This document shows positions 1 to 64,000 of a stretch of 64,000 bases of DNA, piece after piece. Origin of the DNA: Spirochaetae bacterium HGW-Spirochaetae-3. GTDB lineage: Bacteria > Spirochaetota > Spirochaetia > Treponematales > UBA12059. Location: contig PGXV01000005.1 of NCBI GenBank assembly GCA_002839315.1, positions 1 through 64,000 on the forward strand, in the 5' to 3' direction. Within the stretch, counting starts at the first letter, position 1. Each line of letters opens with the position of its first letter. The position numbers were made by a program, and so were the translations under genes. Under the pieces are notes generated by a model that was given only the letters and a program-made list of their open reading frames with translations, was not told where the DNA came from and searched no databases.

Positions 1-81
1 CAGAAGCGGAACGCGAAGCGAGGACTTGCCACGCTGTGCATAGGCGGCGGCATGGGCATCGCGATGTGCGTGGAGCGCTGA
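1..81 (+). CDS. Thiolase (acetyl-CoA acetyltransferase) C-terminus, partial
   Basis: Reading frame 1 from the first base encodes the last 26 residues of a protein whose 5' part lies outside the window. The end reads GLATLCIGGGMGIAMCVER followed by TGA at 79-81. This is the highly conserved C-terminal block of thiolases, which contains the catalytic Cys of the CxG motif (TLCIGGG). Thiolases condense or cleave acyl-CoA in the cytoplasm. A strong hairpin follows 30 bases after the stop, so this is the end of a transcription unit. The family assignment is firm; the exact substrate cannot be told from this fragment. Confidence 0.85.
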   Translation, partial: QKRNAKRGLATLCIGGGMGIAMCVER

Positions 82-111
82 TCCGAGGCGCGAGCAGGTA
101 GCATCGCGCCA

Positions 112-152
112 GAGAGCCCGGTCGGACCATGCCGTAGTCCGACCGGGCTCTC
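112..152 (+). terminator. Strong hairpin terminator after thiolase
   Basis: A perfect 15-bp inverted repeat (arms 112-126 and 138-152) closes an 11-nt loop, 30 bases after the thiolase stop codon. There is no T-run after it, so it may act with Rho or as a 3'-end stabiliser rather than as a classical intrinsic terminator. Confidence 0.7.
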
Positions 153-453
153 GCCTCTTCCCGACTAGGTCCGCGGCGCCCATCGACTTGGTTCGAGGTC
201 TTGCCTGACTGGGCGGTCGGTCGTTTCCTACTGGAAACGACATCGTATCTAGCCGGATATGCGCCGTATCTAGCTATATACCCGGCGTATCAGGCTAGAT
301 AACCCCTTTATCAAGCCGGTTAAACATAGTTCCCGGGCATATAGGATTCGGCCCGCGGTCTACGTCCAAAACGGCGAAACGCGGATCCCGCCGGCGCAGG
401 CGATACGTCCGGACCCCCGCTCCCCTCGTCTTTTTCTTCTTCCCCCGCCGCGG
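153..453. other. Gene-free region with nested repeats
   Basis: I see no gene between the thiolase terminator and the promoter at 454. The region holds an 8-bp hairpin TCGTTTCC/GGAAACGA at 221-240. It also holds an AT-richer block at 241-300 in which GTATCTAGC-like words repeat (245-253, 266-274) and ATCTAGCC (247-254) is mirrored by GGCTAGAT (293-300). It looks like a regulatory or attachment-type sequence, but nothing identifies the factor. Confidence 0.35.
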
Positions 454-459
454 TATACT
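454..459 (+). promoter_or_regulatory. -10 box of a likely leaderless promoter
   Basis: TATACT at 454-459 ends 7 nt before the ATG at 467, so transcription would begin at or next to the start codon. No convincing -35 hexamer is visible (T-rich 431-436). The same spacing recurs at several other genes in this window. Confidence 0.5.
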
Positions 460-466
460 CCCCGGC

Positions 467-1438
467 ATGGATTCCGAAGGTACGATTTTCGAGATACAGC
501 GCATGAGCACCGAGGACGGCCCCGGCCTGCGCACTACGGTGTTCCTCAAGGGCTGCTCTCTACGCTGTAGGTGGTGCCATAACCCCGAGAGCATAGAGGC
601 TAGGCCGCAGCCCCGCTGGACTCGCGCGCGATGCCTCGGTTGCGGGGCCTGCATCGCCGTCTGTCCGGAAGGCGCGCTGTCGATCGGCCCCGACGGCGTC
701 GCGATAGATCGCGGCTCGTGCGTCGGCTGCGGCGCCTGCGCAGCCGAATGCCCCTCCGCCGCGATAGAGCTATGGGGCGTCCGCTGGCGATCCGGGAAAC
801 TCGTCGCCGAGCTGCTCAAGGACGAGCCGTATTTCGGCGAGGAAGGCGGCGTCACCGTCTCCGGCGGGGAGGCCTGCCTGCAGGCGCCGTTCGTACGCGA
901 GCTTCTGTCGGGGTTACGGTCCGCGGGAATCGGCACGGCGCTGGATACCTGCGGCGTATGCTCGCCCGAGCAGTTCGAGATGGCATGCGAATACGCCGAC
1001 TTGATCCTGTACGATATAAAGGACGCGGATCCGGAGCGTCATCGCGATAACGTCGGGGGCGACCTGGGTACGGTGCGCGCGAATTTCAGGCGCGCCGTAG
1101 ATATGGTGCGCCGCTCGCTGGCGGATGAAGGCGGTCGCCCGAAGCGGCTGTGGGTGCGAACGCCTATCATACCCGGCCTGACCGATTCCGAGGGCAACGT
1201 GCGCGGCATAGCGCGATTCCTGCTAGCCGAGGCGGCGGGATCCGTGGAGCGATGGGAGATGTGCGCCTTCAATAACCTGTGCTCCGGCAAGTACCGGAGC
1301 CTGGGCCGGGTCTGGGAGCTGGAAAGCGCCCCGCTGAAGAGCGCCTCGGAGATGGACGCGCTCGTAGCCGCCGCGGTATCCGAGGGCTGGCCTTCCGACG
1401 GGGTGCGCTGGATCGGCATGACGAAACGCGAGCCGTGA
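467..1438 (+). CDS. Glycyl-radical enzyme activating protein
   Basis: A radical SAM activase of 323 residues that would install the glycyl radical on a partner enzyme of the pyruvate formate-lyase/diol dehydratase type, using S-adenosylmethionine and an iron-sulfur cluster. The radical SAM motif CSLRCRWC lies near residue 31. It is followed by two ferredoxin-like clusters (CLGCGACIAVCP near residue 57 and CVGCGACAAECP near 85), as in HpdA, BssD, CutD and related activases, and unlike the shorter PflA. The glycine-rich SAM-binding stretch TVSGGEACLQ follows. No glycyl-radical enzyme is visible in the window, so the partner and substrate are unknown. The start is the ATG 7 nt after a TATACT box; no Shine-Dalgarno sequence is present. 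Confidence 0.88.
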   Translation: MDSEGTIFEIQRMSTEDGPGLRTTVFLKGCSLRCRWCHNPESIEARPQPRWTRARCLGCGACIAVCPEGALSIGPDGVAIDRGSCVGCGACAAECPSAAIELWGVRWRSGKLVAELLKDEPYFGEEGGVTVSGGEACLQAPFVRELLSGLRSAGIGTALDTCGVCSPEQFEMACEYADLILYDIKDADPERHRDNVGGDLGTVRANFRRAVDMVRRSLADEGGRPKRLWVRTPIIPGLTDSEGNVRGIARFLLAEAAGSVERWEMCAFNNLCSGKYRSLGRVWELESAPLKSASEMDALVAAAVSEGWPSDGVRWIGMTKREP

Positions 1439-1459
1439 CGGAGAGACGCCGCGCGTCCG

Positions 1460-2182
1460 CTAGGCGTCGCCGGGGAGTCCGGACGCTATAGCCGCCTCGA
1501 CCAGACCCGGAACCGCCCTCTTCTGGTCGGGGTCGAGCCCCGCGGTCCGTATAGGCGGGTGCACGACGATGCGGACGTCCGCGGATTCGATTCTATTGTG
1601 CAGCTCCCAAACCTTGTAGGCGCCGTCTATGGTAACCGGCACTATAGTCGCGCCGGGCCTCGTGGCCAGCTTGAACGCGCCCTTGTGGAACGGTAGCATC
1701 GACGGGCCCCGGCTCCTCGTGCCTTCCGGGTATATTACCATCGCGTGTCCTCGTTCGATGCTGCGCACGCCGCGGTCTATGGCCTTCTTGCCCTGCCTTG
1801 GGCTCTTGCGATTGATGAACGACGATCCCAGCGCGGCTATCCAGAGGTTGACGAAAGGAAACCACGCGGCCTCGCTCTTGGCTATGAACCCTACCGGCCT
1901 CGGCATGAACGCCATTATAAGGATGATGTCGAGGTCGCCCTGGTGGTTGGCGACGAAGCATAAACGGTCGTCGTCCGGTACGTTCTCCAGCCCCGTCACC
2001 GTCGTCCTGGCGCCTACTGCCCAGAGAATGCTCTTGGCCAAGGCCCTGGTCCCGGCGCCGAGCGCCGGGCGGAACGGCCGGCCCAAGCCTATGAAATCGA
2101 TAAGCATATACAATACGGCCAGCGGGGACAGAACGGCCGCGCAAAGCCAGAAGTAAGACAGGACGACGATCGACTTGAGCAT
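1460..2182 (-). CDS. plsC: 1-acyl-sn-glycerol-3-phosphate acyltransferase (PlsC family)
   Basis: Transfers an acyl chain to lysophosphatidic acid to make phosphatidic acid, the precursor of membrane phospholipids. The protein has 240 residues, usual for the family. It carries the catalytic NHQGDLD motif (H-x4-D) and the phosphate-binding YPEGTRSRG motif, after an N-terminal hydrophobic segment (residues 5-30) that should hold it on the inner face of the membrane. The start chosen is the ATG at 2182, which has GGAGG 9 nt upstream. An upstream in-frame start at 2245 has no such site. It lies downstream of the ABC transporter operon on the same strand, separated by about 200 bases with a small hairpin. 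Confidence 0.88.
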   Translation of the reverse strand: MLKSIVVLSYFWLCAAVLSPLAVLYMLIDFIGLGRPFRPALGAGTRALAKSILWAVGARTTVTGLENVPDDDRLCFVANHQGDLDIILIMAFMPRPVGFIAKSEAAWFPFVNLWIAALGSSFINRKSPRQGKKAIDRGVRSIERGHAMVIYPEGTRSRGPSMLPFHKGAFKLATRPGATIVPVTIDGAYKVWELHNRIESADVRIVVHPPIRTAGLDPDQKRAVPGLVEAAIASGLPGDA

Positions 2183-2339
2183 CGAGTTGAACCTCCGGAA
2201 AAGTAGCCTATCATTACGGATTTTTTCCCGGATGCCAAGGCGCAATCGCGCGGTTTACGGCTATTCGCGGGCGTCAGGGTCGTTAAATCCTATCCCATCG
2301 GACGATCGCTTCGTCTTTTTCATGGAGAGGTCTTCCGGA

Positions 2340-2356
2340 GCGGGCTCGTCGCCCGC
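2340..2356 (-). terminator. Candidate terminator hairpin of the ABC operon
   Basis: A 6-bp stem GCGGGC/GCCCGC (2340-2345, 2351-2356) with a 5-nt loop lies about 25 bases past the stop of the ABC ATPase gene. The rest of the gap 2183-2378 contains no gene. There is no clear T-run, so confidence is low. Confidence 0.35.
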
Positions 2357-2378
2357 CCCGGGACGGGTAGCGACAGGT

Positions 2379-3479
2379 CTATTCAGCGGCGGCCGGTAGC
2401 ACGCGTACGCGGTCCTCGTTGAAGGATACCGACACGCGCTCCCCCTCGGCCGCGACGCGCTTGCCGGCCGGATCGTCTATCTGCACGAGCAACTCGCCGT
2501 ATTCGGTAGTCACGAAGGACTCGACGCTGGAACCCAGGTAGACGTTCTGCCGCACCGTGCCGTCCACGACGCCCTGCTCCGGAGGCCCGAGCCTCAGCGA
2601 CTCGGGGCGCGCCATCAGCACGGCCGGCTTGCCGACCGCGACCGCGGGCGCGTGCGAGCCTGCGCGTACCGTCTTGCCCCTGATAGCGCATGCGCACGAC
2701 CCGTCGTCGACGCCTTGGACGTCCACCGGGAAGAACGCCACCTTGCCTACGAAGCCGGCGACGAAGACCGAGTCCGGCTGTTCGTATATAGCGCTCGGCG
2801 AACCGACCTGGCGTATCCGGCCGTCCTTCATCACGATGACGCGGTCCGAGAGGCTCATCGCCTCGACGCGGTCGTGCGTGACGTAGACGGCGGTTATGCC
2901 GAGCGACTTCTGGATGCGCCGTATCTCTACGCGCATCTGCTCGCGCAAGAGGGCGTCGAGGTTGGATAGCGGCTCGTCGAGCAGCAGGACGCCCGGCTCG
3001 ACGACGAGGCTGCGCGACAGCGCGACGCGCTGCTGCTGCCCGCCCGAGAGCCGCCCCGGCGACCGATCGGCCAGGTCCGAGAGCCCGGTGAGCGCCAGCG
3101 CTCGCTTGACCCGCTCCTCGGTCTCGGCCTTGGACACCTTGCGTATGCGTAGCCCGTAGGCTACGTTCTCGGCGACGTTCATGTGCGGGAAGAGGCCGTA
3201 GCTCTGGAACACCGTCGCCGTGTCGCGCTTGTTCGGAGGCAGCGAGCTTACGTCCTCGCCGCCTATGCGTATCGCGCCCTTGGTCGGCAGGTCGAAGCCG
3301 GCGATCATCCTGAGCGTCGTCGTCTTGCCGCAGCCCGAGGGGCCGAGCAGGGTGACGAGCTCGCCGGGGGACACGACGAAGCTGGCCTCGTTGACGGCGA
3401 CGACGTCGGCGCGGCCCTTCACGTTCTTGTATATCCTCGTTACGCGGTCGACCGTGACCGCTACTGGTTCTTTAGCCAT
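2379..3479 (-). CDS. ABC importer ATP-binding protein (PotA/FbpC type)
   Basis: Hydrolyses ATP to drive the permease encoded just upstream. The 366-residue protein has Walker A GPSGCGKTT, signature LSGGQQQRVALSRSL, Walker B VLLLDEPLSNLD and the H-loop region YVTHDRVEAMSL. A C-terminal beta-rich TOBE-type domain of about 120 residues follows, typical of the ferric (FbpC), polyamine (PotA) and aminoethylphosphonate (PhnT) group. It is the last gene of a three-gene operon, 12 nt after the permease. The substrate cannot be read from this subunit. Confidence 0.9.
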   Translation of the reverse strand: MAKEPVAVTVDRVTRIYKNVKGRADVVAVNEASFVVSPGELVTLLGPSGCGKTTTLRMIAGFDLPTKGAIRIGGEDVSSLPPNKRDTATVFQSYGLFPHMNVAENVAYGLRIRKVSKAETEERVKRALALTGLSDLADRSPGRLSGGQQQRVALSRSLVVEPGVLLLDEPLSNLDALLREQMRVEIRRIQKSLGITAVYVTHDRVEAMSLSDRVIVMKDGRIRQVGSPSAIYEQPDSVFVAGFVGKVAFFPVDVQGVDDGSCACAIRGKTVRAGSHAPAVAVGKPAVLMARPESLRLGPPEQGVVDGTVRQNVYLGSSVESFVTTEYGELLVQIDDPAGKRVAAEGERVSVSFNEDRVRVLPAAAE

Positions 3480-3491
3480 GCTACGCTCCGC

Positions 3492-5693
3492 CTATCGGCT
3501 TATGGTCTTGTCGAAAGCTCCCGTGTCCCGCACGAGGAGTCGCATGAGGCCGAAGGCGCTCATGACGATTATTATCAGCGTGGTCGCGAGTACGCTCGCC
3601 AGGCCGAACCTGATGTTCTCAGAGAAGTTATATATAAGCACCGTCATATGGTACCAACGGGCGGAGATCAGGAAGATCACCGCGCTGACGGCGGTCATGG
3701 ACCGCACGAAGGTGTACGACATGCTAGAGATGAAGGCGGGCCTGACGAGGGGCAGTACTATGCTCCTGAATACCATGCCCTCGTCGGCGCCGAGGTCGCG
3801 CGCGGCTTCCTCTATCGACGGGTCTATCTGCCTGAGCGAGGCGACGCCGCCCTCTATGCCGACCGGCAGCTCCCGCACGATGTAGTTGATGACGATGATG
3901 GCTCCGGTCCCGACTATCAGTATCGGCGCCTTGTTGAAGGCGAGTATGTACGCGATGCCGAGCAGCGTTCCGGGTACCGCGAACGGCATCATCATGACCG
4001 CTTCCAGGGCCTTCTTGCCGACGAAGCTCTTGCGCACGAATATCATCGCCGAAGCCATGGCTATGATGCCGGCTATCGGCGTCGCGACGGCGGCTAGCGT
4101 CAGCGTCGAGCGTATCGCGTCCTTGCCGCGGGACAGCGCTTCTCCTATGTTGGCCAGCGTGAAGCTGTAGTCTATGCCCCAGTTCTTGACGAAGCAGCCG
4201 GCGACGATCGTCCCGTACAGCGATAGCGTGAACGCGACGATCAGCCATACGCCGACGGTCATCGCCGCCTTTACGGGTGGCGACGCTATCTCTACGAGCT
4301 TGAGGTTGGGCTTGCCCGTCACCGTGACGTACGATCGCTTGGAGACCCAGTTACGCTGGATGAAGAAGGCGGTCAGCGTCGGCAGGAGGAGCAGCAGAGA
4401 CAGGGCCGCGCCTCCCCCGAGGTCGTTGCGGCCGGTCACCTGTATGTACGCCTCTACCGACAAGACGCGGTAGTTCCCGGCGAGGAGCAGCGGGTTGGCG
4501 AAGTCGGCGAGCGAGTTGGTGAATACGAGGAGCCAGGCCGACAGGATGCCCGGCACGGCGAGCGGTAGCGTCACCGAGCGGAATACCTGCCATCGGCTGG
4601 CGTTCATGTCGAGCGCCGCTTCCTCGAGGGTCGCGTCGAGCCCCTGCAGCACGCCGGCGAGCGTCAGGTACGCTATCGGGAACATGCCTATGGTCTGCAC
4701 CAGGACGAGGCCGCCGAGGCCGTAGATGGAGAAATTATCGAGCCCTAACAGCTGCTTGGTTATGAGTCCGTTGTTGCCGGCGAGCAGGATGATGGACAGG
4801 GTCAGCGAGAACGGCGGCGATATGACCGGTAGCTGCGCTATAGCCGAGAGGAATTTCTTGCCCCGGGCGGTGGTTCTGTATATCACGAACGCGAACAGGA
4901 ACCCGACGATGGTCGACGTCGTGGCGGTCCACATACCCAGCCGTATAGAGCCCCAGAGCGCCTTTAGATGGGCCCCCGACAGAGCGCCCGCCCAGGTCGC
5001 CAGCGAGAATCTGGCGCCGTCCGTGAACGACAGCCTGAAGGCTTCGAACAGCGGGAAGATGATGAATACGATCCCCAGGCCGGCGAGAGTGAGTACCGCG
5101 TATCCGACGGTCGAGTCGCGCGAGAAGCGCGATATGCCCGACAGGGCCGCGAACAGGATGAACGCCCCGACGGCGAAGATGCCGAGCAGGCGCTCGATGC
5201 CGGGGTCGGCCGTCTCCGGCGCCATGAAGACCGCGATGCCGAGCAGCTCGCCCTGGGAATCATCGGTGATCGGAGCGTAGAAAAGGCGTACCGGCGTATT
5301 TGAGAGCGTCGCCTTGACGGGCGACGCGTAATTCTCGAAGTAGTAAGCCGACTCGAGGCCTTTGACGGCGTCCTCGGACGATTCGAGGCTTTGCCAAAGC
5401 GCGAGGGCTTCCTCGTCCGTGGCGAAGCGCTCGTAGACTTCCGGATCGTCCTCGGCGGGGACCAGGTAGACGGCCGCGCCTCCCGGAAGGGTCTCGGAGA
5501 CCGACATTAGCCAGTCTTCCCTGAGGTCGGGATTCTCCGGCGCGCTCTTCGCGAGAAGGCCGAGCGAGGCGCTGCGGTTCGAGGCGGCGTCGGCGCGAAG
5601 CGATGTTCGTATCGTGGAATATATCCACGCGTCGGCTACGACGAACACCGCGAGCACTAAAAGAAATCTAAGCAACTTGTCCTTGGTGAACAC
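3492..5693 (-). CDS. Fused double ABC permease with N-terminal extracytoplasmic domain
   Basis: A 733-residue membrane protein holding two binding-protein-dependent transport permease domains in one chain, so a single copy can form the whole channel, as in FbpB- and PhnU-like permeases. Each half has an EAA loop that docks the ATPase (EEAALDMNASRWQVF near residue 358 and EEAARDLGADEGMVF near 645). An unusual N-terminal part comes first: one membrane helix (residues 8-26), a soluble segment of about 130 residues that would face outside, and a second helix. That segment resembles no transporter domain I know and could be a small sensor fold. The start is a GTG at 5693 with GGAG upstream. It sits between the binding protein and the ATPase. 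Confidence 0.85.
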   Translation of the reverse strand: MFTKDKLLRFLLVLAVFVVADAWIYSTIRTSLRADAASNRSASLGLLAKSAPENPDLREDWLMSVSETLPGGAAVYLVPAEDDPEVYERFATDEEALALWQSLESSEDAVKGLESAYYFENYASPVKATLSNTPVRLFYAPITDDSQGELLGIAVFMAPETADPGIERLLGIFAVGAFILFAALSGISRFSRDSTVGYAVLTLAGLGIVFIIFPLFEAFRLSFTDGARFSLATWAGALSGAHLKALWGSIRLGMWTATTSTIVGFLFAFVIYRTTARGKKFLSAIAQLPVISPPFSLTLSIILLAGNNGLITKQLLGLDNFSIYGLGGLVLVQTIGMFPIAYLTLAGVLQGLDATLEEAALDMNASRWQVFRSVTLPLAVPGILSAWLLVFTNSLADFANPLLLAGNYRVLSVEAYIQVTGRNDLGGGAALSLLLLLPTLTAFFIQRNWVSKRSYVTVTGKPNLKLVEIASPPVKAAMTVGVWLIVAFTLSLYGTIVAGCFVKNWGIDYSFTLANIGEALSRGKDAIRSTLTLAAVATPIAGIIAMASAMIFVRKSFVGKKALEAVMMMPFAVPGTLLGIAYILAFNKAPILIVGTGAIIVINYIVRELPVGIEGGVASLRQIDPSIEEAARDLGADEGMVFRSIVLPLVRPAFISSMSYTFVRSMTAVSAVIFLISARWYHMTVLIYNFSENIRFGLASVLATTLIIIVMSAFGLMRLLVRDTGAFDKTISR

Positions 5694-5720
5694 GGTGGGC
5701 TCCGGTAACGGTACGGAATG

Positions 5721-5742
5721 GGGCCGGCCTCGCGGCCGGCCC
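5721..5742 (-). terminator. Intercistronic hairpin between binding protein and permease genes
   Basis: A 9-bp perfect stem GGGCCGGCC/GGCCGGCCC with a 4-nt loop sits between the binding-protein stop and the permease start. Such hairpins commonly protect the upstream transcript or cause partial termination, so that binding protein exceeds membrane subunits. That role here is inferred. Confidence 0.6.
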
Positions 5743-5765
5743 TCGAATGAGAGAGGAGGACGTTA

Positions 5766-6770
5766 TTATCTCTTGGAGCCTATCTCGTCGCTCCAGCGCT
5801 TGAGGAGAGGCGCCTTGTTGGCGGGATCGCCGTCCCAGATGAAATCCTGCTTGACCGTCTTGATTTCCTTGAGGGACAGGGCGTCGGGGTGCTTGGCCGC
5901 GCCGGGCGTGACGAGCACGAGATAGTAATTCACGAATTCCGTCTGGGCCGTCGGGCTGGACAGGATCCAGTCGTAGAGCTTCTTGGCGTTGACGGCGTCC
6001 TTGCCGCCGGCGACCATGGACATCGACGCGAGCTCGTACCCGGTACCCTCGCTCGGTGCCGTGATGACGACGGGCGCGCCGCCGGCCTTGAGCTTGACCT
6101 GGTCATGGGCGTAGCCGATCGCTATCGGGATCTCGCCGATGGCGACGCTCTTCCCGGGGGCGGAGCCGGAGCGGGTGTACTGGTCGATGTTGGCGTCGAG
6201 CTTCTTCAGGTAGTCGAATACCTTCTGCTCGTCGCCCTTGTAGATGTAGCGTAGCGTGGTGATTACGTTATAGGCGGTTCCCGAGGTGTTCGGGTTGGCC
6301 ACGCGTATCATGCCCTTGTACTCCGGCTTCAGGAGGTCGGCCCAGCTGGTCGGCGGCTTGATGCCGAGCTCGGCGGCGCGCTTGGTGTTGGTGACGAAGG
6401 TGAGCGGACCGACGTAGATGCCGACCCAGTAGTTCTCCTTGTCCTTGAACTCGGTGGGCGTCTTGGACGCGGCCCTCGACTTGTAGGGGGTCGTCAGGCC
6501 CTTGCCCTTGGCGGTGATGTGGTCGAGGCCGACGCCGCCGACCCATATCGAGACTTGCGGGTTCTCCCTCTCGGCCTCGAGTTTCGTAACGACTTCGCCG
6601 CCCGACAGGCGTACCCAGTTTACCTTGATGCCGGTCTCGGCCTCGAACTTGTCGAACAGGGCCTTGGCGAGCGGTTCCTCGAACGTCGTATACGCGCTGA
6701 CGGCTTGTTGTGCGGTCGCGAACGAGACGACGAGCGCCAGGAGCGCTATCAATACTACAGGACGCTTCAT
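5766..6770 (-). CDS. ABC importer substrate-binding protein (FbpA/PotD-like class)
   Basis: A secreted solute-binding protein of 334 residues with a cleavable-looking signal peptide (MKRPVVLIALLALVVSFATAQ). The mature part follows the iron/phosphonate/polyamine binding fold: GGEVVTKLEAE, a conserved TNTKRAAELG segment, a GTAYN region, and the C-terminal KLYDWILSSPTAQ block typical of FbpA-like proteins. The tandem tyrosines that bind iron in FbpA are not evident, and no Fur box precedes the gene, so iron is not supported. It is the first gene of the operon. The start is ATG 6770, preceded by GGAGG; the upstream in-frame start at 6791 lies inside that site. Confidence 0.87.
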   Translation of the reverse strand: MKRPVVLIALLALVVSFATAQQAVSAYTTFEEPLAKALFDKFEAETGIKVNWVRLSGGEVVTKLEAERENPQVSIWVGGVGLDHITAKGKGLTTPYKSRAASKTPTEFKDKENYWVGIYVGPLTFVTNTKRAAELGIKPPTSWADLLKPEYKGMIRVANPNTSGTAYNVITTLRYIYKGDEQKVFDYLKKLDANIDQYTRSGSAPGKSVAIGEIPIAIGYAHDQVKLKAGGAPVVITAPSEGTGYELASMSMVAGGKDAVNAKKLYDWILSSPTAQTEFVNYYLVLVTPGAAKHPDALSLKEIKTVKQDFIWDGDPANKAPLLKRWSDEIGSKR

Positions 6771-6809
6771 GTTTCCTCCATGCGCGGACAATACTTCCGC
6801 GCGTTTATA

Positions 6810-6845
6810 TAGAATATTCTAAGTGCATAGTCGCGTATCGCGCAA
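6810..6845 (-). promoter_or_regulatory. Promoter and palindromic operator of the ABC importer operon
   Basis: Reading towards the binding-protein gene, TTGCGC (6845-6840) and TAGAAT (6821-6816) are separated by 18 nt. The -10 lies within a perfect 12-bp palindrome TAGAATATTCTA (6810-6821). A repressor bound there would block the promoter. The divergent TetR-family gene at 6983 is the natural candidate, by position only. Confidence 0.5.
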
Positions 6846-6906
6846 ATCAATTAAGGTCGATATTCCCGATATCTTTTCCGGAATTCCGGGGTCTACGGCG
6901 CGCTTC

Positions 6907-6936
6907 TTGACCCGAAGGCGATCGTGCGCGTACGAT
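6907..6936 (+). promoter_or_regulatory. Promoter of the tetR-truA unit
   Basis: TTGACC (6907-6912) and TACGAT (6931-6936) with an 18-nt spacer lie about 45 bases before the TetR start at 6983, leaving a short leader that contains GGAAGGG. Confidence 0.5.
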
Positions 6937-6982
6937 TCCCCTTCGGCGCTCGGACGATCGGATCCGGGGCGGAAGGGTTGGT

Positions 6983-7666
6983 ATGAGCGAATCGGTCGGC
7001 GAAGACGGCAAGGGCAAATTTCACAGGAAGACCTTCGACAGGATAGATCCCGAGCGTCGGGCGACGATACTGCGCGTCGCGGTCGCCGAATTCGCGGCCA
7101 AGGGCTATTCCGCCACCGGCATCAACGACTTGGCCCGCAAGGCCGGAATATCGATAGGATCCCTGTATTCCTATTTCGCGTCCAAGGAGGACCTCTTCCT
7201 CGCGGTCATAGATACGGGCTCCGAGACGCTCGCCAAGGAGCTCTCGGACGTCGATCCGTCGTACGGATTCTTCTCGTGCCTCGAGTCCTTGCTCAGGAAG
7301 GCGAGGGCGGCGGCCGACCGATACCCCGAGCTGAACCAGATTTACCTCGATTCGACGACCCAGGGCCTGGCGTCGCTCGCCGCCAGGCTGTCCAATCGCC
7401 TGGAGGCGGTGACCGCCGACCTGTACCGCAGGATGTTCGACGCGGGCAAGGCCTCCGGCGAGCTGCGTCCGGGCGTCGATCCGGGCTACGCCGCGTTCTG
7501 CGTCGACAACCTGATCGTGATGTTCCAGTTCTCCTATTCCAGCGACTACTACCGCGACCGCATGCGTATCATGCTCGGGCTGACCGACGACGAGGCCGTC
7601 GACGACGAGCGGCTGATCGCGTGCATCGTCGGCATGGCGCGGGACTCCTTCGGGGCGAGGGCATGA
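6983..7666 (+). CDS. TetR/AcrR-family transcriptional regulator
   Basis: A 227-residue DNA-binding regulator. The N-terminal TetR helix-turn-helix is clear at about residues 25-70, with the typical AVAEFAAKGYSATGINDLARKAGISIGSLYSYFASKEDLF. The remainder is a helical ligand-binding domain of unknown specificity. It is divergent from the ABC importer operon and shares its control region, so that operon and itself are likely targets. Its stop overlaps the truA start (ATGA), so the two are co-transcribed and probably translationally coupled. A Shine-Dalgarno sequence GGAAGGG supports the start. Confidence 0.9.
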   Translation: MSESVGEDGKGKFHRKTFDRIDPERRATILRVAVAEFAAKGYSATGINDLARKAGISIGSLYSYFASKEDLFLAVIDTGSETLAKELSDVDPSYGFFSCLESLLRKARAAADRYPELNQIYLDSTTQGLASLAARLSNRLEAVTADLYRRMFDAGKASGELRPGVDPGYAAFCVDNLIVMFQFSYSSDYYRDRMRIMLGLTDDEAVDDERLIACIVGMARDSFGARA

Positions 7667-8640
7667 CCGGGCCGGGGAGCGGCGGGCGCAACATCCTCCT
7701 CGTCCTTTCGTACGACGGTTCGGGGTTCTCGGGATGGCAGCGTCTCGGCGGAGGGGCCAGGACCGTCCAGAAGACGCTGGAGGACGCGTTGTCCGGCCTA
7801 TGCGGCGAACGCGTCAACGTCGTCGGCTCGGGACGGACGGACGCGGGGGTGCACGCCGACGGGCAGGCCGCCAACTTCTGGACGTCATCGACGCTGTCCC
7901 TTCCGGAATTAGCCAGGCGCCTGGACGACGCGTTGCCGCCCGACCTGGCCTGCGTCTCGGCGAGGGAGGCCGCCCCGACCTTCCACGCCCGCTATCGAGC
8001 CGTCTCCAAGACCTACGCCTACCGTTTCCACGACGGACCGCGTCGCGACCCGTTCGAGGCCCGATGGTCGCTGCACGCGCCCCGCCGCCTCGACGAGCGC
8101 GCCATGTCCGCCGCCTGCGGCGCGCTCGTCGGCGAACGCGATTTCAGGGCGCTGTGCAACGCGAAGGAAGACGCACGCGATTTCGTCCGGAACCTCTCGG
8201 GCGCCAGCGTCCGGCGGGTCGGCGACCTGGTCGACGTCTCGTTCACCGCCGACGGCTTCCTGTATAACCAGGCCCGCGTCATGGCGGCCTGCGTCCTCGA
8301 CGCGGGACTCGGTCGCCTGTCCCCGGCGCGGATTTCCGCCGTCCTGGAGTCGCGCGACAGGGCGGGCGCCCCGGGGGCGCTCGGCGCCTACGGCTTGCGC
8401 CTGGTACGCGTCGAGTACCGCGAAGAGGATTTCCCCGGTCCGTCGCCGGATCCCTTCGCGCCGGGACGACCGGCTCGCGACGACGGTCCTCCGCCCGGCC
8501 AGGCCCTCGACTTGTCCACAGGGGCCTCGGGTCGCCCTTCGGGCCGCCCTTCGGGTCGCCCTTCGGGTCGATCGCCGGCGGGGCGGCGCGACGGACGCGC
8601 GTCGGGCGAGCCCCGCGGGCGCCCGCGCCGAGACGCCTGA
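7663..8640 (+). CDS. truA: tRNA pseudouridine synthase A with low-complexity C-terminal tail
   Basis: Makes pseudouridine at positions 38-40 of tRNA anticodon stems. The catalytic Asp is in SGRTDAGVHADGQ (Asp60), and FLYNQARVMAA near residue 199 matches the conserved substrate-binding block. The catalytic fold ends near residue 257. A tail of about 68 residues rich in Gly, Arg, Pro and Ser follows, with GRPS repeats. The tail is coded over a 12-bp tandem repeat and lies opposite the 3' end of the RluA-type gene: the two coding regions overlap by 253 bp on opposite strands. The start at 7663 overlaps the TetR stop; larger in-frame ORF space upstream is a shadow of tetR. Confidence 0.9.
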   Translation: MTGPGSGGRNILLVLSYDGSGFSGWQRLGGGARTVQKTLEDALSGLCGERVNVVGSGRTDAGVHADGQAANFWTSSTLSLPELARRLDDALPPDLACVSAREAAPTFHARYRAVSKTYAYRFHDGPRRDPFEARWSLHAPRRLDERAMSAACGALVGERDFRALCNAKEDARDFVRNLSGASVRRVGDLVDVSFTADGFLYNQARVMAACVLDAGLGRLSPARISAVLESRDRAGAPGALGAYGLRLVRVEYREEDFPGPSPDPFAPGRPARDDGPPPGQALDLSTGASGRPSGRPSGRPSGRSPAGRRDGRASGEPRGRPRRDA

Positions 8641-9338
8641 GGATCGCTACCCTTGAGGGCGGCCGCGAACGACGGGGGCGCCGGACATTCCACCCGTACC
8701 GGGGCGCCGTCCGACGGCCTGCGCACGACTATGAGCGACGCGTGCAGGCCGAGCCTGCCCAACGGGTCTCGGCGCGACCCGTAGCGCTCGTCGCCGGTTA
8801 CCGGACAGCCCGCCGCGGCCAGCTGCACCCTGATCTGGTGCCTGCGCCCCGTCTCCAGCGACAGCTCCACGAGGCTCAGCCCGTCGCCCTCCGCCTTCAC
8901 CCGGTAGCGCGTCACCGCGCGCAGGGAGCCCCTCGCGCCGGCGGGAACCTGCCGTACGCGGTATGGGTCGACCTCTGACAGCCAGGTGTCGAGGACGCCC
9001 TCGGCGGCCGGTAGTCGTCCCTCTACGAGCGCTACGTACACGCGCTCGTCGACCGATTCGTTCCACGTGGACATGAGCGCCGTCTTGGCCGCGGCGTTCT
9101 TGGCGAACACGATGACGCCCGAGGTGTCCCTGTCCAGCCTGTGCACGACGGCGGCCCGTCCCTTGGGATTGCGCTTGCGGATATGGATCGTCACGATGTC
9201 GTACAGGCTCCTGGATCTCGAGCCCTCGGGCGATATGGTCGGGAGGCCGCCCGGCTTGTCCACCGCGACGATGTCGTCGTCTTCGTAGAGGAATTCGACC
9301 CGGTTACGATCGCCGGCGGGACCTCGCCCCCTGTTCAC
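8388..9338 (-). CDS. RluA-family pseudouridine synthase with low-complexity C-terminal tail
   Basis: Makes pseudouridine in rRNA or tRNA. The catalytic Asp lies in HRLDRDTSG, preceded by DKPGGLPT and followed by ETGRRHQIRVQLA and GDERYG, all family signatures. The protein lacks the S4 RNA-binding domain of RluC/RluD, so it resembles RluA or TruC. The catalytic fold ends about where truA ends on the other strand. The last 86 residues (RPEG repeats and a basic end) are coded entirely antisense to truA. The start is a GTG at 9338 that overlaps the stop of the DUF493 gene, so the pair is coupled. Which RNA site it modifies cannot be told. Confidence 0.88.
   Translation of the reverse strand: MNRGRGPAGDRNRVEFLYEDDDIVAVDKPGGLPTISPEGSRSRSLYDIVTIHIRKRNPKGRAAVVHRLDRDTSGVIVFAKNAAAKTALMSTWNESVDERVYVALVEGRLPAAEGVLDTWLSEVDPYRVRQVPAGARGSLRAVTRYRVKAEGDGLSLVELSLETGRRHQIRVQLAAAGCPVTGDERYGSRRDPLGRLGLHASLIVVRRPSDGAPVRVECPAPPSFAAALKGSDPQASRRGRPRGSPDARPSRRPAGDRPEGRPEGRPEGRPEAPVDKSRAWPGGGPSSRAGRPGAKGSGDGPGKSSSRYSTRTRRKP
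8529..8570. repeat. 12-bp tandem repeat coding on both strands
   Basis: Three full copies and a half copy of GGGTCGCCCTTC (one copy has a C in place of T) run from 8529 to 8570. On the plus strand they encode GRPS units of the TruA tail, and on the minus strand RPEG units of the RluA-type tail. Confidence 0.9.
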
Positions 9339-9628
9339 AGTACGGCCTTGACGCCGGGCAGCCCGCCGATCGCGGCATACGCCGCATAGAGGCCGTCCTT
9401 GTCTTCGAACCGTACGCGGCACGCGAGCCTGCCGTACTTGGCGCTCGACGACGGCAGCGCCCTCGGGGTCTCGAGCGACGCGCCCCGCTCGGACAGCAAG
9501 CGTGCCAGCTCTGCCGTCAGGGCCGGGCCCTCGGCCAGGACGTGGATCACCCTGAGCTCGAACTCCACCGGGTACTCGAGACCTTCGGTTACCTCCGTCA
9601 TCGTCGGTATCGCTCGCTTCTCTTCCAT
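9335..9628 (-). CDS. DUF493 (YbeD-like) family protein
   Basis: A small protein of 97 residues with the ferredoxin-like ACT-type fold of DUF493: EYPVEFELRVIHV at the start and a predicted beta-alpha-beta-beta-alpha-beta pattern ending GLYAAYAAIGGLPGVKAVL. The E. coli member YbeD lies near lipoate genes but its role is unproven. The start chosen is ATG 9628, with AAGGAG 9 nt upstream; the in-frame start at 9646 overlaps that site. It lies between the MATE gene and the RluA-type gene on the same strand and overlaps the latter by 4 nt. Confidence 0.8.
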   Translation of the reverse strand: MEEKRAIPTMTEVTEGLEYPVEFELRVIHVLAEGPALTAELARLLSERGASLETPRALPSSSAKYGRLACRVRFEDKDGLYAAYAAIGGLPGVKAVL

Positions 9629-9642
9629 CTTGTCGATCTCCT

Positions 9643-10998
9643 TCATACGGTAACGTCGTTAAGCCATTTCTTCGTCGCGAGGCGCCATAACCCGAGGCCG
9701 CTCTTGGCTATCTCCTCGAAGGAAAGCAACGCGAAGACGATCCACGGCTCTACGCGGAATACGAACGCGCCGAGCAGCGCCAGCGGTACGCCCAGCATCC
9801 ATACCCCGAATATATCGAAGAACGCGCCGAATCGGGTATCGCCGCCCGCGCGGCATATCCCGACGACGACGTGCAGGTTGAATACCTTGAACGGGAATAC
9901 GCAGGCCATGACGAGCACCATCAGGCGGGCCTGCCTGAGCGGCTCCGGCCCGAGCGCGAATAGCCACGGTATCGCGAGGGAAACGGGGACGAGGGCCGCC
10001 GCGGTCGCCACGCCGATGAGCGGCGACATTACGGCGAAGCGCCTGGCCCACGCGAAGGCCTTCGCCCTGTCCCCCTCTCCGATACGCGTGCCGAGCATGA
10101 CCGCCGCGGCGTTGGCCGTGCCCATGAACAGCACCATGGCCAGCTGGCTTATGGTGTTCGTCACGTTGTACGCGGCTATCGCGTCGGTGCTGACGCGGGC
10201 CAGGATAGCGTTGTAGCTCGTGATGCCGAGCGACCAGGCGACCTCGTTGAGCACGACCGGCGCCGCTATCCGCGCGAACCGGGGCAGGAAGCCTCCGCCC
10301 CATGAACGGAACTCCGCGAGCGAGCCGGCGGGGGGCATCCTCCGCGCGTAGGCGACGGCGAATACGATGGCCGCCTCCACTATCCTCGCGCAGACCGTCG
10401 CGATGGCCGCGCCGCGCACGCCGAGCGCCGGAGCGCCGAATTTCCCGAAGATGAGTACGTAATTGAGCGCGGCGTTTATAGCGAGCGATACGATAGTCGC
10501 GACGAGCGGCAGCTTGACGTGCTCGACGCCCCGAAGCGCGAGGGAGAACGCGAAGCTGGCGGCGGCGAAGGGATAGCTGGGCGCGACGAGTCTAAGGTAT
10601 TCCGCGCCTATCCTGATGACCTCCGCGTCCCTGGAATAGAGGCGTAAAAGGAATTCGGGGAACGCGAGCGCCGCGCCCATGAAAACGAACGCGGCCGCGA
10701 GCGCGAGCGTCATCGATACGCCCGTCGTCCTACGTATCCCGGCGATATCCCGCTTGCCCCAGTACTGCGACGTGAAAACGCCCGAGCCGGTCGACGTGCC
10801 GAAGAGGAGCAGCATCAGCAGGAACCATATCTGGTTGCCGAGGCCGACTGCCGCCAGTTCCGTCGCGCCGAGCCTCCCGACCATGATCGTGTCCAGCATG
10901 TTGACGCTGGATACGATAAGGTTCTGGAGAGCGATCGGCACGGCGATACGCAGGAGGTCCTTGTAGAAGTGCTTGTCGTCGTTCGTCAGGATAAGCAT
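9643..10998 (-). CDS. MATE-family multidrug efflux transporter
   Basis: A 451-residue integral membrane protein with about 12 hydrophobic helices in two similar halves, typical of MATE pumps, which export cationic drugs or metabolites in exchange for Na+ or H+. The first half has the family-typical LVSSVNMLDTIMVGRLG-like stretch near residues 27-44 and QYWGKRD, which corresponds to the cytoplasmic loop. The start ATG 10998 is preceded by AAAGGA. The reading frame stays open far upstream through exonuclease I but does not resemble protein there. It follows exonuclease I by 35 bases on the same strand. Confidence 0.88.
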   Translation of the reverse strand: MLILTNDDKHFYKDLLRIAVPIALQNLIVSSVNMLDTIMVGRLGATELAAVGLGNQIWFLLMLLLFGTSTGSGVFTSQYWGKRDIAGIRRTTGVSMTLALAAAFVFMGAALAFPEFLLRLYSRDAEVIRIGAEYLRLVAPSYPFAAASFAFSLALRGVEHVKLPLVATIVSLAINAALNYVLIFGKFGAPALGVRGAAIATVCARIVEAAIVFAVAYARRMPPAGSLAEFRSWGGGFLPRFARIAAPVVLNEVAWSLGITSYNAILARVSTDAIAAYNVTNTISQLAMVLFMGTANAAAVMLGTRIGEGDRAKAFAWARRFAVMSPLIGVATAAALVPVSLAIPWLFALGPEPLRQARLMVLVMACVFPFKVFNLHVVVGICRAGGDTRFGAFFDIFGVWMLGVPLALLGAFVFRVEPWIVFALLSFEEIAKSGLGLWRLATKKWLNDVTV

Positions 10999-11033
10999 GG
11001 TTTCCTTTAGCGTAGCAAAGAATCGGGAGATCG

Positions 11034-12533
11034 TTAGCGATCGCGAGCGGAGGCGGCCGGGTCCTTGGCGTAGGAGAGTATTTCCCGTTCGAGCGTCCCG
11101 CGGTACTCGAGGAGCTGCAGGAGCATGGGCTTGTCCTCCGCGGGCGTGTCGAGGTTGGACAGGAGCGATTCCACGATCTTGGTGAAGCCGGCGAGGTCGG
11201 TAGCGCCTTCTATGCGGGGGCAGAGCAACCGCCCCGCGCAGAATGAGCGCCAGCGCGCCGCTTCCGTCCTGGACAGCGTACCCGGCCAGTTGCGAGCGAA
11301 CAGCCGCCGCACGAGCTGAGGCAACCGCTCGTCGATGAACGGCATGCCGTAGGACTGGGGCCTGGCCTCGGCGGGCCCCAGCGTCGCGATGGTCTCGTGG
11401 ACGGCCGCCATGGCGTCCTTGTCCTCGTCGCGGAAGAACCCGCCGGAGTATATGCGGTATTCCGGATCCGGTTCTACGGCGTCCTGGGGAGGCTGCGAGA
11501 AGACTGCCTGGAGTTTCTGTATGAGTTCCGGCTCCCGCGACAGGCTCCTGGCGCGTTCCGTCGCGAGGTCCGGGTCGAGTCCGAGGCGGTCCGCGGCCTT
11601 GGCGTCCATCGTCGACATCGGCGCGAGGAAGGGACAGCGGCCGAGCCGTATGTTGACGATGGGGATACGCTCTCCGTCCTTCAGCTCCGTCTTCCTCGTG
11701 AACACGCGCCGGCGTATCTCGTCGACCGTCAGGTCGACGAGGGGCGAGGGGTCGTGGCGGAGGTCTATCGCTACGAGGCCGTCGCGGCGGCCCGGCACCA
11801 TGCCGACAGGCGCTACGATCGTGGAGCATCCGCGGGCGCCGGTATAGGACGCCGCGGTATGCACGAGCGGCTCGTGGTCCGCCAGGTTGACGAGCGGCCG
11901 CAGCGAGTCCCGGGTCCGATGCTTCCAGTACCAGTCGTAGAGCCGCGGCTGCGCCTCCTTGACGAGCTTGGCGAGGCGTACGGTCGCCGTGATATCGTGG
12001 AACGCGTCATGGGCGGACTCGAGCGGAACGGCATTGGCCGCCGCCAGGCTGCCGAGCCTGAAATCCGGCTTGCCGTCTATCCCGTCCGGCCAGATTATCC
12101 CGTCGGGGCGCAGGTCCCGCGTCGCGCGGAACAGGTCGATGACGTCCCAGCGCGTATTGCCGTCGGCCCATTCCCGTTCGTACGGGTCGAAGAGGTTGCG
12201 ATAGAACAGGTTGCGGATGAATTCGTCGTCGAAGCGAATAGAATTGTATCCGGCTACGCAGGAGCCGGGCGCTAGCATCTCCGTGCGTATCGCCTTGGCG
12301 AATTCGTATTCGGGAACGCCCTTCTCGAGCGTTTCCCGCGGCGAGATGCCGTGGACGAGGCAGGAGTAGGGGCTTGGCAGGTAGTCGGGCGTAATCTTGC
12401 TGTAGAGGACGAGCCGATCCGATACGGGTTCGAGCTCGTCGTCGGTCCGGATTCCCGCGAATTGAGCTATCCTGTCGTGACGAGGATCGAGTCCGAATGT
12501 TTCTAGGTCGTACCAGAGAATGCTCGCGGCCAT
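11034..12533 (-). CDS. sbcB: Exodeoxyribonuclease I
   Basis: Degrades single-stranded DNA 3' to 5' during recombination and mismatch repair. The 499-residue length fits ExoI. The DEDD exonuclease motifs are present: YDLETFGLDPRHD near the start (Asp8 and Glu10 region), GYNSIRFDDEFIRN near residue 95 and AHDAFHDITAT near 175. The conserved RWDVIDLFRAT and ExoI C-terminal region (PFLAPMSTM) follow. Only the ATG at 12533 fits: TATACT on the same strand ends 7 nt upstream, so the mRNA is probably leaderless. It is divergent from fur. Confidence 0.92.
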   Translation of the reverse strand: MAASILWYDLETFGLDPRHDRIAQFAGIRTDDELEPVSDRLVLYSKITPDYLPSPYSCLVHGISPRETLEKGVPEYEFAKAIRTEMLAPGSCVAGYNSIRFDDEFIRNLFYRNLFDPYEREWADGNTRWDVIDLFRATRDLRPDGIIWPDGIDGKPDFRLGSLAAANAVPLESAHDAFHDITATVRLAKLVKEAQPRLYDWYWKHRTRDSLRPLVNLADHEPLVHTAASYTGARGCSTIVAPVGMVPGRRDGLVAIDLRHDPSPLVDLTVDEIRRRVFTRKTELKDGERIPIVNIRLGRCPFLAPMSTMDAKAADRLGLDPDLATERARSLSREPELIQKLQAVFSQPPQDAVEPDPEYRIYSGGFFRDEDKDAMAAVHETIATLGPAEARPQSYGMPFIDERLPQLVRRLFARNWPGTLSRTEAARWRSFCAGRLLCPRIEGATDLAGFTKIVESLLSNLDTPAEDKPMLLQLLEYRGTLEREILSYAKDPAASARDR

Positions 12534-12540
12534 GGGCCCG

Positions 12541-12570
12541 AGTATACCCCGCCGCTTCGTGAAGCGTGAA
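12541..12570 (-). promoter_or_regulatory. Leaderless promoter of sbcB
   Basis: On the minus strand TTCACG (12570-12565), an 18-nt spacer and TATACT (12546-12541) are followed by only 7 nt before the ATG at 12533. Confidence 0.6.
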
Positions 12571-12588
12571 GGGCCGAATCGAATAACC

Positions 12589-12628
12589 TTGACAGCGGGC
12601 GCCCGTATTGATGATGATTATCGATACG
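12589..12628 (+). promoter_or_regulatory. Promoter and candidate Fur box of fur
   Basis: TTGACA at 12589-12594 with a weak -10 (GATGAT, 12613-12618, 18-nt spacer) precedes fur. The word GATGATGATTATCGATACG at 12610-12628 matches the classical 19-bp Fur box at about 14 positions and covers the -10. This suggests autoregulation. The match is imperfect. Confidence 0.5.
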
Positions 12629-12656
12629 GCTTCGGACGGCCGTCATGGAGGAACGG

Positions 12657-13100
12657 GTGAACGGTGACGAACGGGCCATACTGGAACGATACCTGCGGAG
12701 TCGCGGACTCAAGATGACGCAAGCTCGCGAGACGGTGCTGACCGCCTTCCTCGGGCTCGAGTCCCACGTGAGCGCCGACGCCATATACGAGGCGGCCAAG
12801 CGCCTCGATCCCGGGATAGGCCAGGCTACGGTTTTCCGCACCGTCAAGCTTCTCGCGGACGCCGGCCTCGCGAGGGAAGCCTGCCGCGACGACGGGGCGA
12901 GGCGCTACGAGCATGCCTACAACCACGCCCACCACGACCACCTGACCTGCGTGGAGTGCGGCGCCATCGTCGAATTCGTCGACGCCGACATCGAGCGCGC
13001 GCAGGAGGCCGTATACCGCCGGTACGGCTTCGCCTCGAGCGGCCACCGCCTGGAGCTGTACGGCCTCTGCCCCGACTGCGCGCCCTTCGACGAGCCTTGA
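12657..13100 (+). CDS. fur: Fur-family metalloregulator
   Basis: A 147-residue dimeric repressor of the Fur superfamily. The winged helix is at residues 5-80 (RSRGLKMTQARETVL, GQATVFRTVKLLADAGL). The metal-binding part holds a His-rich stretch (HAYNHAHHDHLTC) and two CxxC motifs, CVEC and CPDC, for the structural zinc. Family-wide sequence does not separate Fur from PerR or Zur with certainty. Fur-box-like words in front of this gene and of feoA argue for iron. A GTG start at 12657 has GGAGG at 12647-12651; an ATG at 12645 would add four residues but overlaps that site. Confidence 0.88.
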   Translation: MNGDERAILERYLRSRGLKMTQARETVLTAFLGLESHVSADAIYEAAKRLDPGIGQATVFRTVKLLADAGLAREACRDDGARRYEHAYNHAHHDHLTCVECGAIVEFVDADIERAQEAVYRRYGFASSGHRLELYGLCPDCAPFDEP

Positions 13101-13166
13101 GGCCGAGCGGCGAAGCCGGGGCGCTCGTAGCCCCGCGCGGCTCGCCCGTGATTCCCGGTAAAAGGT

Positions 13167-13195
13167 GCGGCGCCGCGGAAACTCCGCGGCGCCGC
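13167..13195. terminator. Bidirectional terminator between fur and mglC
   Basis: A 13-bp perfect GC-rich stem (13167-13179 and 13183-13195) with a 3-nt loop lies between the convergent fur and mglC genes. It would serve both transcripts. Confidence 0.75.
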
Positions 13196-13234
13196 GTTAA
13201 GGAGGTAGAAACGTAACGCCTCGGCCGTTCGGGC

Positions 13235-14281
13235 CTAGCGCTTGTTCAGGTATTTCCTGATATCGAGCGCGACCGCCGCGATGATGATCGCGCCCTTTAC
13301 TATCTGCTGCCAGTACGGGGACATATTCACGAAGGTGAGGCCGTAGTTGATGACGCTGAAGATCAGCACGCCTACGAGCATGCCCGGCACGGTGCCTATG
13401 CCTCCGGAGGTCGATACGCCGCCGACGACGCAGGCCGCTATCGCGTCGAGCTCGTAGCCGTTGCCGTAGTTGTTCGTAGCGCCGCCGGTACGGGCCGCCT
13501 CGAGTGCGCCCGCCAGGCCGTAGCAGAGGCCGGCTATCGTATAGGCTATCAGCAGGTTCTTCGTCACGTTGACGCCGGACACCTTGGCGGCCTCGGGATT
13601 GCCGCCGATGGCGTAGATGTTCTTGCCGAACGTCGTCTTGTTATGGAGCACCCACACTATCAGCGCTATGCCCAGCGCTATCAGGACGATATACGGCAGC
13701 GACAGCCGGCCGTCCAGGCCGAGCCAGCCCGAGCCCAGGTTCGTGAAGCGCTTGTCCAGGCCGCCTATAGGCTGCGCCCCGTAGGGCGGCCTGTCGAAGT
13801 ACAGCGACGTCGCTCCGTACACGGCGACCATCGTGCCCAGGGTCGCTATGAACGGCGGTACGCGGAGCTTGGAGACGATGAGGCCGTTGACGAGGCCGAC
13901 CGCTCCGCATACCACCATGGCCGCGATTATCGGCACGATGAGCGGGAGCTCGCCCAGCTGCGGGTACATGCGGCGGGGGTAGTCGAGCGCCTGCAGCATG
14001 GAGCTGGAGATGACGGCCGCCAGCCCCACCATCCTGCCGGCCGACAGGTCGGTGCCGCCGGTGATGAGGATGCCGCCGACGCCCATCGCGATGATGATGC
14101 GGGTAGCCGACATCGACAGGATGTTCCTGAAGTTCTCTATGGACAGGAACGTGGGCTCCTTGAACGTAATCGCGATTATCAGGATCACGAAGACGAAATA
14201 GATCGCGTACTTCAGCATGAAGTCGTTGACGGCGCGCCTGTTCAGCCGTTCGCCCAGCGCCGTGGTCTCTTGGTTAGCCAT
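13235..14281 (-). CDS. mglC: Galactose/methyl-galactoside ABC permease MglC
   Basis: The 348-residue membrane subunit of the Mgl hexose importer, with about ten hydrophobic helices. The family-typical GGILITGGTDLSAGRMVGL block, the PPFIATLGTMVAVYG block and the EAA-like IYAIGGNPEAAKVSGV loop that contacts the ATPase are all present. It is the last gene of mglB-A-C on the minus strand, 10 nt after mglA, with AGGGAGAAC upstream as a ribosome site. Strong family match. Confidence 0.93.
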   Translation of the reverse strand: MANQETTALGERLNRRAVNDFMLKYAIYFVFVILIIAITFKEPTFLSIENFRNILSMSATRIIIAMGVGGILITGGTDLSAGRMVGLAAVISSSMLQALDYPRRMYPQLGELPLIVPIIAAMVVCGAVGLVNGLIVSKLRVPPFIATLGTMVAVYGATSLYFDRPPYGAQPIGGLDKRFTNLGSGWLGLDGRLSLPYIVLIALGIALIVWVLHNKTTFGKNIYAIGGNPEAAKVSGVNVTKNLLIAYTIAGLCYGLAGALEAARTGGATNNYGNGYELDAIAACVVGGVSTSGGIGTVPGMLVGVLIFSVINYGLTFVNMSPYWQQIVKGAIIIAAVALDIRKYLNKR

Positions 14282-14291
14282 CTGTTCTCCC

Positions 14292-15803
14292 TTATTCGAA
14301 AAGCGCCGCCAGGCGCATGATCTCTTCCTGGGTCGCGGTCTTGCCGTCCAGTATCCCTGTCTTCCTGCCCGCGCACATCACCATGATACGGTCGGACATG
14401 CCCAGGAGCTCGGGCATCTCGGAGCTGATCATGATGATGCTCTTACCGCTCGCCGCTAGCTCGGCGATGATCGAGTAGATCTCGTACTTGGCGCCGACGT
14501 CTATGCCCCGCGTCGGCTCGTCGAGGATAAGGATATCCGGCTCGGTCAGGAGCCATTTCGCGAAGAGCACCTTCTGCTGGTTGCCCCCGGAGAGGTCCTT
14601 GATCAGGGTCCGGTAGCTCGGCGTCTTGATCCTGAGGTCTGCGATCTTCTCCTTCGTATCGCTTATCCCCTGTTTCTCGTTGATCAGGCCGGTCCTGCCG
14701 ACGTACCGGGATAGGTTCGCGAGTAGCATGTTCTCCTTGACGCCGAGCATCGGCACGATACCGGTAGCGCGCCTCTCCTCGGTCAGGAGCGCGAATTTGT
14801 CGCCCATCGCCTGTACGGGCGACCGTATCTTGATCTCGCGGCCGTTGAGCGAGATGCGTCCGGACTCGAGGAACCTGAGTCCGAATATCGTCTCGACGAG
14901 CTCGGTGCGCTTTGCCCCGACGAGGCCGCCGATGCCGAGTATCTCCCCCCTGCGCAGGTCGAAGCTGACGTCCTTGAACGAGTGCCTCTCGGCCGATGTG
15001 AAATTATCGACCCGGAGGACGACCTCGCCCGGTACGTTGGCGCGGGGAGGGAAGCGGTGCGTCAGGTCGCGGCCGACCATGCGCTTTATGATCTCGGCGG
15101 TGGTCAGCTCCGACGACCGCCAAGTCCCGACGTGCCTGCCGTCGCGCATGATCGAGACCTCGTCCGCGATCTCGAGGATCTCTTCCATCTTGTGGGAAAT
15201 ATAGACGATCGCGGCTCCCTCGGATCGGAGCCTGCGTATTATGCCGAACAGGTGGGCGACCTCGTGCTCGGTGAGCGAGCTGGTCGGTTCGTCCATGATG
15301 ATCACCTTGGCGTTGTACGATACGGCCTTGGCGATCTCTATCGACTGGATCTTGGACACCGACAGGTTGCGTAGCCAAACGGCCGGGTCGATATCCATGT
15401 TGAGCTTCTTGAACAGCGCCTTGGTATCGGAGCGCATCTTCTTGGCGTCGATGAGCCTGAACGGTCCGGCCCCCATGAGCGGGTACCGGCCGAGCCACAG
15501 GTTCTCCTCGACGCTCCGGTTTGGGACCGACAGGAGCTCCTGGTGTATCATCGATACGCCGCCGTCGAGCGCCTGCCTCGAGTTCTGGAATTTCACGGGC
15601 TTCCCGTCGAGGAGTATCTCCCCCTCGTCCGGGGCGTATATACCGAAGAGGCACTTCATCAGCGTCGACTTGCCGGCGCCGTTCTCGCCCATAAGGGCGT
15701 GCACCGAGCCCGGCCGGACCTGTATGGACACGTCGTCCAGGGCCTTGACCCCCGGGAAGCTCTTCGACATGTGCCGTAGTTCTAATACGTATTCGGCGCT
15801 CAT
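14292..15803 (-). CDS. mglA: Galactose/methyl-galactoside ABC ATPase MglA
   Basis: A double ATP-binding protein of 503 residues with two tandem ABC modules, as in MglA, RbsA and XylG. The first module has GENGAGKSTL, the signature LSVSKIQSIEIAKA and VIIMDEPTSSL. The second has the degenerate P-loop GLVGAKRTEL usual for this family, then LSGGNQQKVLFAKWL and ILILDEPTRGIDVGAK. It energises MglC. The ATG at 15803 has CTGGAG 5 nt upstream; a GTG at 15809 overlaps that site. It lies in mglBAC, separated from mglB by a large RNA structure. Confidence 0.92.
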   Translation of the reverse strand: MSAEYVLELRHMSKSFPGVKALDDVSIQVRPGSVHALMGENGAGKSTLMKCLFGIYAPDEGEILLDGKPVKFQNSRQALDGGVSMIHQELLSVPNRSVEENLWLGRYPLMGAGPFRLIDAKKMRSDTKALFKKLNMDIDPAVWLRNLSVSKIQSIEIAKAVSYNAKVIIMDEPTSSLTEHEVAHLFGIIRRLRSEGAAIVYISHKMEEILEIADEVSIMRDGRHVGTWRSSELTTAEIIKRMVGRDLTHRFPPRANVPGEVVLRVDNFTSAERHSFKDVSFDLRRGEILGIGGLVGAKRTELVETIFGLRFLESGRISLNGREIKIRSPVQAMGDKFALLTEERRATGIVPMLGVKENMLLANLSRYVGRTGLINEKQGISDTKEKIADLRIKTPSYRTLIKDLSGGNQQKVLFAKWLLTEPDILILDEPTRGIDVGAKYEIYSIIAELAASGKSIIMISSEMPELLGMSDRIMVMCAGRKTGILDGKTATQEEIMRLAALFE

Positions 15804-15857
15804 AGGCACTCCAGGTAAGTTGATCGGGGACTGGTACGAAAGACCGACTAAGAGAAA

Positions 15858-15950
15858 AAGAGGATAAGCCGGGGAGGAGAATGAGGAGGGGGGGAAGTCT
15901 CCCCCTCCTCCGAAGGTCGCGCGCTGCGCTCGCGCCGCGCTTATCCTCTT
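15858..15950 (-). promoter_or_regulatory. Nested hairpins between mglB and mglA
   Basis: A 12-bp perfect inverted repeat AAGAGGATAAGC (15858-15869) / GCTTATCCTCTT (15939-15950) encloses a second 10-bp hairpin (15883-15892 with 15901-15910) and a GCGC-rich stretch. The whole fills the gap between mglB and mglA. It probably limits transcription or degradation so that MglB exceeds MglAC; this is inferred from its position. Confidence 0.6.
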
Positions 15951-15973
15951 CGTTCGATTCGAGCCGTTACGGC

Positions 15974-16984
15974 TTACTTGAACTGGGTATAGTTGTCCTT
16001 GGTGACCTTCTGGTACGGGACCCAGACGTACTTGCCGTCGGACAGGGTCCAGCCGGCCTGGGCGGGATCCTTGCCGGTCGCGAGGGCGAACGCTATGTCG
16101 AAGGTGGCCTTGCCCTGGTTCTTGGCGTCGTTGAGCACGGTGCCGAGAAGGGTTCCCTGCTCCAGGGCCTGGAGGGCCGGGGCGGTAGCGTCGACGCCGA
16201 CGACGGGGAGGTACTTGGCGCCGTCGAAGAAGCCTTCCTGGCGGAGGGCCTCGATGACGCCGAGGGCCATGTCGTCGTTATTGCAGAGCACGACCTCGAT
16301 GCGGTCGCCGAACTTGGCCCAGAAGGCCTTCATCTTCTCGACGGCCTTCGGGCGATCCCAATAGGCGGTGTCCTCGGCGAGCTTCTCGACCTTCATGCCG
16401 GCGGCGGTGATCGCCTTGATGGAGTACTCGGTGCGGAGCTCGGCGTCCTGGTGCCCCGGCTCGCCCTTGAGCATGATGTACTGGATGACGCCGTCGCCGT
16501 TCTTGTCGGCCGAGGGGTTGGCCTTGAAGTAGTCGACGACGATCTCGCCCTGCATGGATCCCGACTGCTCGGCCTTGGCGCCGACGTAGTAGACCATGTC
16601 CCACTTCTTCATGTCCTCGGGGAGGGGCTCGCGGTTGAAGAATACGACGGGGGTCGAGCGGGCCTTGGCCTTGTCGATGATGGCGGCGGCGGCGGTGCGG
16701 TCTACGGGGTTGATCGCGATGACCTTGGCCTTCTTGGACAGGAACGCGTCGACCTGATCGTTCTGGGTCGGCTGGGCGTTCTGGGAATCCACCATCTCGA
16801 TCGTGGCCTTGCCGGTGGCGTTGGCGTCGATGGCGTTGCGCACGTAGGACATGAACGTATCGTCGAATTTGTAGATGGCGACGCCGATCCTGGGCGTGCC
16901 GCTCGCGGCGGTCGAGCCGCCGCAGGATACGAAGAGAGCGCCGATCACGACGAGGGCGGATAGTATCGCGAGGGATTTCTTCAC
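15974..16984 (-). CDS. mglB: D-galactose/D-glucose-binding protein MglB
   Basis: A 336-residue periplasmic or lipid-anchored sugar-binding protein. The N-terminus MKKSLAILSALVVIGALFVSCGG is a lipoprotein signal with a lipobox ending in Cys21. The mature part tracks MglB closely: RIGVAIYKFDDTFMS, DSQNAQPTQNDQVD, PVVFFNREP, the EF-hand-like calcium loop DKNGDGVIQ, LKGEPGHQDAE, CNNDDMALG and GTVLNDAKNQGKA. It delivers hexose to MglAC and may also serve chemotaxis. The start is a GTG at 16984 with AAGGAGG upstream. Confidence 0.94.
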   Translation of the reverse strand: MKKSLAILSALVVIGALFVSCGGSTAASGTPRIGVAIYKFDDTFMSYVRNAIDANATGKATIEMVDSQNAQPTQNDQVDAFLSKKAKVIAINPVDRTAAAAIIDKAKARSTPVVFFNREPLPEDMKKWDMVYYVGAKAEQSGSMQGEIVVDYFKANPSADKNGDGVIQYIMLKGEPGHQDAELRTEYSIKAITAAGMKVEKLAEDTAYWDRPKAVEKMKAFWAKFGDRIEVVLCNNDDMALGVIEALRQEGFFDGAKYLPVVGVDATAPALQALEQGTLLGTVLNDAKNQGKATFDIAFALATGKDPAQAGWTLSDGKYVWVPYQKVTKDNYTQFK

Positions 16985-17070
16985 GATTGAGCCTCCTTGA
17001 TTTTTTCGCGGACCGTACGGCCCGTATAGCCACCCTACACCGGGACCCCGAAACGCGATACAGGACTGTT

Positions 17071-17124
17071 TTTCTATCTGCTGGACAATGCCTCGCGGAG
17101 AGCCGTGTTTCTATCTATAGATAG
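17071..17124 (-). promoter_or_regulatory. Direct repeats and palindrome upstream of mglB
   Basis: The word TTTCTATCT occurs at 17071-17079 and again at 17108-17116. The second copy is part of a perfect 14-bp palindrome CTATCTATAGATAG (17111-17124). They lie between the XylF-like gene and mglB. Direct repeats of this kind are typical for AraC-type response regulators such as the one encoded at 18250-19710. The link is inferred. Confidence 0.45.
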
Positions 17125-17149
17125 CATGAATCGGCGCGTCGGCGCTCGA

Positions 17150-18253
17150 TCAGTCCAGATCCCGCTTGAGGACATTCCTGTAGACGTCTTCCTCGAGGTG
17201 GAAACCGTCCTTTACTATGGTTCCCATGAGCGCTTCCGCGGTCACCGATACCGGTTCCAGTTCGTAGAACGGGACGCGGAACGAGCCGTCCCAGATCGCG
17301 TTGTGAACCGTGACGCGATCCCCCCTGGCGAGATAGACCGCCAGCTCGGCGGCCGTCGCGGCTATCTGGTCTATGGGCTTGTAGACGGTCATGCTCTGCG
17401 TCCCCTCGGCTATGCGCTGGCAGGCGGCGAGGTCCGCGTCCGCCCCCGCGACGAATACCGATCCGGCGAGCCTCCGTACGGATAGCGCGCGTATGATCGC
17501 TTCCGCCGCCATGTCGTCCACGGCGAGTATCGCGTCGAATTCCGCGCCCTCGTCGATCAGCGCCTCTACGAGGGCGTATGCCTCCTCGCTACGGCGCTCG
17601 GCGGCCTGGTAGTCCGCGACTATGGACACGTCTCCGCGCTCTATGGCCGGGGCGAGCGCGTTGAGTATGCCCGTCCGCATCGCCGCGGAGTTGGGGTCGG
17701 AGGCGCGGCCGTTGTAGAGCACGACGCTGCCCGCGCGCCGGGCAGCCAGGAAGGCCTCCGCCTGCAGCTCGCCCGCCCGCTCCGCGTCGAAGGCGAGGAA
17801 CAGGTCAACGTTGGCGCTCTGGATAAGCCTGTCGTAGGCGAGTATCGGAACGCCGCGGCGATCGGCCTCGGCGACTGCCCGCTCGAGCCCGGCCGGGTCG
17901 CTCGGGATCACGACGAGCACGTCGACCCCCGATTCTAGCAGGAACAGGATCTGCGCTTCCTGTATCTTCGGATCCTCGTCCCCGATCTGGACGTTGACCG
18001 ACGCCCCGAGCTCCTTGGCGGTCGCGACGAACGCGTCGCGGTCGCGCGCCCGCCGCTCCTCGACGAAGGAGTCCATAGAGAAGCCTATGTAGACTCCGTC
18101 GCCCGCCGGGGCCTCGGCGCGACCCTCCGGACGGAGGTCGGCGCGCGCGGCGACGAGCGGCGCCGCTATCAGCGCGACTATCGCTATGACGGCGGCCGAG
18201 ATCACCGTGGTAATGGCGATCATGGCGACGGGCCGGGGTTCTCGCGCGCTCAT
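17150..18253 (-). CDS. Membrane-anchored XylF-like sugar-binding protein
   Basis: A 367-residue type I periplasmic binding protein with one N-terminal membrane helix (residues 8-37) and no lipobox or clear cleavage site, so it is probably anchored. The fold resembles XylF: IGFSMDSFVEERRARD, VLVVIPSDPAGLERAVAEA, PILAYDRLIQSANVDLF and VAGADADLAACQRIAEG. It is the last gene of the sensor operon and overlaps the response regulator by 4 nt (ATGA). Its company and anchoring suggest a sugar sensor rather than a transport component, although use by the mgl transporter downstream cannot be excluded. Likely ligands are pentoses or hexoses. Confidence 0.85.
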   Translation of the reverse strand: MSAREPRPVAMIAITTVISAAVIAIVALIAAPLVAARADLRPEGRAEAPAGDGVYIGFSMDSFVEERRARDRDAFVATAKELGASVNVQIGDEDPKIQEAQILFLLESGVDVLVVIPSDPAGLERAVAEADRRGVPILAYDRLIQSANVDLFLAFDAERAGELQAEAFLAARRAGSVVLYNGRASDPNSAAMRTGILNALAPAIERGDVSIVADYQAAERRSEEAYALVEALIDEGAEFDAILAVDDMAAEAIIRALSVRRLAGSVFVAGADADLAACQRIAEGTQSMTVYKPIDQIAATAAELAVYLARGDRVTVHNAIWDGSFRVPFYELEPVSVTAEALMGTIVKDGFHLEEDVYRNVLKRDLD

Positions 18254-19710
18254 GTATCCTCCCTGTCGGCCGCGCGCGCGTATTCGGAGGGCGTCATGCC
18301 CGTCTCGCGCTTGAAGGCCCTGCTGAAGTAGTTAGGATCCGAGTATCCGACCGCCGCGCCCACTTCCTTGACGCTCAGGCGCCCGGACGCGAGCTCGGCC
18401 TTCGCCTTGGCTATGCGTATCTCGGAGAGGTGCTCCATGAACGACTTGCCCGTCTCGCTCGACAGTACGCGCGACAGGTGGGCGGCCGATAGGCCCACCC
18501 TGTCGGCGACCTCCTCGAGGGACAGCGGCTCGGCGTAGCGCTCCTTGACGACGCGCATGGCCTCGATGGCCCGGCCGGCGGTTCCGTATCCCGGACCCGG
18601 CTTGCCGGAATTGAAGGCCGCCCGCGGTACCGCGCCCGAGGAGACGGCCGCCGCCGCCTCGACGACCGCTTCCGCGTCCCCCCGCAGCGACCAGGCGACG
18701 GCGCCGGCTACCGCCGCCTGCAGGATCCTGTCGTCGGGCAAGGACGCCCAAGCGGCGGCGGCCGCCGCCGGGTCGCCTATCGACGCGGCTGATAGCGCCG
18801 CCGCGATAGCCGGTAACGGCTCCAGGGGCCTCTCCGCTCCGCCCGGGCCGCCGGCGATGGCGACGCCCCCGGGCCCGGCCTCGCCGAGGGCGGCGAGTGC
18901 GGCCTTCCAGGAGTCTCCGAGCCTCTCCATCGACGCCTTCGGCCCTACGCCCGCCGACATGCCCTTGAGCCCATCCTCGAGCAAGGCCGCCTGGGCGGCC
19001 TCGGCTATCGCCCGGGCGTCGGCTCCCGGGAAGAATACCGGCACGACGCCGTGGAACGGTACGCCTACGGCGCAGTCGGCCCGGTAGGACAGGACCGACC
19101 TGAGGCCGTCCTCGTCCGCACGAGGATTGGCGCCGGGGGCGACCACGCGCCGCCGGAAGGCCGCGAAGCCTCCGTCCCAATGGGCGAACGAGAGAGCCGA
19201 TGCGTAGTCCCGTATCCTCGACCCATCGCAATCGCCCGCGAGGGCGGCGAAGACCAGTCCCTCCTCGAGGAGAGGGCGCCGCGCGTCGAGCGCCTCTATG
19301 GCGTCCATCGCGCGGATAGCCTCCGCCTTGCGGGCCGCCGCGGCGTCAGCCGCCCCTCTGATTGCCTCGACGAGCAGGTCCTGGTCGACGGGCTTGACGA
19401 GGTAGTCGTAGACGCCGAGGCCGAACGCCTCCTTCGCGACGTCGAAGCGCTCGTAGGCGGTGAGGAGTATCGGGACCGTTTCAGGAGCCGAGGCGCGTAG
19501 CTCGCGGAGCGCGTCGAGGCCGCTCATTCCGGGCATGCGCACGTCCATCAGTATGACGTCCGGCCGTTCCCGAATAGCCCCGTCGACCGCCTCGCGGCCC
19601 GTGCTGGCCGTACCGCATATCGCGACATCGGGAAGGCGCTTGCGGATCGCGGCGGCCACGCCCTCGAGCACGGGCCTCTCGTCGTCGGCGAGGAATATCC
19701 TGGCTATCAT
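18250..19710 (-). CDS. AraC-type two-component response regulator (YesN/LytR-like)
   Basis: A 486-residue regulator. The receiver domain (residues 1-125) has the acidic pair in LADDE, phospho-acceptor Asp56 in ILMDVRMPG, a conserved Thr/Ala region and Lys in YLVKPVD. A poorly conserved central linker of about 250 residues follows. An AraC-type double helix-turn-helix closes the protein (EEVADRVGLSAAHLSRVLSSETGKSFMEHL then EVGAAVGYSDPNYFSRAFKRETGMTPSEY). ATG 19710 overlaps the kinase stop by one base and has AAGGAGG upstream. The frame remains open upstream only as a shadow of the kinase. It probably controls mglBAC and its own operon. Confidence 0.9.
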   Translation of the reverse strand: MIARIFLADDERPVLEGVAAAIRKRLPDVAICGTASTGREAVDGAIRERPDVILMDVRMPGMSGLDALRELRASAPETVPILLTAYERFDVAKEAFGLGVYDYLVKPVDQDLLVEAIRGAADAAAARKAEAIRAMDAIEALDARRPLLEEGLVFAALAGDCDGSRIRDYASALSFAHWDGGFAAFRRRVVAPGANPRADEDGLRSVLSYRADCAVGVPFHGVVPVFFPGADARAIAEAAQAALLEDGLKGMSAGVGPKASMERLGDSWKAALAALGEAGPGGVAIAGGPGGAERPLEPLPAIAAALSAASIGDPAAAAAAWASLPDDRILQAAVAGAVAWSLRGDAEAVVEAAAAVSSGAVPRAAFNSGKPGPGYGTAGRAIEAMRVVKERYAEPLSLEEVADRVGLSAAHLSRVLSSETGKSFMEHLSEIRIAKAKAELASGRLSVKEVGAAVGYSDPNYFSRAFKRETGMTPSEYARAADREDT

Positions 19711-21191
19711 CAGAAGGCCTCCTTGAAGGGCACCCGCAGTACGATCAGGGTGCCGGGGTTCGCGTCCCGGAACTCCACGACGTCCTGCCTGCCGGCGAAG
19801 AGCCTGAGCCTGGCTATGACGTTGGCCATGCCCAAGCCGCCCTCGGCGTTGCCGAGCTCGCGGCCCTCGTCGGCCGCGTCCAGTATCTCCTTGGCCCGGC
19901 CCTCGAGCAGGCCGGAGCCGTTGTCCTCTATGGTCACGACGAGGTCGCCGCCGTCGATACGGGCCGAGACGCGCACGCGCGCTCCCGACGGCTTGTCGGC
20001 GAATCCGTGGCGTATGGAATTCTCGACGAGGGGCTGGACTATCATCTTGGGCAGCGCCGCCGACTCCGCCCCGGGCTCCGCGGCTATCTCGAACGTCATC
20101 GAGTCCGAGAAGCGTATCCGCATGAGGTATACGTAGTCGCGCAGGCAAGCGAGCTCGTCCCGGAGCGCCACCGGGGCGTCGAGGTCCCGGAAGGAATAGC
20201 GCATCAGCCCCGCGAGCCGCTCGAGGAATACGCGCGTCCTGTCCGCGTCCTCCACGGTCGCCAGCTGGATGCCGGTGTTGAGGGTGTTGAACAGGAAGTG
20301 AGGGTTGATCCTCGACTGCAGCGCCTTGAGCTCGGCGCTCCGTAGGTGCCCTTCCATCTCGAGGTTCTTGAGGCGCTCCTCCATCAGCGAGGCCTCGACC
20401 GCGGCCTTGTTCTTTATCTCCTCTATATTGGCCTCTACGCTCGCCTGCATAACGTTGAACGCCTCGGCCGTCTGGCCGATCTCGTCGTCGCCGTAGGCCG
20501 ACAGTGGCCCTCCCGAGAAGTCGCCCTCCGAGATGCGGACCGCGGCGGCGGCGAGCGCGTCCAGCGGATCGGTCAGCTTGAGCGAGAATGTCGAGACGAC
20601 CGCCGCCGCGAAGATCATCGCCGAGGCGAGCATGGCGCCCAGGAGCGCCGCGGCCCGGCCGCTCTGTTCGTCGAGCGTCGCGAAGGCGTCCAGGTTCAGC
20701 TTGAGGCGCTCGAGCGACAGCGCGTCCGCCCGGTCGTGTATGAAGGACGCCAACAGCCTGACCTTCTGGTACCTCGCGCCGTACTCGGGTATGTTCCTAC
20801 CGCGCCTGGCGCGGATCGCGGCCTCGCTCTCGGCTATCATCCTCCGCGTCAGCACCGCGAGGTTGCGCTCCAGCATGGCGTCCTCGCTGTACGACGCCCC
20901 CCCGGAGAGCGCTCCGACCTTCTCCGATAGCGCCTTGGTGTGGTGCATGCACGCCCGCAGGGCGTCGGAGTTCTTCGTGTCGATATAGACGGCGAGATTC
21001 TCGACCACCGCGTCGACGCTGGATAGGGTCTCCTCCATGAACAGGTCGAGCGAGAACAGCTGCGATACGCGTTTCTGGTTCGTCGCGGATATCGCCGAGT
21101 CGAAGGCCGCGGCGACGCCCATCAGGATGATAGGCGCTATGCCCGCCGCGACGAGCCGCGAGCGGAACGAGGAGAGGAGGCGTCGCCTCAT
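19710..21191 (-). CDS. Sensor histidine kinase, YesM/LytS type
   Basis: A 493-residue membrane kinase with two membrane helices (about residues 13-30 and 180-205) that flank an extracytoplasmic sensor part, then HAMP (TDPLDALAAAAVRISEGDFSGG), a coiled-coil segment, and the His_kinase domain with the phospho-acceptor in RINPHFLFNTLNTG. The ATPase part has N-box ENSIRHGF and G-boxes IEDNGSGL and GGLGMANV. It would phosphorylate the response regulator whose gene overlaps by one base. It overlaps the upstream binding-protein gene by 4 nt, so the anchored binding proteins are its likely signal input, as in XylFII-LytS systems of clostridia. Confidence 0.9.
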   Translation of the reverse strand: MRRRLLSSFRSRLVAAGIAPIILMGVAAAFDSAISATNQKRVSQLFSLDLFMEETLSSVDAVVENLAVYIDTKNSDALRACMHHTKALSEKVGALSGGASYSEDAMLERNLAVLTRRMIAESEAAIRARRGRNIPEYGARYQKVRLLASFIHDRADALSLERLKLNLDAFATLDEQSGRAAALLGAMLASAMIFAAAVVSTFSLKLTDPLDALAAAAVRISEGDFSGGPLSAYGDDEIGQTAEAFNVMQASVEANIEEIKNKAAVEASLMEERLKNLEMEGHLRSAELKALQSRINPHFLFNTLNTGIQLATVEDADRTRVFLERLAGLMRYSFRDLDAPVALRDELACLRDYVYLMRIRFSDSMTFEIAAEPGAESAALPKMIVQPLVENSIRHGFADKPSGARVRVSARIDGGDLVVTIEDNGSGLLEGRAKEILDAADEGRELGNAEGGLGMANVIARLRLFAGRQDVVEFRDANPGTLIVLRVPFKEAF

Positions 21192-22174
21192 CGGTCGCTT
21201 CCCCCGCGGCGGATGACCCGTAGCCCGGGGTCGATATAGGCGCTCGTCCGGCCGCCCCTCGCGAGCGTCATCGCGGCCAGCACCGCGTCCTCGCCCGATC
21301 GTTCCGGCGACCTCGCTATAGAGGCGGCAACGACGCCGAGCTGCACGAGCTCGAGGAGGGTCGGGTCGTCGTCGAAGCCGATGATCGACAGCTCTCCTAC
21401 CTTGTTGTACTCGATCAGCGCCCTCGCGGCTCCCTCGGCGTCCCTCGCGCCTATGAAAACAGCGACGCTGATATCTCCCCGCTCGGCGAGCAGCTCCCTG
21501 ACTATCTCCTCGCTCGCGGAGGGGCCCTCGCGCGTCGTCCTCGTCATAGCTAGCCTGATGTCGTGCCTGTCTCGAGCTCCGTAGTTGAACCCGGCCGCGA
21601 TCGAGGCTCCCCTGGGACTGCCGTCGGCGAAGTCCCTGGACAGTACCAGCGCGACCTCCGCTCCGTTCGGGAATGATTCGGCTACGGCGGTCGCGGCCAG
21701 CGCCCCTATACTATACGGGTTGGTGCCGACGAACGCGGCTCTCGCCGATCCCGGAAGGTCCGATTCCAGCGCTACGACCGGGATCCCGGCGGCCGCGAGC
21801 GCGTCCACGGCCCCGACGACGAGCGGGGCGAGAGGCGCGCTTACGATTACTCCGTCCGGCTCGAGCTCGGCGGCCAGGATCAGGAGCCTCGCTATAGACT
21901 CGGGCGCGTCGCCCTGCGCGTACGTCAGGGGTTGGAGCGCGGCTCCCGCCTTCCTGGCCGCCCGGCCCATCGACTCTAGCGCTCGAGCGTAATACCTCCC
22001 CGCGTCGGACGACGGCACGATGGCGATGAGGTGGAACAGCGCGTCGTCGCCCGGCTTGGTAGGCCGGGCCGCTATGTCGCTACGAAGGCGAGCGGTAACG
22101 GCTATCGATGCGGCGAGCGTGACGGCGAACGCGGCGCCGGATATGGCTAAGGCGATTTTAAGGAATCCACGCAC
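21188..22174 (-). CDS. Membrane-anchored type I sugar-binding protein (sensor component)
   Basis: A 328-residue periplasmic binding protein of the LacI/RbsB fold with a single N-terminal helix (residues 5-27) and no lipobox. Fold landmarks are LIAIVPSSDAGRYYARALESMGRAA, DGVIVSAPLAPLVVGAVDALAAAGIPVVALESD, FVGTNPYSIGALAA and IIGFDDDPTLLELVQLG. It is the first gene of the four-gene sensor operon. A GTG start at 22174 sits 6 nt after TATGCT, so the mRNA may be leaderless. It probably presents sugar to the kinase. The ligand is unknown. Confidence 0.85.
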   Translation of the reverse strand: MRGFLKIALAISGAAFAVTLAASIAVTARLRSDIAARPTKPGDDALFHLIAIVPSSDAGRYYARALESMGRAARKAGAALQPLTYAQGDAPESIARLLILAAELEPDGVIVSAPLAPLVVGAVDALAAAGIPVVALESDLPGSARAAFVGTNPYSIGALAATAVAESFPNGAEVALVLSRDFADGSPRGASIAAGFNYGARDRHDIRLAMTRTTREGPSASEEIVRELLAERGDISVAVFIGARDAEGAARALIEYNKVGELSIIGFDDDPTLLELVQLGVVAASIARSPERSGEDAVLAAMTLARGGRTSAYIDPGLRVIRRGGSDR

Positions 22175-22180
22175 GCCTCC

Positions 22181-22186
22181 AGCATA
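22181..22186 (-). promoter_or_regulatory. -10 box of the sugar-sensor operon
   Basis: On the minus strand TATGCT (22186-22181) lies 6 nt before the GTG at 22174. No good -35 is visible. The 6-nt spacer GGAGGC could also be read as a Shine-Dalgarno sequence, but it is too close to the start to work well. Confidence 0.4.
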
Positions 22187-22230
22187 CCCGCTATCCGACG
22201 AATCGCCTAGGAGCGCGTTCCGTGTACGGC

Positions 22231-22271
22231 TTGACTAGATCGCCTACTATGTGATAATGATAATCAATATC
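22231..22271 (+). promoter_or_regulatory. feoA promoter with near-perfect Fur box
   Basis: TTGACT (22231-22236) and an extended -10 TGTGATAAT (ending 22258) precede feoA. The 19-mer GATAATGATAATCAATATC at 22253-22271 matches the consensus Fur box at 18 of 19 positions and covers the -10, so iron-loaded Fur should shut the promoter. Confidence 0.85.
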
Positions 22272-22346
22272 GATTGCTGGAACGCGGTGGCGTACCGCTC
22301 TCCGGTCGTTGACTCACATACCCCTTTCGATCAGAGGTCGCCCCTT

Positions 22347-22640
22347 ATGGTGCTATCGTTACTATTGCCGCGGGACCACTTTATTATCAGGTCCGTAAAG
22401 GTCGGTCGCGAGGTCGGTCGAAGGCTGGCCGATATGGGATTCGCCGAGGGGACCGACGGCACGGTCGTGAGGAGGGGCGGGTTCGGAGGCCCGATGCAGG
22501 TAAGCATCCATGGCTACCACCTTCTCCTGCGCAAGGAAGAGGCGGCTCAGGTCGAGGTTGATCTCGTCGAATCGGGGCGCCCGGGGCCTCGGGGGCATCG
22601 CCATCGCCGCCGTTTCGGCTTGCGGTCGGAGTTCGAGTAA
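22347..22640 (+). CDS. feoA: FeoA-domain protein
   Basis: A small SH3-like protein of about 97 residues. The stretch VGREVGRRLADMGFAEGTDGTVVRRGGFGGPMQVSIHGYHLLLRKEEA carries the FeoA pattern (RRLADMG, GGPMQV, GYHLLLRKEEA). FeoA assists the FeoB ferrous-iron channel on its cytoplasmic side. No feoB is present in the window, so the partner is elsewhere or the protein acts alone. The ATG at 22347 matches the start of the FeoA domain; an open frame runs back to 22251 but reads through the Fur box and promoter. The last 25 residues are basic and not part of the domain. Confidence 0.8.
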   Translation: MVLSLLLPRDHFIIRSVKVGREVGRRLADMGFAEGTDGTVVRRGGFGGPMQVSIHGYHLLLRKEEAAQVEVDLVESGRPGPRGHRHRRRFGLRSEFE

Positions 22641-22645
22641 CGGGG

Positions 22646-23764
22646 TCAGGCGTACGGGAAGGAGAGCCGGAATTCGGTCCAGCCGGAGTCGCGGCGATAG
22701 GCGCCCTCGCCGCCGAGCTGCGATGCCATGAGGTCGAGCAGCGTCAACCCGAGCTTGCCGGTATTCAGGACCGCGGCCTCCTCGATATCGATGCTCTGCC
22801 CCGCTTCGAGTCCCTGGAACCCGCTCCCGTCGTCCCGCACGGTCAGGATCATCCCGCCGTCGCCTGCGGCGAGCTCGACCGATACGTGCAACGGACCGTC
22901 GCCCGGTCTACCGTGCTTTATCGCGTTCGTTACGAGCTCGTTCGTTATCAGGCCTATCGGTACGGCTATATCCATGGAGACTAATCTCGGAGCCAGCGCG
23001 AGCGATACCGTCGGAGGCGTCTCCGAACCGCTCGCGGTCATCTTGATGGCCCCGACGAGGTTCTCGATGTATTCGTCGATCGCGACCGCCGAGAGTTCGG
23101 CCGTGCGGTACAGCCGCTCGTGCACGAATGATATCGATAATATCCGGCCCATGAGGGCGGCGGCGGCGTCCTTGAACGCCGGATCATCTGATCGCCTCGC
23201 CTGCAGCCCTATGATGCTCTTTATCAGGTTGAGGTTGTTCTTGACCCGGTGGTGAACCTCGCGGAACAGCGTTTCCCTGTCGCTGAGCGCATGCCGGAGA
23301 TCGTTCTCTATCTGTTTGCGTAGCGCGCGCTCGGCGTTCAGCTTGCCGTGGTAATCGGAAAGATAGCCGAGCACGGTACCTATGATGATGCCCGAGACTT
23401 CGGCTATCGGTTGCGATGCCGGTGAATATTCGGGATGCCGAAGCGCGGCGTAGAGCGCCAGGTTCACGGGAAGGCCTAGCGCTCCGGCGATGATCCCCCC
23501 GGGAAGCCCGTAGCCGATAGCCGCGCAGATGACCGGCAACACTACGAAATAGTTGGTCGATACGCCCAGTCGGGAGCCGAGCGCCAATACGGCGATCGCG
23601 TACGCTATCGTGGAGACGGCGACGGATGCCGATCGGTGCCGCTCGAAGAAGCGTTCCCGCAAGGCGCCGAGAGCGCGGTCGAAAGGCGAAAAAAGCTGCT
23701 CTGGCTCGAGCGACGATCGCTCGGCGGCGTTATCTTCCCTGTCGAGGACCGGTCCGGGCGCCAC
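22646..23764 (-). CDS. Sensor histidine kinase, HisKA_2 (HWE-like) type
   Basis: A 372-residue kinase. Four or so hydrophobic helices lie at residues 45-140 in a DUF4118-like arrangement with no large external domain. A short coiled coil leads to the phospho-acceptor motif REVHHRVKNNLNLIKSI and to an ATPase domain (TNELVTNAIKHG, VRDDGSGF, GKLGLTLLDLMASQLGG). HisKA_2 kinases often act in stress or light signalling with atypical regulators. No response regulator is adjacent. A GTG at 23764 starts it 5 nt after the DEAD-box helicase gene on the same strand, so the two are probably co-transcribed. Confidence 0.85.
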   Translation of the reverse strand: MAPGPVLDREDNAAERSSLEPEQLFSPFDRALGALRERFFERHRSASVAVSTIAYAIAVLALGSRLGVSTNYFVVLPVICAAIGYGLPGGIIAGALGLPVNLALYAALRHPEYSPASQPIAEVSGIIIGTVLGYLSDYHGKLNAERALRKQIENDLRHALSDRETLFREVHHRVKNNLNLIKSIIGLQARRSDDPAFKDAAAALMGRILSISFVHERLYRTAELSAVAIDEYIENLVGAIKMTASGSETPPTVSLALAPRLVSMDIAVPIGLITNELVTNAIKHGRPGDGPLHVSVELAAGDGGMILTVRDDGSGFQGLEAGQSIDIEEAAVLNTGKLGLTLLDLMASQLGGEGAYRRDSGWTEFRLSFPYA

Positions 23765-23769
23765 GCCGG

Positions 23770-25551
23770 TCAGTCGGCGTCCTTGCCCGCGCCGAAGATA
23801 CGCTTGATCCTGTCGAATAATCCCGGCTTCTTCGCCGGTGCCTTGGGGGCCGCGGACGCCTGCTTCTGCGGCCTCGCCGCCGGTCCGTTCCTGCGCGCTT
23901 CGCCGTTGCCTCGCGGCGCCTTGCCTCCCTGGGCGGGCTTTTGGCTACGAGGTTCGGGAGATCCCGCGTACTTTTCCTTGTATCGCCTCATTCGTTCCTC
24001 GGAGCTGACCGCGTACGGATCGCGTCCGCCCTGCCTCGGCTGTTCCGCGGGCCGCCGCTGATCGGAAGGCCTGCGTTGTTCCGGGGGCCTGCGCTGCTCG
24101 GGAGGACGACGCTGCTCGGGAGGACGACGCTGCTCGGGCCGAGTTGCCTGGGGTTCCCTGGGAGCCTGGCTCCGCTGGCTTTGACCCTGTCCGGCGCTAC
24201 GCGGCGCGTACCCGGCGTCGTGACCGCCCGGAGCGCGCTCGCCCCGCGGCGCCGACCCGTGATGCTGGCCGCGGTCCTGCCCCGGCCGACCGCGACTGGA
24301 ACCGGAACCACCGCGGCTCGAGCCGCCGTACGAGGATCCGGCCCTGCCTGCCCCGCGATCGCTACCCGGCCTCGCCCGGTCGCGCGCGTGCCCGAAGCGT
24401 ATGCCGGCGCTCTTGTCCTCGCCGAACAGCTCCTCGGTCACGGGGAACACGGGTAGCTTCGTCTCTATGTACTTCTCTATGGCCGGGAGCCCGTAGACGA
24501 ATTTCTCGCAGGCGAGCGTGATTGCCTTACCGGCGGCGCCCGCCCTCGCGGTACGTCCGATACGGTGCACGTACGATTCCGGGTCCATCGGCACGTCGTA
24601 GTTCACGACGACATCCAGCGCGTTGACGTCCAGCCCTCTGGCCGCGACGTCGGTCGCTACGAGTATCGCCAGGTGACCGGCCTTGAGCCGCTCTATCACC
24701 TGGAGGCGCTTGGCCTGGGGCAGGTCGCCCATGATGTACTCGCACTCGTAGCCGTTGATGCCGAGGCGCCTGGAAATTTCCTCGGCCATGAATTTCTGGT
24801 TGCAGAAGATAAGGGCGCTCTTGGGCTTGTCCCGCGCGAGTAGCCCGAGTAGCACCCGGAACTTCTCGTTGCTTCCGACGTGATAGAGCTCTTGGGATAC
24901 GAGGTCTACGGTGACCGTCTCCGCCTCTATGACTATTTCGACGGGCTCGTCCATGTACTCCCACGCCAGGTTCTTGATACGGAAGTTGAGCGTGGCGGAG
25001 AAGAGGAACGTCTGCCGATCCTTGGGCTGCGGCAGATAGCGTAGCAGTTTCCGGAGATCGTCGATGAAGCCCATGTCGAACATGCGGTCCGCCTCGTCGA
25101 CGACGAGGAATCCTACGTCGCGGAGCAGCATCTTGCCCTGCTCTACGAGATCGATGATGCGCCCTGGCGTTCCGATTATCATCTGTACGTTGTCGCGGAG
25201 CATGTCGAACTGAGGACCGTAGGCGACGCCGCCGTAGAAGCAGCCCATCGATATCGGCAGGTGCTTGCCCAGCTTCCGGGCCTCGTCCTCGATCTGGGCC
25301 GCGAGCTCGCGCGTCGGCGCGAGGATCAGCACCTTGCGATGGCGGCTGGCGGGATCGCTCATGATCCGCTGGAAAATGGAGACGAGGAATGCGGCCGTCT
25401 TGCCGGTGCCCGTCTGCGACTGGGCGTAGATGTCCTCGCCTGTGAAGGCGTGGGGGAAAACCGATGCCTGCACGGGCATGCACGATACGTAGCCGGCCTC
25501 GGTGATGCCCTTGGCCAGGTCAGGGTGCATGCTTAATTCTGAATAATCCAT
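23770..25551 (-). CDS. DEAD-box ATP-dependent RNA helicase with Arg/Pro/Gln-rich tail
   Basis: A 593-residue RNA helicase of the RhlE/RhlB group that unwinds RNA during ribosome assembly or RNA decay. The core (residues 1-370) has the Q motif region, motif I SQTGTGKTAA, Ia PTRELA, Ib TPGRIID, II VDEADRMFD, III SATL, and C-terminal motifs VATDVAARGLDV and HRIGRTARAG. The remaining 200 residues are low-complexity and basic, with several PEQRRP repeats, and should bind RNA without sequence preference. ATG 25551 with AAGGA some 12 nt upstream is the start. Confidence 0.92.
   Translation of the reverse strand: MDYSELSMHPDLAKGITEAGYVSCMPVQASVFPHAFTGEDIYAQSQTGTGKTAAFLVSIFQRIMSDPASRHRKVLILAPTRELAAQIEDEARKLGKHLPISMGCFYGGVAYGPQFDMLRDNVQMIIGTPGRIIDLVEQGKMLLRDVGFLVVDEADRMFDMGFIDDLRKLLRYLPQPKDRQTFLFSATLNFRIKNLAWEYMDEPVEIVIEAETVTVDLVSQELYHVGSNEKFRVLLGLLARDKPKSALIFCNQKFMAEEISRRLGINGYECEYIMGDLPQAKRLQVIERLKAGHLAILVATDVAARGLDVNALDVVVNYDVPMDPESYVHRIGRTARAGAAGKAITLACEKFVYGLPAIEKYIETKLPVFPVTEELFGEDKSAGIRFGHARDRARPGSDRGAGRAGSSYGGSSRGGSGSSRGRPGQDRGQHHGSAPRGERAPGGHDAGYAPRSAGQGQSQRSQAPREPQATRPEQRRPPEQRRPPEQRRPPEQRRPSDQRRPAEQPRQGGRDPYAVSSEERMRRYKEKYAGSPEPRSQKPAQGGKAPRGNGEARRNGPAARPQKQASAAPKAPAKKPGLFDRIKRIFGAGKDAD
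24056..24142. repeat. 18-bp tandem repeat in helicase gene
   Basis: About four imperfect copies of an 18-bp unit (CGCTGCTCGGGAGGACGA) encode successive PEQRRP motifs in the disordered tail of the helicase. Copy number is likely to vary between strains. Confidence 0.75.
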
Positions 25552-25649
25552 TCGTTACACTCGATCCTTGAATAAAGTACTATTAGGATACACATTAAGG
25601 GCGGCTCTGTTAAGTCCTCGCCGGGCTTTCCTTCAGGGAGCCTGTCTCC

Positions 25650-25655
25650 TATACT
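25650..25655 (+). promoter_or_regulatory. -10 box of a likely leaderless promoter
   Basis: TATACT at 25650-25655 ends 6 nt before the ATG at 25662 of the diguanylate cyclase. The -35 region (TTTCCT, 25628-25633) is weak. Confidence 0.5.
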
Positions 25656-25661
25656 TGCGGT

Positions 25662-27275
25662 ATGGCGGGCAAGGGTCGGTCGTCGCTCAAGGAAGTCATT
25701 CCGCTCAACATGGCTGTCGGCACGATGGCCTTCTGCATGGTCGCCGTCCTCTCGGCGTACCTGCTGGTGGCCCGCGGCTTCTCCACGCTAGAGCGGACGG
25801 ACATGGAAGGGCGCATCGCGCAGTTCGGGGTGCTACTGCGGAGGGAACGCGAGTCCCTCGGCGGCTTCGTCATGTCGTACGCGGAATGGGGGGACAGCTA
25901 CGACTATTTGGCCACGCGGGACCCGTCCTATATCGAGGACAACTACCCGGCCTCCTGGATGCGCGCCCAGAAGATAGACGCGGTGCTGATCGTGGCCGAC
26001 GACGGGGAGATACTCTGGTCGAGCGTCGCCGTGCCGCGGGCGGACGCGTCCTCGGGCGTCCCGCGCCTGCGGTACCGGTCTCCCGCTCTGTTCCACGAGG
26101 CGTACGGTGTCGAGCCGTCGCGGGCCGTCTACGGCTTCTCCGTGTTCGATGGCGTCCCGGCGATGTACGTCTCCTGGCCCGTGACCGACGACCTGGCGAC
26201 GCTGCCGCCGCGCGGCGTGCTCGTCTTCGTGAGGATGCTGGACGACGAGGTCCTGCGGTCCTACGCTCCCGGCGACGATTTCAATGTATCCTGGCTACCC
26301 GCCTCCGAGACGGAGAAGAAGCCCGTCCCGGGCATCCATCCCGTCAAGGTAGACGGCCGCGACGAGCTCGAGGCCTGGGACCCGGTAGCCGACGCGGACG
26401 GGACGGTCATCGGCTACCTCGGCTACCACAAGGATCGCTCCTGGCTCGCGGCGCTGAGGGTCATGCTGCTCCAGTTCTTCGTCATCGGCGCGGCGGCGGG
26501 CCTGTGCGCCTACCTGGCGTCGTACTTCTTCGTAAAGCGCCAGCTGGTCGATCCTATCCTGGTCATACGGGATTACCTCGGCTCCTTCTCGAGCGCCCTC
26601 GAGGCGGGCGCGGCGCTCGGGACCGACCGGCGGGACGAGCTCGGCGAGCTGTCGGCGCACGTCAACTCGCTCGTTGATCGGGTCCGCGTCCAGGCCCGGG
26701 AGCTCGATCGCCTGGCCTTGACCGACGGGCTGACCGGCCTGCCGAACCGCCGAAGCCTGGACAAGACCCTGTCGCTCCTGCGCCTCAGGAGCCTGTCCGG
26801 ATACCCTGTCCTGGATTCCCGCTCCTCGGACGAGCGCGGATCCGTAGCCTGCGGCATGATAGACGTCGATTTCTTCAAGAATTATAACGACCTGTACGGG
26901 CACGCAGGCGGCGATGCCGCGCTCAGGTCCATCGGCCTGGTAATAAGGGAGTGCGTCATGCGGCCCGACGACCTGCCGAGCCGCTACGGCGGCGAGGAAT
27001 TCGCCGTGCTGCTACCCGATACCGACGAGGCCGGGGCCTTCACGGTGCTGGAGCGCGTCAGGCGGGCGGTCGGGGCGCTCGAGCTGCCGCACGCAGGCTC
27101 CGCCGTGTCGGTCGCGGTCACCGTCAGCTGCGGCGTGGCGGCGGTGAGGCCGGGCGACGCCGGGGCGGATATGGACGCGTTGATGGCGATGGCGGATAAG
27201 GCGCTGTACGCCGCCAAGGCCGCCGGTCGCAATCGCGTGACCGCCTATTCATCGCTGGCGGCCGACGCCCGTTGA
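25662..27275 (+). CDS. CHASE4-GGDEF diguanylate cyclase
   Basis: Makes cyclic di-GMP in response to an external signal. The 537-residue protein has a membrane helix (residues 15-37), an extracytoplasmic CHASE4-type domain (SYAEWGDSYDYL, IEDNYPASW, IDAVLIVADDGEILWS), a second membrane helix (about 265-290), a HAMP-like linker and a C-terminal GGDEF domain. The active site reads RYGGEEFAVLLP and is intact. An inhibitory RxxD site (RPDD) precedes it by five residues. It is divergent from the DEAD-box helicase. Its 3' end overlaps the convergent SrkA-like gene by 27 bp. Confidence 0.9.
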   Translation: MAGKGRSSLKEVIPLNMAVGTMAFCMVAVLSAYLLVARGFSTLERTDMEGRIAQFGVLLRRERESLGGFVMSYAEWGDSYDYLATRDPSYIEDNYPASWMRAQKIDAVLIVADDGEILWSSVAVPRADASSGVPRLRYRSPALFHEAYGVEPSRAVYGFSVFDGVPAMYVSWPVTDDLATLPPRGVLVFVRMLDDEVLRSYAPGDDFNVSWLPASETEKKPVPGIHPVKVDGRDELEAWDPVADADGTVIGYLGYHKDRSWLAALRVMLLQFFVIGAAAGLCAYLASYFFVKRQLVDPILVIRDYLGSFSSALEAGAALGTDRRDELGELSAHVNSLVDRVRVQARELDRLALTDGLTGLPNRRSLDKTLSLLRLRSLSGYPVLDSRSSDERGSVACGMIDVDFFKNYNDLYGHAGGDAALRSIGLVIRECVMRPDDLPSRYGGEEFAVLLPDTDEAGAFTVLERVRRAVGALELPHAGSAVSVAVTVSCGVAAVRPGDAGADMDALMAMADKALYAAKAAGRNRVTAYSSLAADAR

Positions 27276-28262
27276 CTCGACTCGCTCTATCTGGTCCGCG
27301 AGGTCCGTCGCCTCCGCCGCCCAGAAGGCCTTGGAGCCCCAGCCGTCCCAACGCTCCGAGAAGCCCCGGTCAGAGCGTTGCCTGGCCTGCCACGCTATGA
27401 AGTGGATCATCCTGAGCAGCCTGAGCGGCTCGACGAGCGCCAGGCTCCGGCGGTCGAAGGGCATGAAGGCCTCGTAGCCCTCCACGATCAGGCCGAGTTC
27501 CCGCCGGCACTCGTCGGACGGTCCCGGCAACAGTAGCCACAGGTCCTGCACGGCCGGGCCGGACGTCGCGTCGTCGAAGTCTATGGCCAGGAGCCCGCCG
27601 TCGGACCGGTCTAGCACGTTGCCGCGGTGGAAGTCGCCGTGGAGCCGGATGGGCGCGGGACTCCGGGAGAGCGCCTCGTCCACCAGCTCCGTCGCGCGCT
27701 CCAACAGCGGCGCGACGCGGTCGGCCGCCTCCGGGTGAACGGCGCCTCCCTCGAGGATCTCGCCGACGTACCCTGCCGTCAGCCCCGGCTCGATGCGGAC
27801 GCGTAGCCCGAACGGGCGGGCCGCCCCCACCGCGTGGATCCGCCCCGCCAGCGCTCCGAGCCGCAACCAGTCCTCGTCGCGCTCCGCGTCGAAGAGGCGG
27901 CCGCCGCGCTTCGGGAACAAGGCGAACGGGAACTCGGTCTCCCCCCCGTCGTCGCCTACCGCGAGCACGGGCAGCGTGTCTCCGTCCGCGGAGGCGATGG
28001 GCGCCACGACCGGGATCTCGGCGTCCGCCAATTCGGCTACGAACGCGTGCTCCTCCAGGATAGCCTCGTGCGTCCAGCGGCCGGGACGGTAGAATTTGGC
28101 TACGTACTCGGCGCCCGAGTCAGCCTTGAGGCCGTATACCCGGTTTGCATAGCTCGGGTACGCGAAGAACGAGCCGTCCGGCTCTATGCCGAAGGCCTCG
28201 CTGACCGCCGAAAGGGCGAGCTCGGGGGAAAGGTAGTCGAAAGAGGCGATCGGTCGGTGCAT
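27249..28262 (-). CDS. srkA: SrkA/YihE-like serine/threonine protein kinase
   Basis: A 337-residue member of the aminoglycoside phosphotransferase/choline kinase fold. SrkA (YihE) protects cells against stress-induced death in enterobacteria. The Brenner motif RLHGDFHRGNVL carries the catalytic Asp, and AIDFDDATSGP the metal-binding Asp. YVAKFYRPGRWTHEAILEEHAF near residue 53 matches the SrkA N-lobe. The ATG at 28262 lies 6 nt after TACCTT with a TTGCCG -35, so the mRNA is likely leaderless. Its function in this organism is inferred from family membership. Confidence 0.82.
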   Translation of the reverse strand: MHRPIASFDYLSPELALSAVSEAFGIEPDGSFFAYPSYANRVYGLKADSGAEYVAKFYRPGRWTHEAILEEHAFVAELADAEIPVVAPIASADGDTLPVLAVGDDGGETEFPFALFPKRGGRLFDAERDEDWLRLGALAGRIHAVGAARPFGLRVRIEPGLTAGYVGEILEGGAVHPEAADRVAPLLERATELVDEALSRSPAPIRLHGDFHRGNVLDRSDGGLLAIDFDDATSGPAVQDLWLLLPGPSDECRRELGLIVEGYEAFMPFDRRSLALVEPLRLLRMIHFIAWQARQRSDRGFSERWDGWGSKAFWAAEATDLADQIERVESTGVGRQR

Positions 28263-28268
28263 CGTTCC

Positions 28269-28298
28269 AAGGTAGCGGTTTTAACGAGGTCGCGGCAA
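28269..28298 (-). promoter_or_regulatory. Leaderless promoter of the SrkA-like gene
   Basis: On the minus strand TTGCCG (28298-28293), an 18-nt spacer and TACCTT (28274-28269) stand 6 nt before the ATG at 28262. Confidence 0.5.
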
Positions 28299-28342
28299 GG
28301 AGATCGGCATGGACCATGCCGGGCTCTCACGCGGGAAGCGCC

Positions 28343-28372
28343 TTGTCCACGGACTCCGTTCGCGGCTATAGT
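28343..28372 (+). promoter_or_regulatory. Promoter of the ABC-F gene
   Basis: TTGTCC (28343-28348) and TATAGT (28367-28372) with an 18-nt spacer place the transcription start near 28379. The ATG at 28375 would then lie upstream of the transcript, which points to the second in-frame ATG at 28384 as the real start, with a leader of about 4-5 nt. Confidence 0.55.
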
Positions 28373-28383
28373 CCATGCTACGC

Positions 28384-30261
28384 ATGAACATAGTATCCCT
28401 CGACGGCGTCTCCAAGACGCTCATAGGCACGCCGCTGTTCCAGAACGTCTCGCTCGGTATCGAAGAAGGCGAACGCATCGGCCTGGTGGGGCGCAACGGC
28501 GCCGGTAAATCGACATTCCTCCGCGTCCTGTCCGGGGCTCTCGAGCCCGACGACGGCGCGATAGCGCGCAAGCGCGGCCTCAGGATCGCGGTCCTGCCGC
28601 AATCGCCGGTCGCCCCCCCGGGGGCCAAGCTGGCGGAATTCCTCTACGGCGGCGATTCCGACCTCGTGCGCCTCGTGAGGGACTACGAGGCCGCCGTATC
28701 CGGGCGCGCCGCGACGGACGCCCGCGCCGTCGAGGCGTTGCACGCGAAGATGGAGTCGGAAGGGGGGTTCCTCCTCGAGAGGCGCTTCGCGTCGCTGTGC
28801 ACCGAATTCGGCCTGCCCGACATCGGAGCGAGCATGGACGGGATGTCCGGCGGCATGATCAAGAAGGCGGCGCTAGCCCGCTGCCTCGCCGACGCCGCCG
28901 ACCTCGTGCTGCTGGACGAGCCGACGAACCATCTGGACCTGGCCGCGATAGAGCTCCTCGAGCGTAAGCTCGAGTCGTCCGCTTTCGCGTTCGTCGTCGT
29001 GACCCACGACCGCGCCTTCCTCGACGCCGTGGCCGGCCGCATCCTAGAGGTAGAGTGCTCGCAGGTGTTCTCGTATCCAGGCGATTATTCCACCTTCATC
29101 GAGATGAAGAACGAGCGCTGGAACTCGCTCGAGAAAGCCGACTCCAGGCGAGAGGCCATTCTCAAGATAGAGATGAAATGGCTGATGCGCGGCGCCCGGG
29201 CGCGCGCGACGAAGAGCGAGCGGCGCAAGGGCGTCATCAAGGACATGCAGGCCGCCGCGCTGGAACGGCCGGTCGCGATGGGAGCCTTCTCTTCCAAGTC
29301 CAAGCGGCTCGGCAAGAAGGTCCTCGGCCTCAAGGACGTCGCCAAGCGCTACGGGGAGCGCCTCGTCTTCGAGCCGTTCTCGTACGAATTCGTCAAGGGC
29401 GACAGGATCGGCGTCGTCGGGCCCAACGGCTCCGGCAAGACGACGCTGCTCGGCCTGATAGCGGGCTCGCTGGAACCGAGCGAGGGCTCGGTAGACCGCG
29501 GCGCCAACACCGCGTGCGCGTATTACGGGCAGACGACCGCCGGTCTGCCGATGGACGCGTCCATGATAGAGTTCATCCGGAGCAAGGCCGAGCTGACGAG
29601 CATGGGCGACGGCACGACGCTCGATCCCGAGCGACTGCTCGAGCGCTTCCTCTTCGACCGCACTATGCACGATCAGCGCCTGTCGACGCTGTCTGGCGGC
29701 GAGCTTCGCCGCCTGCAGCTCGTCTCGGTGCTCGCCGAGCATCCCAACCTGCTGATCCTCGACGAGCCGACGAACGACCTCGATATAGATACGATAGAGT
29801 TGCTCGAGGAATACGTCGAGGGCTTCGACGGCTGCGTCATCGTCGTATCCCACGACCGCGCCTTCCTCGACGGGGCTACGACGACGACCATCGCCATCGA
29901 CGGCTCGGGGCGGGCCGTCCTGTATCCGGGACCGTACGGGGAGTACCGCGAATACCTCGACGCCGAGGCGGACGCGAAGGCCGACGCGGAGAAGGCCGAA
30001 ACCGCCAGGCGGCCGAGGGAGAGGGTCGACGCGGCGGATAAGTCCCGCAAGCCGACCTGGGCGGAGCGCAAGGAGTACGAGGGCATACTGGACGAGATAC
30101 AGGCGCTCGAGGACGAGAAATCGTCGCTCGAGGGGCTATTCTCGTCGGGCGCCTCCGGCGAGGAGCTGGACAGGGCGGGGCGCCGCTACGCGGAGCTGTG
30201 CCCCCTGATAGAGGCGCGGACGTCCCGGTGGGAAGAGCTCGCGGCCCTGATAGACGCCTGA
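28384..30261 (+). CDS. ABC-F family ATPase (Uup-like)
   Basis: A soluble double-ATPase of about 625 residues without membrane domains. ABC-F proteins act on the ribosome to relieve stalling or protect against antibiotics. Module one has GRNGAGKSTFLRVLSG, MSGGMIKKAALARCL and LVLLDEPTNHLDL. Module two has GPNGSGKTTLLGLIAG, LSGGELRRLQLVSVL and LLILDEPTNDLDI. The linker at residues 225-300 is basic and rich in Arg and Lys, and the C-terminus is a coiled coil (KPTWAERKEYEGI onwards) as in Uup. The first ATG at 28375 is disfavoured by the promoter position. Confidence 0.9.
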   Translation: MNIVSLDGVSKTLIGTPLFQNVSLGIEEGERIGLVGRNGAGKSTFLRVLSGALEPDDGAIARKRGLRIAVLPQSPVAPPGAKLAEFLYGGDSDLVRLVRDYEAAVSGRAATDARAVEALHAKMESEGGFLLERRFASLCTEFGLPDIGASMDGMSGGMIKKAALARCLADAADLVLLDEPTNHLDLAAIELLERKLESSAFAFVVVTHDRAFLDAVAGRILEVECSQVFSYPGDYSTFIEMKNERWNSLEKADSRREAILKIEMKWLMRGARARATKSERRKGVIKDMQAAALERPVAMGAFSSKSKRLGKKVLGLKDVAKRYGERLVFEPFSYEFVKGDRIGVVGPNGSGKTTLLGLIAGSLEPSEGSVDRGANTACAYYGQTTAGLPMDASMIEFIRSKAELTSMGDGTTLDPERLLERFLFDRTMHDQRLSTLSGGELRRLQLVSVLAEHPNLLILDEPTNDLDIDTIELLEEYVEGFDGCVIVVSHDRAFLDGATTTTIAIDGSGRAVLYPGPYGEYREYLDAEADAKADAEKAETARRPRERVDAADKSRKPTWAERKEYEGILDEIQALEDEKSSLEGLFSSGASGEELDRAGRRYAELCPLIEARTSRWEELAALIDA

Positions 30262-30291
30262 ACATAATCCGACGATAGAGGAGCGGTTCCC

Positions 30292-30498
30292 ATGAGCGAT
30301 ACTAGCGCGGAATCGATAGAGACGAAGATAGCGTACCTGGAGAAGACCGTGTCCGACCTCGACGGCCTCGTATATGAGTACGGGCGCCGGACGGAGCGTC
30401 TCGAGGAAGCGATGAGGGCGATGGCCAGGCGTATCTCCGAGATGGGCAGCGACAAGGGACCGGGCATGCCGGCCGGAGAACGGCCGCCGCATTATTGA
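30292..30498 (+). CDS. slyX: SlyX-family protein
   Basis: A 68-residue protein, almost wholly coiled coil, that begins with an acidic segment (IETKIAYLEKTVSDLDGLVYEYGRR) and ends with the family-typical ERPPHY. SlyX function is unknown. It lies 30 bases after the ABC-F gene with GAGGAGCGG upstream as a ribosome site, and both probably end at the hairpin at 30521. Confidence 0.85.
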   Translation: MSDTSAESIETKIAYLEKTVSDLDGLVYEYGRRTERLEEAMRAMARRISEMGSDKGPGMPAGERPPHY

Positions 30499-30520
30499 GG
30501 TCGGCGGTCCGTAATGAAAG

Positions 30521-30547
30521 AGGCCCCGCGCCAGAGGCGCGGGGCCT
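30521..30547. terminator. Terminator between slyX and pmbA
   Basis: A 12-bp perfect stem AGGCCCCGCGCC/GGCGCGGGGCCT with a 3-nt loop, followed by GATATTAT, lies between convergent slyX and pmbA. It probably serves both. Confidence 0.8.
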
Positions 30548-30590
30548 GATATTATGGCTCATCGGCCGGGAGGACGGCCGATACCGTATA

Positions 30591-31925
30591 TCAGAGCGTG
30601 AACGAGAGCCCGTCTACCAGTAGCCCGGGCAAGAGACTGCCCCCTACCTGCCTGTGATCGTACGTCATTGATTCCACTATCAGGTGGCGTTCCCTGGTGA
30701 CGGCTTCGAGTTTGGCGCCGAGCATGTTATACAGCGATTCGTCCCATCGCATGTCCTTGATGGGGCCTACGACCTCGCCGTCCTCTACCCAGAGGCACGA
30801 GAACCGCGTCATGCCGGTGATCCTGGCCGCCTGGACGTCGCTCCAGTTCAGGTAGTGGAAATTGGATACGTAGACGCCGGTCCCTATGGCCTCGAGCGCG
30901 TCGGCCTCGGGCAGGTCGCCCGCGTCGATCGCGACCGAGCGCGCTTCCTCTTCGTCGCCGGCTCCGTTGGCCGGTATCCCGTACTGCTTCGCGGTCCGGG
31001 AGCAGACGATCGTGTTGCGTATCCTGCCGCCTTCCACGACGACGAGGCGATCCGGGGCGAGTTCTCCGTCGTCGTTGAACGCCGGCTGCACGCCCAGCGA
31101 GAAGTCCTGGCTGAAGCCGAATAGAGGCGACATGGATTCGCGGCCCTCGCGCATCGCGATATAGGCGCTTTCGCCCTGCCTGAGCCCGCGCTCCCCGAAG
31201 CCGTTCCACGAGAAGAACGTCACGACCTCGTTGAGGGCGTCGGCGGTGATGAACGCGCGGTACTTGCCCGGAGTCAGGACCTTCTCGGGCTTGGACAGGT
31301 TCTCGAGCGAGCCGCGGGTCGACGCTATGCGGGCCGCGTATTCGCCGTCGCTCCAGTCGCGGCCGGCGTACGACGACTTGACCGCCCGGCCGTTGGGTAG
31401 CCACGCGGAATAGTCGACGAGGAAGGTCTCGGTCTGGAACCAGTGGTCGGCGCCAGCCGAGTTGGCCGCCGCGCGGCAGACGAGGCCCTGCGAGTAGATG
31501 CCGGTGAAGTCGAGCCCCGCGGCCGGATCGAGCACCCTGGCGGGTATTTCGCCTTCCGGTAGCAGCTTGCCTCCGTAGCGCGCGTCGGACGACTCGGCGG
31601 CCTCGGGCACGGCCTGGTACGGATCGTCGGGCAGCAGGGGCAGTAGCGCGCGGGCCGAACCGATGGCGTCGGCTACGCGCTCGTCGTCGACGTCGGCGTC
31701 GCAGGACAGTCCCAGCTGGAACGAATAGGACTTGGCGCCCTTCCACAGCTTTATGCTGAGGTCGGCCTGCAGTACGGTGCCCGATTGGCGGACCTTGCCG
31801 TTATTGAAGCGCATGTACGCGGAGCGTTCGGCCGAGTAGCTGATAGCGGCCCGTTCGCCCGGCAGGAGCTCGCCGAGCGCGCGCGCCTTGATCGCGTCGA
31901 AATGCGCCTTGAAGTCGTTCGTCAT
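30591..31925 (-). CDS. pmbA: TldD/PmbA-family protease subunit (PmbA/TldE-like)
   Basis: A 444-residue partner of TldD in the metallopeptidase complex that trims modified peptides such as microcins and degrades some antitoxins. The member without the metal motif corresponds to TldE/PmbA, and none is seen here. Family blocks are visible: SAERSAYMRFNNGKVRQSG near the N-terminus and GTGVYVSNFHYLNWSDVQAARITGMTRFSCLWVEDGEVVGPI near residue 365. ATG 31925 overlaps the tldD stop by 4 nt (ATGA), so the two subunits are made together. Open frame upstream of 31925 is a tldD shadow. Confidence 0.88.
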   Translation of the reverse strand: MTNDFKAHFDAIKARALGELLPGERAAISYSAERSAYMRFNNGKVRQSGTVLQADLSIKLWKGAKSYSFQLGLSCDADVDDERVADAIGSARALLPLLPDDPYQAVPEAAESSDARYGGKLLPEGEIPARVLDPAAGLDFTGIYSQGLVCRAAANSAGADHWFQTETFLVDYSAWLPNGRAVKSSYAGRDWSDGEYAARIASTRGSLENLSKPEKVLTPGKYRAFITADALNEVVTFFSWNGFGERGLRQGESAYIAMREGRESMSPLFGFSQDFSLGVQPAFNDDGELAPDRLVVVEGGRIRNTIVCSRTAKQYGIPANGAGDEEEARSVAIDAGDLPEADALEAIGTGVYVSNFHYLNWSDVQAARITGMTRFSCLWVEDGEVVGPIKDMRWDESLYNMLGAKLEAVTRERHLIVESMTYDHRQVGGSLLPGLLVDGLSFTL

Positions 31926-33367
31926 TTTCCGCCTCCGAATACTTCTACGTCGGAGAACGCGCAGACGGGGCTGGCGTGGCCGACGAACATCACCTGGTTC
32001 GGCTCGCCCTTGCCGCAATTCGGCGTACCGTAGGCCGCGAACGTGCCGCGGTCGCCGACCGCGCTCAGGCTGCGCCAGAACGTGCTGGAGACGCCGCGGT
32101 AGTTTGGGTCGCGGACCGTCTTCGTCAGCTTGCCGTCCTCGATGAGGGTGCCGTACTCGCAGCCGAACTGGAACTTGTTGCGGTAGTCGTCTATGGACCA
32201 GGAGCGGTTCGTCCTCATGAGGACGCCCTTCTCCACGGACGCTATCATGTCCTTGAGCGAGGTAGAGCCCGGCTCGAGGTTGAGGTTGGCCATGCGGTCT
32301 ATCGGCGGCCGGTTCCACGACGTGGCGCGCTGGTTGGCGACGCCCGGGACGCCGGCGCGGGCCTGGCTCTCGAGGCTACCGAGGCCGCGGACGAGTATAC
32401 CGTTCTTTATGATCAGCTGCTTGACCGCGAGGTTCCCGATCTCGTCCGCGCCGTACGACGCAAGCTCGCCGGGAACCGTCGGATCGTAGCTGATGTTCAT
32501 CAGGTCGGAGCCGTATCGCAGCGAGCCGATGTCGGACGCCTTCACGAAGCTGCCGCCGGCGTAATTGCGCTCGTCGCCGAGTATACGGTCTATCTCGAGC
32601 GGGTGCCCGACGCTCTCGTGGATCTGCAGCATCATCTGGTCGGGCATGAGGACGAGCGTTCGCCTGTCGCTCGGGCAAGTATCGGCGCCGAGCAGCTCCA
32701 CCGCTTCCGTCCCGACGCGCGACGCCTCCTTGAGGAGCGTCTCCGTATCGAGCAGCTCCCAGCCGCCCTGGCGCGTCAGGCCGCGAGGCCCGTTGGCCGT
32801 CCTTAGCTGAACGACGTCTCCCCTTCGGGCGACGGCTTGCAGGCTGGTGCCCAGGTAGTAGAGCGTCTGCTCTATGTCGGCGCCGTTCGTCGATACGATC
32901 TCGTAGTCGTAGCGACCGGCCTCGACGAGCGACGTGGTCTGGATGATCTCGTCGGAGGACTTGAGCGCCCCGCACGACGCGAGGAGGAACCCGAACACCC
33001 CGTCCGGGGCGGTCGCGGCCTTACGGACTCGCGGCGTCTCGTAACGGGCGCCAGTCGCCGGCCTGACCGACGCGTCGAAGCGATGGACGCCGCGGCCGGC
33101 CGCGGCCTTGGCGCTCGCCAGCGCCGAAGCGGCCGCCTTGGCTACTCCTTCGGGCGTCATGTCCGGGGTAGCCGCGTACGCGAACTGCCCGTCGTATAGC
33201 GCCTCTACCATGATGCCGTCGTCTATTCCCCCGACGGCCTGGTCGAAGGATCCGTCCCTGGCCATATAATAGGTCGCGCTCGTCCTGCGGCGCCTGAGCC
33301 CTAGCCACGCGGCTTCTTTGGCCGCCTGCCCGGCGGCGTCGAGAAGCCTGCGCAAATCACTTCGCAT
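31922..33367 (-). CDS. tldD: TldD metalloprotease subunit
   Basis: The catalytic half of the TldD/TldE protease, 481 residues. The zinc motif reads MLQIHESVGHPLEID, an HExxxH arrangement typical of TldD. N-terminal and C-terminal domains follow family pattern (ATYYMARDGSFDQ; RGLGSLESQARAGVPGVANQRATSW; FQFGCEYGTLIEDGKLTKTVRDPNYRG). ATG 33367 has AGGGAGG upstream. It is transcribed first, from a promoter with an operator-like dyad at 33402-33430. Confidence 0.9.
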   Translation of the reverse strand: MRSDLRRLLDAAGQAAKEAAWLGLRRRRTSATYYMARDGSFDQAVGGIDDGIMVEALYDGQFAYAATPDMTPEGVAKAAASALASAKAAAGRGVHRFDASVRPATGARYETPRVRKAATAPDGVFGFLLASCGALKSSDEIIQTTSLVEAGRYDYEIVSTNGADIEQTLYYLGTSLQAVARRGDVVQLRTANGPRGLTRQGGWELLDTETLLKEASRVGTEAVELLGADTCPSDRRTLVLMPDQMMLQIHESVGHPLEIDRILGDERNYAGGSFVKASDIGSLRYGSDLMNISYDPTVPGELASYGADEIGNLAVKQLIIKNGILVRGLGSLESQARAGVPGVANQRATSWNRPPIDRMANLNLEPGSTSLKDMIASVEKGVLMRTNRSWSIDDYRNKFQFGCEYGTLIEDGKLTKTVRDPNYRGVSSTFWRSLSAVGDRGTFAAYGTPNCGKGEPNQVMFVGHASPVCAFSDVEVFGGGK

Positions 33368-33401
33368 TGGTGCCCTCCCTTTATGCTCTTCGCTTGACGG
33401 A

Positions 33402-33430
33402 TTGTAACGTTCAGATAAATTGAACGTCAA
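33402..33430 (-). promoter_or_regulatory. tldD promoter with dyad in the spacer
   Basis: On the minus strand TTGACG (33430-33425) and TTACAA (33407-33402) are 17 nt apart. A 7-bp inverted repeat ACGTTCA/TGAACGT (33407-33413, 33421-33427) with a 7-nt centre falls between them, and an outer pair CTTGACG/CGTCAAG (33393-33399, 33425-33431) flanks it. This placement suits a repressor. Confidence 0.55.
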
Positions 33431-33448
33431 GATGAAACATTTATTATA

Positions 33449-33756
33449 ACGATCGCGCAGTCTGCGCTCGCCGCGCTGGAAGTCGTGATAACCGGAGCCG
33501 GCACGAGAGGCATGCATATAGCGCGCGACTTGCTAGATGAGCGGCGCGCAGGGCTAACGACGGACGCGATTGTATAGTATTGAACGAAGGCGGTAGCCGG
33601 ACGGAGACCTTACGAAAGGCCGGTACCGCCGACGCCGATTGGTTCCCGGCGCGTACCGGGACGGACGAGGTGAATATCGTGGCCTGCGGGCTCGTCGGGC
33701 GCCTCGAAGCCTATACGGTGCTCGCGTTGTTCGTCCGGGCGTTCTTGCGGCGCTGA
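33449..33756 (+). pseudogene. trkA: Decayed TrkA N-domain (potassium uptake regulator) fragment
   Basis: Two adjacent reading frames keep parts of a TrkA Rossmann domain. In the frame starting 33449, LEVVITGAGTRGMHIARDLLDERR carries the GxGxxG-type NAD-binding loop, then stops at 33575-33577. In the next frame, from about 33580, TLRKAGTADADW and TGTDEVNIVACGLVGRL match the conserved LREAGADDAD...TSSDETNMVAC region of TrkA, ending with TGA at 33754-33756. About 20 residues between the two parts are missing, and nothing of the TrkA C-terminal domain remains. TrkA binds NAD and gates potassium transport. It lies between tldD and a diguanylate cyclase. Confidence 0.72.
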
Positions 33757-33776
33757 GTTTTTTCTCGTACGCGTTC

Positions 33777-35141
33777 CTAGGCGCCGTGTTTTATATGATA
33801 CATGCGCCGATCGGCCTCGGCGAGCACGGCCTCCACGTCCGGTCCGTCTTCGGGGAACAGGGCGCATCCTATGCTCGCCTTGGCCGCGCGTGAGACCGTG
33901 CCGAGGTCGAACGGTTCAAGGAAGCAACCTTGGAGACGCACCCGCACCTCCTCGACTCCCGACTGATCGGCGACAGAGGCTATCACGGCGAATTCGTCGC
34001 CTCCGAGCCTCGCCACGGTATCGCTCTTCCTGATCGCGACGCTTATCCTCGAAGCTACCTCGGCGAGCAGGCGATCCCCCGCCTCGTGACCGAGATCGTC
34101 GTTGACCGCCTTGAATTCGTCCAGGTCGACCATGCACAGGCAGACGCACGTTCCGTCCCGTTCCGCCCTGTTCGCCTCGACCCGCAGCCTGTCCCAGAAC
34201 AGGGCCCGGTTAGGCAGTTCGGTCAGCTGGTCGTGGTAAGCGAGCTCCTTGAGGGCCGATCGCGTCATCAAGAGGCCCCGGATGGCCGTTCCGGCGAGCG
34301 CGGCTATCGCTATACCGATCGCCGAAATAGCGGCGGCCAAGCCGCGGAACGTGTTCCATCCGCTCCTGGGTATGGCCGCGAGCGACCACGTGACGCCGGG
34401 CAGTACGACGTCCAGTACGACGGGATCCCGATCGAGGATGGACGGATCGCCGTATAGTATCGAATATCCCATACTGGACCCGGGGCCGGAATCGATAAAG
34501 AAAAGCAGGGAAGGGTGATTGGCGACGCCAGTTCGCTCGAGTATGGCCTCGCTGTCTAGGACGATGCTGGCCTGGCCCCAATACTCCGGCCCGCTCGGAC
34601 CGATGGGGAAGATGCCCATGCGGCTGATGAGTCCGACTCCGCCCTGGACGAGCGCGTGCGGGCCCGAGACGATGGGATCGCGGCTCGTCATCGCGCGCCT
34701 CACGTCCTTCGCCTGGGCGGGCATGGAGATGAGGTCGACTCCCAGCGCGGCCTTATTGGGCTCGTATGGATAGACGAACCGAATGGTCGTTCCCTCGAGA
34801 ACCGTCAGGTTCTTGATGATGGTGTCGTCCATGATGATCTGCCTGGCGAAATCGGTTAGCTTCCCGTCGTCGATCCTCGGATCGGCCGCTATGAAGGCGA
34901 CGACGCCGCGTTCCAGGCTGATGCGCTCGTTCAGGCTGCTCTCTATCGCTACCCTGACCGTCGACGCCTCGAGCAGGGCCCTGCCTCGCTCGTACTGCGC
35001 CAGGCGGGAGGTCTGCGAGAGCCCGGCTACGATGAACAGCGCGGAGACGCCTATGAACGCCAGGAGTCCCGCCATCGTGGCGTTGTTACGCGGAGGATTT
35101 TCGAATGTCCGAATCGGCGTCGAATCATGATGCATGCACAT
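33777..35141 (-). CDS. CHASE-GGDEF diguanylate cyclase
   Basis: A membrane diguanylate cyclase of about 454 residues. A first helix (LLAFIGVSALFIVAGL) and a second helix (about residues 275-300) flank an extracytoplasmic CHASE-type domain that includes LERGVVAFIAADPRID, RFVYPYEPNKAALGVDL and GISFPIGPSGPEYWG-like sequence. The GGDEF domain has an intact site ARLGGDEFAVIAS and an RxxD inhibitory site (RKSD) five residues before it. Of the possible starts at 35171, 35141 and 35135, none has a clear Shine-Dalgarno sequence; 35141 is a compromise. No EAL partner is nearby. Confidence 0.88.
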   Translation of the reverse strand: MCMHHDSTPIRTFENPPRNNATMAGLLAFIGVSALFIVAGLSQTSRLAQYERGRALLEASTVRVAIESSLNERISLERGVVAFIAADPRIDDGKLTDFARQIIMDDTIIKNLTVLEGTTIRFVYPYEPNKAALGVDLISMPAQAKDVRRAMTSRDPIVSGPHALVQGGVGLISRMGIFPIGPSGPEYWGQASIVLDSEAILERTGVANHPSLLFFIDSGPGSSMGYSILYGDPSILDRDPVVLDVVLPGVTWSLAAIPRSGWNTFRGLAAAISAIGIAIAALAGTAIRGLLMTRSALKELAYHDQLTELPNRALFWDRLRVEANRAERDGTCVCLCMVDLDEFKAVNDDLGHEAGDRLLAEVASRISVAIRKSDTVARLGGDEFAVIASVADQSGVEEVRVRLQGCFLEPFDLGTVSRAAKASIGCALFPEDGPDVEAVLAEADRRMYHIKHGA

Positions 35142-35275
35142 TAGCCTAGATTGGAGACTCGATCGGCGCAAGAGTGGCGAGCCGATTTTTTAGAAAGATG
35201 GTCTTACGCATAGAAACGATCGGCATGATTGACTCTACGAGCGCGTAAGGGTACTCATTATACCACTTACCTTCG

Positions 35276-35427
35276 AGAGGGCGCCTGGGGGTTCCTCCCG
35301 TTTCCTGTGCCGATACGGCGGGGAACGGGGACGAGACCGAGCGGCGCCGGCGGCTGCGTGACAGCCGAGACACCCACGGGATAAAAGCCCGAGGACGGAG
35401 TCTCGATCGATTTCGGGGTCCGTCCGT
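35276..35427 (+). promoter_or_regulatory. ykkC-class riboswitch (subtype 2-like: ppGpp/PRPP group)
   Basis: The leader of the ABC-2 exporter operon carries the conserved blocks of ykkC RNAs in order: CCTGGGGGTTCC (35284-35295), ACCGAGCGG (35336-35344), ACACC (35370-35374) and GGGATAAAAGCCCG (35378-35391). Helices fit: GGCGCC 35280-35285 with 35343-35348; CCCGTTTCC 35297-35305 with GGGAACGGG 35321-35329; CGGCT 35351-35355 with AGCCG 35363-35367. Block two reads ACCGAGCGG, as in the ppGpp/PRPP subtypes, and not GGTCCGAGAG of guanidine-I. After the aptamer, GGACGGA (35393-35399) can pair with TCCGTCC (35419-35425), a possible expression platform. Class confidence is high; the ligand is not settled by eye. 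Confidence 0.82.
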
Positions 35428-35487
35428 CCGCCCATTCAAAGCGCTCGCCGCAGGCGTCGTCCGGCCCCGTATTCTCGGGGGCTTCAT

Positions 35488-36537
35488 ATGGCAGCTATCG
35501 TCGCCAATCGTCTCACCAAGACATTCACCGCCAGGGTCCGTCCGTCGGGGCGCCTGTCCGCCATCCGCTCGCTCGTCAGGCCGGAGCTCCGGGAGGTGGA
35601 GGCCGTAAAGGGCGTATCGTTCGAGGTGGAGGAGGGCGAGCTCGTCGCGTTCCTCGGGCCGAACGGCGCGGGAAAGTCCACGACCATCAAGATGCTCATG
35701 GGGATACTGCAGCCTTCCGGCGGCGGGGCGAGCGTCCTCGGGCTCGATCCGTCCCGCGAGCGCGTCGAGCTGTCCCGCTACGTCGGCGCCGTCTTCGGGC
35801 AGAAGAGCCAGCTCTGGTTCCACCTGCCGCCGTCGGACTCGTTCCGCCTGCTCGGCGCCGTCTACGAGATAGACGAGGACGACAGGAAATGGCGCGAGGC
35901 GGAACTGATAGAGCGCTTCGGCCTCGCGCCCTACTGGGACGTGCCGGTGCGCAAGCTTTCGCTGGGGGAGCGCATACGATGCGAGATAGCCGCCAGCCTC
36001 CTTCCCGCGCCCCTCGTGCTTTTCCTCGACGAGCCGACTATAGGCCTCGACGTGGTCGCCAAGCGCGAGATTCGCCAGCTCCTAGCCGAGGCCGCCAGGG
36101 TGGACGACACGACCATCTTCCTGACGAGCCACGACATGGGCGACATCGAGAAGGTCTGCAAGCGCGCTATAATCATCCATCACGGCGAGGTCGTCGTCGA
36201 CGAGTCGATGAAGGACCTGCGGCACCGGGCCCTGTCGCTCAAGCACGTGGGCGTCCGGTACGCGTCGCCGGTCAATCTCGACCTGCCGACCCTGTCGCCG
36301 GTGAAGCGTACTCCGACGGCCGCCAGCTACGAGGTGGACACGCGCAAGCACTCGCTGGCCGAGGTGGTCCGCGCGCTGGCGTCCCGCGGCGAGCTCGAGG
36401 ACATAACGATAGAGGATGAGCCGTTGGAGAGCGTCATCGCCGCCATCTACAGCGCCGGTTCCGGCGCGGAGGCGCACGCCTTCGGTTCCGGCGACGGGAG
36501 CCTCGAACGGTTGGACGAGGCTTCCTCCGATGCGTAG
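35488..36537 (+). CDS. ABC-2 exporter ATP-binding protein
   Basis: A 349-residue ATPase of the NatA/CcmA-like group that pairs with DUF990-type permeases. Walker A GPNGAGKSTTIKMLMG, a GAVFGQKSQLWF Q-loop typical for this subfamily, signature LSLGERIRCEIAASL, Walker B LVLFLDEPTIGLDV and H-loop TSHDMGDIEKV. A C-terminal regulatory part of about 110 residues follows. The stop overlaps the first permease gene by 8 nt. It is controlled by the ykkC-class RNA just upstream. The exported compound is unknown. Confidence 0.9.
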   Translation: MAAIVANRLTKTFTARVRPSGRLSAIRSLVRPELREVEAVKGVSFEVEEGELVAFLGPNGAGKSTTIKMLMGILQPSGGGASVLGLDPSRERVELSRYVGAVFGQKSQLWFHLPPSDSFRLLGAVYEIDEDDRKWREAELIERFGLAPYWDVPVRKLSLGERIRCEIAASLLPAPLVLFLDEPTIGLDVVAKREIRQLLAEAARVDDTTIFLTSHDMGDIEKVCKRAIIIHHGEVVVDESMKDLRHRALSLKHVGVRYASPVNLDLPTLSPVKRTPTAASYEVDTRKHSLAEVVRALASRGELEDITIEDEPLESVIAAIYSAGSGAEAHAFGSGDGSLERLDEASSDA

Positions 36538-37348
36538 CCTCCGTCGAGGATCGCGCGTCTACGCCGTGGCGGCCTCTACCGCGATGCGGGAGAAGCTCGC
36601 GTATCCGGGCAACTTCGCGGGGTCCATGTTCACGTACGCGCTGTTCGTCTTCATCTTCTCCCGCGTGTGGGCCGGAGCCTACTCCGGGACGACCGAGATC
36701 GCGGGATACACCATGCGCATGTCCGTGTGGTACTTCATCGTCGCCGAGGTGCCGAGCTTCGGGTTCGGGCGCTTCTTCTGGACGCTGTCGCGCGATATGA
36801 AGAGCGGCCAGGTGGCGTACTTGCTGGTGCGACCGTACGACTTCATACGGTACAACTTCGCCGAGAAATTCGGCGGGTCGCTCGTAGAGGCCTGCGTCAT
36901 ACTCGCCGAAGGCCTCGCCGTGGGGCTCATGCTCGTCGGGCCGCCTCCCGCTACCGCCTCCGCCATGGCCGCGATGACCCGCCCGCTGTTCCTCGCCGCG
37001 TCGTTGCTGATGGCAGGGACGCTAAACTACCTCCTGCAGATGACGATAGCGATGACGGCGTTCTGGTTCGAGGAGAACGAGGCGTTCTTCTGGATATTCC
37101 AGAAATTCTCGCTGGTCGTCGGCACGCTGATGCCGATAGAGTTCCTGCCCCGGGCCGCCGCGCGGATCGCCGTCTGGACGCCGTTCCCATACCTCTCGTA
37201 CGCGCCGGCGCGGATCGCCGTGGCGTTCTCCTTCTCCGATGCGCTTTCCCTGCTGGCGCGCCAGGCGCTTTGGATAGCCGTCGCCCTGTGGCTGGCCAGG
37301 ATCGTGTTCGCGTCAGGGAGCCGGCGGCTCTCGGTTAACGGAGGCTGA
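36530..37348 (+). CDS. ABC-2 family permease subunit (DUF990 type)
   Basis: A 272-residue membrane protein with about six hydrophobic helices. The N-terminal MREKLAYPGNFAGSMFTYALFVFIFSRVW is typical of DUF990 permeases that work in pairs with a single ATPase. The start ATG 36530 overlaps the ATPase stop, which implies coupled translation. Upstream open frame is not protein-like. It forms a heteromeric channel with the next gene product. Confidence 0.85.
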   Translation: MRSLRRGSRVYAVAASTAMREKLAYPGNFAGSMFTYALFVFIFSRVWAGAYSGTTEIAGYTMRMSVWYFIVAEVPSFGFGRFFWTLSRDMKSGQVAYLLVRPYDFIRYNFAEKFGGSLVEACVILAEGLAVGLMLVGPPPATASAMAAMTRPLFLAASLLMAGTLNYLLQMTIAMTAFWFEENEAFFWIFQKFSLVVGTLMPIEFLPRAAARIAVWTPFPYLSYAPARIAVAFSFSDALSLLARQALWIAVALWLARIVFASGSRRLSVNGG

Positions 37349-37350
37349 AT

Positions 37351-38184
37351 ATGATAGGACGAAAGCGCCTTTCGCCGACGATGCGCCCGCTAGGGCGGAT
37401 ACGGGCTTACGCCCGCTTCTTGGCCGCCGCGTTCGCGGTCAACGTCAAGTCGACCCTCGAGTATCGCGTCAATTTCCTGCTGCAATTCTTCGGAATGATG
37501 CTCAACAACGCGGCGTTCGCCGCTTTCTGGGTCGTGCTCATAGCGAGGACGGGGAACGTCGGCGGCTACGGTTTCTCAGACGTCATGCTCGTATGGGCCT
37601 TCGTCTCCACATCGTTCGGGCTGGCTCATATCGTATTCGGGAACGTCCGCCAGCTCGGCCGTATCATCATGGAGGGCGGCCTCGACGTATACCTGCTCCA
37701 GCCCAAGGACGTATGGATAAACGCGCTCGCGTCGAAGACGATCGTGTCCGCCTGGGGGGATTTCGCGTACGGGTTCATCGTCCTGGCCATGACTACGGGC
37801 GCGGATCCCGAGCGCTGGGCCCTCTTCGTGGCCCTCGTCATCCCCGGGGCGCTTATATTCGCCGCGACGTTCGCGGCCGCCGAGAGCCTCGCGTTCTTCA
37901 TCGGGAATTCGTCGGCGATATCGTCCGCGCTTACGGAATTCATGCTGTCGTTCTCGCTATATCCCGAGGGAATCTACGGCTCGGGCATGCGCTGGATGCT
38001 GTATACGATAGTGCCGTCGGGATTCGTCGCCTTCATGCCGCTACGGATATTCAAGGCGCTGGACTGGCGGCTCGCGCCGGTCCTGTTCCTGATAGCCGTC
38101 GCGTACGTATGGCTGTCGTACGCGCTTTTCAATATGGGGCTCCGTCGCTACGAGTCCGGCAACCGGATGGACGCGCGCGTCTGA
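37351..38184 (+). CDS. ABC-2 family permease subunit (DUF990 type), second
   Basis: A 277-residue membrane protein, paralogous to the preceding permease, with six predicted helices (AFAVNVKSTLEYRVNFLLQFFGMMLNNAAFAAFW at residues 25-58). It begins 3 bases after the previous stop. Together with the ATPase and first permease it completes an exporter. Its C-terminus ends in a helix and a short basic tail. Confidence 0.85.
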   Translation: MIGRKRLSPTMRPLGRIRAYARFLAAAFAVNVKSTLEYRVNFLLQFFGMMLNNAAFAAFWVVLIARTGNVGGYGFSDVMLVWAFVSTSFGLAHIVFGNVRQLGRIIMEGGLDVYLLQPKDVWINALASKTIVSAWGDFAYGFIVLAMTTGADPERWALFVALVIPGALIFAATFAAAESLAFFIGNSSAISSALTEFMLSFSLYPEGIYGSGMRWMLYTIVPSGFVAFMPLRIFKALDWRLAPVLFLIAVAYVWLSYALFNMGLRRYESGNRMDARV

Positions 38185-38238
38185 TCCCAGCTAGAATCCG
38201 TTTCCGTCGCCTTCCCGAAGCTCGAAAGGAATCCTGAG

Positions 38239-39480
38239 ATGCGTCTTAAAGCCCCGCTCCAGGCGGGCCTGCCCGCAGAGATATACGCGCTGTTCGCGGT
38301 TCGCCTCGTCGTATCCGCCGGCTCCTTCGTAGGGCCGTTCCTCGCGATGATGCTGACGATGAAGCTGGGCTACGACGAGGCCCGCGCCGGGCTCTTCATG
38401 TCCATCGTCGCGGTAATGTCGGCGCTAGGCCTCGTGGTCGGCGGCAAGCTCGGAGACGCCTTCGACAGGCCGCGCGTGCTCCGGACCCTGCAGTCGATAA
38501 CCGCGGTCGCCTATATCGTCTGCGGCGTCATCGGCTTCAACGCGGTCACGCCCTTCGTCATAGCGTTCGCGATGGGGACGCTCAACGGTACCTGGCCGAT
38601 CATCAACGCTATCGTGGCCGACGTAGCGCCGGCCGATCGTCGGAAAGAGGCCTTCTCGCTGATTTACTGGGGTAATAACATCGGCTTCTCCATAGGGCCG
38701 TTCGTCGCGGGTATGCTCTTTACGAGGGCGCCTTCGGCGCTGTTCTTCGGTAACGCCGTCGTTCTGTTCGCCGCGGCGCTGATCGTCGCGCGGTACGTCA
38801 GGGGCGTAGCCCTTCCGGAAGCCGTCCCCGATCCCTCCATACGGACGACTGCCGCCGTCGCGCCCGGGTCGGTCTGGGCTGTATTCAGGCAGAACCCCAT
38901 ACTGCTCCTGTACTCGGCGGGATCCGTCCTGACGGCCTTCGTCTACAACCAGCATACCTTCGCGCTACCGATCTTCCTCAAGGACGTGCTCGGCGATACT
39001 GACGGCCCCAAGGTGTTCGGAGCCGCGATGATGACCAACGGCCTGACCGTCGTCGCGTTGACCGCGCTCGTCGTCCTCGCCTCCAGGCGCCTACGGTCGC
39101 TGACTTCCGTGGCGATAGCGTCGTTGTTCTACGCCGTCGGCTTCGGAGGCTACTATTTCGTCGGGGGAATCCGATCGGGCGCCCCGCTGGCGTTGGGAGC
39201 CACCGTCGTATGGACGATCGGCGAGATCCTCGGCAGCACGAACGGCAACGCGTTCATAGCGGAGAGCGCGCCTCCCGCTTTCAGGAGCCGTGTCAATTCG
39301 GCCGTTTCGTTCTGCTATATCGGCGGCAACGCGCTCGCTCCGTTGGTCGCCGGCCCCGTCGCCCGATCCTACGGCAGCGCCGCCGTCTGGCCGTTCGTCA
39401 CGGTCTGCGCGCTAGCCTCCGCCGCCTACATGTTCGCGGTCGATCGGATCGACCGGAACCGCGCGCGGCGGGGCGTCTAG
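38239..39480 (+). CDS. Major facilitator superfamily transporter
   Basis: A 413-residue MFS protein with twelve predicted helices. The signature loop between helices 2 and 3 reads GGKLGDAFDRPRVL, and GNNIGFSIGPFVAGMLF in helix 5 resembles the drug-antiporter motif C, so efflux is more likely than uptake. It starts 54 bases after the ABC exporter operon with AAAGGA upstream and a TAGAAT word at 38192, so it may have its own promoter or be read through from the riboswitch-controlled operon. The substrate is unknown. Confidence 0.85.
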   Translation: MRLKAPLQAGLPAEIYALFAVRLVVSAGSFVGPFLAMMLTMKLGYDEARAGLFMSIVAVMSALGLVVGGKLGDAFDRPRVLRTLQSITAVAYIVCGVIGFNAVTPFVIAFAMGTLNGTWPIINAIVADVAPADRRKEAFSLIYWGNNIGFSIGPFVAGMLFTRAPSALFFGNAVVLFAAALIVARYVRGVALPEAVPDPSIRTTAAVAPGSVWAVFRQNPILLLYSAGSVLTAFVYNQHTFALPIFLKDVLGDTDGPKVFGAAMMTNGLTVVALTALVVLASRRLRSLTSVAIASLFYAVGFGGYYFVGGIRSGAPLALGATVVWTIGEILGSTNGNAFIAESAPPAFRSRVNSAVSFCYIGGNALAPLVAGPVARSYGSAAVWPFVTVCALASAAYMFAVDRIDRNRARRGV

Positions 39481-39486
39481 CGAGCG

Positions 39487-40953
39487 TTACTTTTTCGCGT
39501 CCTTAGCCTGCTGCCGCTTTACGTACCGGTTCAGCATGCCCTGCACGAACCCCGGCCTGGCGCCGGCCTCCTCGGAACCGGACCCGCCGCGGCTTAACGA
39601 CTGGCTGTCCGACAGGTCTATCTCGCCCGCGGATAGCCGGTACGACTCGGCGAACATGTCCAGTACCTGCTTGCGGACCATGCCCCGAAGCGGAATATGC
39701 GAGATCATGCCGTACGTAGCGGCCTGACCGCTTTCGGCGAGCTCGGGATGGGCGCGCACGTGCGTTACGGCCTGGGCGAGGTCGGCGAGGTATCGGTCGA
39801 CGACGCGGTCGTGGGACGCGGTGACCATCGCGTGCAGCGCGTCCGGTCGCTGGAGCCGGTCGATGTGCCAGCCTTTCTTCTCCATCTCGTCGCCGACCGC
39901 GAAGATGTTGAGCCCGCCGTCTACGGAGCGGTACGAGAAAAGGCTCGCCTTGGGCTCGCCTATGATCGCCAGTCCCGGTATCGCGCGTATCCCGTCGATC
40001 ATCCGCTTGGTAGCGTCCATCGTGCGCCTCGCCAGCTCTACGTAGCCGTCCTCGCCGTTAGCCTGGATCGCCGCCCACGCCGCCGCGTACGCTCCGCCCG
40101 GCCTGGTCCCGAGCAGCGCCGGTGACGCGAAGATACCGCCCGGCCAGTCCTCATAGACGAATACCTGGTGGCGGAACGTCTCGAGCTTCCTGTACAGGAT
40201 GCAGGAGGCGCCCTTGGCGGCGAATCCGTACTTGTGGATGTCGGCGGAGATGGAAGAGACGCCGGGTACGCGGAAGTCCCATAGGGGCAGCCCGACGCCC
40301 AGCCTCTCTATGAACGGGAGCAGGTAGCCGCCGACGCAGGCGTCGACGTGCAGCGGGACGCCGGCGGCGAGGGCGATCTCGCCGAGCTCGGCGATCGGGT
40401 CTATGGCGCCGTGCGGATACTCCGGCGCCGAGCCGAGTATCATTACCGTATTGCGGTTGACGAGCCTCTTGACCGCGTCGACGTCGACCCCGTAGTCCGC
40501 GGCGAGCGGCGCCCGCCGTATCCTGACGCCGAAATACTCCGAGCCCTTCTCCCACGCGACGTGCGCGGTCTCCGGCAGGATCATCTCCGGCTTCCTGATC
40601 CCCTTGGACCTGCCGAGGTCGCGGTACGTCTTGACCGCCAGGAGGCAGCTCTCCGTGCCGCCGGACGTCATGACGCCGCACGCGTCGTCGTCGCCGTGGA
40701 ACAGCTCGGACGTCACGCGGAGCACGTCCCTCTCGAAGCGCTTGAGGCTCTTGAACGCCGTCGGGTTGAGGCCGTTGGCCGAGAAGTATTTATCGTAGGC
40801 GGACTCGAGAAAGCCCGTGTACTCCGCGTCGAGGTAGTACACGAGGCTCCAGGTCTTGGCGTCCTTGTACTTCGGGTCGTCCGCGCCGAAGCCGTCGAGG
40901 TCGGCGAGCACCTCGTCGTACGGCCGGCCTTTTTTGGGAAGATACGTTTTCAT
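39487..40953 (-). CDS. PLP-dependent group II decarboxylase / sphingosine-phosphate-lyase-like protein
   Basis: A 488-residue pyridoxal-phosphate enzyme. The cofactor Lys lies in SISADIHKYGFAAKGAS (near residue 240), preceded by the PLP-stacking and aspartate motifs TSGGTESCLLAV and LHVDACVGGYLLPF. The pattern fits the sphingosine-1-phosphate lyase/glutamate decarboxylase branch; the substrate could be an amino acid or a phosphorylated amino alcohol. ATG 40953 has AAGGAG upstream. It is the second gene of an operon with a DUF819 membrane protein, which suggests transport and lysis or decarboxylation of the same compound. Confidence 0.85.
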   Translation of the reverse strand: MKTYLPKKGRPYDEVLADLDGFGADDPKYKDAKTWSLVYYLDAEYTGFLESAYDKYFSANGLNPTAFKSLKRFERDVLRVTSELFHGDDDACGVMTSGGTESCLLAVKTYRDLGRSKGIRKPEMILPETAHVAWEKGSEYFGVRIRRAPLAADYGVDVDAVKRLVNRNTVMILGSAPEYPHGAIDPIAELGEIALAAGVPLHVDACVGGYLLPFIERLGVGLPLWDFRVPGVSSISADIHKYGFAAKGASCILYRKLETFRHQVFVYEDWPGGIFASPALLGTRPGGAYAAAWAAIQANGEDGYVELARRTMDATKRMIDGIRAIPGLAIIGEPKASLFSYRSVDGGLNIFAVGDEMEKKGWHIDRLQRPDALHAMVTASHDRVVDRYLADLAQAVTHVRAHPELAESGQAATYGMISHIPLRGMVRKQVLDMFAESYRLSAGEIDLSDSQSLSRGGSGSEEAGARPGFVQGMLNRYVKRQQAKDAKK

Positions 40954-40979
40954 CGATGGGCTCCTTGCTGTAGCGGCCG

Positions 40980-42143
40980 TCAGAACGGCAGATTCTTGAA
41001 GAGATACGCGACCGAGATCCCGAGGTAGTTGCCTATCGCGTAGCCGACTATACCGGTGGTCAGGCCGGAGATGAGGATAGCCTTGTTCTTGAGCGCTCCG
41101 GCCACGACCGGCACGAAGGGCGGCGAGCAGATCGCCGAGACCGAGGTGATGATGAACGTGTCGGCGTCGATCTTGGCGAGCCTGCAGAACAGCGCGTGGA
41201 GGAAGAGGCTGCCGAATATCGATAGAGCCACGTAGCCGAGTATCGCGTAGTCGATGTGGATGAGGCTGTCGAGCCTCGTCATCGACGCTACGACGAAGCA
41301 GAATACGTATATAACGTACATGCCCGCCTGGAAGGTCTTCCTGATACGGCGCACGGGCTTGATGAACGAAGCGGCGATGCCGAGCGTCGTTATGGCCAGT
41401 ATCGTTACCGCGGTGCCTGCCGTCGGCGGCAATAGCCCGCCTATGAACGCGGATACGCCGACGATGGCGCACGATAGCAGTACGGCGAGGCCGAGCCTGC
41501 CTAGTATTCCGGGCTTGAACAGACCCGCGTATGCGTCGATGGATTCTTCCTCGTCGTCGGTGACGTCATCCGTCCCCGACGTCGCCGGCGCCTCGAACGG
41601 CCGCAGGCGCATATAGCGGACGAAGAAGGGCCTGGCTATGGACGACATCAGGAATATATAGAGAAGCGATAGTACCGTATCGTAGGTGTGGAAGAGGATG
41701 TATGTGTCGTTCCTTATGCCGAGCGCCGACTTGATGGCCGCGAGGTTCGGCGTGCCCCCGGTGTAGACGCCTATCGCCAGCCCGGACAGCTGCCACGCCA
41801 TGGGGTTGGAGGAGCGTAGCCATAGCTGTAGCGCGAAGGCGACGATGACTATCGATACGACCGCGAGCAGCATGCAGAGCATGCCTTTCCCCGCGACCCG
41901 GAACCATTTCCTCACGTCCAGCGAGAAGAGCAGCAACGGTAACGCGATCGCCACGCTCATGTCGGCCATCGTCGACTGGACCGGCGCGAACCCGGCCGGC
42001 AGGACGCCTATGTTGCCGACGATCATGCCCGCTATATAGCATAGCAGCACCGTCCCTATCTTGCGGAACGCCGCGAAGCGGTAGCAAAGATACACGAGCA
42101 ACGCCGGGAACGCCGCGAATAGTATCGCTATCGAAATATTCAT
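40980..42143 (-). CDS. DUF819 family integral membrane protein
   Basis: A 387-residue membrane protein with about ten hydrophobic helices. The block SGLAIGVYTGGTPNLAAIKSALG near residue 140 and the late SVSAICSPPFVPVVAGALKNKAIL block are hallmarks of DUF819 (YjcL-like), a family predicted to transport small acids or amino acids. An acidic loop (DDVTDDEEESID) lies in the middle. ATG 42143 has AGGAGG upstream. It is first in the operon with the PLP enzyme and divergent from a TetR gene. The transported solute is not known. Confidence 0.82.
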   Translation of the reverse strand: MNISIAILFAAFPALLVYLCYRFAAFRKIGTVLLCYIAGMIVGNIGVLPAGFAPVQSTMADMSVAIALPLLLFSLDVRKWFRVAGKGMLCMLLAVVSIVIVAFALQLWLRSSNPMAWQLSGLAIGVYTGGTPNLAAIKSALGIRNDTYILFHTYDTVLSLLYIFLMSSIARPFFVRYMRLRPFEAPATSGTDDVTDDEEESIDAYAGLFKPGILGRLGLAVLLSCAIVGVSAFIGGLLPPTAGTAVTILAITTLGIAASFIKPVRRIRKTFQAGMYVIYVFCFVVASMTRLDSLIHIDYAILGYVALSIFGSLFLHALFCRLAKIDADTFIITSVSAICSPPFVPVVAGALKNKAILISGLTTGIVGYAIGNYLGISVAYLFKNLPF

Positions 42144-42171
42144 GATACTTCCTCCTGCATTAACATGCATA

Positions 42172-42223
42172 ATAATACATCCTGTTGAAATATGTTGCAA
42201 TCAATATCGGCTTGCCGTATTAT
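42172..42223. promoter_or_regulatory. Divergent promoters sharing one palindromic -35 hexamer
   Basis: TTGCAA at 42195-42200 is its own reverse complement. To the right, a 17-nt spacer leads to TATTAT (42218-42223) for the TetR gene. To the left, a 17-nt spacer leads to TATTAT on the minus strand (42177-42172) for the DUF819 operon. The two promoters are symmetrical and cannot both hold polymerase. On the right the -10 ends 7 nt before the ATG at 42231, so the TetR mRNA is probably leaderless. Confidence 0.7.
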
Positions 42224-42230
42224 CGTGATC

Positions 42231-42887
42231 ATGGATACAGCGGAGCGAAAGCGGCTAGATCGCGAGAGACGAGCGGAATTCATCCTGGACAAGGCCGAGT
42301 CGCTCGTTTTCGAGCGCGGATTCCAGGCTACGACGATGGACGATATCGCCAGGGAATCCGGCTATACGAAGCGTAGCGTCTACCTCTACTTCAGCGATCG
42401 CGACGAGGTCTTTTTAGCGTTGACGCTTCGGGGACAGCGCCTGCTCTTTTCCGCCCTCGGCGAGGCTACGCGCGACGCGAAGAAACCCTCCGCCCGCGCG
42501 TCGACCATTCGCGCCTTCGGGACGGCGTTCTACCGCTTTTCGCTGGCCCATCCCGGATATTTCGACCTGATCATGGCGTACGAGGCTAAGCGCCACGCGT
42601 ACTCGCGGGGCCGCATCGATGGCGATACGCTCGCGGCCGCGTGTCAGAATATCTCCGTGGAGTACGGCTCGCTGCTTTCCGACGCGCTGGCCCGCGATAT
42701 CGCCGTCGGCCGCCTGCGTTCCGGCATGGACGCCAGGCAGACGATGATGCTGCTATGGGGGCAGATGTTCGGCGTCATGCAGATACTGCTGATGCGCCGC
42801 GACGGATTTACCGAAGTATACGGGATCTCTCCCGTCGAGTTCTTCGAGCGTTTCCTCGACCAGCTGGAGCGCGCGTACCTGGCGTAG
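42231..42887 (+). CDS. TetR-family transcriptional regulator
   Basis: A 218-residue regulator. The helix-turn-helix is at residues 15-60 (FERGFQATTMDDIARESGYTKRSVYLYFSDRDEVFLAL), followed by a helical ligand domain. It is transcribed divergently from the DUF819-decarboxylase operon out of the shared promoter region and is the likely regulator of both sides. The ATG at 42231 lies 7 nt after TATTAT; an in-frame start further upstream (42192) would overlap the promoter itself. Confidence 0.9.
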   Translation: MDTAERKRLDRERRAEFILDKAESLVFERGFQATTMDDIARESGYTKRSVYLYFSDRDEVFLALTLRGQRLLFSALGEATRDAKKPSARASTIRAFGTAFYRFSLAHPGYFDLIMAYEAKRHAYSRGRIDGDTLAAACQNISVEYGSLLSDALARDIAVGRLRSGMDARQTMMLLWGQMFGVMQILLMRRDGFTEVYGISPVEFFERFLDQLERAYLA

Positions 42888-42896
42888 GCCGGGGAC

Positions 42897-42925
42897 TTGC
42901 CCAATGCCCCGGACCGTGCTACCAC
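42897..42925 (+). promoter_or_regulatory. Leaderless promoter of the GNAT gene
   Basis: TTGCCC (42897-42902), a 17-nt spacer and TACCAC (42920-42925) stand 6 nt before the ATG at 42932. Confidence 0.45.
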
Positions 42926-42931
42926 TCTGCC

Positions 42932-43846
42932 ATGCCTAGTGAACGATTCACCTTTCGCCCGCTACGCGCGTCCGACAAGGACGCCGTACTGGCCATTAGC
43001 GCCAAGGTATGGGACGGCGACGATTACCTTCCAAGCTCGTTCGATTCTTGGGTCGACGACGGCGAAGGCATATTCAACGGATGCTTCGTCGGCGACAAGC
43101 TCGTCGGCTGCGGCAGGGTCGGCTTCGTGGCGCCTGGCCACGCGTGGCTGGAGGGCCTCAGGAAGGACCTCGACTCGGGCGTCTCGGGCGTCGGCCGGGC
43201 GCTATGCCTGGAGGGGCTCAGGTATCTGTCCGGCGTCCCCGGGCTGAGGTCCATACGGTTTAGCACCTATGTGCAGAGCGCTCAGTCGATAGCCCTCAAC
43301 GAGGCCATAGGCTTCAGGCGGGTCGGGACCTATACGATCAAGTCGAAGCGCCTGCCCGGCGAGCCGTCGCCCGGCGAGGATGCCGGCGGTTACGTCGCCC
43401 GCGCGGCTACGGACCGCGAGGCCGCCTTCCGCCGTCTAGAATCCTCGTACCCCTTCGACGGCTTCCGCATCGAATCGTGGAAGGCGTATCCGTTGCCGGA
43501 CTCCGCCGCGCTCCGGCCCGACGACGTGCTGATAGAGGTATCGTCGCCCGCCCGTCCATCGGCGGCGAGCGTCCTCGGCTCTCTAGACCCGCTCAAGGCC
43601 CAGGGCAACGTCGTAGCGTTCTTCGCCGAGGATCAACGGGCCGCCAAGGTCGCCTTCCTCGCCTTCGAGGAGGCCGTACGCTCGGCGGGTTATTCGTACA
43701 TAGAAGCCGTCGTTCCCCGGAGCGGCTCGCTGCTCGCCACGCTCGACGCTTGCGGCTACGCCAGCTGGGAGACCGAGGACGATTTCCTCCTGTACGAATG
43801 GCCGACCGACCGCCTCGGGAGATTATCGGAGGTCGCGGCGGGCTAA
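42932..43846 (+). CDS. GNAT-family N-acetyltransferase
   Basis: A 304-residue protein whose N-terminal half has the GNAT pattern: FTFRPLRASDKDAVLAISAKVW at the start, a GVSGVGRALCLEGLRYL acetyl-CoA loop-and-helix, and NEAIGFRRVGTYTIKSKR. The second half (from about residue 160) resembles a further, degenerate acetyltransferase-like domain ending LLATLDACGYASWETEDDFLLYEWP. Substrate unknown. The larger open frame upstream is a shadow of tetR. Its last codons overlap the convergent mtfA gene by 4 bp. Confidence 0.8.
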   Translation: MPSERFTFRPLRASDKDAVLAISAKVWDGDDYLPSSFDSWVDDGEGIFNGCFVGDKLVGCGRVGFVAPGHAWLEGLRKDLDSGVSGVGRALCLEGLRYLSGVPGLRSIRFSTYVQSAQSIALNEAIGFRRVGTYTIKSKRLPGEPSPGEDAGGYVARAATDREAAFRRLESSYPFDGFRIESWKAYPLPDSAALRPDDVLIEVSSPARPSAASVLGSLDPLKAQGNVVAFFAEDQRAAKVAFLAFEEAVRSAGYSYIEAVVPRSGSLLATLDACGYASWETEDDFLLYEWPTDRLGRLSEVAAG

Positions 43847-44625
43847 CGGCCCTGGCCGCCGGAGAAGAACTCCCGTAGCAGCGAGAAGACGGCGGGATAC
43901 GCGCGCTCCAGCCTCGCCGGGGCGTCGAAGAACGTCTCGCACGCCACGGCGAAGAATTCCTCGGGGCTCTCCGCGGCATATTCGTCGAGCGGCAGGCGCG
44001 ACGAGCGCTTCAGGCGGGCCCGCTTCGCGCCGCGCTCGACGCGTCCGAGGAAGTCGCCATAGGCGGCTTCGAACGCCTCGCGCCACGCCCGGCGCCCGAT
44101 GGATCGGGGCAGCGGCGGGCAACCGTCGAGGGCGCCGTCGCGCTCGTCCAGCTTATGGGCCATCTCGTGCACGACGACATTATACCCGTCTCCAAAACCG
44201 GATCCCAGGACGTCGGGCAACGACAGAATCACGGGGCCGAGCTCGGTGACCCTTCCCGACAGCTCGTCTTCGTACTCGGTCACCACCCCAGCCGCGTCGA
44301 CGCTCGTCATCGAATGGACGAACCCGTCGGGCGCGACGAGTATCGTGCTCCAGTCGTCGTACCAGGCGGCCCCGAGGCGGAGGATCGGTAGGCAGGCGAG
44401 CACGGCTATGGTCGCCGCGTCCGACTCGCGCAGCGACGAGCCGCCGATCGGGACGAAGTCCTTCGTATCGACGAACCAGGCGGCGAGCCTCCGGAGCGCG
44501 GCGGCGTCATCGTCGCCCAGCGAAGACAACGCCGGCCGGCCCGAACGAGCGGATTCCCAGAGCCCGGGACCGAGCTCGTCGTAGTCGTCGGCTCTCTTCC
44601 GTCGCTTGAACGGGAAGAAACCCAT
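43843..44625 (-). CDS. mtfA: MtfA-family zinc peptidase (M90)
   Basis: A 260-residue soluble protein with the gluzincin motif VVHEMAHKLDERDG and a downstream Glu-rich helix. In E. coli, MtfA binds the Mlc repressor and so affects sugar phosphotransferase genes; it also has peptidase activity. FPFKRRKRADDY at the N-terminus and ESPEEFFAVACETFFDAP near residue 220 are family blocks. It follows a small membrane-anchored protein by 8 bases. No Mlc homologue is in the window, so its role here is unclear. Confidence 0.87.
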   Translation of the reverse strand: MGFFPFKRRKRADDYDELGPGLWESARSGRPALSSLGDDDAAALRRLAAWFVDTKDFVPIGGSSLRESDAATIAVLACLPILRLGAAWYDDWSTILVAPDGFVHSMTSVDAAGVVTEYEDELSGRVTELGPVILSLPDVLGSGFGDGYNVVVHEMAHKLDERDGALDGCPPLPRSIGRRAWREAFEAAYGDFLGRVERGAKRARLKRSSRLPLDEYAAESPEEFFAVACETFFDAPARLERAYPAVFSLLREFFSGGQGR

Positions 44626-44633
44626 GGGTCCCG

Positions 44634-44879
44634 TTACTTGATCCTGATGAAAACGAGCTTGGCCAATCCCAGGTAGCGCTCCAGCGGCTTCTTGGCGGGC
44701 CCGATGGTGAAGGTGCTGAAGAATTTCATGTCGGTCCTGGTGGAGACCAGCTTGGCGACGAAACCGACGCCGTTCTGCTTGCTTTGGTAGTACGTACCGA
44801 AGTCGTCTTTCGTCGGATTGGTGAAATAGAGAGCCGCCCCGATGACCGCGACCGTAACGATGGTCCTGATGCCCTTCAT
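44634..44879 (-). CDS. Small membrane-anchored protein (DUF4359-like)
   Basis: An 81-residue protein with one N-terminal helix (TIVTVAVIGAALYFTNPT) followed by KDDFGTYYQSK. The NPTKDDF transition resembles DUF4359 proteins, whose function is unknown. It has AGAAAGGA upstream and a promoter at 44909-44937, and lies directly before mtfA on the same strand. Confidence 0.65.
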   Translation of the reverse strand: MKGIRTIVTVAVIGAALYFTNPTKDDFGTYYQSKQNGVGFVAKLVSTRTDMKFFSTFTIGPAKKPLERYLGLAKLVFIRIK

Positions 44880-44908
44880 AGTCGATCCTTTCTGGTTATT
44901 CGTATGGA

Positions 44909-44937
44909 ACCATAGCCGGGCTACGACTCAAATGCAA
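44909..44937 (-). promoter_or_regulatory. Promoter of the small protein-mtfA unit
   Basis: On the minus strand TTGCAT (44937-44932), a 17-nt spacer and TATGGT (44914-44909) precede the ATG at 44879. It is back to back with the promoter at 44945-44973. Confidence 0.5.
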
Positions 44938-44944
44938 GTTCATC

Positions 44945-44973
44945 TTGACCCCGGCAGGATCGGGCCGTAGGAT
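44945..44973 (+). promoter_or_regulatory. Promoter of the SpoIIE-like gene
   Basis: TTGACC (44945-44950), a 17-nt spacer and TAGGAT (44968-44973) place the transcription start near 44980, so the ATG at 44984 has almost no leader and the ATG at 44972 is excluded. Confidence 0.6.
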
Positions 44974-44983
44974 GGGCGACGAC

Positions 44984-47122
44984 ATGAAACGATTATTGTG
45001 TGTGTTGACAGGTTTGTTATTGGCCGGATCGGCGTTCGCGCAGTACGTCGACTTGGACGACTCCATGCTCTTCGCCCGCGTCGGGTTCGAGGATTCATGG
45101 ACTCGGACGCTACCGAAGGTCGACGACGAACTCTGGTCAGTCGTCGCGCCGGCCCGCGGCGGGCGGTCGCTCGTTATACGCGATCTCGGCTTGCCCGGCG
45201 TGCCCGAAGGCGGCCCCTTCAGTTTCTTGCCCGGGCCCGTTATGGAATTCACCATACTCTTGCCGTTCCAGGCCGACTTGACCCTCATCAACGCGAGCGA
45301 CCCGGCGCTGTTCCTGAACCACGTCGGGCAGGAGTGGGCCGTGTACCTGAACGGCGTCCTCCTGCGTAACGAGTTCGTGCGTTCCGGTTCCGGCTCCGGT
45401 TACGTCGAACGATCGTTGCGGGACGTCGTCGTGCCGCTCGATAAGCGCCGTCTCGTCCGGGGAGAGAACCTGCTGGCGTTCAGGCTCAAGGGCGACCCCG
45501 TCGACTACGAGACGGGATTCGATCGCTCGGGGCCTTACGTCATAGACTCGTACCGCGCCCTCGCCTCCGGCAATAGCGAATACCTCGACCTGATGCTCAT
45601 CGGCGTGTACGCGTTCTTCGCTCTATACCATTGCGTGCTGTTCGCGTTACGGCCCAAGGATAAGGGATACCTGTTCTTCGGCGCCGTTACGCTACTGCTC
45701 GCTTCGTATATGACGTGCCGTACGAACATCGCGACCTCGCTGGTGACGGATACCGACCTTCTACGGCGCGTCGAGTACGTTTCGCTGTTCCTCTCGTTGC
45801 CCGCGCTATTGGCATTCCTCGAGTCCCTGCTTCGCCTCGGGCGATCCAAATTCGTCATCGCGGCGACCGCGTCCTGCGTCGCGCTCGCGGTCGCGGGGCA
45901 GTTCCTGCGCCTGGAACCGCTCTTGATCATCTGGTTCGGCGCCGCGAGCGTCTCCGTCGTATACGCCGTCGTATTCTCGCTCGGCAAGGCCCTGGCCAGG
46001 GATTATCGCGAGCTGAGCGGGAAAGCCGCGGGACGCCGTCTCCCGGCTCTCATATTCCATAGCGATTCGGGAAGGGTAGCGATAGGAATAGCCGTCATGG
46101 CCGTGGCCGTCGCCCTGGACGCGATTTCCGGAGGCATGGCCGTCTCGTCGATGACCTGGTCGAAGTACGCATTCTTCTTCTTCACGCTCCTGACGTCCTC
46201 CGTGCTGGCGGGTCAGTTCGCCAAGGTCTCGGCGCGCGCGGAATCCATGAACGCCGGCCTGGAGGCGGAGGTCGAGGAGCAGACGGCCGAGCTTTCCGCG
46301 GCCGCGTCCGAGAGCGTACGGCTCAACGAGGAACTATCGTCGGCCAACGCACGCCTTATCGCGTCGATGGGAGAATCCGAGCGCGAGGTTCAGATCGCCA
46401 CTTCCGTGCAGAAGGGGTTCTTCCCGACGAAGCCGCCCGCGGCGACCGATTGGGACCTCTCATACGTGTTCGAGCCCGCGGCCGGCGTATCGGGCGATTT
46501 CTACGACTACTACGAGAAGGACGGATCGCTGACGGGCGTCGCGATAGGCTCGGTCTCCGGATCGGGCATAGCGAGCGGGCTCGTGACCGTTCTGGCCAAG
46601 AACGTCTTCAGCCGCGTGCTGGCCGAGACCTTCGAGGAGCCGATAGGCGCGGCGCTCGTCGCCGTAAACCGGGCTCTCGTCAGAGAGCTGGCGGCCGTCG
46701 GCAATACCGTGTCCGGGACCTTCTTGCGGATACGCGGCCCCAGGGTAGAGTACGTCAGCGCCGCCCATACCGACGCCGTCCTGCGCCGGGAGGGCCGCCG
46801 CGACGTGTCGCTCGTAAAGGCGAAGGATGAGCGGAGCCGTACCCCGCCGCTCGGTCGCGACGACTTCGACGCAGGGGTAGGCGCGCTCGGCTTTTCCGCG
46901 GCCCGAGGCGACGCGATACTCGTCTATACGGCGGGGCTCGTGTCCAGCGTCAACGCGAGACGGGAACCCTACGGCGTCGAGCGCCTGGCCGAGGCGTTCG
47001 GGCGCGCCGATCCGGAGAACGCAGAGTCGATGCTGGCGTCGGTCATGATCGATTACCGTAACTTCCTGTCCGGGGCCAGGCGCTCTGGGGACATCGCCGC
47101 GATCGTGCTCGTCAAACGCTAG
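44984..47122 (+). CDS. 7TM receptor with SpoIIE-like phosphatase domain lacking catalytic acids
   Basis: A 712-residue protein: signal peptide (MKRLLCVLTGLLLAGSAFAQ), an extracytoplasmic beta-rich sensor (to about residue 195), seven hydrophobic helices (about 200-420) as in 7TMR-DISM receptors, a coiled coil, and a C-terminal SpoIIE/RsbU-type PP2C domain. The first metal motif GVSGDFYDYY is intact. The second is GSVSGSG where active members have GDVSGHG, and the third is TAGLVSS where they have TDGxxE. Two metal-binding Asp residues are therefore missing. It may bind, but not dephosphorylate, an anti-sigma antagonist. ATG 44984 fits both the promoter and the signal peptide. Confidence 0.85.
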   Translation: MKRLLCVLTGLLLAGSAFAQYVDLDDSMLFARVGFEDSWTRTLPKVDDELWSVVAPARGGRSLVIRDLGLPGVPEGGPFSFLPGPVMEFTILLPFQADLTLINASDPALFLNHVGQEWAVYLNGVLLRNEFVRSGSGSGYVERSLRDVVVPLDKRRLVRGENLLAFRLKGDPVDYETGFDRSGPYVIDSYRALASGNSEYLDLMLIGVYAFFALYHCVLFALRPKDKGYLFFGAVTLLLASYMTCRTNIATSLVTDTDLLRRVEYVSLFLSLPALLAFLESLLRLGRSKFVIAATASCVALAVAGQFLRLEPLLIIWFGAASVSVVYAVVFSLGKALARDYRELSGKAAGRRLPALIFHSDSGRVAIGIAVMAVAVALDAISGGMAVSSMTWSKYAFFFFTLLTSSVLAGQFAKVSARAESMNAGLEAEVEEQTAELSAAASESVRLNEELSSANARLIASMGESEREVQIATSVQKGFFPTKPPAATDWDLSYVFEPAAGVSGDFYDYYEKDGSLTGVAIGSVSGSGIASGLVTVLAKNVFSRVLAETFEEPIGAALVAVNRALVRELAAVGNTVSGTFLRIRGPRVEYVSAAHTDAVLRREGRRDVSLVKAKDERSRTPPLGRDDFDAGVGALGFSAARGDAILVYTAGLVSSVNARREPYGVERLAEAFGRADPENAESMLASVMIDYRNFLSGARRSGDIAAIVLVKR

Positions 47123-49598
47123 GCCGCCTCGGCTTCTGCCCCTTCGTAGCCTCCGCGACGAGGGGGTCCTCGGGCCAGTAGTGCCTTGGATAGCGCCTCG
47201 CCATCTCGGGCCGTATCGACGGATAGGCCGATCGCCAGAAGCTCGCCAGGTCGCTCGTCACCTGTAGCGGCCTGTCGGCCGGAGACGCGAGCTCGAGCGT
47301 CATCGCCTCGCCGCAGGCACTGGGGCCCTGGGCCATACCGAAGAATTCCTGGATGCGCCCGGCGAGCCTGGCCGGGCCGGACGCCGGATAGGTCGGCCTC
47401 CGGCGTCGGCCCCCCGGCGTCGTGACGAACGCGGGAGCGAGCTCGTCGATCCTTGATAGCGTCTCCCCGCCGATCGCCTCTCGAAGCAGGCCGTACAACC
47501 CGGCCTCGTCGAGGACCGGTCCCTTGGGTCGGAGCAGGTAGCGCGCCGCCTCCGCGACGCGATCCATGACGGCCGCGTCGCCCCAGTCGCCCTGGACGGC
47601 TCCGCGGACGGCGACGAACCTCGCCCTGTCTATCAGCGACCTGGAGTCTTCGCCCCAAGGTAGCCACCCGAGGCCTTCGGCTCGTAGCCTGTCCGAGAAC
47701 GCGGCGGCCAGCATGTCCTCGGGTACGGCTTCCAGCCTGCGCTCGCCGAGCGTGAAGGCTCCCGCCTTGGTCCGTTCCCACGCGGCCGCCGCGAGGCCGC
47801 GCCACTCGACCTCGAGCTCGGTCGCCGATCCAGGCAGCAACGCCGCCTTCGCGGCCTTGGCCCCGACGGGCGCGGCCCGCCGGATATACCCGAGCGGATC
47901 GCCGGCGTCCGCGTCGATAGCCAGCAACCAGTCGACCCGGGGCGGCGCGAAAGCCGACCTGGCCCGCCTGCCGGACGGGAACTCCCAGGTATCGTCCGGC
48001 AGGCGCCTCGCGAGCCTGTCCGGGAAGCCGGGCGCGAGCAGGTCGCCGACCGATTCCATGCCGGCCTTGGCGGCCGACGCGTCGAACGCCGCGCGCCTAC
48101 CGCCGACTCGCGCGCCGCGGTGCACGCCCGAGACGACGCGCGCTACCAGACGGCCGGCCTCGTCGCGGATTCGGTTCGTCCCGGCCGACGACAGCGCCCG
48201 CTCGAGGCCGGAACGGAAGTCACCGTCGGAATCCTGGCCGTCGCGCTCGGAGAGGGCGGCGGCCGCGAGCGCCGCGGTATGCAGGGCGACGGCATCGGTA
48301 CCCGCCGCCAGCAGTGCCGCCGCCGCGCGCGGGTCGGCGCCGATGGCTACGGCGCGTTTCCCGCGATCGGTCGCCTGCCCCGAATCGTCCACGAGCCCGA
48401 TGCCGCGCAGGACGGCGGAGGCCGCGTCCCACGCGCGGCGCGGCGGCGGATCGAGCCAGCGGACTCCTTCCGGCGACCTGGCGCCGCGTACCGCGCATTC
48501 GAGGACCACGGAGGACAGCTCGATCCTGTCGAGTTCCGGTCCGCGCGACGGAGGCAGGATGTCCGACTCGTCCCAGCATCGGAAGCAGACGCCGGGCCCC
48601 GTGCGACCGGCGCGGCCCCGCCGCTGTCCCGCCTCCGCTACGGAGGCTCGCTCGGTGACGAGCCTGTTGAGGCCGCTCGGCGCGTGGAAGCGTATGAAGC
48701 GCGACAGCCCCGAATCGACGACGGCGCCTACGCCGGGCACGGTCAGGCTCGTCTCTGCGACGCTCGTCGCGAGGATTACCCGGCGGCGCCCGTCCGGGCG
48801 TGGCGAGGTTATCGATCGCTGCTCGGCGAGGGACAGCGAGCCGTGCAGGCTCAGGACGTCGGGCGCCCGCTTCGCCGGTACCGCGCCTCGATCGAACCGG
48901 TCGCGCAGTAGCGAAGCCACGGTAGCGATTTCCCTCAGGCCGGGCAGGAACGCGAGCACGTCGCCGCCCGCGGTATCGAGCGCTTCCAGTACGGCGCCGG
49001 CCACCGCGTCTTCCGGCCGTTCGCCTTTTTTCGGGGGGCTGTACCGAGTCTCGATGGGGTAGAGGCGCCCAGGCGACTCTATGACCGGGCACGAGAGGTA
49101 CGCGGCTACGGCGGCGGCGTCCATGGTCGCCGACATCGCGAGCAGCGACAGGTCCCCGCGCGCCTCGCGCGCCTCCGAGGCGAAGGCCAGGCCGAGGTCG
49201 CTCGCGGCGGAGCGCTCGTGGAATTCGTCGAACACGACGAGCGAGACGCCTGATAGTAGCGGATCTTCCTGGACGATGCGTATGAACACCGCCTCGGTGA
49301 CGAACTCGACGACCGTGTCCCCGCTCGCCCGCGAGTCGCCGCGGACCCGGTATCCCGCGGTCGTGCCCAGTTCCGTCCCCAGGAGCTCCGAGACCCGCGC
49401 CGCGGCCGAGACGGCGGCGATCCGCCTCGGCTCGAGGACTATCGCCTTGCCCTGTAGCGCGCCGCGGCTCGCCAGCCACGCGGGTACCGCGCTCGTCTTG
49501 CCGGCCCCCGTCTCCGCGGACAGCGCGAGCGAGCCTGCGCGGAGCGCGCCCTCGATCGCGGGGAGCATAGGGAAGATGGGAAGGTCGTCGAGGCGCAT
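47112..49598 (-). CDS. hrpB: ATP-dependent helicase HrpB
   Basis: A DEAH/DExH RNA helicase of 828 residues, the usual HrpB length. Motif I AETGAGKTSAVP, Ia LEPRRIAAVSAA, II FDEFHERS, III MSATMD, V ATSVAETSLTVPGVGAVVDSG and VI QRRGRAGRTGPG are all present, followed by the HrpB C-terminal domain that ends YPRHYWPEDPLVAEATKGQKPRRP. Its cellular role is not known. The ATG at 49598 lies 6 nt after a CACAAT -10 box, so the mRNA is likely leaderless. Open frame continues upstream but reads through the promoter. The 3' end overlaps the convergent SpoIIE-like gene by 11 bp. Confidence 0.92.
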   Translation of the reverse strand: MRLDDLPIFPMLPAIEGALRAGSLALSAETGAGKTSAVPAWLASRGALQGKAIVLEPRRIAAVSAAARVSELLGTELGTTAGYRVRGDSRASGDTVVEFVTEAVFIRIVQEDPLLSGVSLVVFDEFHERSAASDLGLAFASEAREARGDLSLLAMSATMDAAAVAAYLSCPVIESPGRLYPIETRYSPPKKGERPEDAVAGAVLEALDTAGGDVLAFLPGLREIATVASLLRDRFDRGAVPAKRAPDVLSLHGSLSLAEQRSITSPRPDGRRRVILATSVAETSLTVPGVGAVVDSGLSRFIRFHAPSGLNRLVTERASVAEAGQRRGRAGRTGPGVCFRCWDESDILPPSRGPELDRIELSSVVLECAVRGARSPEGVRWLDPPPRRAWDAASAVLRGIGLVDDSGQATDRGKRAVAIGADPRAAAALLAAGTDAVALHTAALAAAALSERDGQDSDGDFRSGLERALSSAGTNRIRDEAGRLVARVVSGVHRGARVGGRRAAFDASAAKAGMESVGDLLAPGFPDRLARRLPDDTWEFPSGRRARSAFAPPRVDWLLAIDADAGDPLGYIRRAAPVGAKAAKAALLPGSATELEVEWRGLAAAAWERTKAGAFTLGERRLEAVPEDMLAAAFSDRLRAEGLGWLPWGEDSRSLIDRARFVAVRGAVQGDWGDAAVMDRVAEAARYLLRPKGPVLDEAGLYGLLREAIGGETLSRIDELAPAFVTTPGGRRRRPTYPASGPARLAGRIQEFFGMAQGPSACGEAMTLELASPADRPLQVTSDLASFWRSAYPSIRPEMARRYPRHYWPEDPLVAEATKGQKPRRPSV

Positions 49599-49604
49599 GG
49601 CGGC

Positions 49605-49634
49605 ATTGTGACAGAAGCGGCCGGCCGTGGACAA
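49605..49634 (-). promoter_or_regulatory. Leaderless promoter of hrpB
   Basis: On the minus strand TTGTCC (49634-49629), an 18-nt spacer and CACAAT (49610-49605) stand 6 nt before the ATG at 49598. Confidence 0.55.
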
Positions 49635-49653
49635 GCCGGATCGCGATAGGCGA

Positions 49654-49682
49654 CTGACGCGCGGGCTTTCCACCGGTATACT
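49654..49682 (+). promoter_or_regulatory. Leaderless promoter of the 49690 gene
   Basis: CTGACG (49654-49659), a 17-nt spacer and TATACT (49677-49682) stand 7 nt before the GTG at 49690. Divergent from the hrpB promoter. Confidence 0.6.
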
Positions 49683-49689
49683 CCAGGAC

Positions 49690-50421
49690 GTGGATAGCGA
49701 AACCGACCCCTCGTCCGGATTTTCCATCATCGCCGAGTCGCCCGGCATCGGGCTCTACGCGGAGCGCGGGCTCCACGCCGCCCTCAAGGCCGCGTACGCG
49801 ACGGGGCCGGGGGCGAGGATGGAGGTAAAGGTAGCGGGCAAGGTCGTCGACGTCGCGCTCCCGGACGAGGTCGTCGAGATCCAGACGCGCAATATCGGGT
49901 CTATCGCCGAGAAGGTGCTGCACCTCGCCTGCATTATCCCCGTCCGCATCGTGCACCCCGTCGTCGTCGAGACGATCATAGAGCGCCTCGATCCCGCCGA
50001 CGGTTCCGTAGCCTCGTCCCGCAGGGCCAGGACCAGGAAGGACCTGTACAGCGTGTTCGACGAGCTCGTCCGCGCGCCGCTCGTCGTAGCCTCGCCCAAC
50101 GTGCGCTTCGACGTCGCGCTGGTACGGGCCAGGGAACTGCGCGTGCGCGACGGCTCGGGCTCGTGGCGCCGTCGCGGCGATCGCGTGCTGTCGCGCGACC
50201 TGGACTGCGTCGTCGAGACGACGAGCCTGGATACTCGCGACGATTGGCTCGCCTTGATACCGGCTTCGCTGCTCGAACCGTACGATTCGGTAACGCTCGG
50301 AGCCGCCCTGGGCATCCCCGCTGCCAGGGCGAGGAAGATCCTCTATACCTACGCGCGCGCCGGCCTGCTCAGGGCGGTCGGGAAGGCCGGCAACAGGAAG
50401 CTCTACGGGCTCAAGCCGTAG
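49690..50421 (+). CDS. Conserved protein with nuclease-like core and C-terminal winged helix
   Basis: About 243 residues. I do not recognise a named gene. The first half (GLYAERGLHAALKAAYATGPGARMEVKVAGKVVDVALPDEVVEIQTRNIGSI, which I break here only by landmarks) has the order E, then D in VVDVA, then EIQ, which resembles the PD-(D/E)XK nuclease core with Gln in place of Lys. The last 70 residues look like a winged helix (VTLGAALGIPAARARKILYTYARAGLLRAVGK). The mid part holds an Arg-rich RRARTRKD stretch. The GTG at 49690 is favoured by the promoter; an earlier in-frame GTG is at 49627. It is divergent from hrpB. Function open. Confidence 0.7.
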   Translation: MDSETDPSSGFSIIAESPGIGLYAERGLHAALKAAYATGPGARMEVKVAGKVVDVALPDEVVEIQTRNIGSIAEKVLHLACIIPVRIVHPVVVETIIERLDPADGSVASSRRARTRKDLYSVFDELVRAPLVVASPNVRFDVALVRARELRVRDGSGSWRRRGDRVLSRDLDCVVETTSLDTRDDWLALIPASLLEPYDSVTLGAALGIPAARARKILYTYARAGLLRAVGKAGNRKLYGLKP

Positions 50422-50439
50422 AGCCTCCCGGTTCCCCGT

Positions 50440-51579
50440 CTATCGGCCCGCGTCGTCCAGCCAATCCTCGAGCCGCCGTAGCGCCTCGGGCATGTTCGCC
50501 CTGCCGAAGCCTATCCTGAAGTACGAACGGTCGTAATCGTAGTAGGCGCCGGGCAGTAAGAGCACCCCGGACTCGGCTACGAGGCGGTCGGCCAGCGCCT
50601 CGGCGTCCGAGCCGTCCGTCAGCCGCGGGAAGGCGATAGAACCGGCCAGGGGCGGAGTCCATCGGGCGAACGCCGACCGCCGCTCGAAGAAGCCGTCGAG
50701 GAGAGTCAGGTTCCCGGCGACTATTGCCCGGTTCCTCTCGGCTATGGCCTCCAGGTTCTTCACCGCTATCTCGGCCAGCGCCTCGCTCGGCGCCGACGAG
50801 CAGATCGAGTTGTAGTCCTTGACGACGGCGACGGCGTCGAGCACGTCGGCCCGTCGCGACGCCAGCCAGCCTATCCTCAGCCCCGCCAGGCCCGAGTGCT
50901 TGCTGAGCACGTCGAGAGCCACGCCGTTCTCGTAGACCTCGCAGACCGAGGGTAGCCGCGTGGCCTGGTCGCGCTCGATCCGCCTGTATACCTCGTCGAC
51001 GAGGAGCAGGGCGCCTGTCTTGCGCGCGTACGCTACGATAGCGTCGAATTCCCGCCTGGTCGGCAACGCCCCGGTAGGATTATGAGGCGCGTTAAGCACT
51101 ATCATCCTGGCGCCGTCGCCGCAGAGCCGCGGTAGCTCGTCCGGGTCGAGGAACCAGCGGGCGCGGCCGGCGCCGTCGACAGTTTCGCGTAGTTCCCAGG
51201 GTACGACCTCGCAGCCGAGCGACCTGGGAATCTCCGCGAGCGACTGATAGCACGGGTAGTTGACGACGACGCGGTCGCCTGCCTTCAGGGTCGCCAGATA
51301 CAGGTTGAGGATAGCCTCCTCGGCTCCCGAATGCACGAATACCGAGTCGGGCGCTAGCCCCGCGTAGTGATCCGCTATCGCCGCGCGCAGCGAAGGCGCG
51401 CCGCGCGTCTCGGTATAGCCGAGGCGCAGGTCGAGCAAACGGTCGATCGAGCCCTCGTCCATCGCCAGGAGCTCCCTGACGGGCAACGATTCGCAATCGG
51501 ATGAGCACAGAAGGTATTTCGCGCTGAACTCGTGCTTCGCGAAGAAGCGTTCCAGCGCGAACGGTACGAAGAAACTCAT
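50440..51579 (-). CDS. Class I/II pyridoxal-phosphate aminotransferase
   Basis: A 379-residue fold-type I enzyme. The cofactor Lys lies in LSKHSGLAGLRIGW (near residue 220), with NAPHNPTGALPTR, LLLVDEVYRRIE and GYTETRGAPSLRAAIADHYAG as family landmarks. It most resembles the aspartate/alanine aminotransferase-like group of small aminotransferases; the amino donor and acceptor cannot be told. ATG 51579 has AAAGGA upstream. It is divergent from a TetR-ABC exporter unit. Frame extends upstream to 51633 without a ribosome site. Confidence 0.85.
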   Translation of the reverse strand: MSFFVPFALERFFAKHEFSAKYLLCSSDCESLPVRELLAMDEGSIDRLLDLRLGYTETRGAPSLRAAIADHYAGLAPDSVFVHSGAEEAILNLYLATLKAGDRVVVNYPCYQSLAEIPRSLGCEVVPWELRETVDGAGRARWFLDPDELPRLCGDGARMIVLNAPHNPTGALPTRREFDAIVAYARKTGALLLVDEVYRRIERDQATRLPSVCEVYENGVALDVLSKHSGLAGLRIGWLASRRADVLDAVAVVKDYNSICSSAPSEALAEIAVKNLEAIAERNRAIVAGNLTLLDGFFERRSAFARWTPPLAGSIAFPRLTDGSDAEALADRLVAESGVLLLPGAYYDYDRSYFRIGFGRANMPEALRRLEDWLDDAGR

Positions 51580-51671
51580 GGTCGATCCTTTCCCGGCGCC
51601 CGCGTCCGCGCCAGCGGCCGCGCTACGCGCCATACGAATATACCATACGGCGCGGCCTTTCGATATCGGGC

Positions 51672-51727
51672 TTGACGTTCCTGAAATGAGTGGGTACTAT
51701 ATGACCGAATTGTATTAAATAGTCATA
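51672..51727 (+). promoter_or_regulatory. Promoter and operator of the tetR-ABC exporter operon
   Basis: TTGACG (51672-51677), a 17-nt spacer and TACTAT (51695-51700) precede the TetR gene at 51759. An inverted repeat TATGAC (51700-51705) / GTCATA (51722-51727) starts at the last base of the -10 and covers the start of transcription, a typical place for an autorepressor. Confidence 0.6.
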
Positions 51728-51758
51728 CACTGATCCTGGATCATGGCGAGGAGGTTCC

Positions 51759-52394
51759 ATGCCTACGGCATTCGACGAACGGGAACGGGAAGCCATCAAC
51801 GCGCGGCTCGTAAGCGCCGCCCTGGACGCGCTACGGCGCGGCGGGCTCGGCGCGGCCAGCGTGGCGGATCTGGCAGCCGCCGCCTCGATAGCCAAGGGTT
51901 CCTTCTATAGTTTCTACGCCTCCAAGGAAGAGCTGTTCATGGAGGCGCTCGAATCGATAGAGGGCGAGTATCGGGCCATCTTCGAATCGGCCGCGGATGG
52001 CGACGGTCCGCCGGCGGAACGACTACGCAAGGCGTTCCGGGCTGCCTTCGACCGCGTACGCGACGATCCGGCCGTACGCTCCATAGACGGCTCGACGATG
52101 GAGCGGCTCGTTAGGGCGCTACCTCCCGAGCGCGTGGCGCAGCACGTCGCGCGCGACGCCGCGGAGATGACGCGTATCTCGGCAGCCTGGCGGGCGGCCG
52201 GCCTGCTCCGGGCCGACGCCGGCGACGACGAGCTGGCCGGCGCCGGGTACGCGGTGTTCGGCGTATCGATGAGCCTGCGCGACCTGCCGGAGACGCTTCG
52301 GGAATCGACCGTGGACGTCATGGTACGCGGGCTCGCGCTGGCGTTGACCGAAGGCGGCGCCTCGGCGTCGAAAGGGAAAGGCAAGGGAAAATGA
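51759..52394 (+). CDS. TetR-family transcriptional regulator
   Basis: A 211-residue regulator. The helix-turn-helix spans residues 15-60 (ALRRGGLGAASVADLAAAASIAKGSFYSFYASKEELFMEAL). The C-terminal domain is helical and ends in a Lys/Gly-rich tail (SKGKGKGK). The stop overlaps the ABC ATPase start by 4 nt, so the regulator is co-transcribed with the exporter it probably controls. The operator candidate is at 51700-51727. Stop and start are ATGA. Confidence 0.9.
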   Translation: MPTAFDEREREAINARLVSAALDALRRGGLGAASVADLAAAASIAKGSFYSFYASKEELFMEALESIEGEYRAIFESAADGDGPPAERLRKAFRAAFDRVRDDPAVRSIDGSTMERLVRALPPERVAQHVARDAAEMTRISAAWRAAGLLRADAGDDELAGAGYAVFGVSMSLRDLPETLRESTVDVMVRGLALALTEGGASASKGKGKGK

Positions 52395-53245
52395 TACAGG
52401 TAGAGGCGCTCCGTTTCTCGTATCCGAGGTCGAAGAACGAGGCCGTCAGCGGGATAGACTTCACCGTCGGCCCGGGCGAGGTCTTCGGTTTCCTCGGCCC
52501 GAGCGGCGCCGGCAAGAGCACCACGCAGAAGATACTCCTGGGCTCGCTCCGCGGCTATTCCGGCCATGCCTCGGTATCCGGCGTCGAGTCGTCGAAGGCT
52601 AACGGCGCGTACAGGGCCGCGATCGGCGCCGCCTTCGAGTTCCCGTGCTTCTATCAGAAGCTCTCGGGCCTCGAGAACCTCGAGCTGTTCGCGTCGTTCT
52701 ACCCGGGTCCCAAGGACGACCCGCTCCCGCTCCTCGAGCGGCTCGGCCTAGCGGACGCCGCGAACAGGCGGGTGGGCGAGTATTCCAAGGGCATGAAGAT
52801 GCGCCTGAACCTCGCCCGCGCCGTGATACACAGGCCGAGGGCGCTGTTCCTGGACGAGCCGACGAGCGGCCTCGACCCGGCCAACGCGCGCGTCGTGCGC
52901 GATATCGTCAGGGAGCGGGCCGCCGACGGAGCCGCGGTCTTCCTGACGACCCACGACATGGCGGCCGCCGACGCGACCTGCGACCGCGTCGCGTTCCTGG
53001 TCGACGGGCGCATCGCCGCGTGCGACGCCCCCGACGCGCTCAAGCGCCGCTACGGCAAGCGGGCGGTCGTCGTCGACCGTTCCGGCGAACCGGACGGGGC
53101 GCGCGCCGAATTCCCCCTCGACGGGCTCGCCGACGACGAGGCGTTCCGCGCCGAGCTCAGGAAGCCCGGCGTCCTCGGCGTACGGACGCTCGACTCCAGC
53201 CTCGACGGCATCTTCCTCCGGCTGACCGGAAAGGAGCTGGCATGA
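52391..53245 (+). CDS. ABC-2 exporter ATP-binding protein
   Basis: A 284-residue ATPase: Walker A GPSGAGKSTTQKILLG, signature EYSKGMKMRLNLARAV (degenerate, as in many drug exporters of this type), Walker B ALFLDEPTSGLDP and H-loop TTHDMAAAD. It powers two small permeases encoded after it. The start overlaps the TetR stop and its own stop overlaps the next start (ATGA). The exported compound is unknown, most likely a toxic or membrane-active molecule given the TetR control. Confidence 0.9.
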   Translation: MIQVEALRFSYPRSKNEAVSGIDFTVGPGEVFGFLGPSGAGKSTTQKILLGSLRGYSGHASVSGVESSKANGAYRAAIGAAFEFPCFYQKLSGLENLELFASFYPGPKDDPLPLLERLGLADAANRRVGEYSKGMKMRLNLARAVIHRPRALFLDEPTSGLDPANARVVRDIVRERAADGAAVFLTTHDMAAADATCDRVAFLVDGRIAACDAPDALKRRYGKRAVVVDRSGEPDGARAEFPLDGLADDEAFRAELRKPGVLGVRTLDSSLDGIFLRLTGKELA

Positions 53246-53946
53246 ACTCGCGGTCGCTCGTCGCGAACGATTTCCGGCTGCTTTGGCGGCACGGCTTCGC
53301 GATAGCGTATATCGTCGTAGCCGCGCTCTACGCCGCCGTGCTGTCGGCGCTACCGAGGGCCTGGGCCGACGCGGCCCTGCCGGTCCTCGCATGGAGCGAC
53401 CCGGCGTTCTTCTGCTTCTTCTTCGCGGGGGCCAGCGTCTGCCTCGACCTGTCGCAGGGAACCTTCAGGGCCCTGTTCGCGTCTCCGCTGCGGCCGGCCG
53501 CCTACATGGTCGCCAAGGCGCTCAACCTCGGGCTGCTTTCGTTCGTCATGGCGGCCGCGGTATCGGCCTCCTCGCGCGGTTCCGACTTCAGGCTATGGCC
53601 GCTGGCCGCCGCCGCCATCGCGGGCGGGGCTCCCGCCGCGGTACTAGGGGCCGTCGCGGCGCTACGCCTCAGGAGCGTCAACCGCTTCATGATAGGCTCC
53701 GTCCCGTTGTTCCTGCTACTCGCGTTGCCGGCGGCGGAATACGCCGCGGGTCCGTACCTGCCCGCGTGGTTCTCGGCGTTGGCGCGCCTGACGCCCGCCG
53801 ACGGCTCGCTGCGGTTCGCCCGGGCGGCGTACTCGGCCGTGCCGTGGACCGACCTGGCCGCGGGAGCGGCGTCCGCCGTCGCGTGGACCGCGGGCGCGTC
53901 CGCGCTGGCGCTGGGACCCGCGGTACGCGCCGCGAGAGGAGACTGA
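53242..53946 (+). CDS. ABC exporter permease subunit
   Basis: A 234-residue membrane protein of about six helices, rich in Ala and Leu. The sequence DLSQGTFRALFASPLRPAAYMVAKALNLGLLSF near residues 65-97 resembles ABC-2 permeases. I see no more specific family. Start 53242 overlaps the ATPase stop by 4 nt. It is the third gene of the operon. Confidence 0.78.
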   Translation: MNSRSLVANDFRLLWRHGFAIAYIVVAALYAAVLSALPRAWADAALPVLAWSDPAFFCFFFAGASVCLDLSQGTFRALFASPLRPAAYMVAKALNLGLLSFVMAAAVSASSRGSDFRLWPLAAAAIAGGAPAAVLGAVAALRLRSVNRFMIGSVPLFLLLALPAAEYAAGPYLPAWFSALARLTPADGSLRFARAAYSAVPWTDLAAGAASAVAWTAGASALALGPAVRAARGD

Positions 53947-53947
53947 C

Positions 53948-54664
53948 ATGAGAACGAACGCCATGCGGCTCGCGGCGGCCGATGTCCGCCTCGTCGTCCG
54001 CGATCCCTTGCTGCTCTTGATGCCGTTCGTACCGTTCCTCGCGGCCGCGGCGCTCCGTTTCATACTCCCGCCCCTGGCGGCCTTCATAGAGGGCGCTACC
54101 CGTTTCCGCCTGCTCGACTACGCGACGCTGATACGGGTCGTGCTCGTGCTGTTCCCCGGGACGTTCTACGGCATGATAGCGGGATTCCTGCTGCTCGACG
54201 ACAGGGACGACGGCGTTTCGTCCTACTGGGGCGCGACGCCCGTCGGCAGGTCCGGCTACCTGGCGGTCAGGCTCGCGCTGTTCTCGGTCGCGGCCTTCGT
54301 CGCCGGCCTCGCGGTCGGCCCCGTCTTCGGGCTCGGCGGCCTGCCCCCGCTCCGCGGCGCGGCCGTCGCCTTGATAGGCGCCGGCCAGGTCGGGTTCTTC
54401 GCGCTGTTCCTCGCGGCGTTCGCGGCCGACAAGGTCGAGGGCCTGGCCGTACTCAAGGCCATGAGCGGGCTGGACCTAGCCCCGCTGGCCGTGCTACTGC
54501 CGCTGCCCGTCCGCGCGGTCGCCTGGCCGTTCCCGCAGTATTGGGCCGCCGAGGCGGCGCTCGGCCGGTTCGCCCGGCCGCTTCCGGCCCTGCTGCTCGG
54601 CGTCGTCGCGAGCGCCGTATGGATAGCGGCCCTCGCCGCGCGGTACCGGCGTCGAGTCGATTAA
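53948..54664 (+). CDS. ABC exporter permease subunit, second
   Basis: A 238-residue membrane protein of about six helices, with FLLLDDRDDGVSSYWGATPVGRSGYLAVRLALFS near residues 80-113, a motif shared by ABC-2 type permeases of the fluoroquinolone-exporter group. It starts 2 bases after the preceding stop. With the previous permease and the ATPase it would complete a heterodimeric exporter. Confidence 0.78.
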   Translation: MRTNAMRLAAADVRLVVRDPLLLLMPFVPFLAAAALRFILPPLAAFIEGATRFRLLDYATLIRVVLVLFPGTFYGMIAGFLLLDDRDDGVSSYWGATPVGRSGYLAVRLALFSVAAFVAGLAVGPVFGLGGLPPLRGAAVALIGAGQVGFFALFLAAFAADKVEGLAVLKAMSGLDLAPLAVLLPLPVRAVAWPFPQYWAAEAALGRFARPLPALLLGVVASAVWIAALAARYRRRVD

Positions 54665-54702
54665 GGGTCGTACCTAAATCGAGTAGAGTGGTCCGCTCCC
54701 CA

Positions 54703-54731
54703 TTGTCGATGCGGGCGCTTTCTACTATACA
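54703..54731 (+). promoter_or_regulatory. Leaderless promoter of MATE gene
   Basis: TTGTCG (54703-54708), a 17-nt spacer and TATACA (54726-54731) stand 6 nt before the ATG at 54738. No Shine-Dalgarno sequence is present. Confidence 0.65.
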
Positions 54732-54737
54732 GATGTT

Positions 54738-56135
54738 ATGAACAGTATGCCGATGCGCCGCTCCCTTTTCGGGCCGGCGAGCTTCTATCGAGAGGTCCTC
54801 GCCGTAGCGCTTCCCGTGATGGCGCAGCAGGCCATCCAGAGTCTCGTGTCGCTCATAGACAATTTCATGGTTGCCGGCCTCGGCGACGCCAAGATGGCCG
54901 GCGTCAACGTAGCCAATCAGGTCAACTTCGTATACCTCGTCATCATGATGACCCTATCGAGCGCGGGCGGCATATACATGTCGCAGTACCGCGGCGCCGG
55001 CGACGAGGAGGGCATGCGCCAGGCGTACCGCTTCAAGGCAATCACGACGATGGGCCTGTCGGCGCTGTACTTCGCGGTGTGCCAGACGATACCGGCCGCG
55101 CTCATAACGGTGATGACCCAGGGCAACGCGGCCCAGGCCGAGATCGTCGCCCACGGGGCGGCCTACCTGCGCGTCGTATCGTGGATGTTCATCCCGATGG
55201 GCCTGTCGCAGTCCATCGGCGCCGCCTTCAGGGAGATAGGAAAGCCCAACGCGCCGCTGGTCATATCGGTGTGCGCGACGCTTATCAATACGTTCTTCAA
55301 CTGGGTGCTCATCTACGGGAACCTCGGCGCGCCGAGGCTCGAGATATCGGGCGCCGCCATAGCGACGAACATCGCGCGCGGCGTCGAGGTCGTGGCGTTC
55401 GTCGTCTACGCCCACTCCGGCAAGGCCCCGTTCTACGTACCGCTCTCGAAGCTGCTCAAGGCCAGGTGGTCGCTGTTCCGCGAGATCCTGGGCAAGTCCA
55501 GCCTGATGCTGCTGTCAGAGACGAGCTGGGTGGTATCCGAGACGGTGACGACGGCCCTATACAACGGCCGCGGCGGGGCCGAGGTCGTCGCCGGCATGTC
55601 GGCCGGCTGGGCCATAGCCAATATCTTCTTCCTCGTCTTCACCGGCATCCACGTGTCCACCGGCGTCGTCGTCGGCGGCCTCCTGGGCGCGGACAGGCTG
55701 GACGAGGCCCGAGTCAGGGCGCGGTGGATCATGAGCGGCTCGGTGGTCGCGGGAACGGCCCTGGCGCTGCTGCAGGTAGCGAGCATAGCTGCCGTCCCCT
55801 TCGTGTTCATGAACCTGACGAAGGACGCCACCAAGGTGACGGGCGGTCTCCTCCTGGTCATATCCCTGTACCTGCCGCTATGGAGCCTGCTCAACGCCCA
55901 GTTCGCGGTGTCCAGGGCCGGCGGCGACACGATGATGGGCGTCGTCGTCGACGTCGGCGTTACCTACGCGCTGTTCATCCCGGGAGCCTTCGCGCTGGCC
56001 TTCCTGACGCCTATCGGCCCCGTGGCTATGTACGCCATCGTCAAGCTCACCGACTTCGCCAAGTGGTTCATCGCCCACCGGTGGCTCAAAAAGGAGCGCT
56101 GGCTCAAGAACCTGGCCGCGCCCGTCGCGCCGTAG
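54738..56135 (+). CDS. MATE-family efflux transporter
   Basis: A 465-residue, twelve-helix transporter of the MATE family, the second in the window. SLIDNFMVAGLGDAKMAGVNVANQVNF (residues 35-61) is the family block in helices 1-2, and the halves are related. It is not closely similar to the MATE at 9643-10998. It exports a cationic compound in exchange for Na+ or H+; substrate unknown. It stands alone after the ABC exporter operon, with its own promoter. Confidence 0.9.
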   Translation: MNSMPMRRSLFGPASFYREVLAVALPVMAQQAIQSLVSLIDNFMVAGLGDAKMAGVNVANQVNFVYLVIMMTLSSAGGIYMSQYRGAGDEEGMRQAYRFKAITTMGLSALYFAVCQTIPAALITVMTQGNAAQAEIVAHGAAYLRVVSWMFIPMGLSQSIGAAFREIGKPNAPLVISVCATLINTFFNWVLIYGNLGAPRLEISGAAIATNIARGVEVVAFVVYAHSGKAPFYVPLSKLLKARWSLFREILGKSSLMLLSETSWVVSETVTTALYNGRGGAEVVAGMSAGWAIANIFFLVFTGIHVSTGVVVGGLLGADRLDEARVRARWIMSGSVVAGTALALLQVASIAAVPFVFMNLTKDATKVTGGLLLVISLYLPLWSLLNAQFAVSRAGGDTMMGVVVDVGVTYALFIPGAFALAFLTPIGPVAMYAIVKLTDFAKWFIAHRWLKKERWLKNLAAPVAP

Positions 56136-56204
56136 GCGGGAGCCTAGACAAAAGGGAATAAAATAGTTACATTACTGAATCTTTTATTAATTATCGGAGG
56201 AATA

Positions 56205-56813
56205 ATGAAAAAGCTTTTCTTGTCGTTGATCGTCGCCTGTACGCTCGTCGGTGCGGCTGCCGCCCAGGAGTATATGAGCATCGGACTCGGCTACGCGTCC
56301 GATACGTATAACTGGACTTATTTGGGCGAAGACCAGTCGTATAATTTTCAGTCTCTAGGTATCGTTGTCGAAGGATTTTCCGGCGATCCTCTGGGGTTGT
56401 ATTCTGCGGTTTCGATAGGAGCCATTACGAAAGGCACAGGGAAAAGCGGGGCGGTTTCAGCTGATTTCTCTTTTACTCCATATGAGCTGAAGGTGCATTT
56501 CGATGCCCTGTTAGGTCTCGGATACCGTTTCATCTCCGGTGATTTTGACCTTATCCTCGCGGGCGGAGTCGGTTTCGCATCTACCTACCTAATCCCGTCT
56601 GATGACTATGCCTATTATTACAATTCCATTACTTATATGACTTTGGGGCCGGGAGCGACGGTATCAGCCGCGTATAACCTCTCGCCTAAAACCGCGCTTT
56701 ATGCCTCGATGCGGGGTTTTTACGGTGTGGCTCAGATTACTGAATACGTTAGCACCTTTACGAATTCCGTCGTCATCTCTCCCTCCGCCGGGCTCAGGAT
56801 CAAGATCCGCTAA
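56205..56813 (+). CDS. Predicted outer-membrane beta-barrel protein
   Basis: A 202-residue exported protein with a signal peptide (MKKLFLSLIVACTLVGAAAAQ). The mature part alternates hydrophobic and polar residues in amphipathic strands rich in Tyr, Gly and Ser, and ends in SAGLRIKIR, a pattern of small outer-membrane barrels. I do not recognise a specific family. The gene is clearly less GC-rich than its neighbours. It has GGAGGA upstream, and its own terminator at 56846, so it is a single-gene unit. Confidence 0.7.
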   Translation: MKKLFLSLIVACTLVGAAAAQEYMSIGLGYASDTYNWTYLGEDQSYNFQSLGIVVEGFSGDPLGLYSAVSIGAITKGTGKSGAVSADFSFTPYELKVHFDALLGLGYRFISGDFDLILAGGVGFASTYLIPSDDYAYYYNSITYMTLGPGATVSAAYNLSPKTALYASMRGFYGVAQITEYVSTFTNSVVISPSAGLRIKIR

Positions 56814-56845
56814 GTCGTCGGTTATACCTGCCGTTCTTCTAGGAG

Positions 56846-56874
56846 CCGCCCTCGGTCGAGGGCGGTCTTTTTTT
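56846..56874 (+). terminator. Intrinsic terminator
   Basis: An 8-bp GC stem CCGCCCTC/GAGGGCGG (56846-56853, 56858-56865) followed by TCTTTTTTT is the clearest Rho-independent terminator in the window. Confidence 0.92.
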
Positions 56875-56912
56875 GTCTCTTCTACGCCGAATTCTTCTTC
56901 AAGAATAATTTA

Positions 56913-56941
56913 TTGACAGGATAATAAATTCTCAATATGCT
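56913..56941 (+). promoter_or_regulatory. Promoter of the cysteine desulfidase operon
   Basis: TTGACA (56913-56918), exactly 17 nt, then TATGCT (56936-56941), in an AT-rich stretch ahead of the PAS/HTH regulator at 56992. Confidence 0.8.
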
Positions 56942-56991
56942 TTACGCATCGCTACGCGAAGGCGTTCTCGCGCGCGATCGGAGCCGTGACG

Positions 56992-57636
56992 ATGAATCCC
57001 TATCTACAGCGCTTCCTTCCCATGGTCGACTTCCTCGCCGAGGTGCTCGGCAAGGACGCCGAGATCGTCCTGCACGACGTGCTGGACATAGACAAGTCCA
57101 TCGTGGCCATACGCAACAGCCATATCAGCGGCCGCGAGGTCGGATCGCCCGCTACCAACCTCGTGCTCAGGATCCTCAAGGACGGGAAGCCCGACGACAG
57201 GGATTTCCTGTCCAACTATCGCGGACTGTCCGCGTCCGGCAAGGCGCTCAAGTCGTCGACCTTCTTCATACGCGACGAGAAGCGCCGCGTAGTCGGCCTC
57301 CTGTGCGTCAATGTGGACAACGAGAAATTCGTCCAGTTCCGCTCGTATCTCGACGCCATCATACAGCTGCCCGAGGAGGCGGACGGGGAGAGGACGGTCG
57401 AGCGCTTCAGCCGGACGGTCGAGAGCCTGTCCTCGGACAGCATAGAGAACGTTATCGGCGAGGTCGGCATAGCCCCGGAGCGCATGTCTCCCGAGGAGAA
57501 GATGGATATCGTCAAACGACTGAGCGACGAGGGCGTATTCCTGCTGAAGGGCTCCGTAGGCAAGGTCGCGAGCCGGTTGAAGGTCTCGGAGGCTACGGCC
57601 TACCGGTACCTCAATACCGTGAAGAAAGATTCCTGA
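56992..57636 (+). CDS. YheO-like PAS/HTH transcriptional regulator
   Basis: A 214-residue regulator with an N-terminal PAS-like YheO domain (VLGKDAEIVLHDVLDIDKSIVAIRNSHISGREVGSPATNLVL) and a C-terminal HTH_22 domain (LKGSVGKVASRLKVSEATAYRYLNTVKK). Such proteins commonly sense small metabolites and sit next to amino-acid or sulfur-compound genes. It is 7 nt before the cysteine desulfidase gene, so it probably senses cysteine or its breakdown products and controls the operon. ATG 56992 follows GGAG; a GTG at 56986 is also possible. Confidence 0.87.
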   Translation: MNPYLQRFLPMVDFLAEVLGKDAEIVLHDVLDIDKSIVAIRNSHISGREVGSPATNLVLRILKDGKPDDRDFLSNYRGLSASGKALKSSTFFIRDEKRRVVGLLCVNVDNEKFVQFRSYLDAIIQLPEEADGERTVERFSRTVESLSSDSIENVIGEVGIAPERMSPEEKMDIVKRLSDEGVFLLKGSVGKVASRLKVSEATAYRYLNTVKKDS

Positions 57637-57643
57637 GGTGCAT

Positions 57644-58957
57644 ATGAACGAGAATGCGGACGTGGCCTGTATCCTGGACATCCTCAAGGCCGAGATGGTT
57701 CTGGCCACGGGCTGCACCGAGCCGGCCGCGATAGCCTTCGTCTCGGCGGTGGCCGCCGGGCACCTGAACGGCGAGCGGGCGGAGGGTATAACGGTCCGCG
57801 CCAGCGGGAATATGCTGAAGAACGCGATGGCGGCGGGAATCCCGGGGACGCCGTACACGGGCGTCGCCTACGCGGCCGCGATCGGCGCCTCCGGCGGAGA
57901 CGCGGATGCGAAGCTTCAGGTGTTCGACCATATCGCTCCGGAGGCCTTTACGGCCGCAGAGGCCATGGTAAACGGCGGCGACGTCGAGATCTTCCTGGCT
58001 GATCAGCTGGAGAAGCTATACGTCGACGTGACGCTGCGCGGCCCGACGCATACTGCCCGGGCGGTGATCTCCGGATCGCACACCAACGTCTCGCTTATAG
58101 AGGAGGACGGCCGGCTCGTCTTCGGCGGAGGGCCCGCGCCGGGGGGAGCGGAGCGCGTCGACGACGGCCTGACCGAGAAGGAATCGAGCCTGTCGGTCAG
58201 GCGCATCTTCGAATTCGTATCTGGCCTCGACCCGAGCTGGAGCGGGCTCCGGATTATCCGGGACAGCATAGCGATCAATAGCGCTATATCCGAGGAGGGT
58301 CTCAAGAACGATTACGGCCTGATGATAGGTAAGATGATGCTGCGCGACCTCGAGTCGGGCGTCGCTTGCGATGATATGATCGGCCGCGCCGTACGCGCGA
58401 CGACCGCGGGAGCCGACGCGAGGATGGCGGGCGCTCCTTTCCCCGTGATATCGAATTCCGGTAGCGGCAACCAGGGCATCACGGCGACCATGCCCGTCGT
58501 CGAGGTCGCCGCATGGTTGGAATCGGGCGACGATAGGCTGATCAGGGCCGTAACCTTAAGCAACCTGATCGCCATCTACATCAAGTCGCGGTTCGGCAAG
58601 CTCTCGGCCCTGTGCGGTGCGACCGTAGCGGCCACCGGCGCCGCGTGCGGCGTCGCGTACCTGCTGGGCGGCGACCTGCGGGCCATAGAGTCGGCGATCC
58701 AGAACATGGTCGGCAACGTCAGCGGCATGATATGCGACGGTGCCAAGGCCGACTGCGCGCTCAAGATCTACAGCTGTACGCACGCAGCGATGCAGGCGGC
58801 GATCATGGCCTCCCACGGGATGCGCGTTCAGAAGACCGACGGTATCAACGACGAGGACGTGGAGAAGTCCATAGCCAACTTCGCCGCGCTGAGCTCGGGA
58901 TCGGGCGCGATGGACGCGATGATCCTGGATATGATGCTGAGCAAGGACAGAAAGTAG
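57644..58957 (+). CDS. cyuA: L-cysteine desulfidase (CyuA/UPF0597 family)
   Basis: Breaks L-cysteine into pyruvate, ammonia and hydrogen sulfide, using an oxygen-sensitive iron-sulfur cluster. The 437-residue protein has ATGCTEPAAIAF near the N-terminus and the late Cys-bearing blocks LCGATVAATGAACGVAYLLGG and GMICDGAKADCALKIYS, the expected cluster and active-site residues of UPF0597/serine-dehydratase-like enzymes. NSGSGNQGI in the centre is another family block. ATG 57644 has GAGG upstream. It is in an operon with the PAS/HTH gene. Confidence 0.88.
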   Translation: MNENADVACILDILKAEMVLATGCTEPAAIAFVSAVAAGHLNGERAEGITVRASGNMLKNAMAAGIPGTPYTGVAYAAAIGASGGDADAKLQVFDHIAPEAFTAAEAMVNGGDVEIFLADQLEKLYVDVTLRGPTHTARAVISGSHTNVSLIEEDGRLVFGGGPAPGGAERVDDGLTEKESSLSVRRIFEFVSGLDPSWSGLRIIRDSIAINSAISEEGLKNDYGLMIGKMMLRDLESGVACDDMIGRAVRATTAGADARMAGAPFPVISNSGSGNQGITATMPVVEVAAWLESGDDRLIRAVTLSNLIAIYIKSRFGKLSALCGATVAATGAACGVAYLLGGDLRAIESAIQNMVGNVSGMICDGAKADCALKIYSCTHAAMQAAIMASHGMRVQKTDGINDEDVEKSIANFAALSSGSGAMDAMILDMMLSKDRK

Positions 58958-58961
58958 CGTC

Positions 58962-60557
58962 TTAACCGATCATACGGGCAAGCCTGCCCAAGTATCCGCC
59001 GTCCTTGTGATACGCCGCGACGTACCGCGGATCCGGCTCGATGAGCCGCCCGCGCCCGGTCACCCCGGCGGCGAGGGCCGACGCGCGATCCCCACGTTCC
59101 GCCTCGGGGACGAGGGCGACCGCGGCCGCGACCGCGGCCCCCGCGGCGGCGCCCGCTTCGTCTATCCGCGCTACCGGGCATTCCCATATGGAGGCTACGC
59201 GCTTCAGGGTCCCCTCGCTGGCGGACGCTCCTCCCGTGACGGTCAGCGCTTCACGGGATGCGGCGCCGCCGGAGGCGGCGAACGGCCTCGATCCGAGCCA
59301 CAAGAGCCCGAGCGACGAGTCCACGACGCCCGCGTAGTCGCGCGCGAAGTCCTCACTGCGACCGGTATCCATGGGGGGGGATTCAGGGAAGGACTCTCGC
59401 TCTGCCTGGAGGACCCGCAGGACCGAACCGGGCTCGCTCGAGGCTAGCGCCCTCTCCGAAGCGGCGAAGTCGGCGGCCGCGAGCCCGTGGGACAGCCTCA
59501 CGGATTCCCACGCGAGGGCGCCGTTCGTCCTACACCCGAAGAGGAAGGGCCGCCCGAGGCCGTCGTACATGGCGTTGGCGCTCCGGTGCGGCCTGCGGCC
59601 CTCGGCCATCAATACGAAGCTCGTGCCCAGGGACAGCAGCCCTCCGGAGGCCAGGACCTTGGTCTGCGGGTTGTCGCCCGAGCCCGCCGCGACTATGGCC
59701 TCGGGCGGTATCCCGTATCGCTCGGTGAAATAGCGGGCGATCGGGCCTACGGTAACGAGCGGGCTGGCCAGGGAGGGTAGGCGCGACCGAAGACCGTCGG
59801 CTCCCCCCGCCAGGCCATCGGAGACGGCCCGGACCAGTACGTCGCTCCATCGCCGCTTCTCCCAGTCCATGAGGCTGGTGCCGGAGCCGTTGCCCCAGTC
59901 TATGGGCGCGTCCTCTCTCGCGGAAAGGACTGATGCCAGGAAGGAGGAGATCAGGTGGACGGTCCTGCATGACGCGTAGGCCTCCGGCTCCCGCGACGCC
60001 CTCCGCCTGAGCACCGCGCCGGTAAAGCGAAGCGGACTGTCCGAGCCCGAGACGGCCGTCATCGCGTCCGCCCCACCGGCGGCCGCGCGTATATGGTCCG
60101 CCTCTCGCGCCGTATTGGCGCTCATCCAGATGGGCGATCTATCGCTGGCGAGCGCGCGGGCGAAGCGCTCCGATAGGCGGGGCGAGCCTGCCAGGCCCGA
60201 CCCCTCCATCCCGAGGCCGGCGTAGGCGGCTCCCGCCCCGCCGGCTAGCCAGACCTGGCCGTGCTGCTGGGCCGAGACCGCGACGGCCCGAACCCGACCC
60301 AGGAGCTCGCGGGGGAGGTCGGAGAGGACGGCGTCGAGCGCGGCCAAGAAGAGCCCGACGGGCTGGTCCGCCTCGCCCCGCTCCCGAGGCGGGAGGAGCG
60401 GCTGCGCCTCCGCCAAGCCGAAGCCCGCAAGGCGCCGGTCGTCCCGGTAGCGGACCCTTCCCTGAGCCGCTATCGTGCGGGACTCGAGGTCGACGACGAC
60501 GGCCGTCGTGCCCTGGGTGCTCGAGTCTATGCCGAGCGAGAAGCCTTCCGTACCCAT
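58962..60557 (-). CDS. xylB: Xylulokinase
   Basis: Phosphorylates D-xylulose to xylulose 5-phosphate. The 531-residue FGGY-type kinase begins LGIDSSTQGTTAVVVDL, the phosphate-binding start typical of the family, and has AVSAQQHGQVWL, PIDWGNGSGTSLMDW with the likely catalytic Asp, and TVTGGASASEGTLKRVASIWECPVAR near the C-terminus. It is slightly longer than E. coli XylB. It follows xylA by 31 bases on the same strand, so the two form an operon of xylose catabolism. Confidence 0.92.
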   Translation of the reverse strand: MGTEGFSLGIDSSTQGTTAVVVDLESRTIAAQGRVRYRDDRRLAGFGLAEAQPLLPPRERGEADQPVGLFLAALDAVLSDLPRELLGRVRAVAVSAQQHGQVWLAGGAGAAYAGLGMEGSGLAGSPRLSERFARALASDRSPIWMSANTAREADHIRAAAGGADAMTAVSGSDSPLRFTGAVLRRRASREPEAYASCRTVHLISSFLASVLSAREDAPIDWGNGSGTSLMDWEKRRWSDVLVRAVSDGLAGGADGLRSRLPSLASPLVTVGPIARYFTERYGIPPEAIVAAGSGDNPQTKVLASGGLLSLGTSFVLMAEGRRPHRSANAMYDGLGRPFLFGCRTNGALAWESVRLSHGLAAADFAASERALASSEPGSVLRVLQAERESFPESPPMDTGRSEDFARDYAGVVDSSLGLLWLGSRPFAASGGAASREALTVTGGASASEGTLKRVASIWECPVARIDEAGAAAGAAVAAAVALVPEAERGDRASALAAGVTGRGRLIEPDPRYVAAYHKDGGYLGRLARMIG

Positions 60558-60588
60558 TCTACCGTCCCTCCGCCGATTCAGGCCCGAC

Positions 60589-61899
60589 CTAGATATAACG
60601 GTTGACGACGGATTCGAGGAACTCCTGCCTTCCAGACGACAGGGCTATCCGTTCCATGTCGAGGGCTATGGCCTCGAGGCTCTCGAAGTCCTGCTCGCCG
60701 GCCTCTATCGAGGCGCCGATGCCGCTTCGCCAGCCGGCGTAGCGCTCGGCCAGCGGCGCGTCCAGGGCCCCGTCCGCGATCATACGGCTCGCCGCCCTAT
60801 AGCCGCGGGCCATGGAGTCCATGCCCGCTATGTGCGCCGCCGCTATGTCCTCGGGCCTGAAGCTGCCGCGCCGTACCTTCGCGTCGAAGTTGAGGCCGCC
60901 GGAATGCAGGCCGCCGTTCTTCAGTATCTCGTACATCATCAGGGTCGAGACGTAGAGGTTGGTCGGGAACTGATCTGTATCCCAGCCCAGGAGCTCGTCG
61001 CCCTGGTTCGCGTCGACGGAGCCGAGTATCCCGCGCTCGCGCGCGAACCGCAGCTCGTGCTGCATCGTGTGTCCCGCGAGGGTGGCGTGGTTCGTCTCGA
61101 TGTTGAGCTTAAAATAGGGCAGGAGCTCGTATTCGCTCAGGAAGCCGTAGCAGGCCGCCGCGTCGAAGTCGTACTGGTGCTTCGTCGGCTCCTTCGGCTT
61201 GGGCTCTAGGAGGAACTGGCCGGCGAAGCCTATCTCCTTCGCGTAGTCCACGGCCATGCGGAAGAAGCGAGCCAGATTGTCCTGCTCCCGCTTCGTATCG
61301 GTGTTGAGGAGCGTCTCGTATCCCTCGCGCCCTCCCCAGAAAACGTAGTTCTGGCCGCCGAGCTCCTTGGTGACCTCGATGGCCTTCTTGACCTGCGCAG
61401 CGGCGTAGGCGAAGACGTTCGGATCGGGGCTCGTCGCCGCGCCGTGCATGAAGCGCGGGTCGCTGAACATATTGGCCGTGCCCCAGAGCAGGCGGGTCGG
61501 GCTCGTCTTCATGAGCTCCTTGGCGAGGGCGACGATCTCGTCCAGCTTGCGATTCGTCTCCCGGAGCGTCTCCCCCTGGGGCGCGATGTCGCGGTCGTGG
61601 AAGCAGAAGTACGGAATGGAAAGCTTCTCGGTGAGCTCGAATAGCCCGCGCATGCGCATCCGCGCCGCCTCCATGGGATCGTCCACTCCGTCCCAGGGCC
61701 GAACCGCGCTCGGGTCGCCGAAGGGGTCCTTACCCTCCCCGGTCATGGTGTGCCAGAAGGCCATGGAGAAGCGCAAGCATTCCCTCTCGGTCTTCCCGTC
61801 GACGGCCGCCTCCGGGTCGTAGCGCTTGAACGCGAGTTCCTTGTCCGAGTCCGGGCCCTCGTAGTCGATCTTGGGAATCATGGGGAAAAGCTCTTTCAC
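60589..61899 (-). CDS. xylA: Xylose isomerase
   Basis: Converts D-xylose to D-xylulose. The 436-residue protein is of the long class II type. Active-site elements are all present: [13 protein letters not shown] (His), [34 protein letters not shown] (metal-binding Glu and catalytic Lys), [18 protein letters not shown], and [23 protein letters not shown] with metal-binding Asp residues. A GTG start at 61899 has AGGAGG upstream. It is divergent from the AraC gene. Confidence 0.95.
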
Positions 61900-62034
61900 G
61901 GTGTCCTCCTGGCGCTGATAGCCTATGCTCGGAGATTCTATGCCGTCATCGCCCGGAGTTAAAGAGCGTAATTTGACCGTATATACCTAAAATTGATGTT
62001 ATACTCGAATTCCGCCATGCGGCGGGGGAGGTGA
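61900..62034. promoter_or_regulatory. Divergent control region of xylA and the AraC gene
   Basis: Towards AraC, an extended -10 TGTTATACT lies at 61997-62005; the nearest -35-like word, TTGACC at 61973-61978, is 21 nt away, too far for a normal promoter. Towards xylA, TAGAAT (minus strand 61940-61935) is a candidate -10 with a weak -35. The AraC-type regulator encoded at 62035 probably binds here. Confidence 0.45.
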
Positions 62035-62850
62035 GTGTTGCGCTTCGATGATATCGTCTTCGTCTACCATCTTCAGGACGAGCGCCAGATCGCCTGGCAC
62101 GGGCGGCGGCACTCCCATGGCGAGGGAGAGTTCGAGTTCCATTACTTCATCTCGGGCGAAGGCAGCTTCAAGAACGGTTCCTCGACGTGGACGATACGCC
62201 CCGGCAGCCTCCACCTGACGCCCCCCGGCTCGGTCCACCAGATACTCGCCACGAACCTACGCAGGCCTATCACCTACTTCGCGATACTCTTCAGCGCCGG
62301 AGCGGACGCCGAGATCGGAACGCTCCTGGAGCGCCTGGTCGCCTCGATGGATCGTCCCGCGGATATCGGCACCTCGCACCGGTTCTTCTTCGCGGATCTC
62401 CTGGAGCGAAACTCCTCGTGCCAGGCCGACCTCGTACAGGCTTGCCGCCATTCCTTCATGTCCTTCCTGTACGGCCTCCTGGCCGGGGCGCCCTCGGCGT
62501 ACGGCGCGCCGGAGAACGCCCACGTAGAGAAGGCGATAGCCATTATGCAAGCCTCTATAGAGGATAGCATCGACCTGGACGTGCTCTGCGGCAAGCTGGG
62601 TCTCTCTCGCGAGCACTTCGTCAGGCTATTCAGCATGCGCATGCGCATACCCCCGATGCGCTACTACTCGAGGCTCAAGATAGAAGCCGCCCGGGCCATG
62701 CTGTCGAGCACCAACCTGGGCATCGGCGCTATTTCCGAGAAGCTTGGCTTCGCGAGCCAGTTCGGGTTTTCCAGGGCCTTCAAGAGCGTGGCCGGCCTGT
62801 CTCCCTCGGGCTATCGCGCGAAGTGCCTGCAGAAAGCAGACTTCACCTGA
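62035..62850 (+). CDS. AraC-family transcriptional regulator
   Basis: A 271-residue regulator with an N-terminal cupin-like sensor (HSHGEGEFEFHYFISGEGSFKNGSSTWTIRPGSLHLTPPGSVHQIL) and a C-terminal double helix-turn-helix (LDVLCGKLGLSREHFVRLFSMRM and ISEKLGFASQFGFSRAFKSVAGLSPSGYR). It lies between xylA and the ChvE-like gene, which suggests control of both by xylose. A GTG at 62035 with GGGGAGGT 5 nt upstream is the start; a TTG at 62038 is in frame. Confidence 0.88.
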   Translation: MLRFDDIVFVYHLQDERQIAWHGRRHSHGEGEFEFHYFISGEGSFKNGSSTWTIRPGSLHLTPPGSVHQILATNLRRPITYFAILFSAGADAEIGTLLERLVASMDRPADIGTSHRFFFADLLERNSSCQADLVQACRHSFMSFLYGLLAGAPSAYGAPENAHVEKAIAIMQASIEDSIDLDVLCGKLGLSREHFVRLFSMRMRIPPMRYYSRLKIEAARAMLSSTNLGIGAISEKLGFASQFGFSRAFKSVAGLSPSGYRAKCLQKADFT

Positions 62851-62900
62851 TCCCGCCCGGTTCCAGCGCGACGCGATCGGTTCCGGTACCTTCTATATCA

Positions 62901-62918
62901 ATTTTCGGTATGGAAAAT
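62901..62918. promoter_or_regulatory. Operator-like palindrome upstream of the ChvE-like gene
   Basis: ATTTTC (62901-62906) and GAAAAT (62913-62918) form an inverted repeat with a 6-nt centre in an AT-rich stretch about 90 bases before the binding-protein start. It could be a binding site of the AraC protein or of a LacI/ROK repressor encoded elsewhere. Confidence 0.35.
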
Positions 62919-63004
62919 CAATCCTTCCCATAGTTCATATTCCTGATGCGCTCCTATCATCTGCTTAGCTTACGGTTTCTATCTTTTTCGAGGAGGCATC
63001 TGTG

Positions 63005-63983
63005 ATGAAGAAAGTCTTACTCATTGTCCTGGCCTTCAGTGTCGCGGTCGCGTCCGCGTTCGGCCAGGGACAGCTCATCGGCGTGGCCATGCCGACGCAG
63101 TCGCTCCAGCGCTGGAACCAGGACGGCGCTAACATGAAGGCCCAGCTCGAGGCCAAGGGCTATCGGGTCGACCTCCAGTACGCCAACAACGACATCAACA
63201 CCCAGATCCAGCAGCTCGAGAACATGATAACGAAGGGCTGCAAGGTCCTCGTCATACGACAGGCTCATCATGAACACGCCGAACGTCGACTATTACGCGA
63301 CCTTCGACAACTTCAAGGTCGGCGTTATCCAGGGCCGGTACATCGAGTCCGCCCTCGGCCTGGCCCTGGGGAAGGGCCCCTTCAACATCGAGCTCTTCGC
63401 CGGATCCCCCGACGACAACAACGCCGTCTTCTTCAACAAGGGAGCGATGAGCATCCTCCAGCCCTACATCGATTCCAAGCAGCTCGTCGTCCAGACCAAG
63501 CAGACCGAATTCACGACCATCGCTATCCAGAGCTGGAGCTCCGAGAAGGCGCAGGCCAGGATGGATAACCTCATCGCGATGAAGTACTCCCGCAAGACCG
63601 TGCTGGACGCCATCCTCTCGCCCAACGACAGCCTGGCCATCGGCATCGTCGCGTCCCTCAAGAACGCCGGCTACGGCACGGCGAAGAAGCCCTACCCGGT
63701 ATTGACCGGCCAGGACTGCGACAAGCCCAACGTGAAGGCCATGATCGCGGAGCAGCAGTCCATGTCCATCTTCAAGGACACGCGGACCCTGGCCGCCCAG
63801 GTGGTCGCGATGGTCGAGGCCGTCATGCAGGGCAAGGAAGCGCCCGTCAACGACAAGAAGACCTATAACAACGGCGTTAAGGTCGTGCCGTCGTTCCTCT
63901 GCGACCCCGTCTACGCCGACAAGTACAACTATAGGGCCCTCCTCATCGACTCGGGCTACTATACCGAGGCGGACCTGCAGTAA
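63005..63983 (+). pseudogene. ChvE/XylF-like sugar-binding protein gene with internal deletion and frameshift
   Basis: The N-terminal frame (from ATG 63005, with GAGGAGG upstream) encodes a signal peptide (MKKVLLIVLAFSVAVASAFGQ) and the first lobe up to ENMITKGCKVLVI at about 63253. From 63255 the protein continues in another frame with YDRLIMNTPNVDYYATFDNFKVG up to the stop at 63981-63983. In intact ChvE homologues about 25 residues separate VLVI from YDRLI; these are missing here together with the reading frame. The C-terminal part (NIELFAGSPDDNNA, LIDSGYYTEADLQ) is otherwise intact. This is either a recent inactivating deletion or an assembly error. Confidence 0.85.
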
Positions 63984-64000
63984 CGCGGGACCAGTCCCGG

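Follow-up and report, generated by a model that had tools for sequence, protein, structure and literature searches.

RNAs of the ykkC class have been sorted into subtypes by their ligands, and the positions that distinguish them are described in detail. Base 49 is an A in guanidine-I RNAs and a pyrimidine in the ppGpp and PRPP types, and base 96 is a G in the PRPP type and absent or different from G in the ppGpp type (PMC6031431). Base 96 is the switch position between PRPP and ppGpp, with an effect of about 40,000-fold for G96A; the contacts of ppGpp are A5, G6, G48, C75, A76, C77 and G105, and C75U favours adenine ligands (PMC6031431). The fold as a whole readily changes ligand (PMC6031431, PMC7266159). 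The ppGpp riboswitches, subtype 2a, are located before natA transporters, branched-chain amino acid genes and glutamate synthase genes (PMC5912903), and for a natA aptamer from Clostridiales a preference of about 10-fold for pppGpp over ppGpp is reported (PMC12373219). The association of a ppGpp-class RNA with a natA transporter is thus already published (PMC5912903, PMC12373219); the new parts of the locus described here are the phylum, the divergence of the sequence and an expression platform without a U-tract.

We analysed a 64-kb stretch (the window) from the 3.9-Mb genome of an uncultured spirochaete, in which an initial annotation had placed a ykkC-class RNA at 35276-35427, with all conserved blocks in order and with matching helices. 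The four blocks were located in the correct order, CCUGGGGGUUCC from 35284, ACCGAGCGG from 35336, ACACC from 35370 and GGGAUAAAAGCCCG at 35378-35391. The aptamer with the ykkC fold, including its closing helix P0, occupies 35273-35406 (+), and the annotated end at 35427 matches that of an alternative hairpin, H1 (35393-35425); together they end 62 bases 5' of the gene for an ABC ATPase. The aptamer consists of the helices P0 (UCGAGA/UCUCGA), P1 (GGCGCC/GGCGCC), P2 and P3; P1 encloses a variable inner hairpin, and P3 has an AUAAAAG loop. The 5' strand of P0 (35273-35278, +) is followed by G35279, the equivalent of G6, and its partner at 35401-35406 (+) was assigned from pairing and covariation. 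The P1 region (35280-35348, +), in which 35280-35285 pairs with 35343-35348, encloses the GGGGGUUCC core, the variable hairpin and CCGAGCG. The P2 hairpin (CGGCUG/CAGCCG, 35351-35367, +) showed 93.8% of cells paired, with compensatory changes, and the ACAC equivalent to A74-C77 lies together with P3 and its loop at 35370-35394 (+), where the 3' strand GAGG is without a bulged G96. The minimum free energy fold of the leader alone was not exceptional (z -1.46).

A search of the window with Rfam gave no match at gathering level. Guanidine-I (RF00442), the sole Rfam ykkC model that responded to the leader, has a gathering score of 63 bits and gave 28.5 bits (E 0.0016 for a 261-base stretch), and a search of the whole genome with this model returned nothing at E 0.001 or better. 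We calibrated RF00442 on ppGpp-type ykkC RNAs from Firmicutes and other bacteria, and those located before leuA, ilvE, gltB and natA-type genes scored 27.8-57.4 bits, all below the cut-off; RNAs of the ppGpp type match the Guanidine-I model because no other ykkC model responds. The comparison with Rfam thresholds by which the annotation was to be judged was therefore formally failed, yet the missed gathering score is uninformative about the ykkC fold, since ppGpp-class RNAs miss the same cut-off. Rfam as the only test was rejected because the gathering score is missed and the subtypes are not separable. It also follows from the calibration that the single ykkC model of Rfam misses ppGpp-type RNAs.

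Covariance models for subtypes 2a (R1) and 2b (R2) were trained without any spirochaete RNA. With both models the leader was the single match in the 64-kb window, at 41.2 bits (E 7.5e-9) for R1 and 45.8 bits (E 1.6e-10) for R2, which bears out the class given in the initial annotation, and no match was detected by either model at three control loci of distant paralogues (L025-L027). A family model, R3, whose training set includes the leader sequence, detected the leader as its single match in the 3.9-Mb genome. Across 247 genomes sampled over the phylum R3 gave matches in four, one of them weak, and this tally is an undercount because of strict filters.

The leader was found directly upstream of all 17 ATPase orthologues with at least 60% identity, a set of 17 loci from 39 related genomes that covers at least 10 genera and three families. 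Inspection of the three paralogues next in identity (39-43%) showed no such leader. We aligned the 17 spirochaete leaders with nine Firmicutes-type sequences, with variable loops trimmed, and 94% of the pair cells were standard compared to 34-47% in slid controls; changes on both sides were observed in 13 of the 18 pairs, P0 among them. When P2 was added and the loops were retained, 97.3% of pair cells were paired. In all 26 sequences the strands of P0 form 5-8 bp, with a range of 5-6 bp among the 17 spirochaete leaders, and after strands were swapped between sequences 37% had at least 5 bp. Both sides had changed in five of the six pairs of P0 and likewise in five of six in P1, where 99.3% of the cells were paired. 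With the blocks located and P0-P3 covarying, the ordered blocks and helices of the initial annotation stand, and so does its proposal that the leader would control an ABC-2 exporter. Judged by these comparisons, the leader is a genuine, conserved ykkC riboswitch, far beyond chance.

As a means of calling the subtype, whole covariance models were rejected: the scores for 2a and 2b are alike (41.2 vs 45.8 bits). For this reason we used the pocket positions. The position that corresponds to A46/C49 is a C in 17/17 spirochaete leaders, within GAGCG or AAGCG. The second base after P3, the equivalent of G96, is an A in 14 of these leaders, a C in two and a U in one; it is other than G in 8/9 reference ppGpp-class RNAs and a G in 54/54 PRPP-like RNAs. 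With positions mapped by alignment, the equivalents of A5, G6, G48, C75, A76, C77 and G105 are all kept in the spirochaete leaders, and position 104 is an A in the leader, as it is in several Firmicutes 2a RNAs. The initial annotation had proposed a nucleotide-type rather than a guanidine subtype, with which the C at the A46 position and the presence of P0 agree. It had left the ligand open, which is less so than stated: base 96, base 49, P0 and the type of operon point to (p)ppGpp, and the leader is most likely a (p)ppGpp-responsive riboswitch.

The likeness to the natA group of ppGpp riboswitches extends over the P0/P1/P2/P3 layout, the pocket bases, the missing G96 and the genes for an ATPase and two PF06182 permeases. 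The leader differs from this group in its Spirochaetota host, a long variable P1 hairpin, the low Rfam score, the lack of a U-tract after the competing hairpin, and the P3 internal loop, CCAC/GAGG in the spirochaete family and unlike that of most Firmicutes 2a RNAs. This divergent loop would also suit an NDP riboswitch (2c) or a fifth, undescribed specificity of subtype 2, as would the ease with which the ykkC fold changes its ligand (PMC6031431, PMC7266159); the 2a assignment draws on few pocket positions and on a comparison set that holds no 2c reference. We nevertheless consider such a specificity unlikely, because the equivalent of C75 is kept, whereas C75U would favour adenine ligands (PMC6031431), the operon type is identical to that of the natA operons behind ppGpp-class RNAs, and the operon contains no NUDIX or HAD hydrolase gene. 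It is likewise doubtful that the spirochaete family forms a specificity of its own within the ykkC fold, in which P3 would be continuous and lack an S-turn, the ligand would be some nucleotide distinct from ppGpp, PRPP and NDPs, and the output would be translational.

A PRPP riboswitch (2b) placed before a transporter would share the overall fold and the P0 helix, and the 2b model did score slightly above the 2a model, but the G96 that is invariant in PRPP-like RNAs has no counterpart in any of the 17 spirochaete leaders and the purine-gene context is absent, which makes this reading quite improbable. It is still harder to see the leader as a Guanidine-I riboswitch on a guanidinium exporter. 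The sole Rfam match is to the Guanidine-I model, and the core blocks and P1-P3 are shared with it; however, ppGpp-type RNAs match the same model, the score lies below gathering, the leader has a C for A46, an additional P0 and a different P3 strand, and no SMR, carboxylase or guanidine genes were found in the operon. A decayed or chance look-alike of the ykkC fold without function, which the sub-threshold Rfam score and the ordinary z-score would allow, is already contradicted by the strong covariation and by the presence of the leader at 17/17 orthologues in at least 10 genera, and can hardly be credited.

The unit behind the leader starts with an ABC ATPase of the natA type (349 aa, 35488-36537, +; PF00005, 2.6e-24). 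It continues with two ABC-2 permeases of PF06182, the former DUF990, at 36416-37348 (+; 5.3e-11) and 37351-38184 (+; 1e-25), both assigned with the help of orthologues; the true start of the first is probably at 36530, as its sequence suggests. An accessory MFS transporter of efflux type follows at 38239-39480 (+; PF07690, 5.3e-36). The initial annotation had listed the ATPase, two permeases and the MFS gene behind the leader. The first three are conserved and the MFS gene falls outside the conserved unit, being found at the operon only in L148, L149, L151 and L152, loci that belong to the genus of the window and to one further genus. One natA-like ATPase with two DUF990-type permeases is also the gene make-up of EvrABC of Synechocystis in TCDB 3.A.1.141, to which we liken the operon on this basis. 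The name of that family, ethyl viologen exporter, is taken from PMC5417439, and ethyl viologen is the sole substrate named for it in the literature consulted. The nearest characterised exporter relatives export ethyl viologen, the operon of the window being placed among them by its ATPase and two PF06182 permeases. A sequence search of the PDB with the second permease found no relative. The operon is flanked by a divergent gene of the diguanylate cyclase type (CHASE-GGDEF, 33777-35171), which adjoins the operon in several relatives too. On the minus strand we observed a PLP decarboxylase with MfnA and glutamate decarboxylase among its relatives (39487-41472) and, adjoining it, a multi-pass membrane protein (40980-42200).

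The same three genes were detected behind a ppGpp-type RNA in Alicyclobacillus (L059), Thermohalobacteraceae (L064) and Tumebacillus (L078). The ATPases of these loci are 47-50% identical to that of the window (50% for L064), and the tail motif GAGUCUCGA is common to L064 and the spirochaete family. The pairing of the RNA with a DUF990-type exporter is therefore kept across two phyla, which makes the exporter a good target in the search for the export cargo of the stringent response, and a ppGpp-type riboswitch would be placed in Spirochaetota, beyond the published Firmicutes examples. The host genome contains two genes with RelA/SpoT domains, so ppGpp is probably made in the host.

Downstream of P3, H1 (35393-35425, +) is formed by GGACGGA (35393-35399) with UCCGUCC (35419-35425) and by UCUCGA with UCGGGG (35413-35418). 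Both GGACGGA, from the 3' side of P3, and UCUCGA, from that of P0, pair with UCGGGGUCCGUCC. Since H1 reuses these strands, it and the aptamer are mutually exclusive, and because they cannot coexist the layout is that of an ON switch; we propose H1 as the OFF state. The duplex energy of H1 was better than that of shuffled sequences, with p at most 0.026, in 14 of the 17 orthologues, despite sequence change, and was not significant in the remaining three (L016, L019 and L024). Minimum free energy folds also speak for H1. A terminator scan of the + strand detected no U-tract terminator after H1. In the leaders of L064 and L059 the corresponding 3' strands of P3 and of P0 enter a hairpin with a U-rich run behind it. 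The expression platform is therefore not uniform, given the missing U-tract and the three leaders without a significant H1.

The Shine-Dalgarno-like sequence GGGGG (35477-35481, +) precedes the ATG at 35488-35490, and GGCCCC at 35463-35468 can pair with it in predicted folds. In several leaders the Shine-Dalgarno sequence is maskable in such folds. A simple switch in which the 3' strand of P0 sequesters it was rejected, with duplex energies better than those of shuffles at p<0.05 in only 3/17 leaders (L009, L012 and L024), and for that reason sequestration is not claimed as general. When the aptamer was enforced, with P1 constraints that were partly wrong, the accessibility of the Shine-Dalgarno sequence showed no consistent change.

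Upstream of the aptamer we located a candidate promoter (35210-35234, +) with a -35-like TTGACT at 35229-35234 and, 11 bases upstream of it, a ATAGAAAC box at 35210-35217. This box, preceded by TATAT, and TTGAC recur at matching positions before most orthologues, and their spacing pattern has one occurrence in the genome. A consensus promoter scan gave no full sigma-70 match at this site, so the candidate is defined by comparison only. The ATAGAAAC box is possibly an operator or an UP-like element that adds a second input.

Taking these elements together, we consider it likely, from sequence comparison, that the leader is a ppGpp-type (2a) ykkC riboswitch that turns ON the ABC-2 exporter operon as (p)ppGpp rises. 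In the proposed mechanism (p)ppGpp would bind the aptamer, and its guanine would pair with C35371, the equivalent of C75, because no G96 fills that place. The bound ligand would lock P0 on P3 and so block H1, and with H1 blocked the ATPase and the two permeases would be expressed under starvation. As no U-run follows H1, we infer that the switch probably acts through Rho or on translation.

Several other ykkC RNAs were observed during the comparison. Two Streptosporangiaceae contigs contain ykkC RNAs without P0 (L074, 4235-4346; L105, 2865-2992), whose best match to the 2a model omits the P0 strands (positions 16-106). The first lies before an EamA gene, and both are candidates for the orphan subtype 2d, the EamA/TauE context of which is not found at the operon of the window. 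In Thermovorax (L054, 852-6114) a ppGpp-type ykkC RNA precedes a gene with a glutamate synthase domain, a ZMP/ZTP riboswitch lies just after this gene, and a T-box leader is located within about 5 kb. In a Terrabacteria genome (ANGP1; L104, 1615-1722) a glutamate synthase gene is likewise preceded by a ppGpp-type RNA whose tail pairs as P0, and this represents another case outside Firmicutes.
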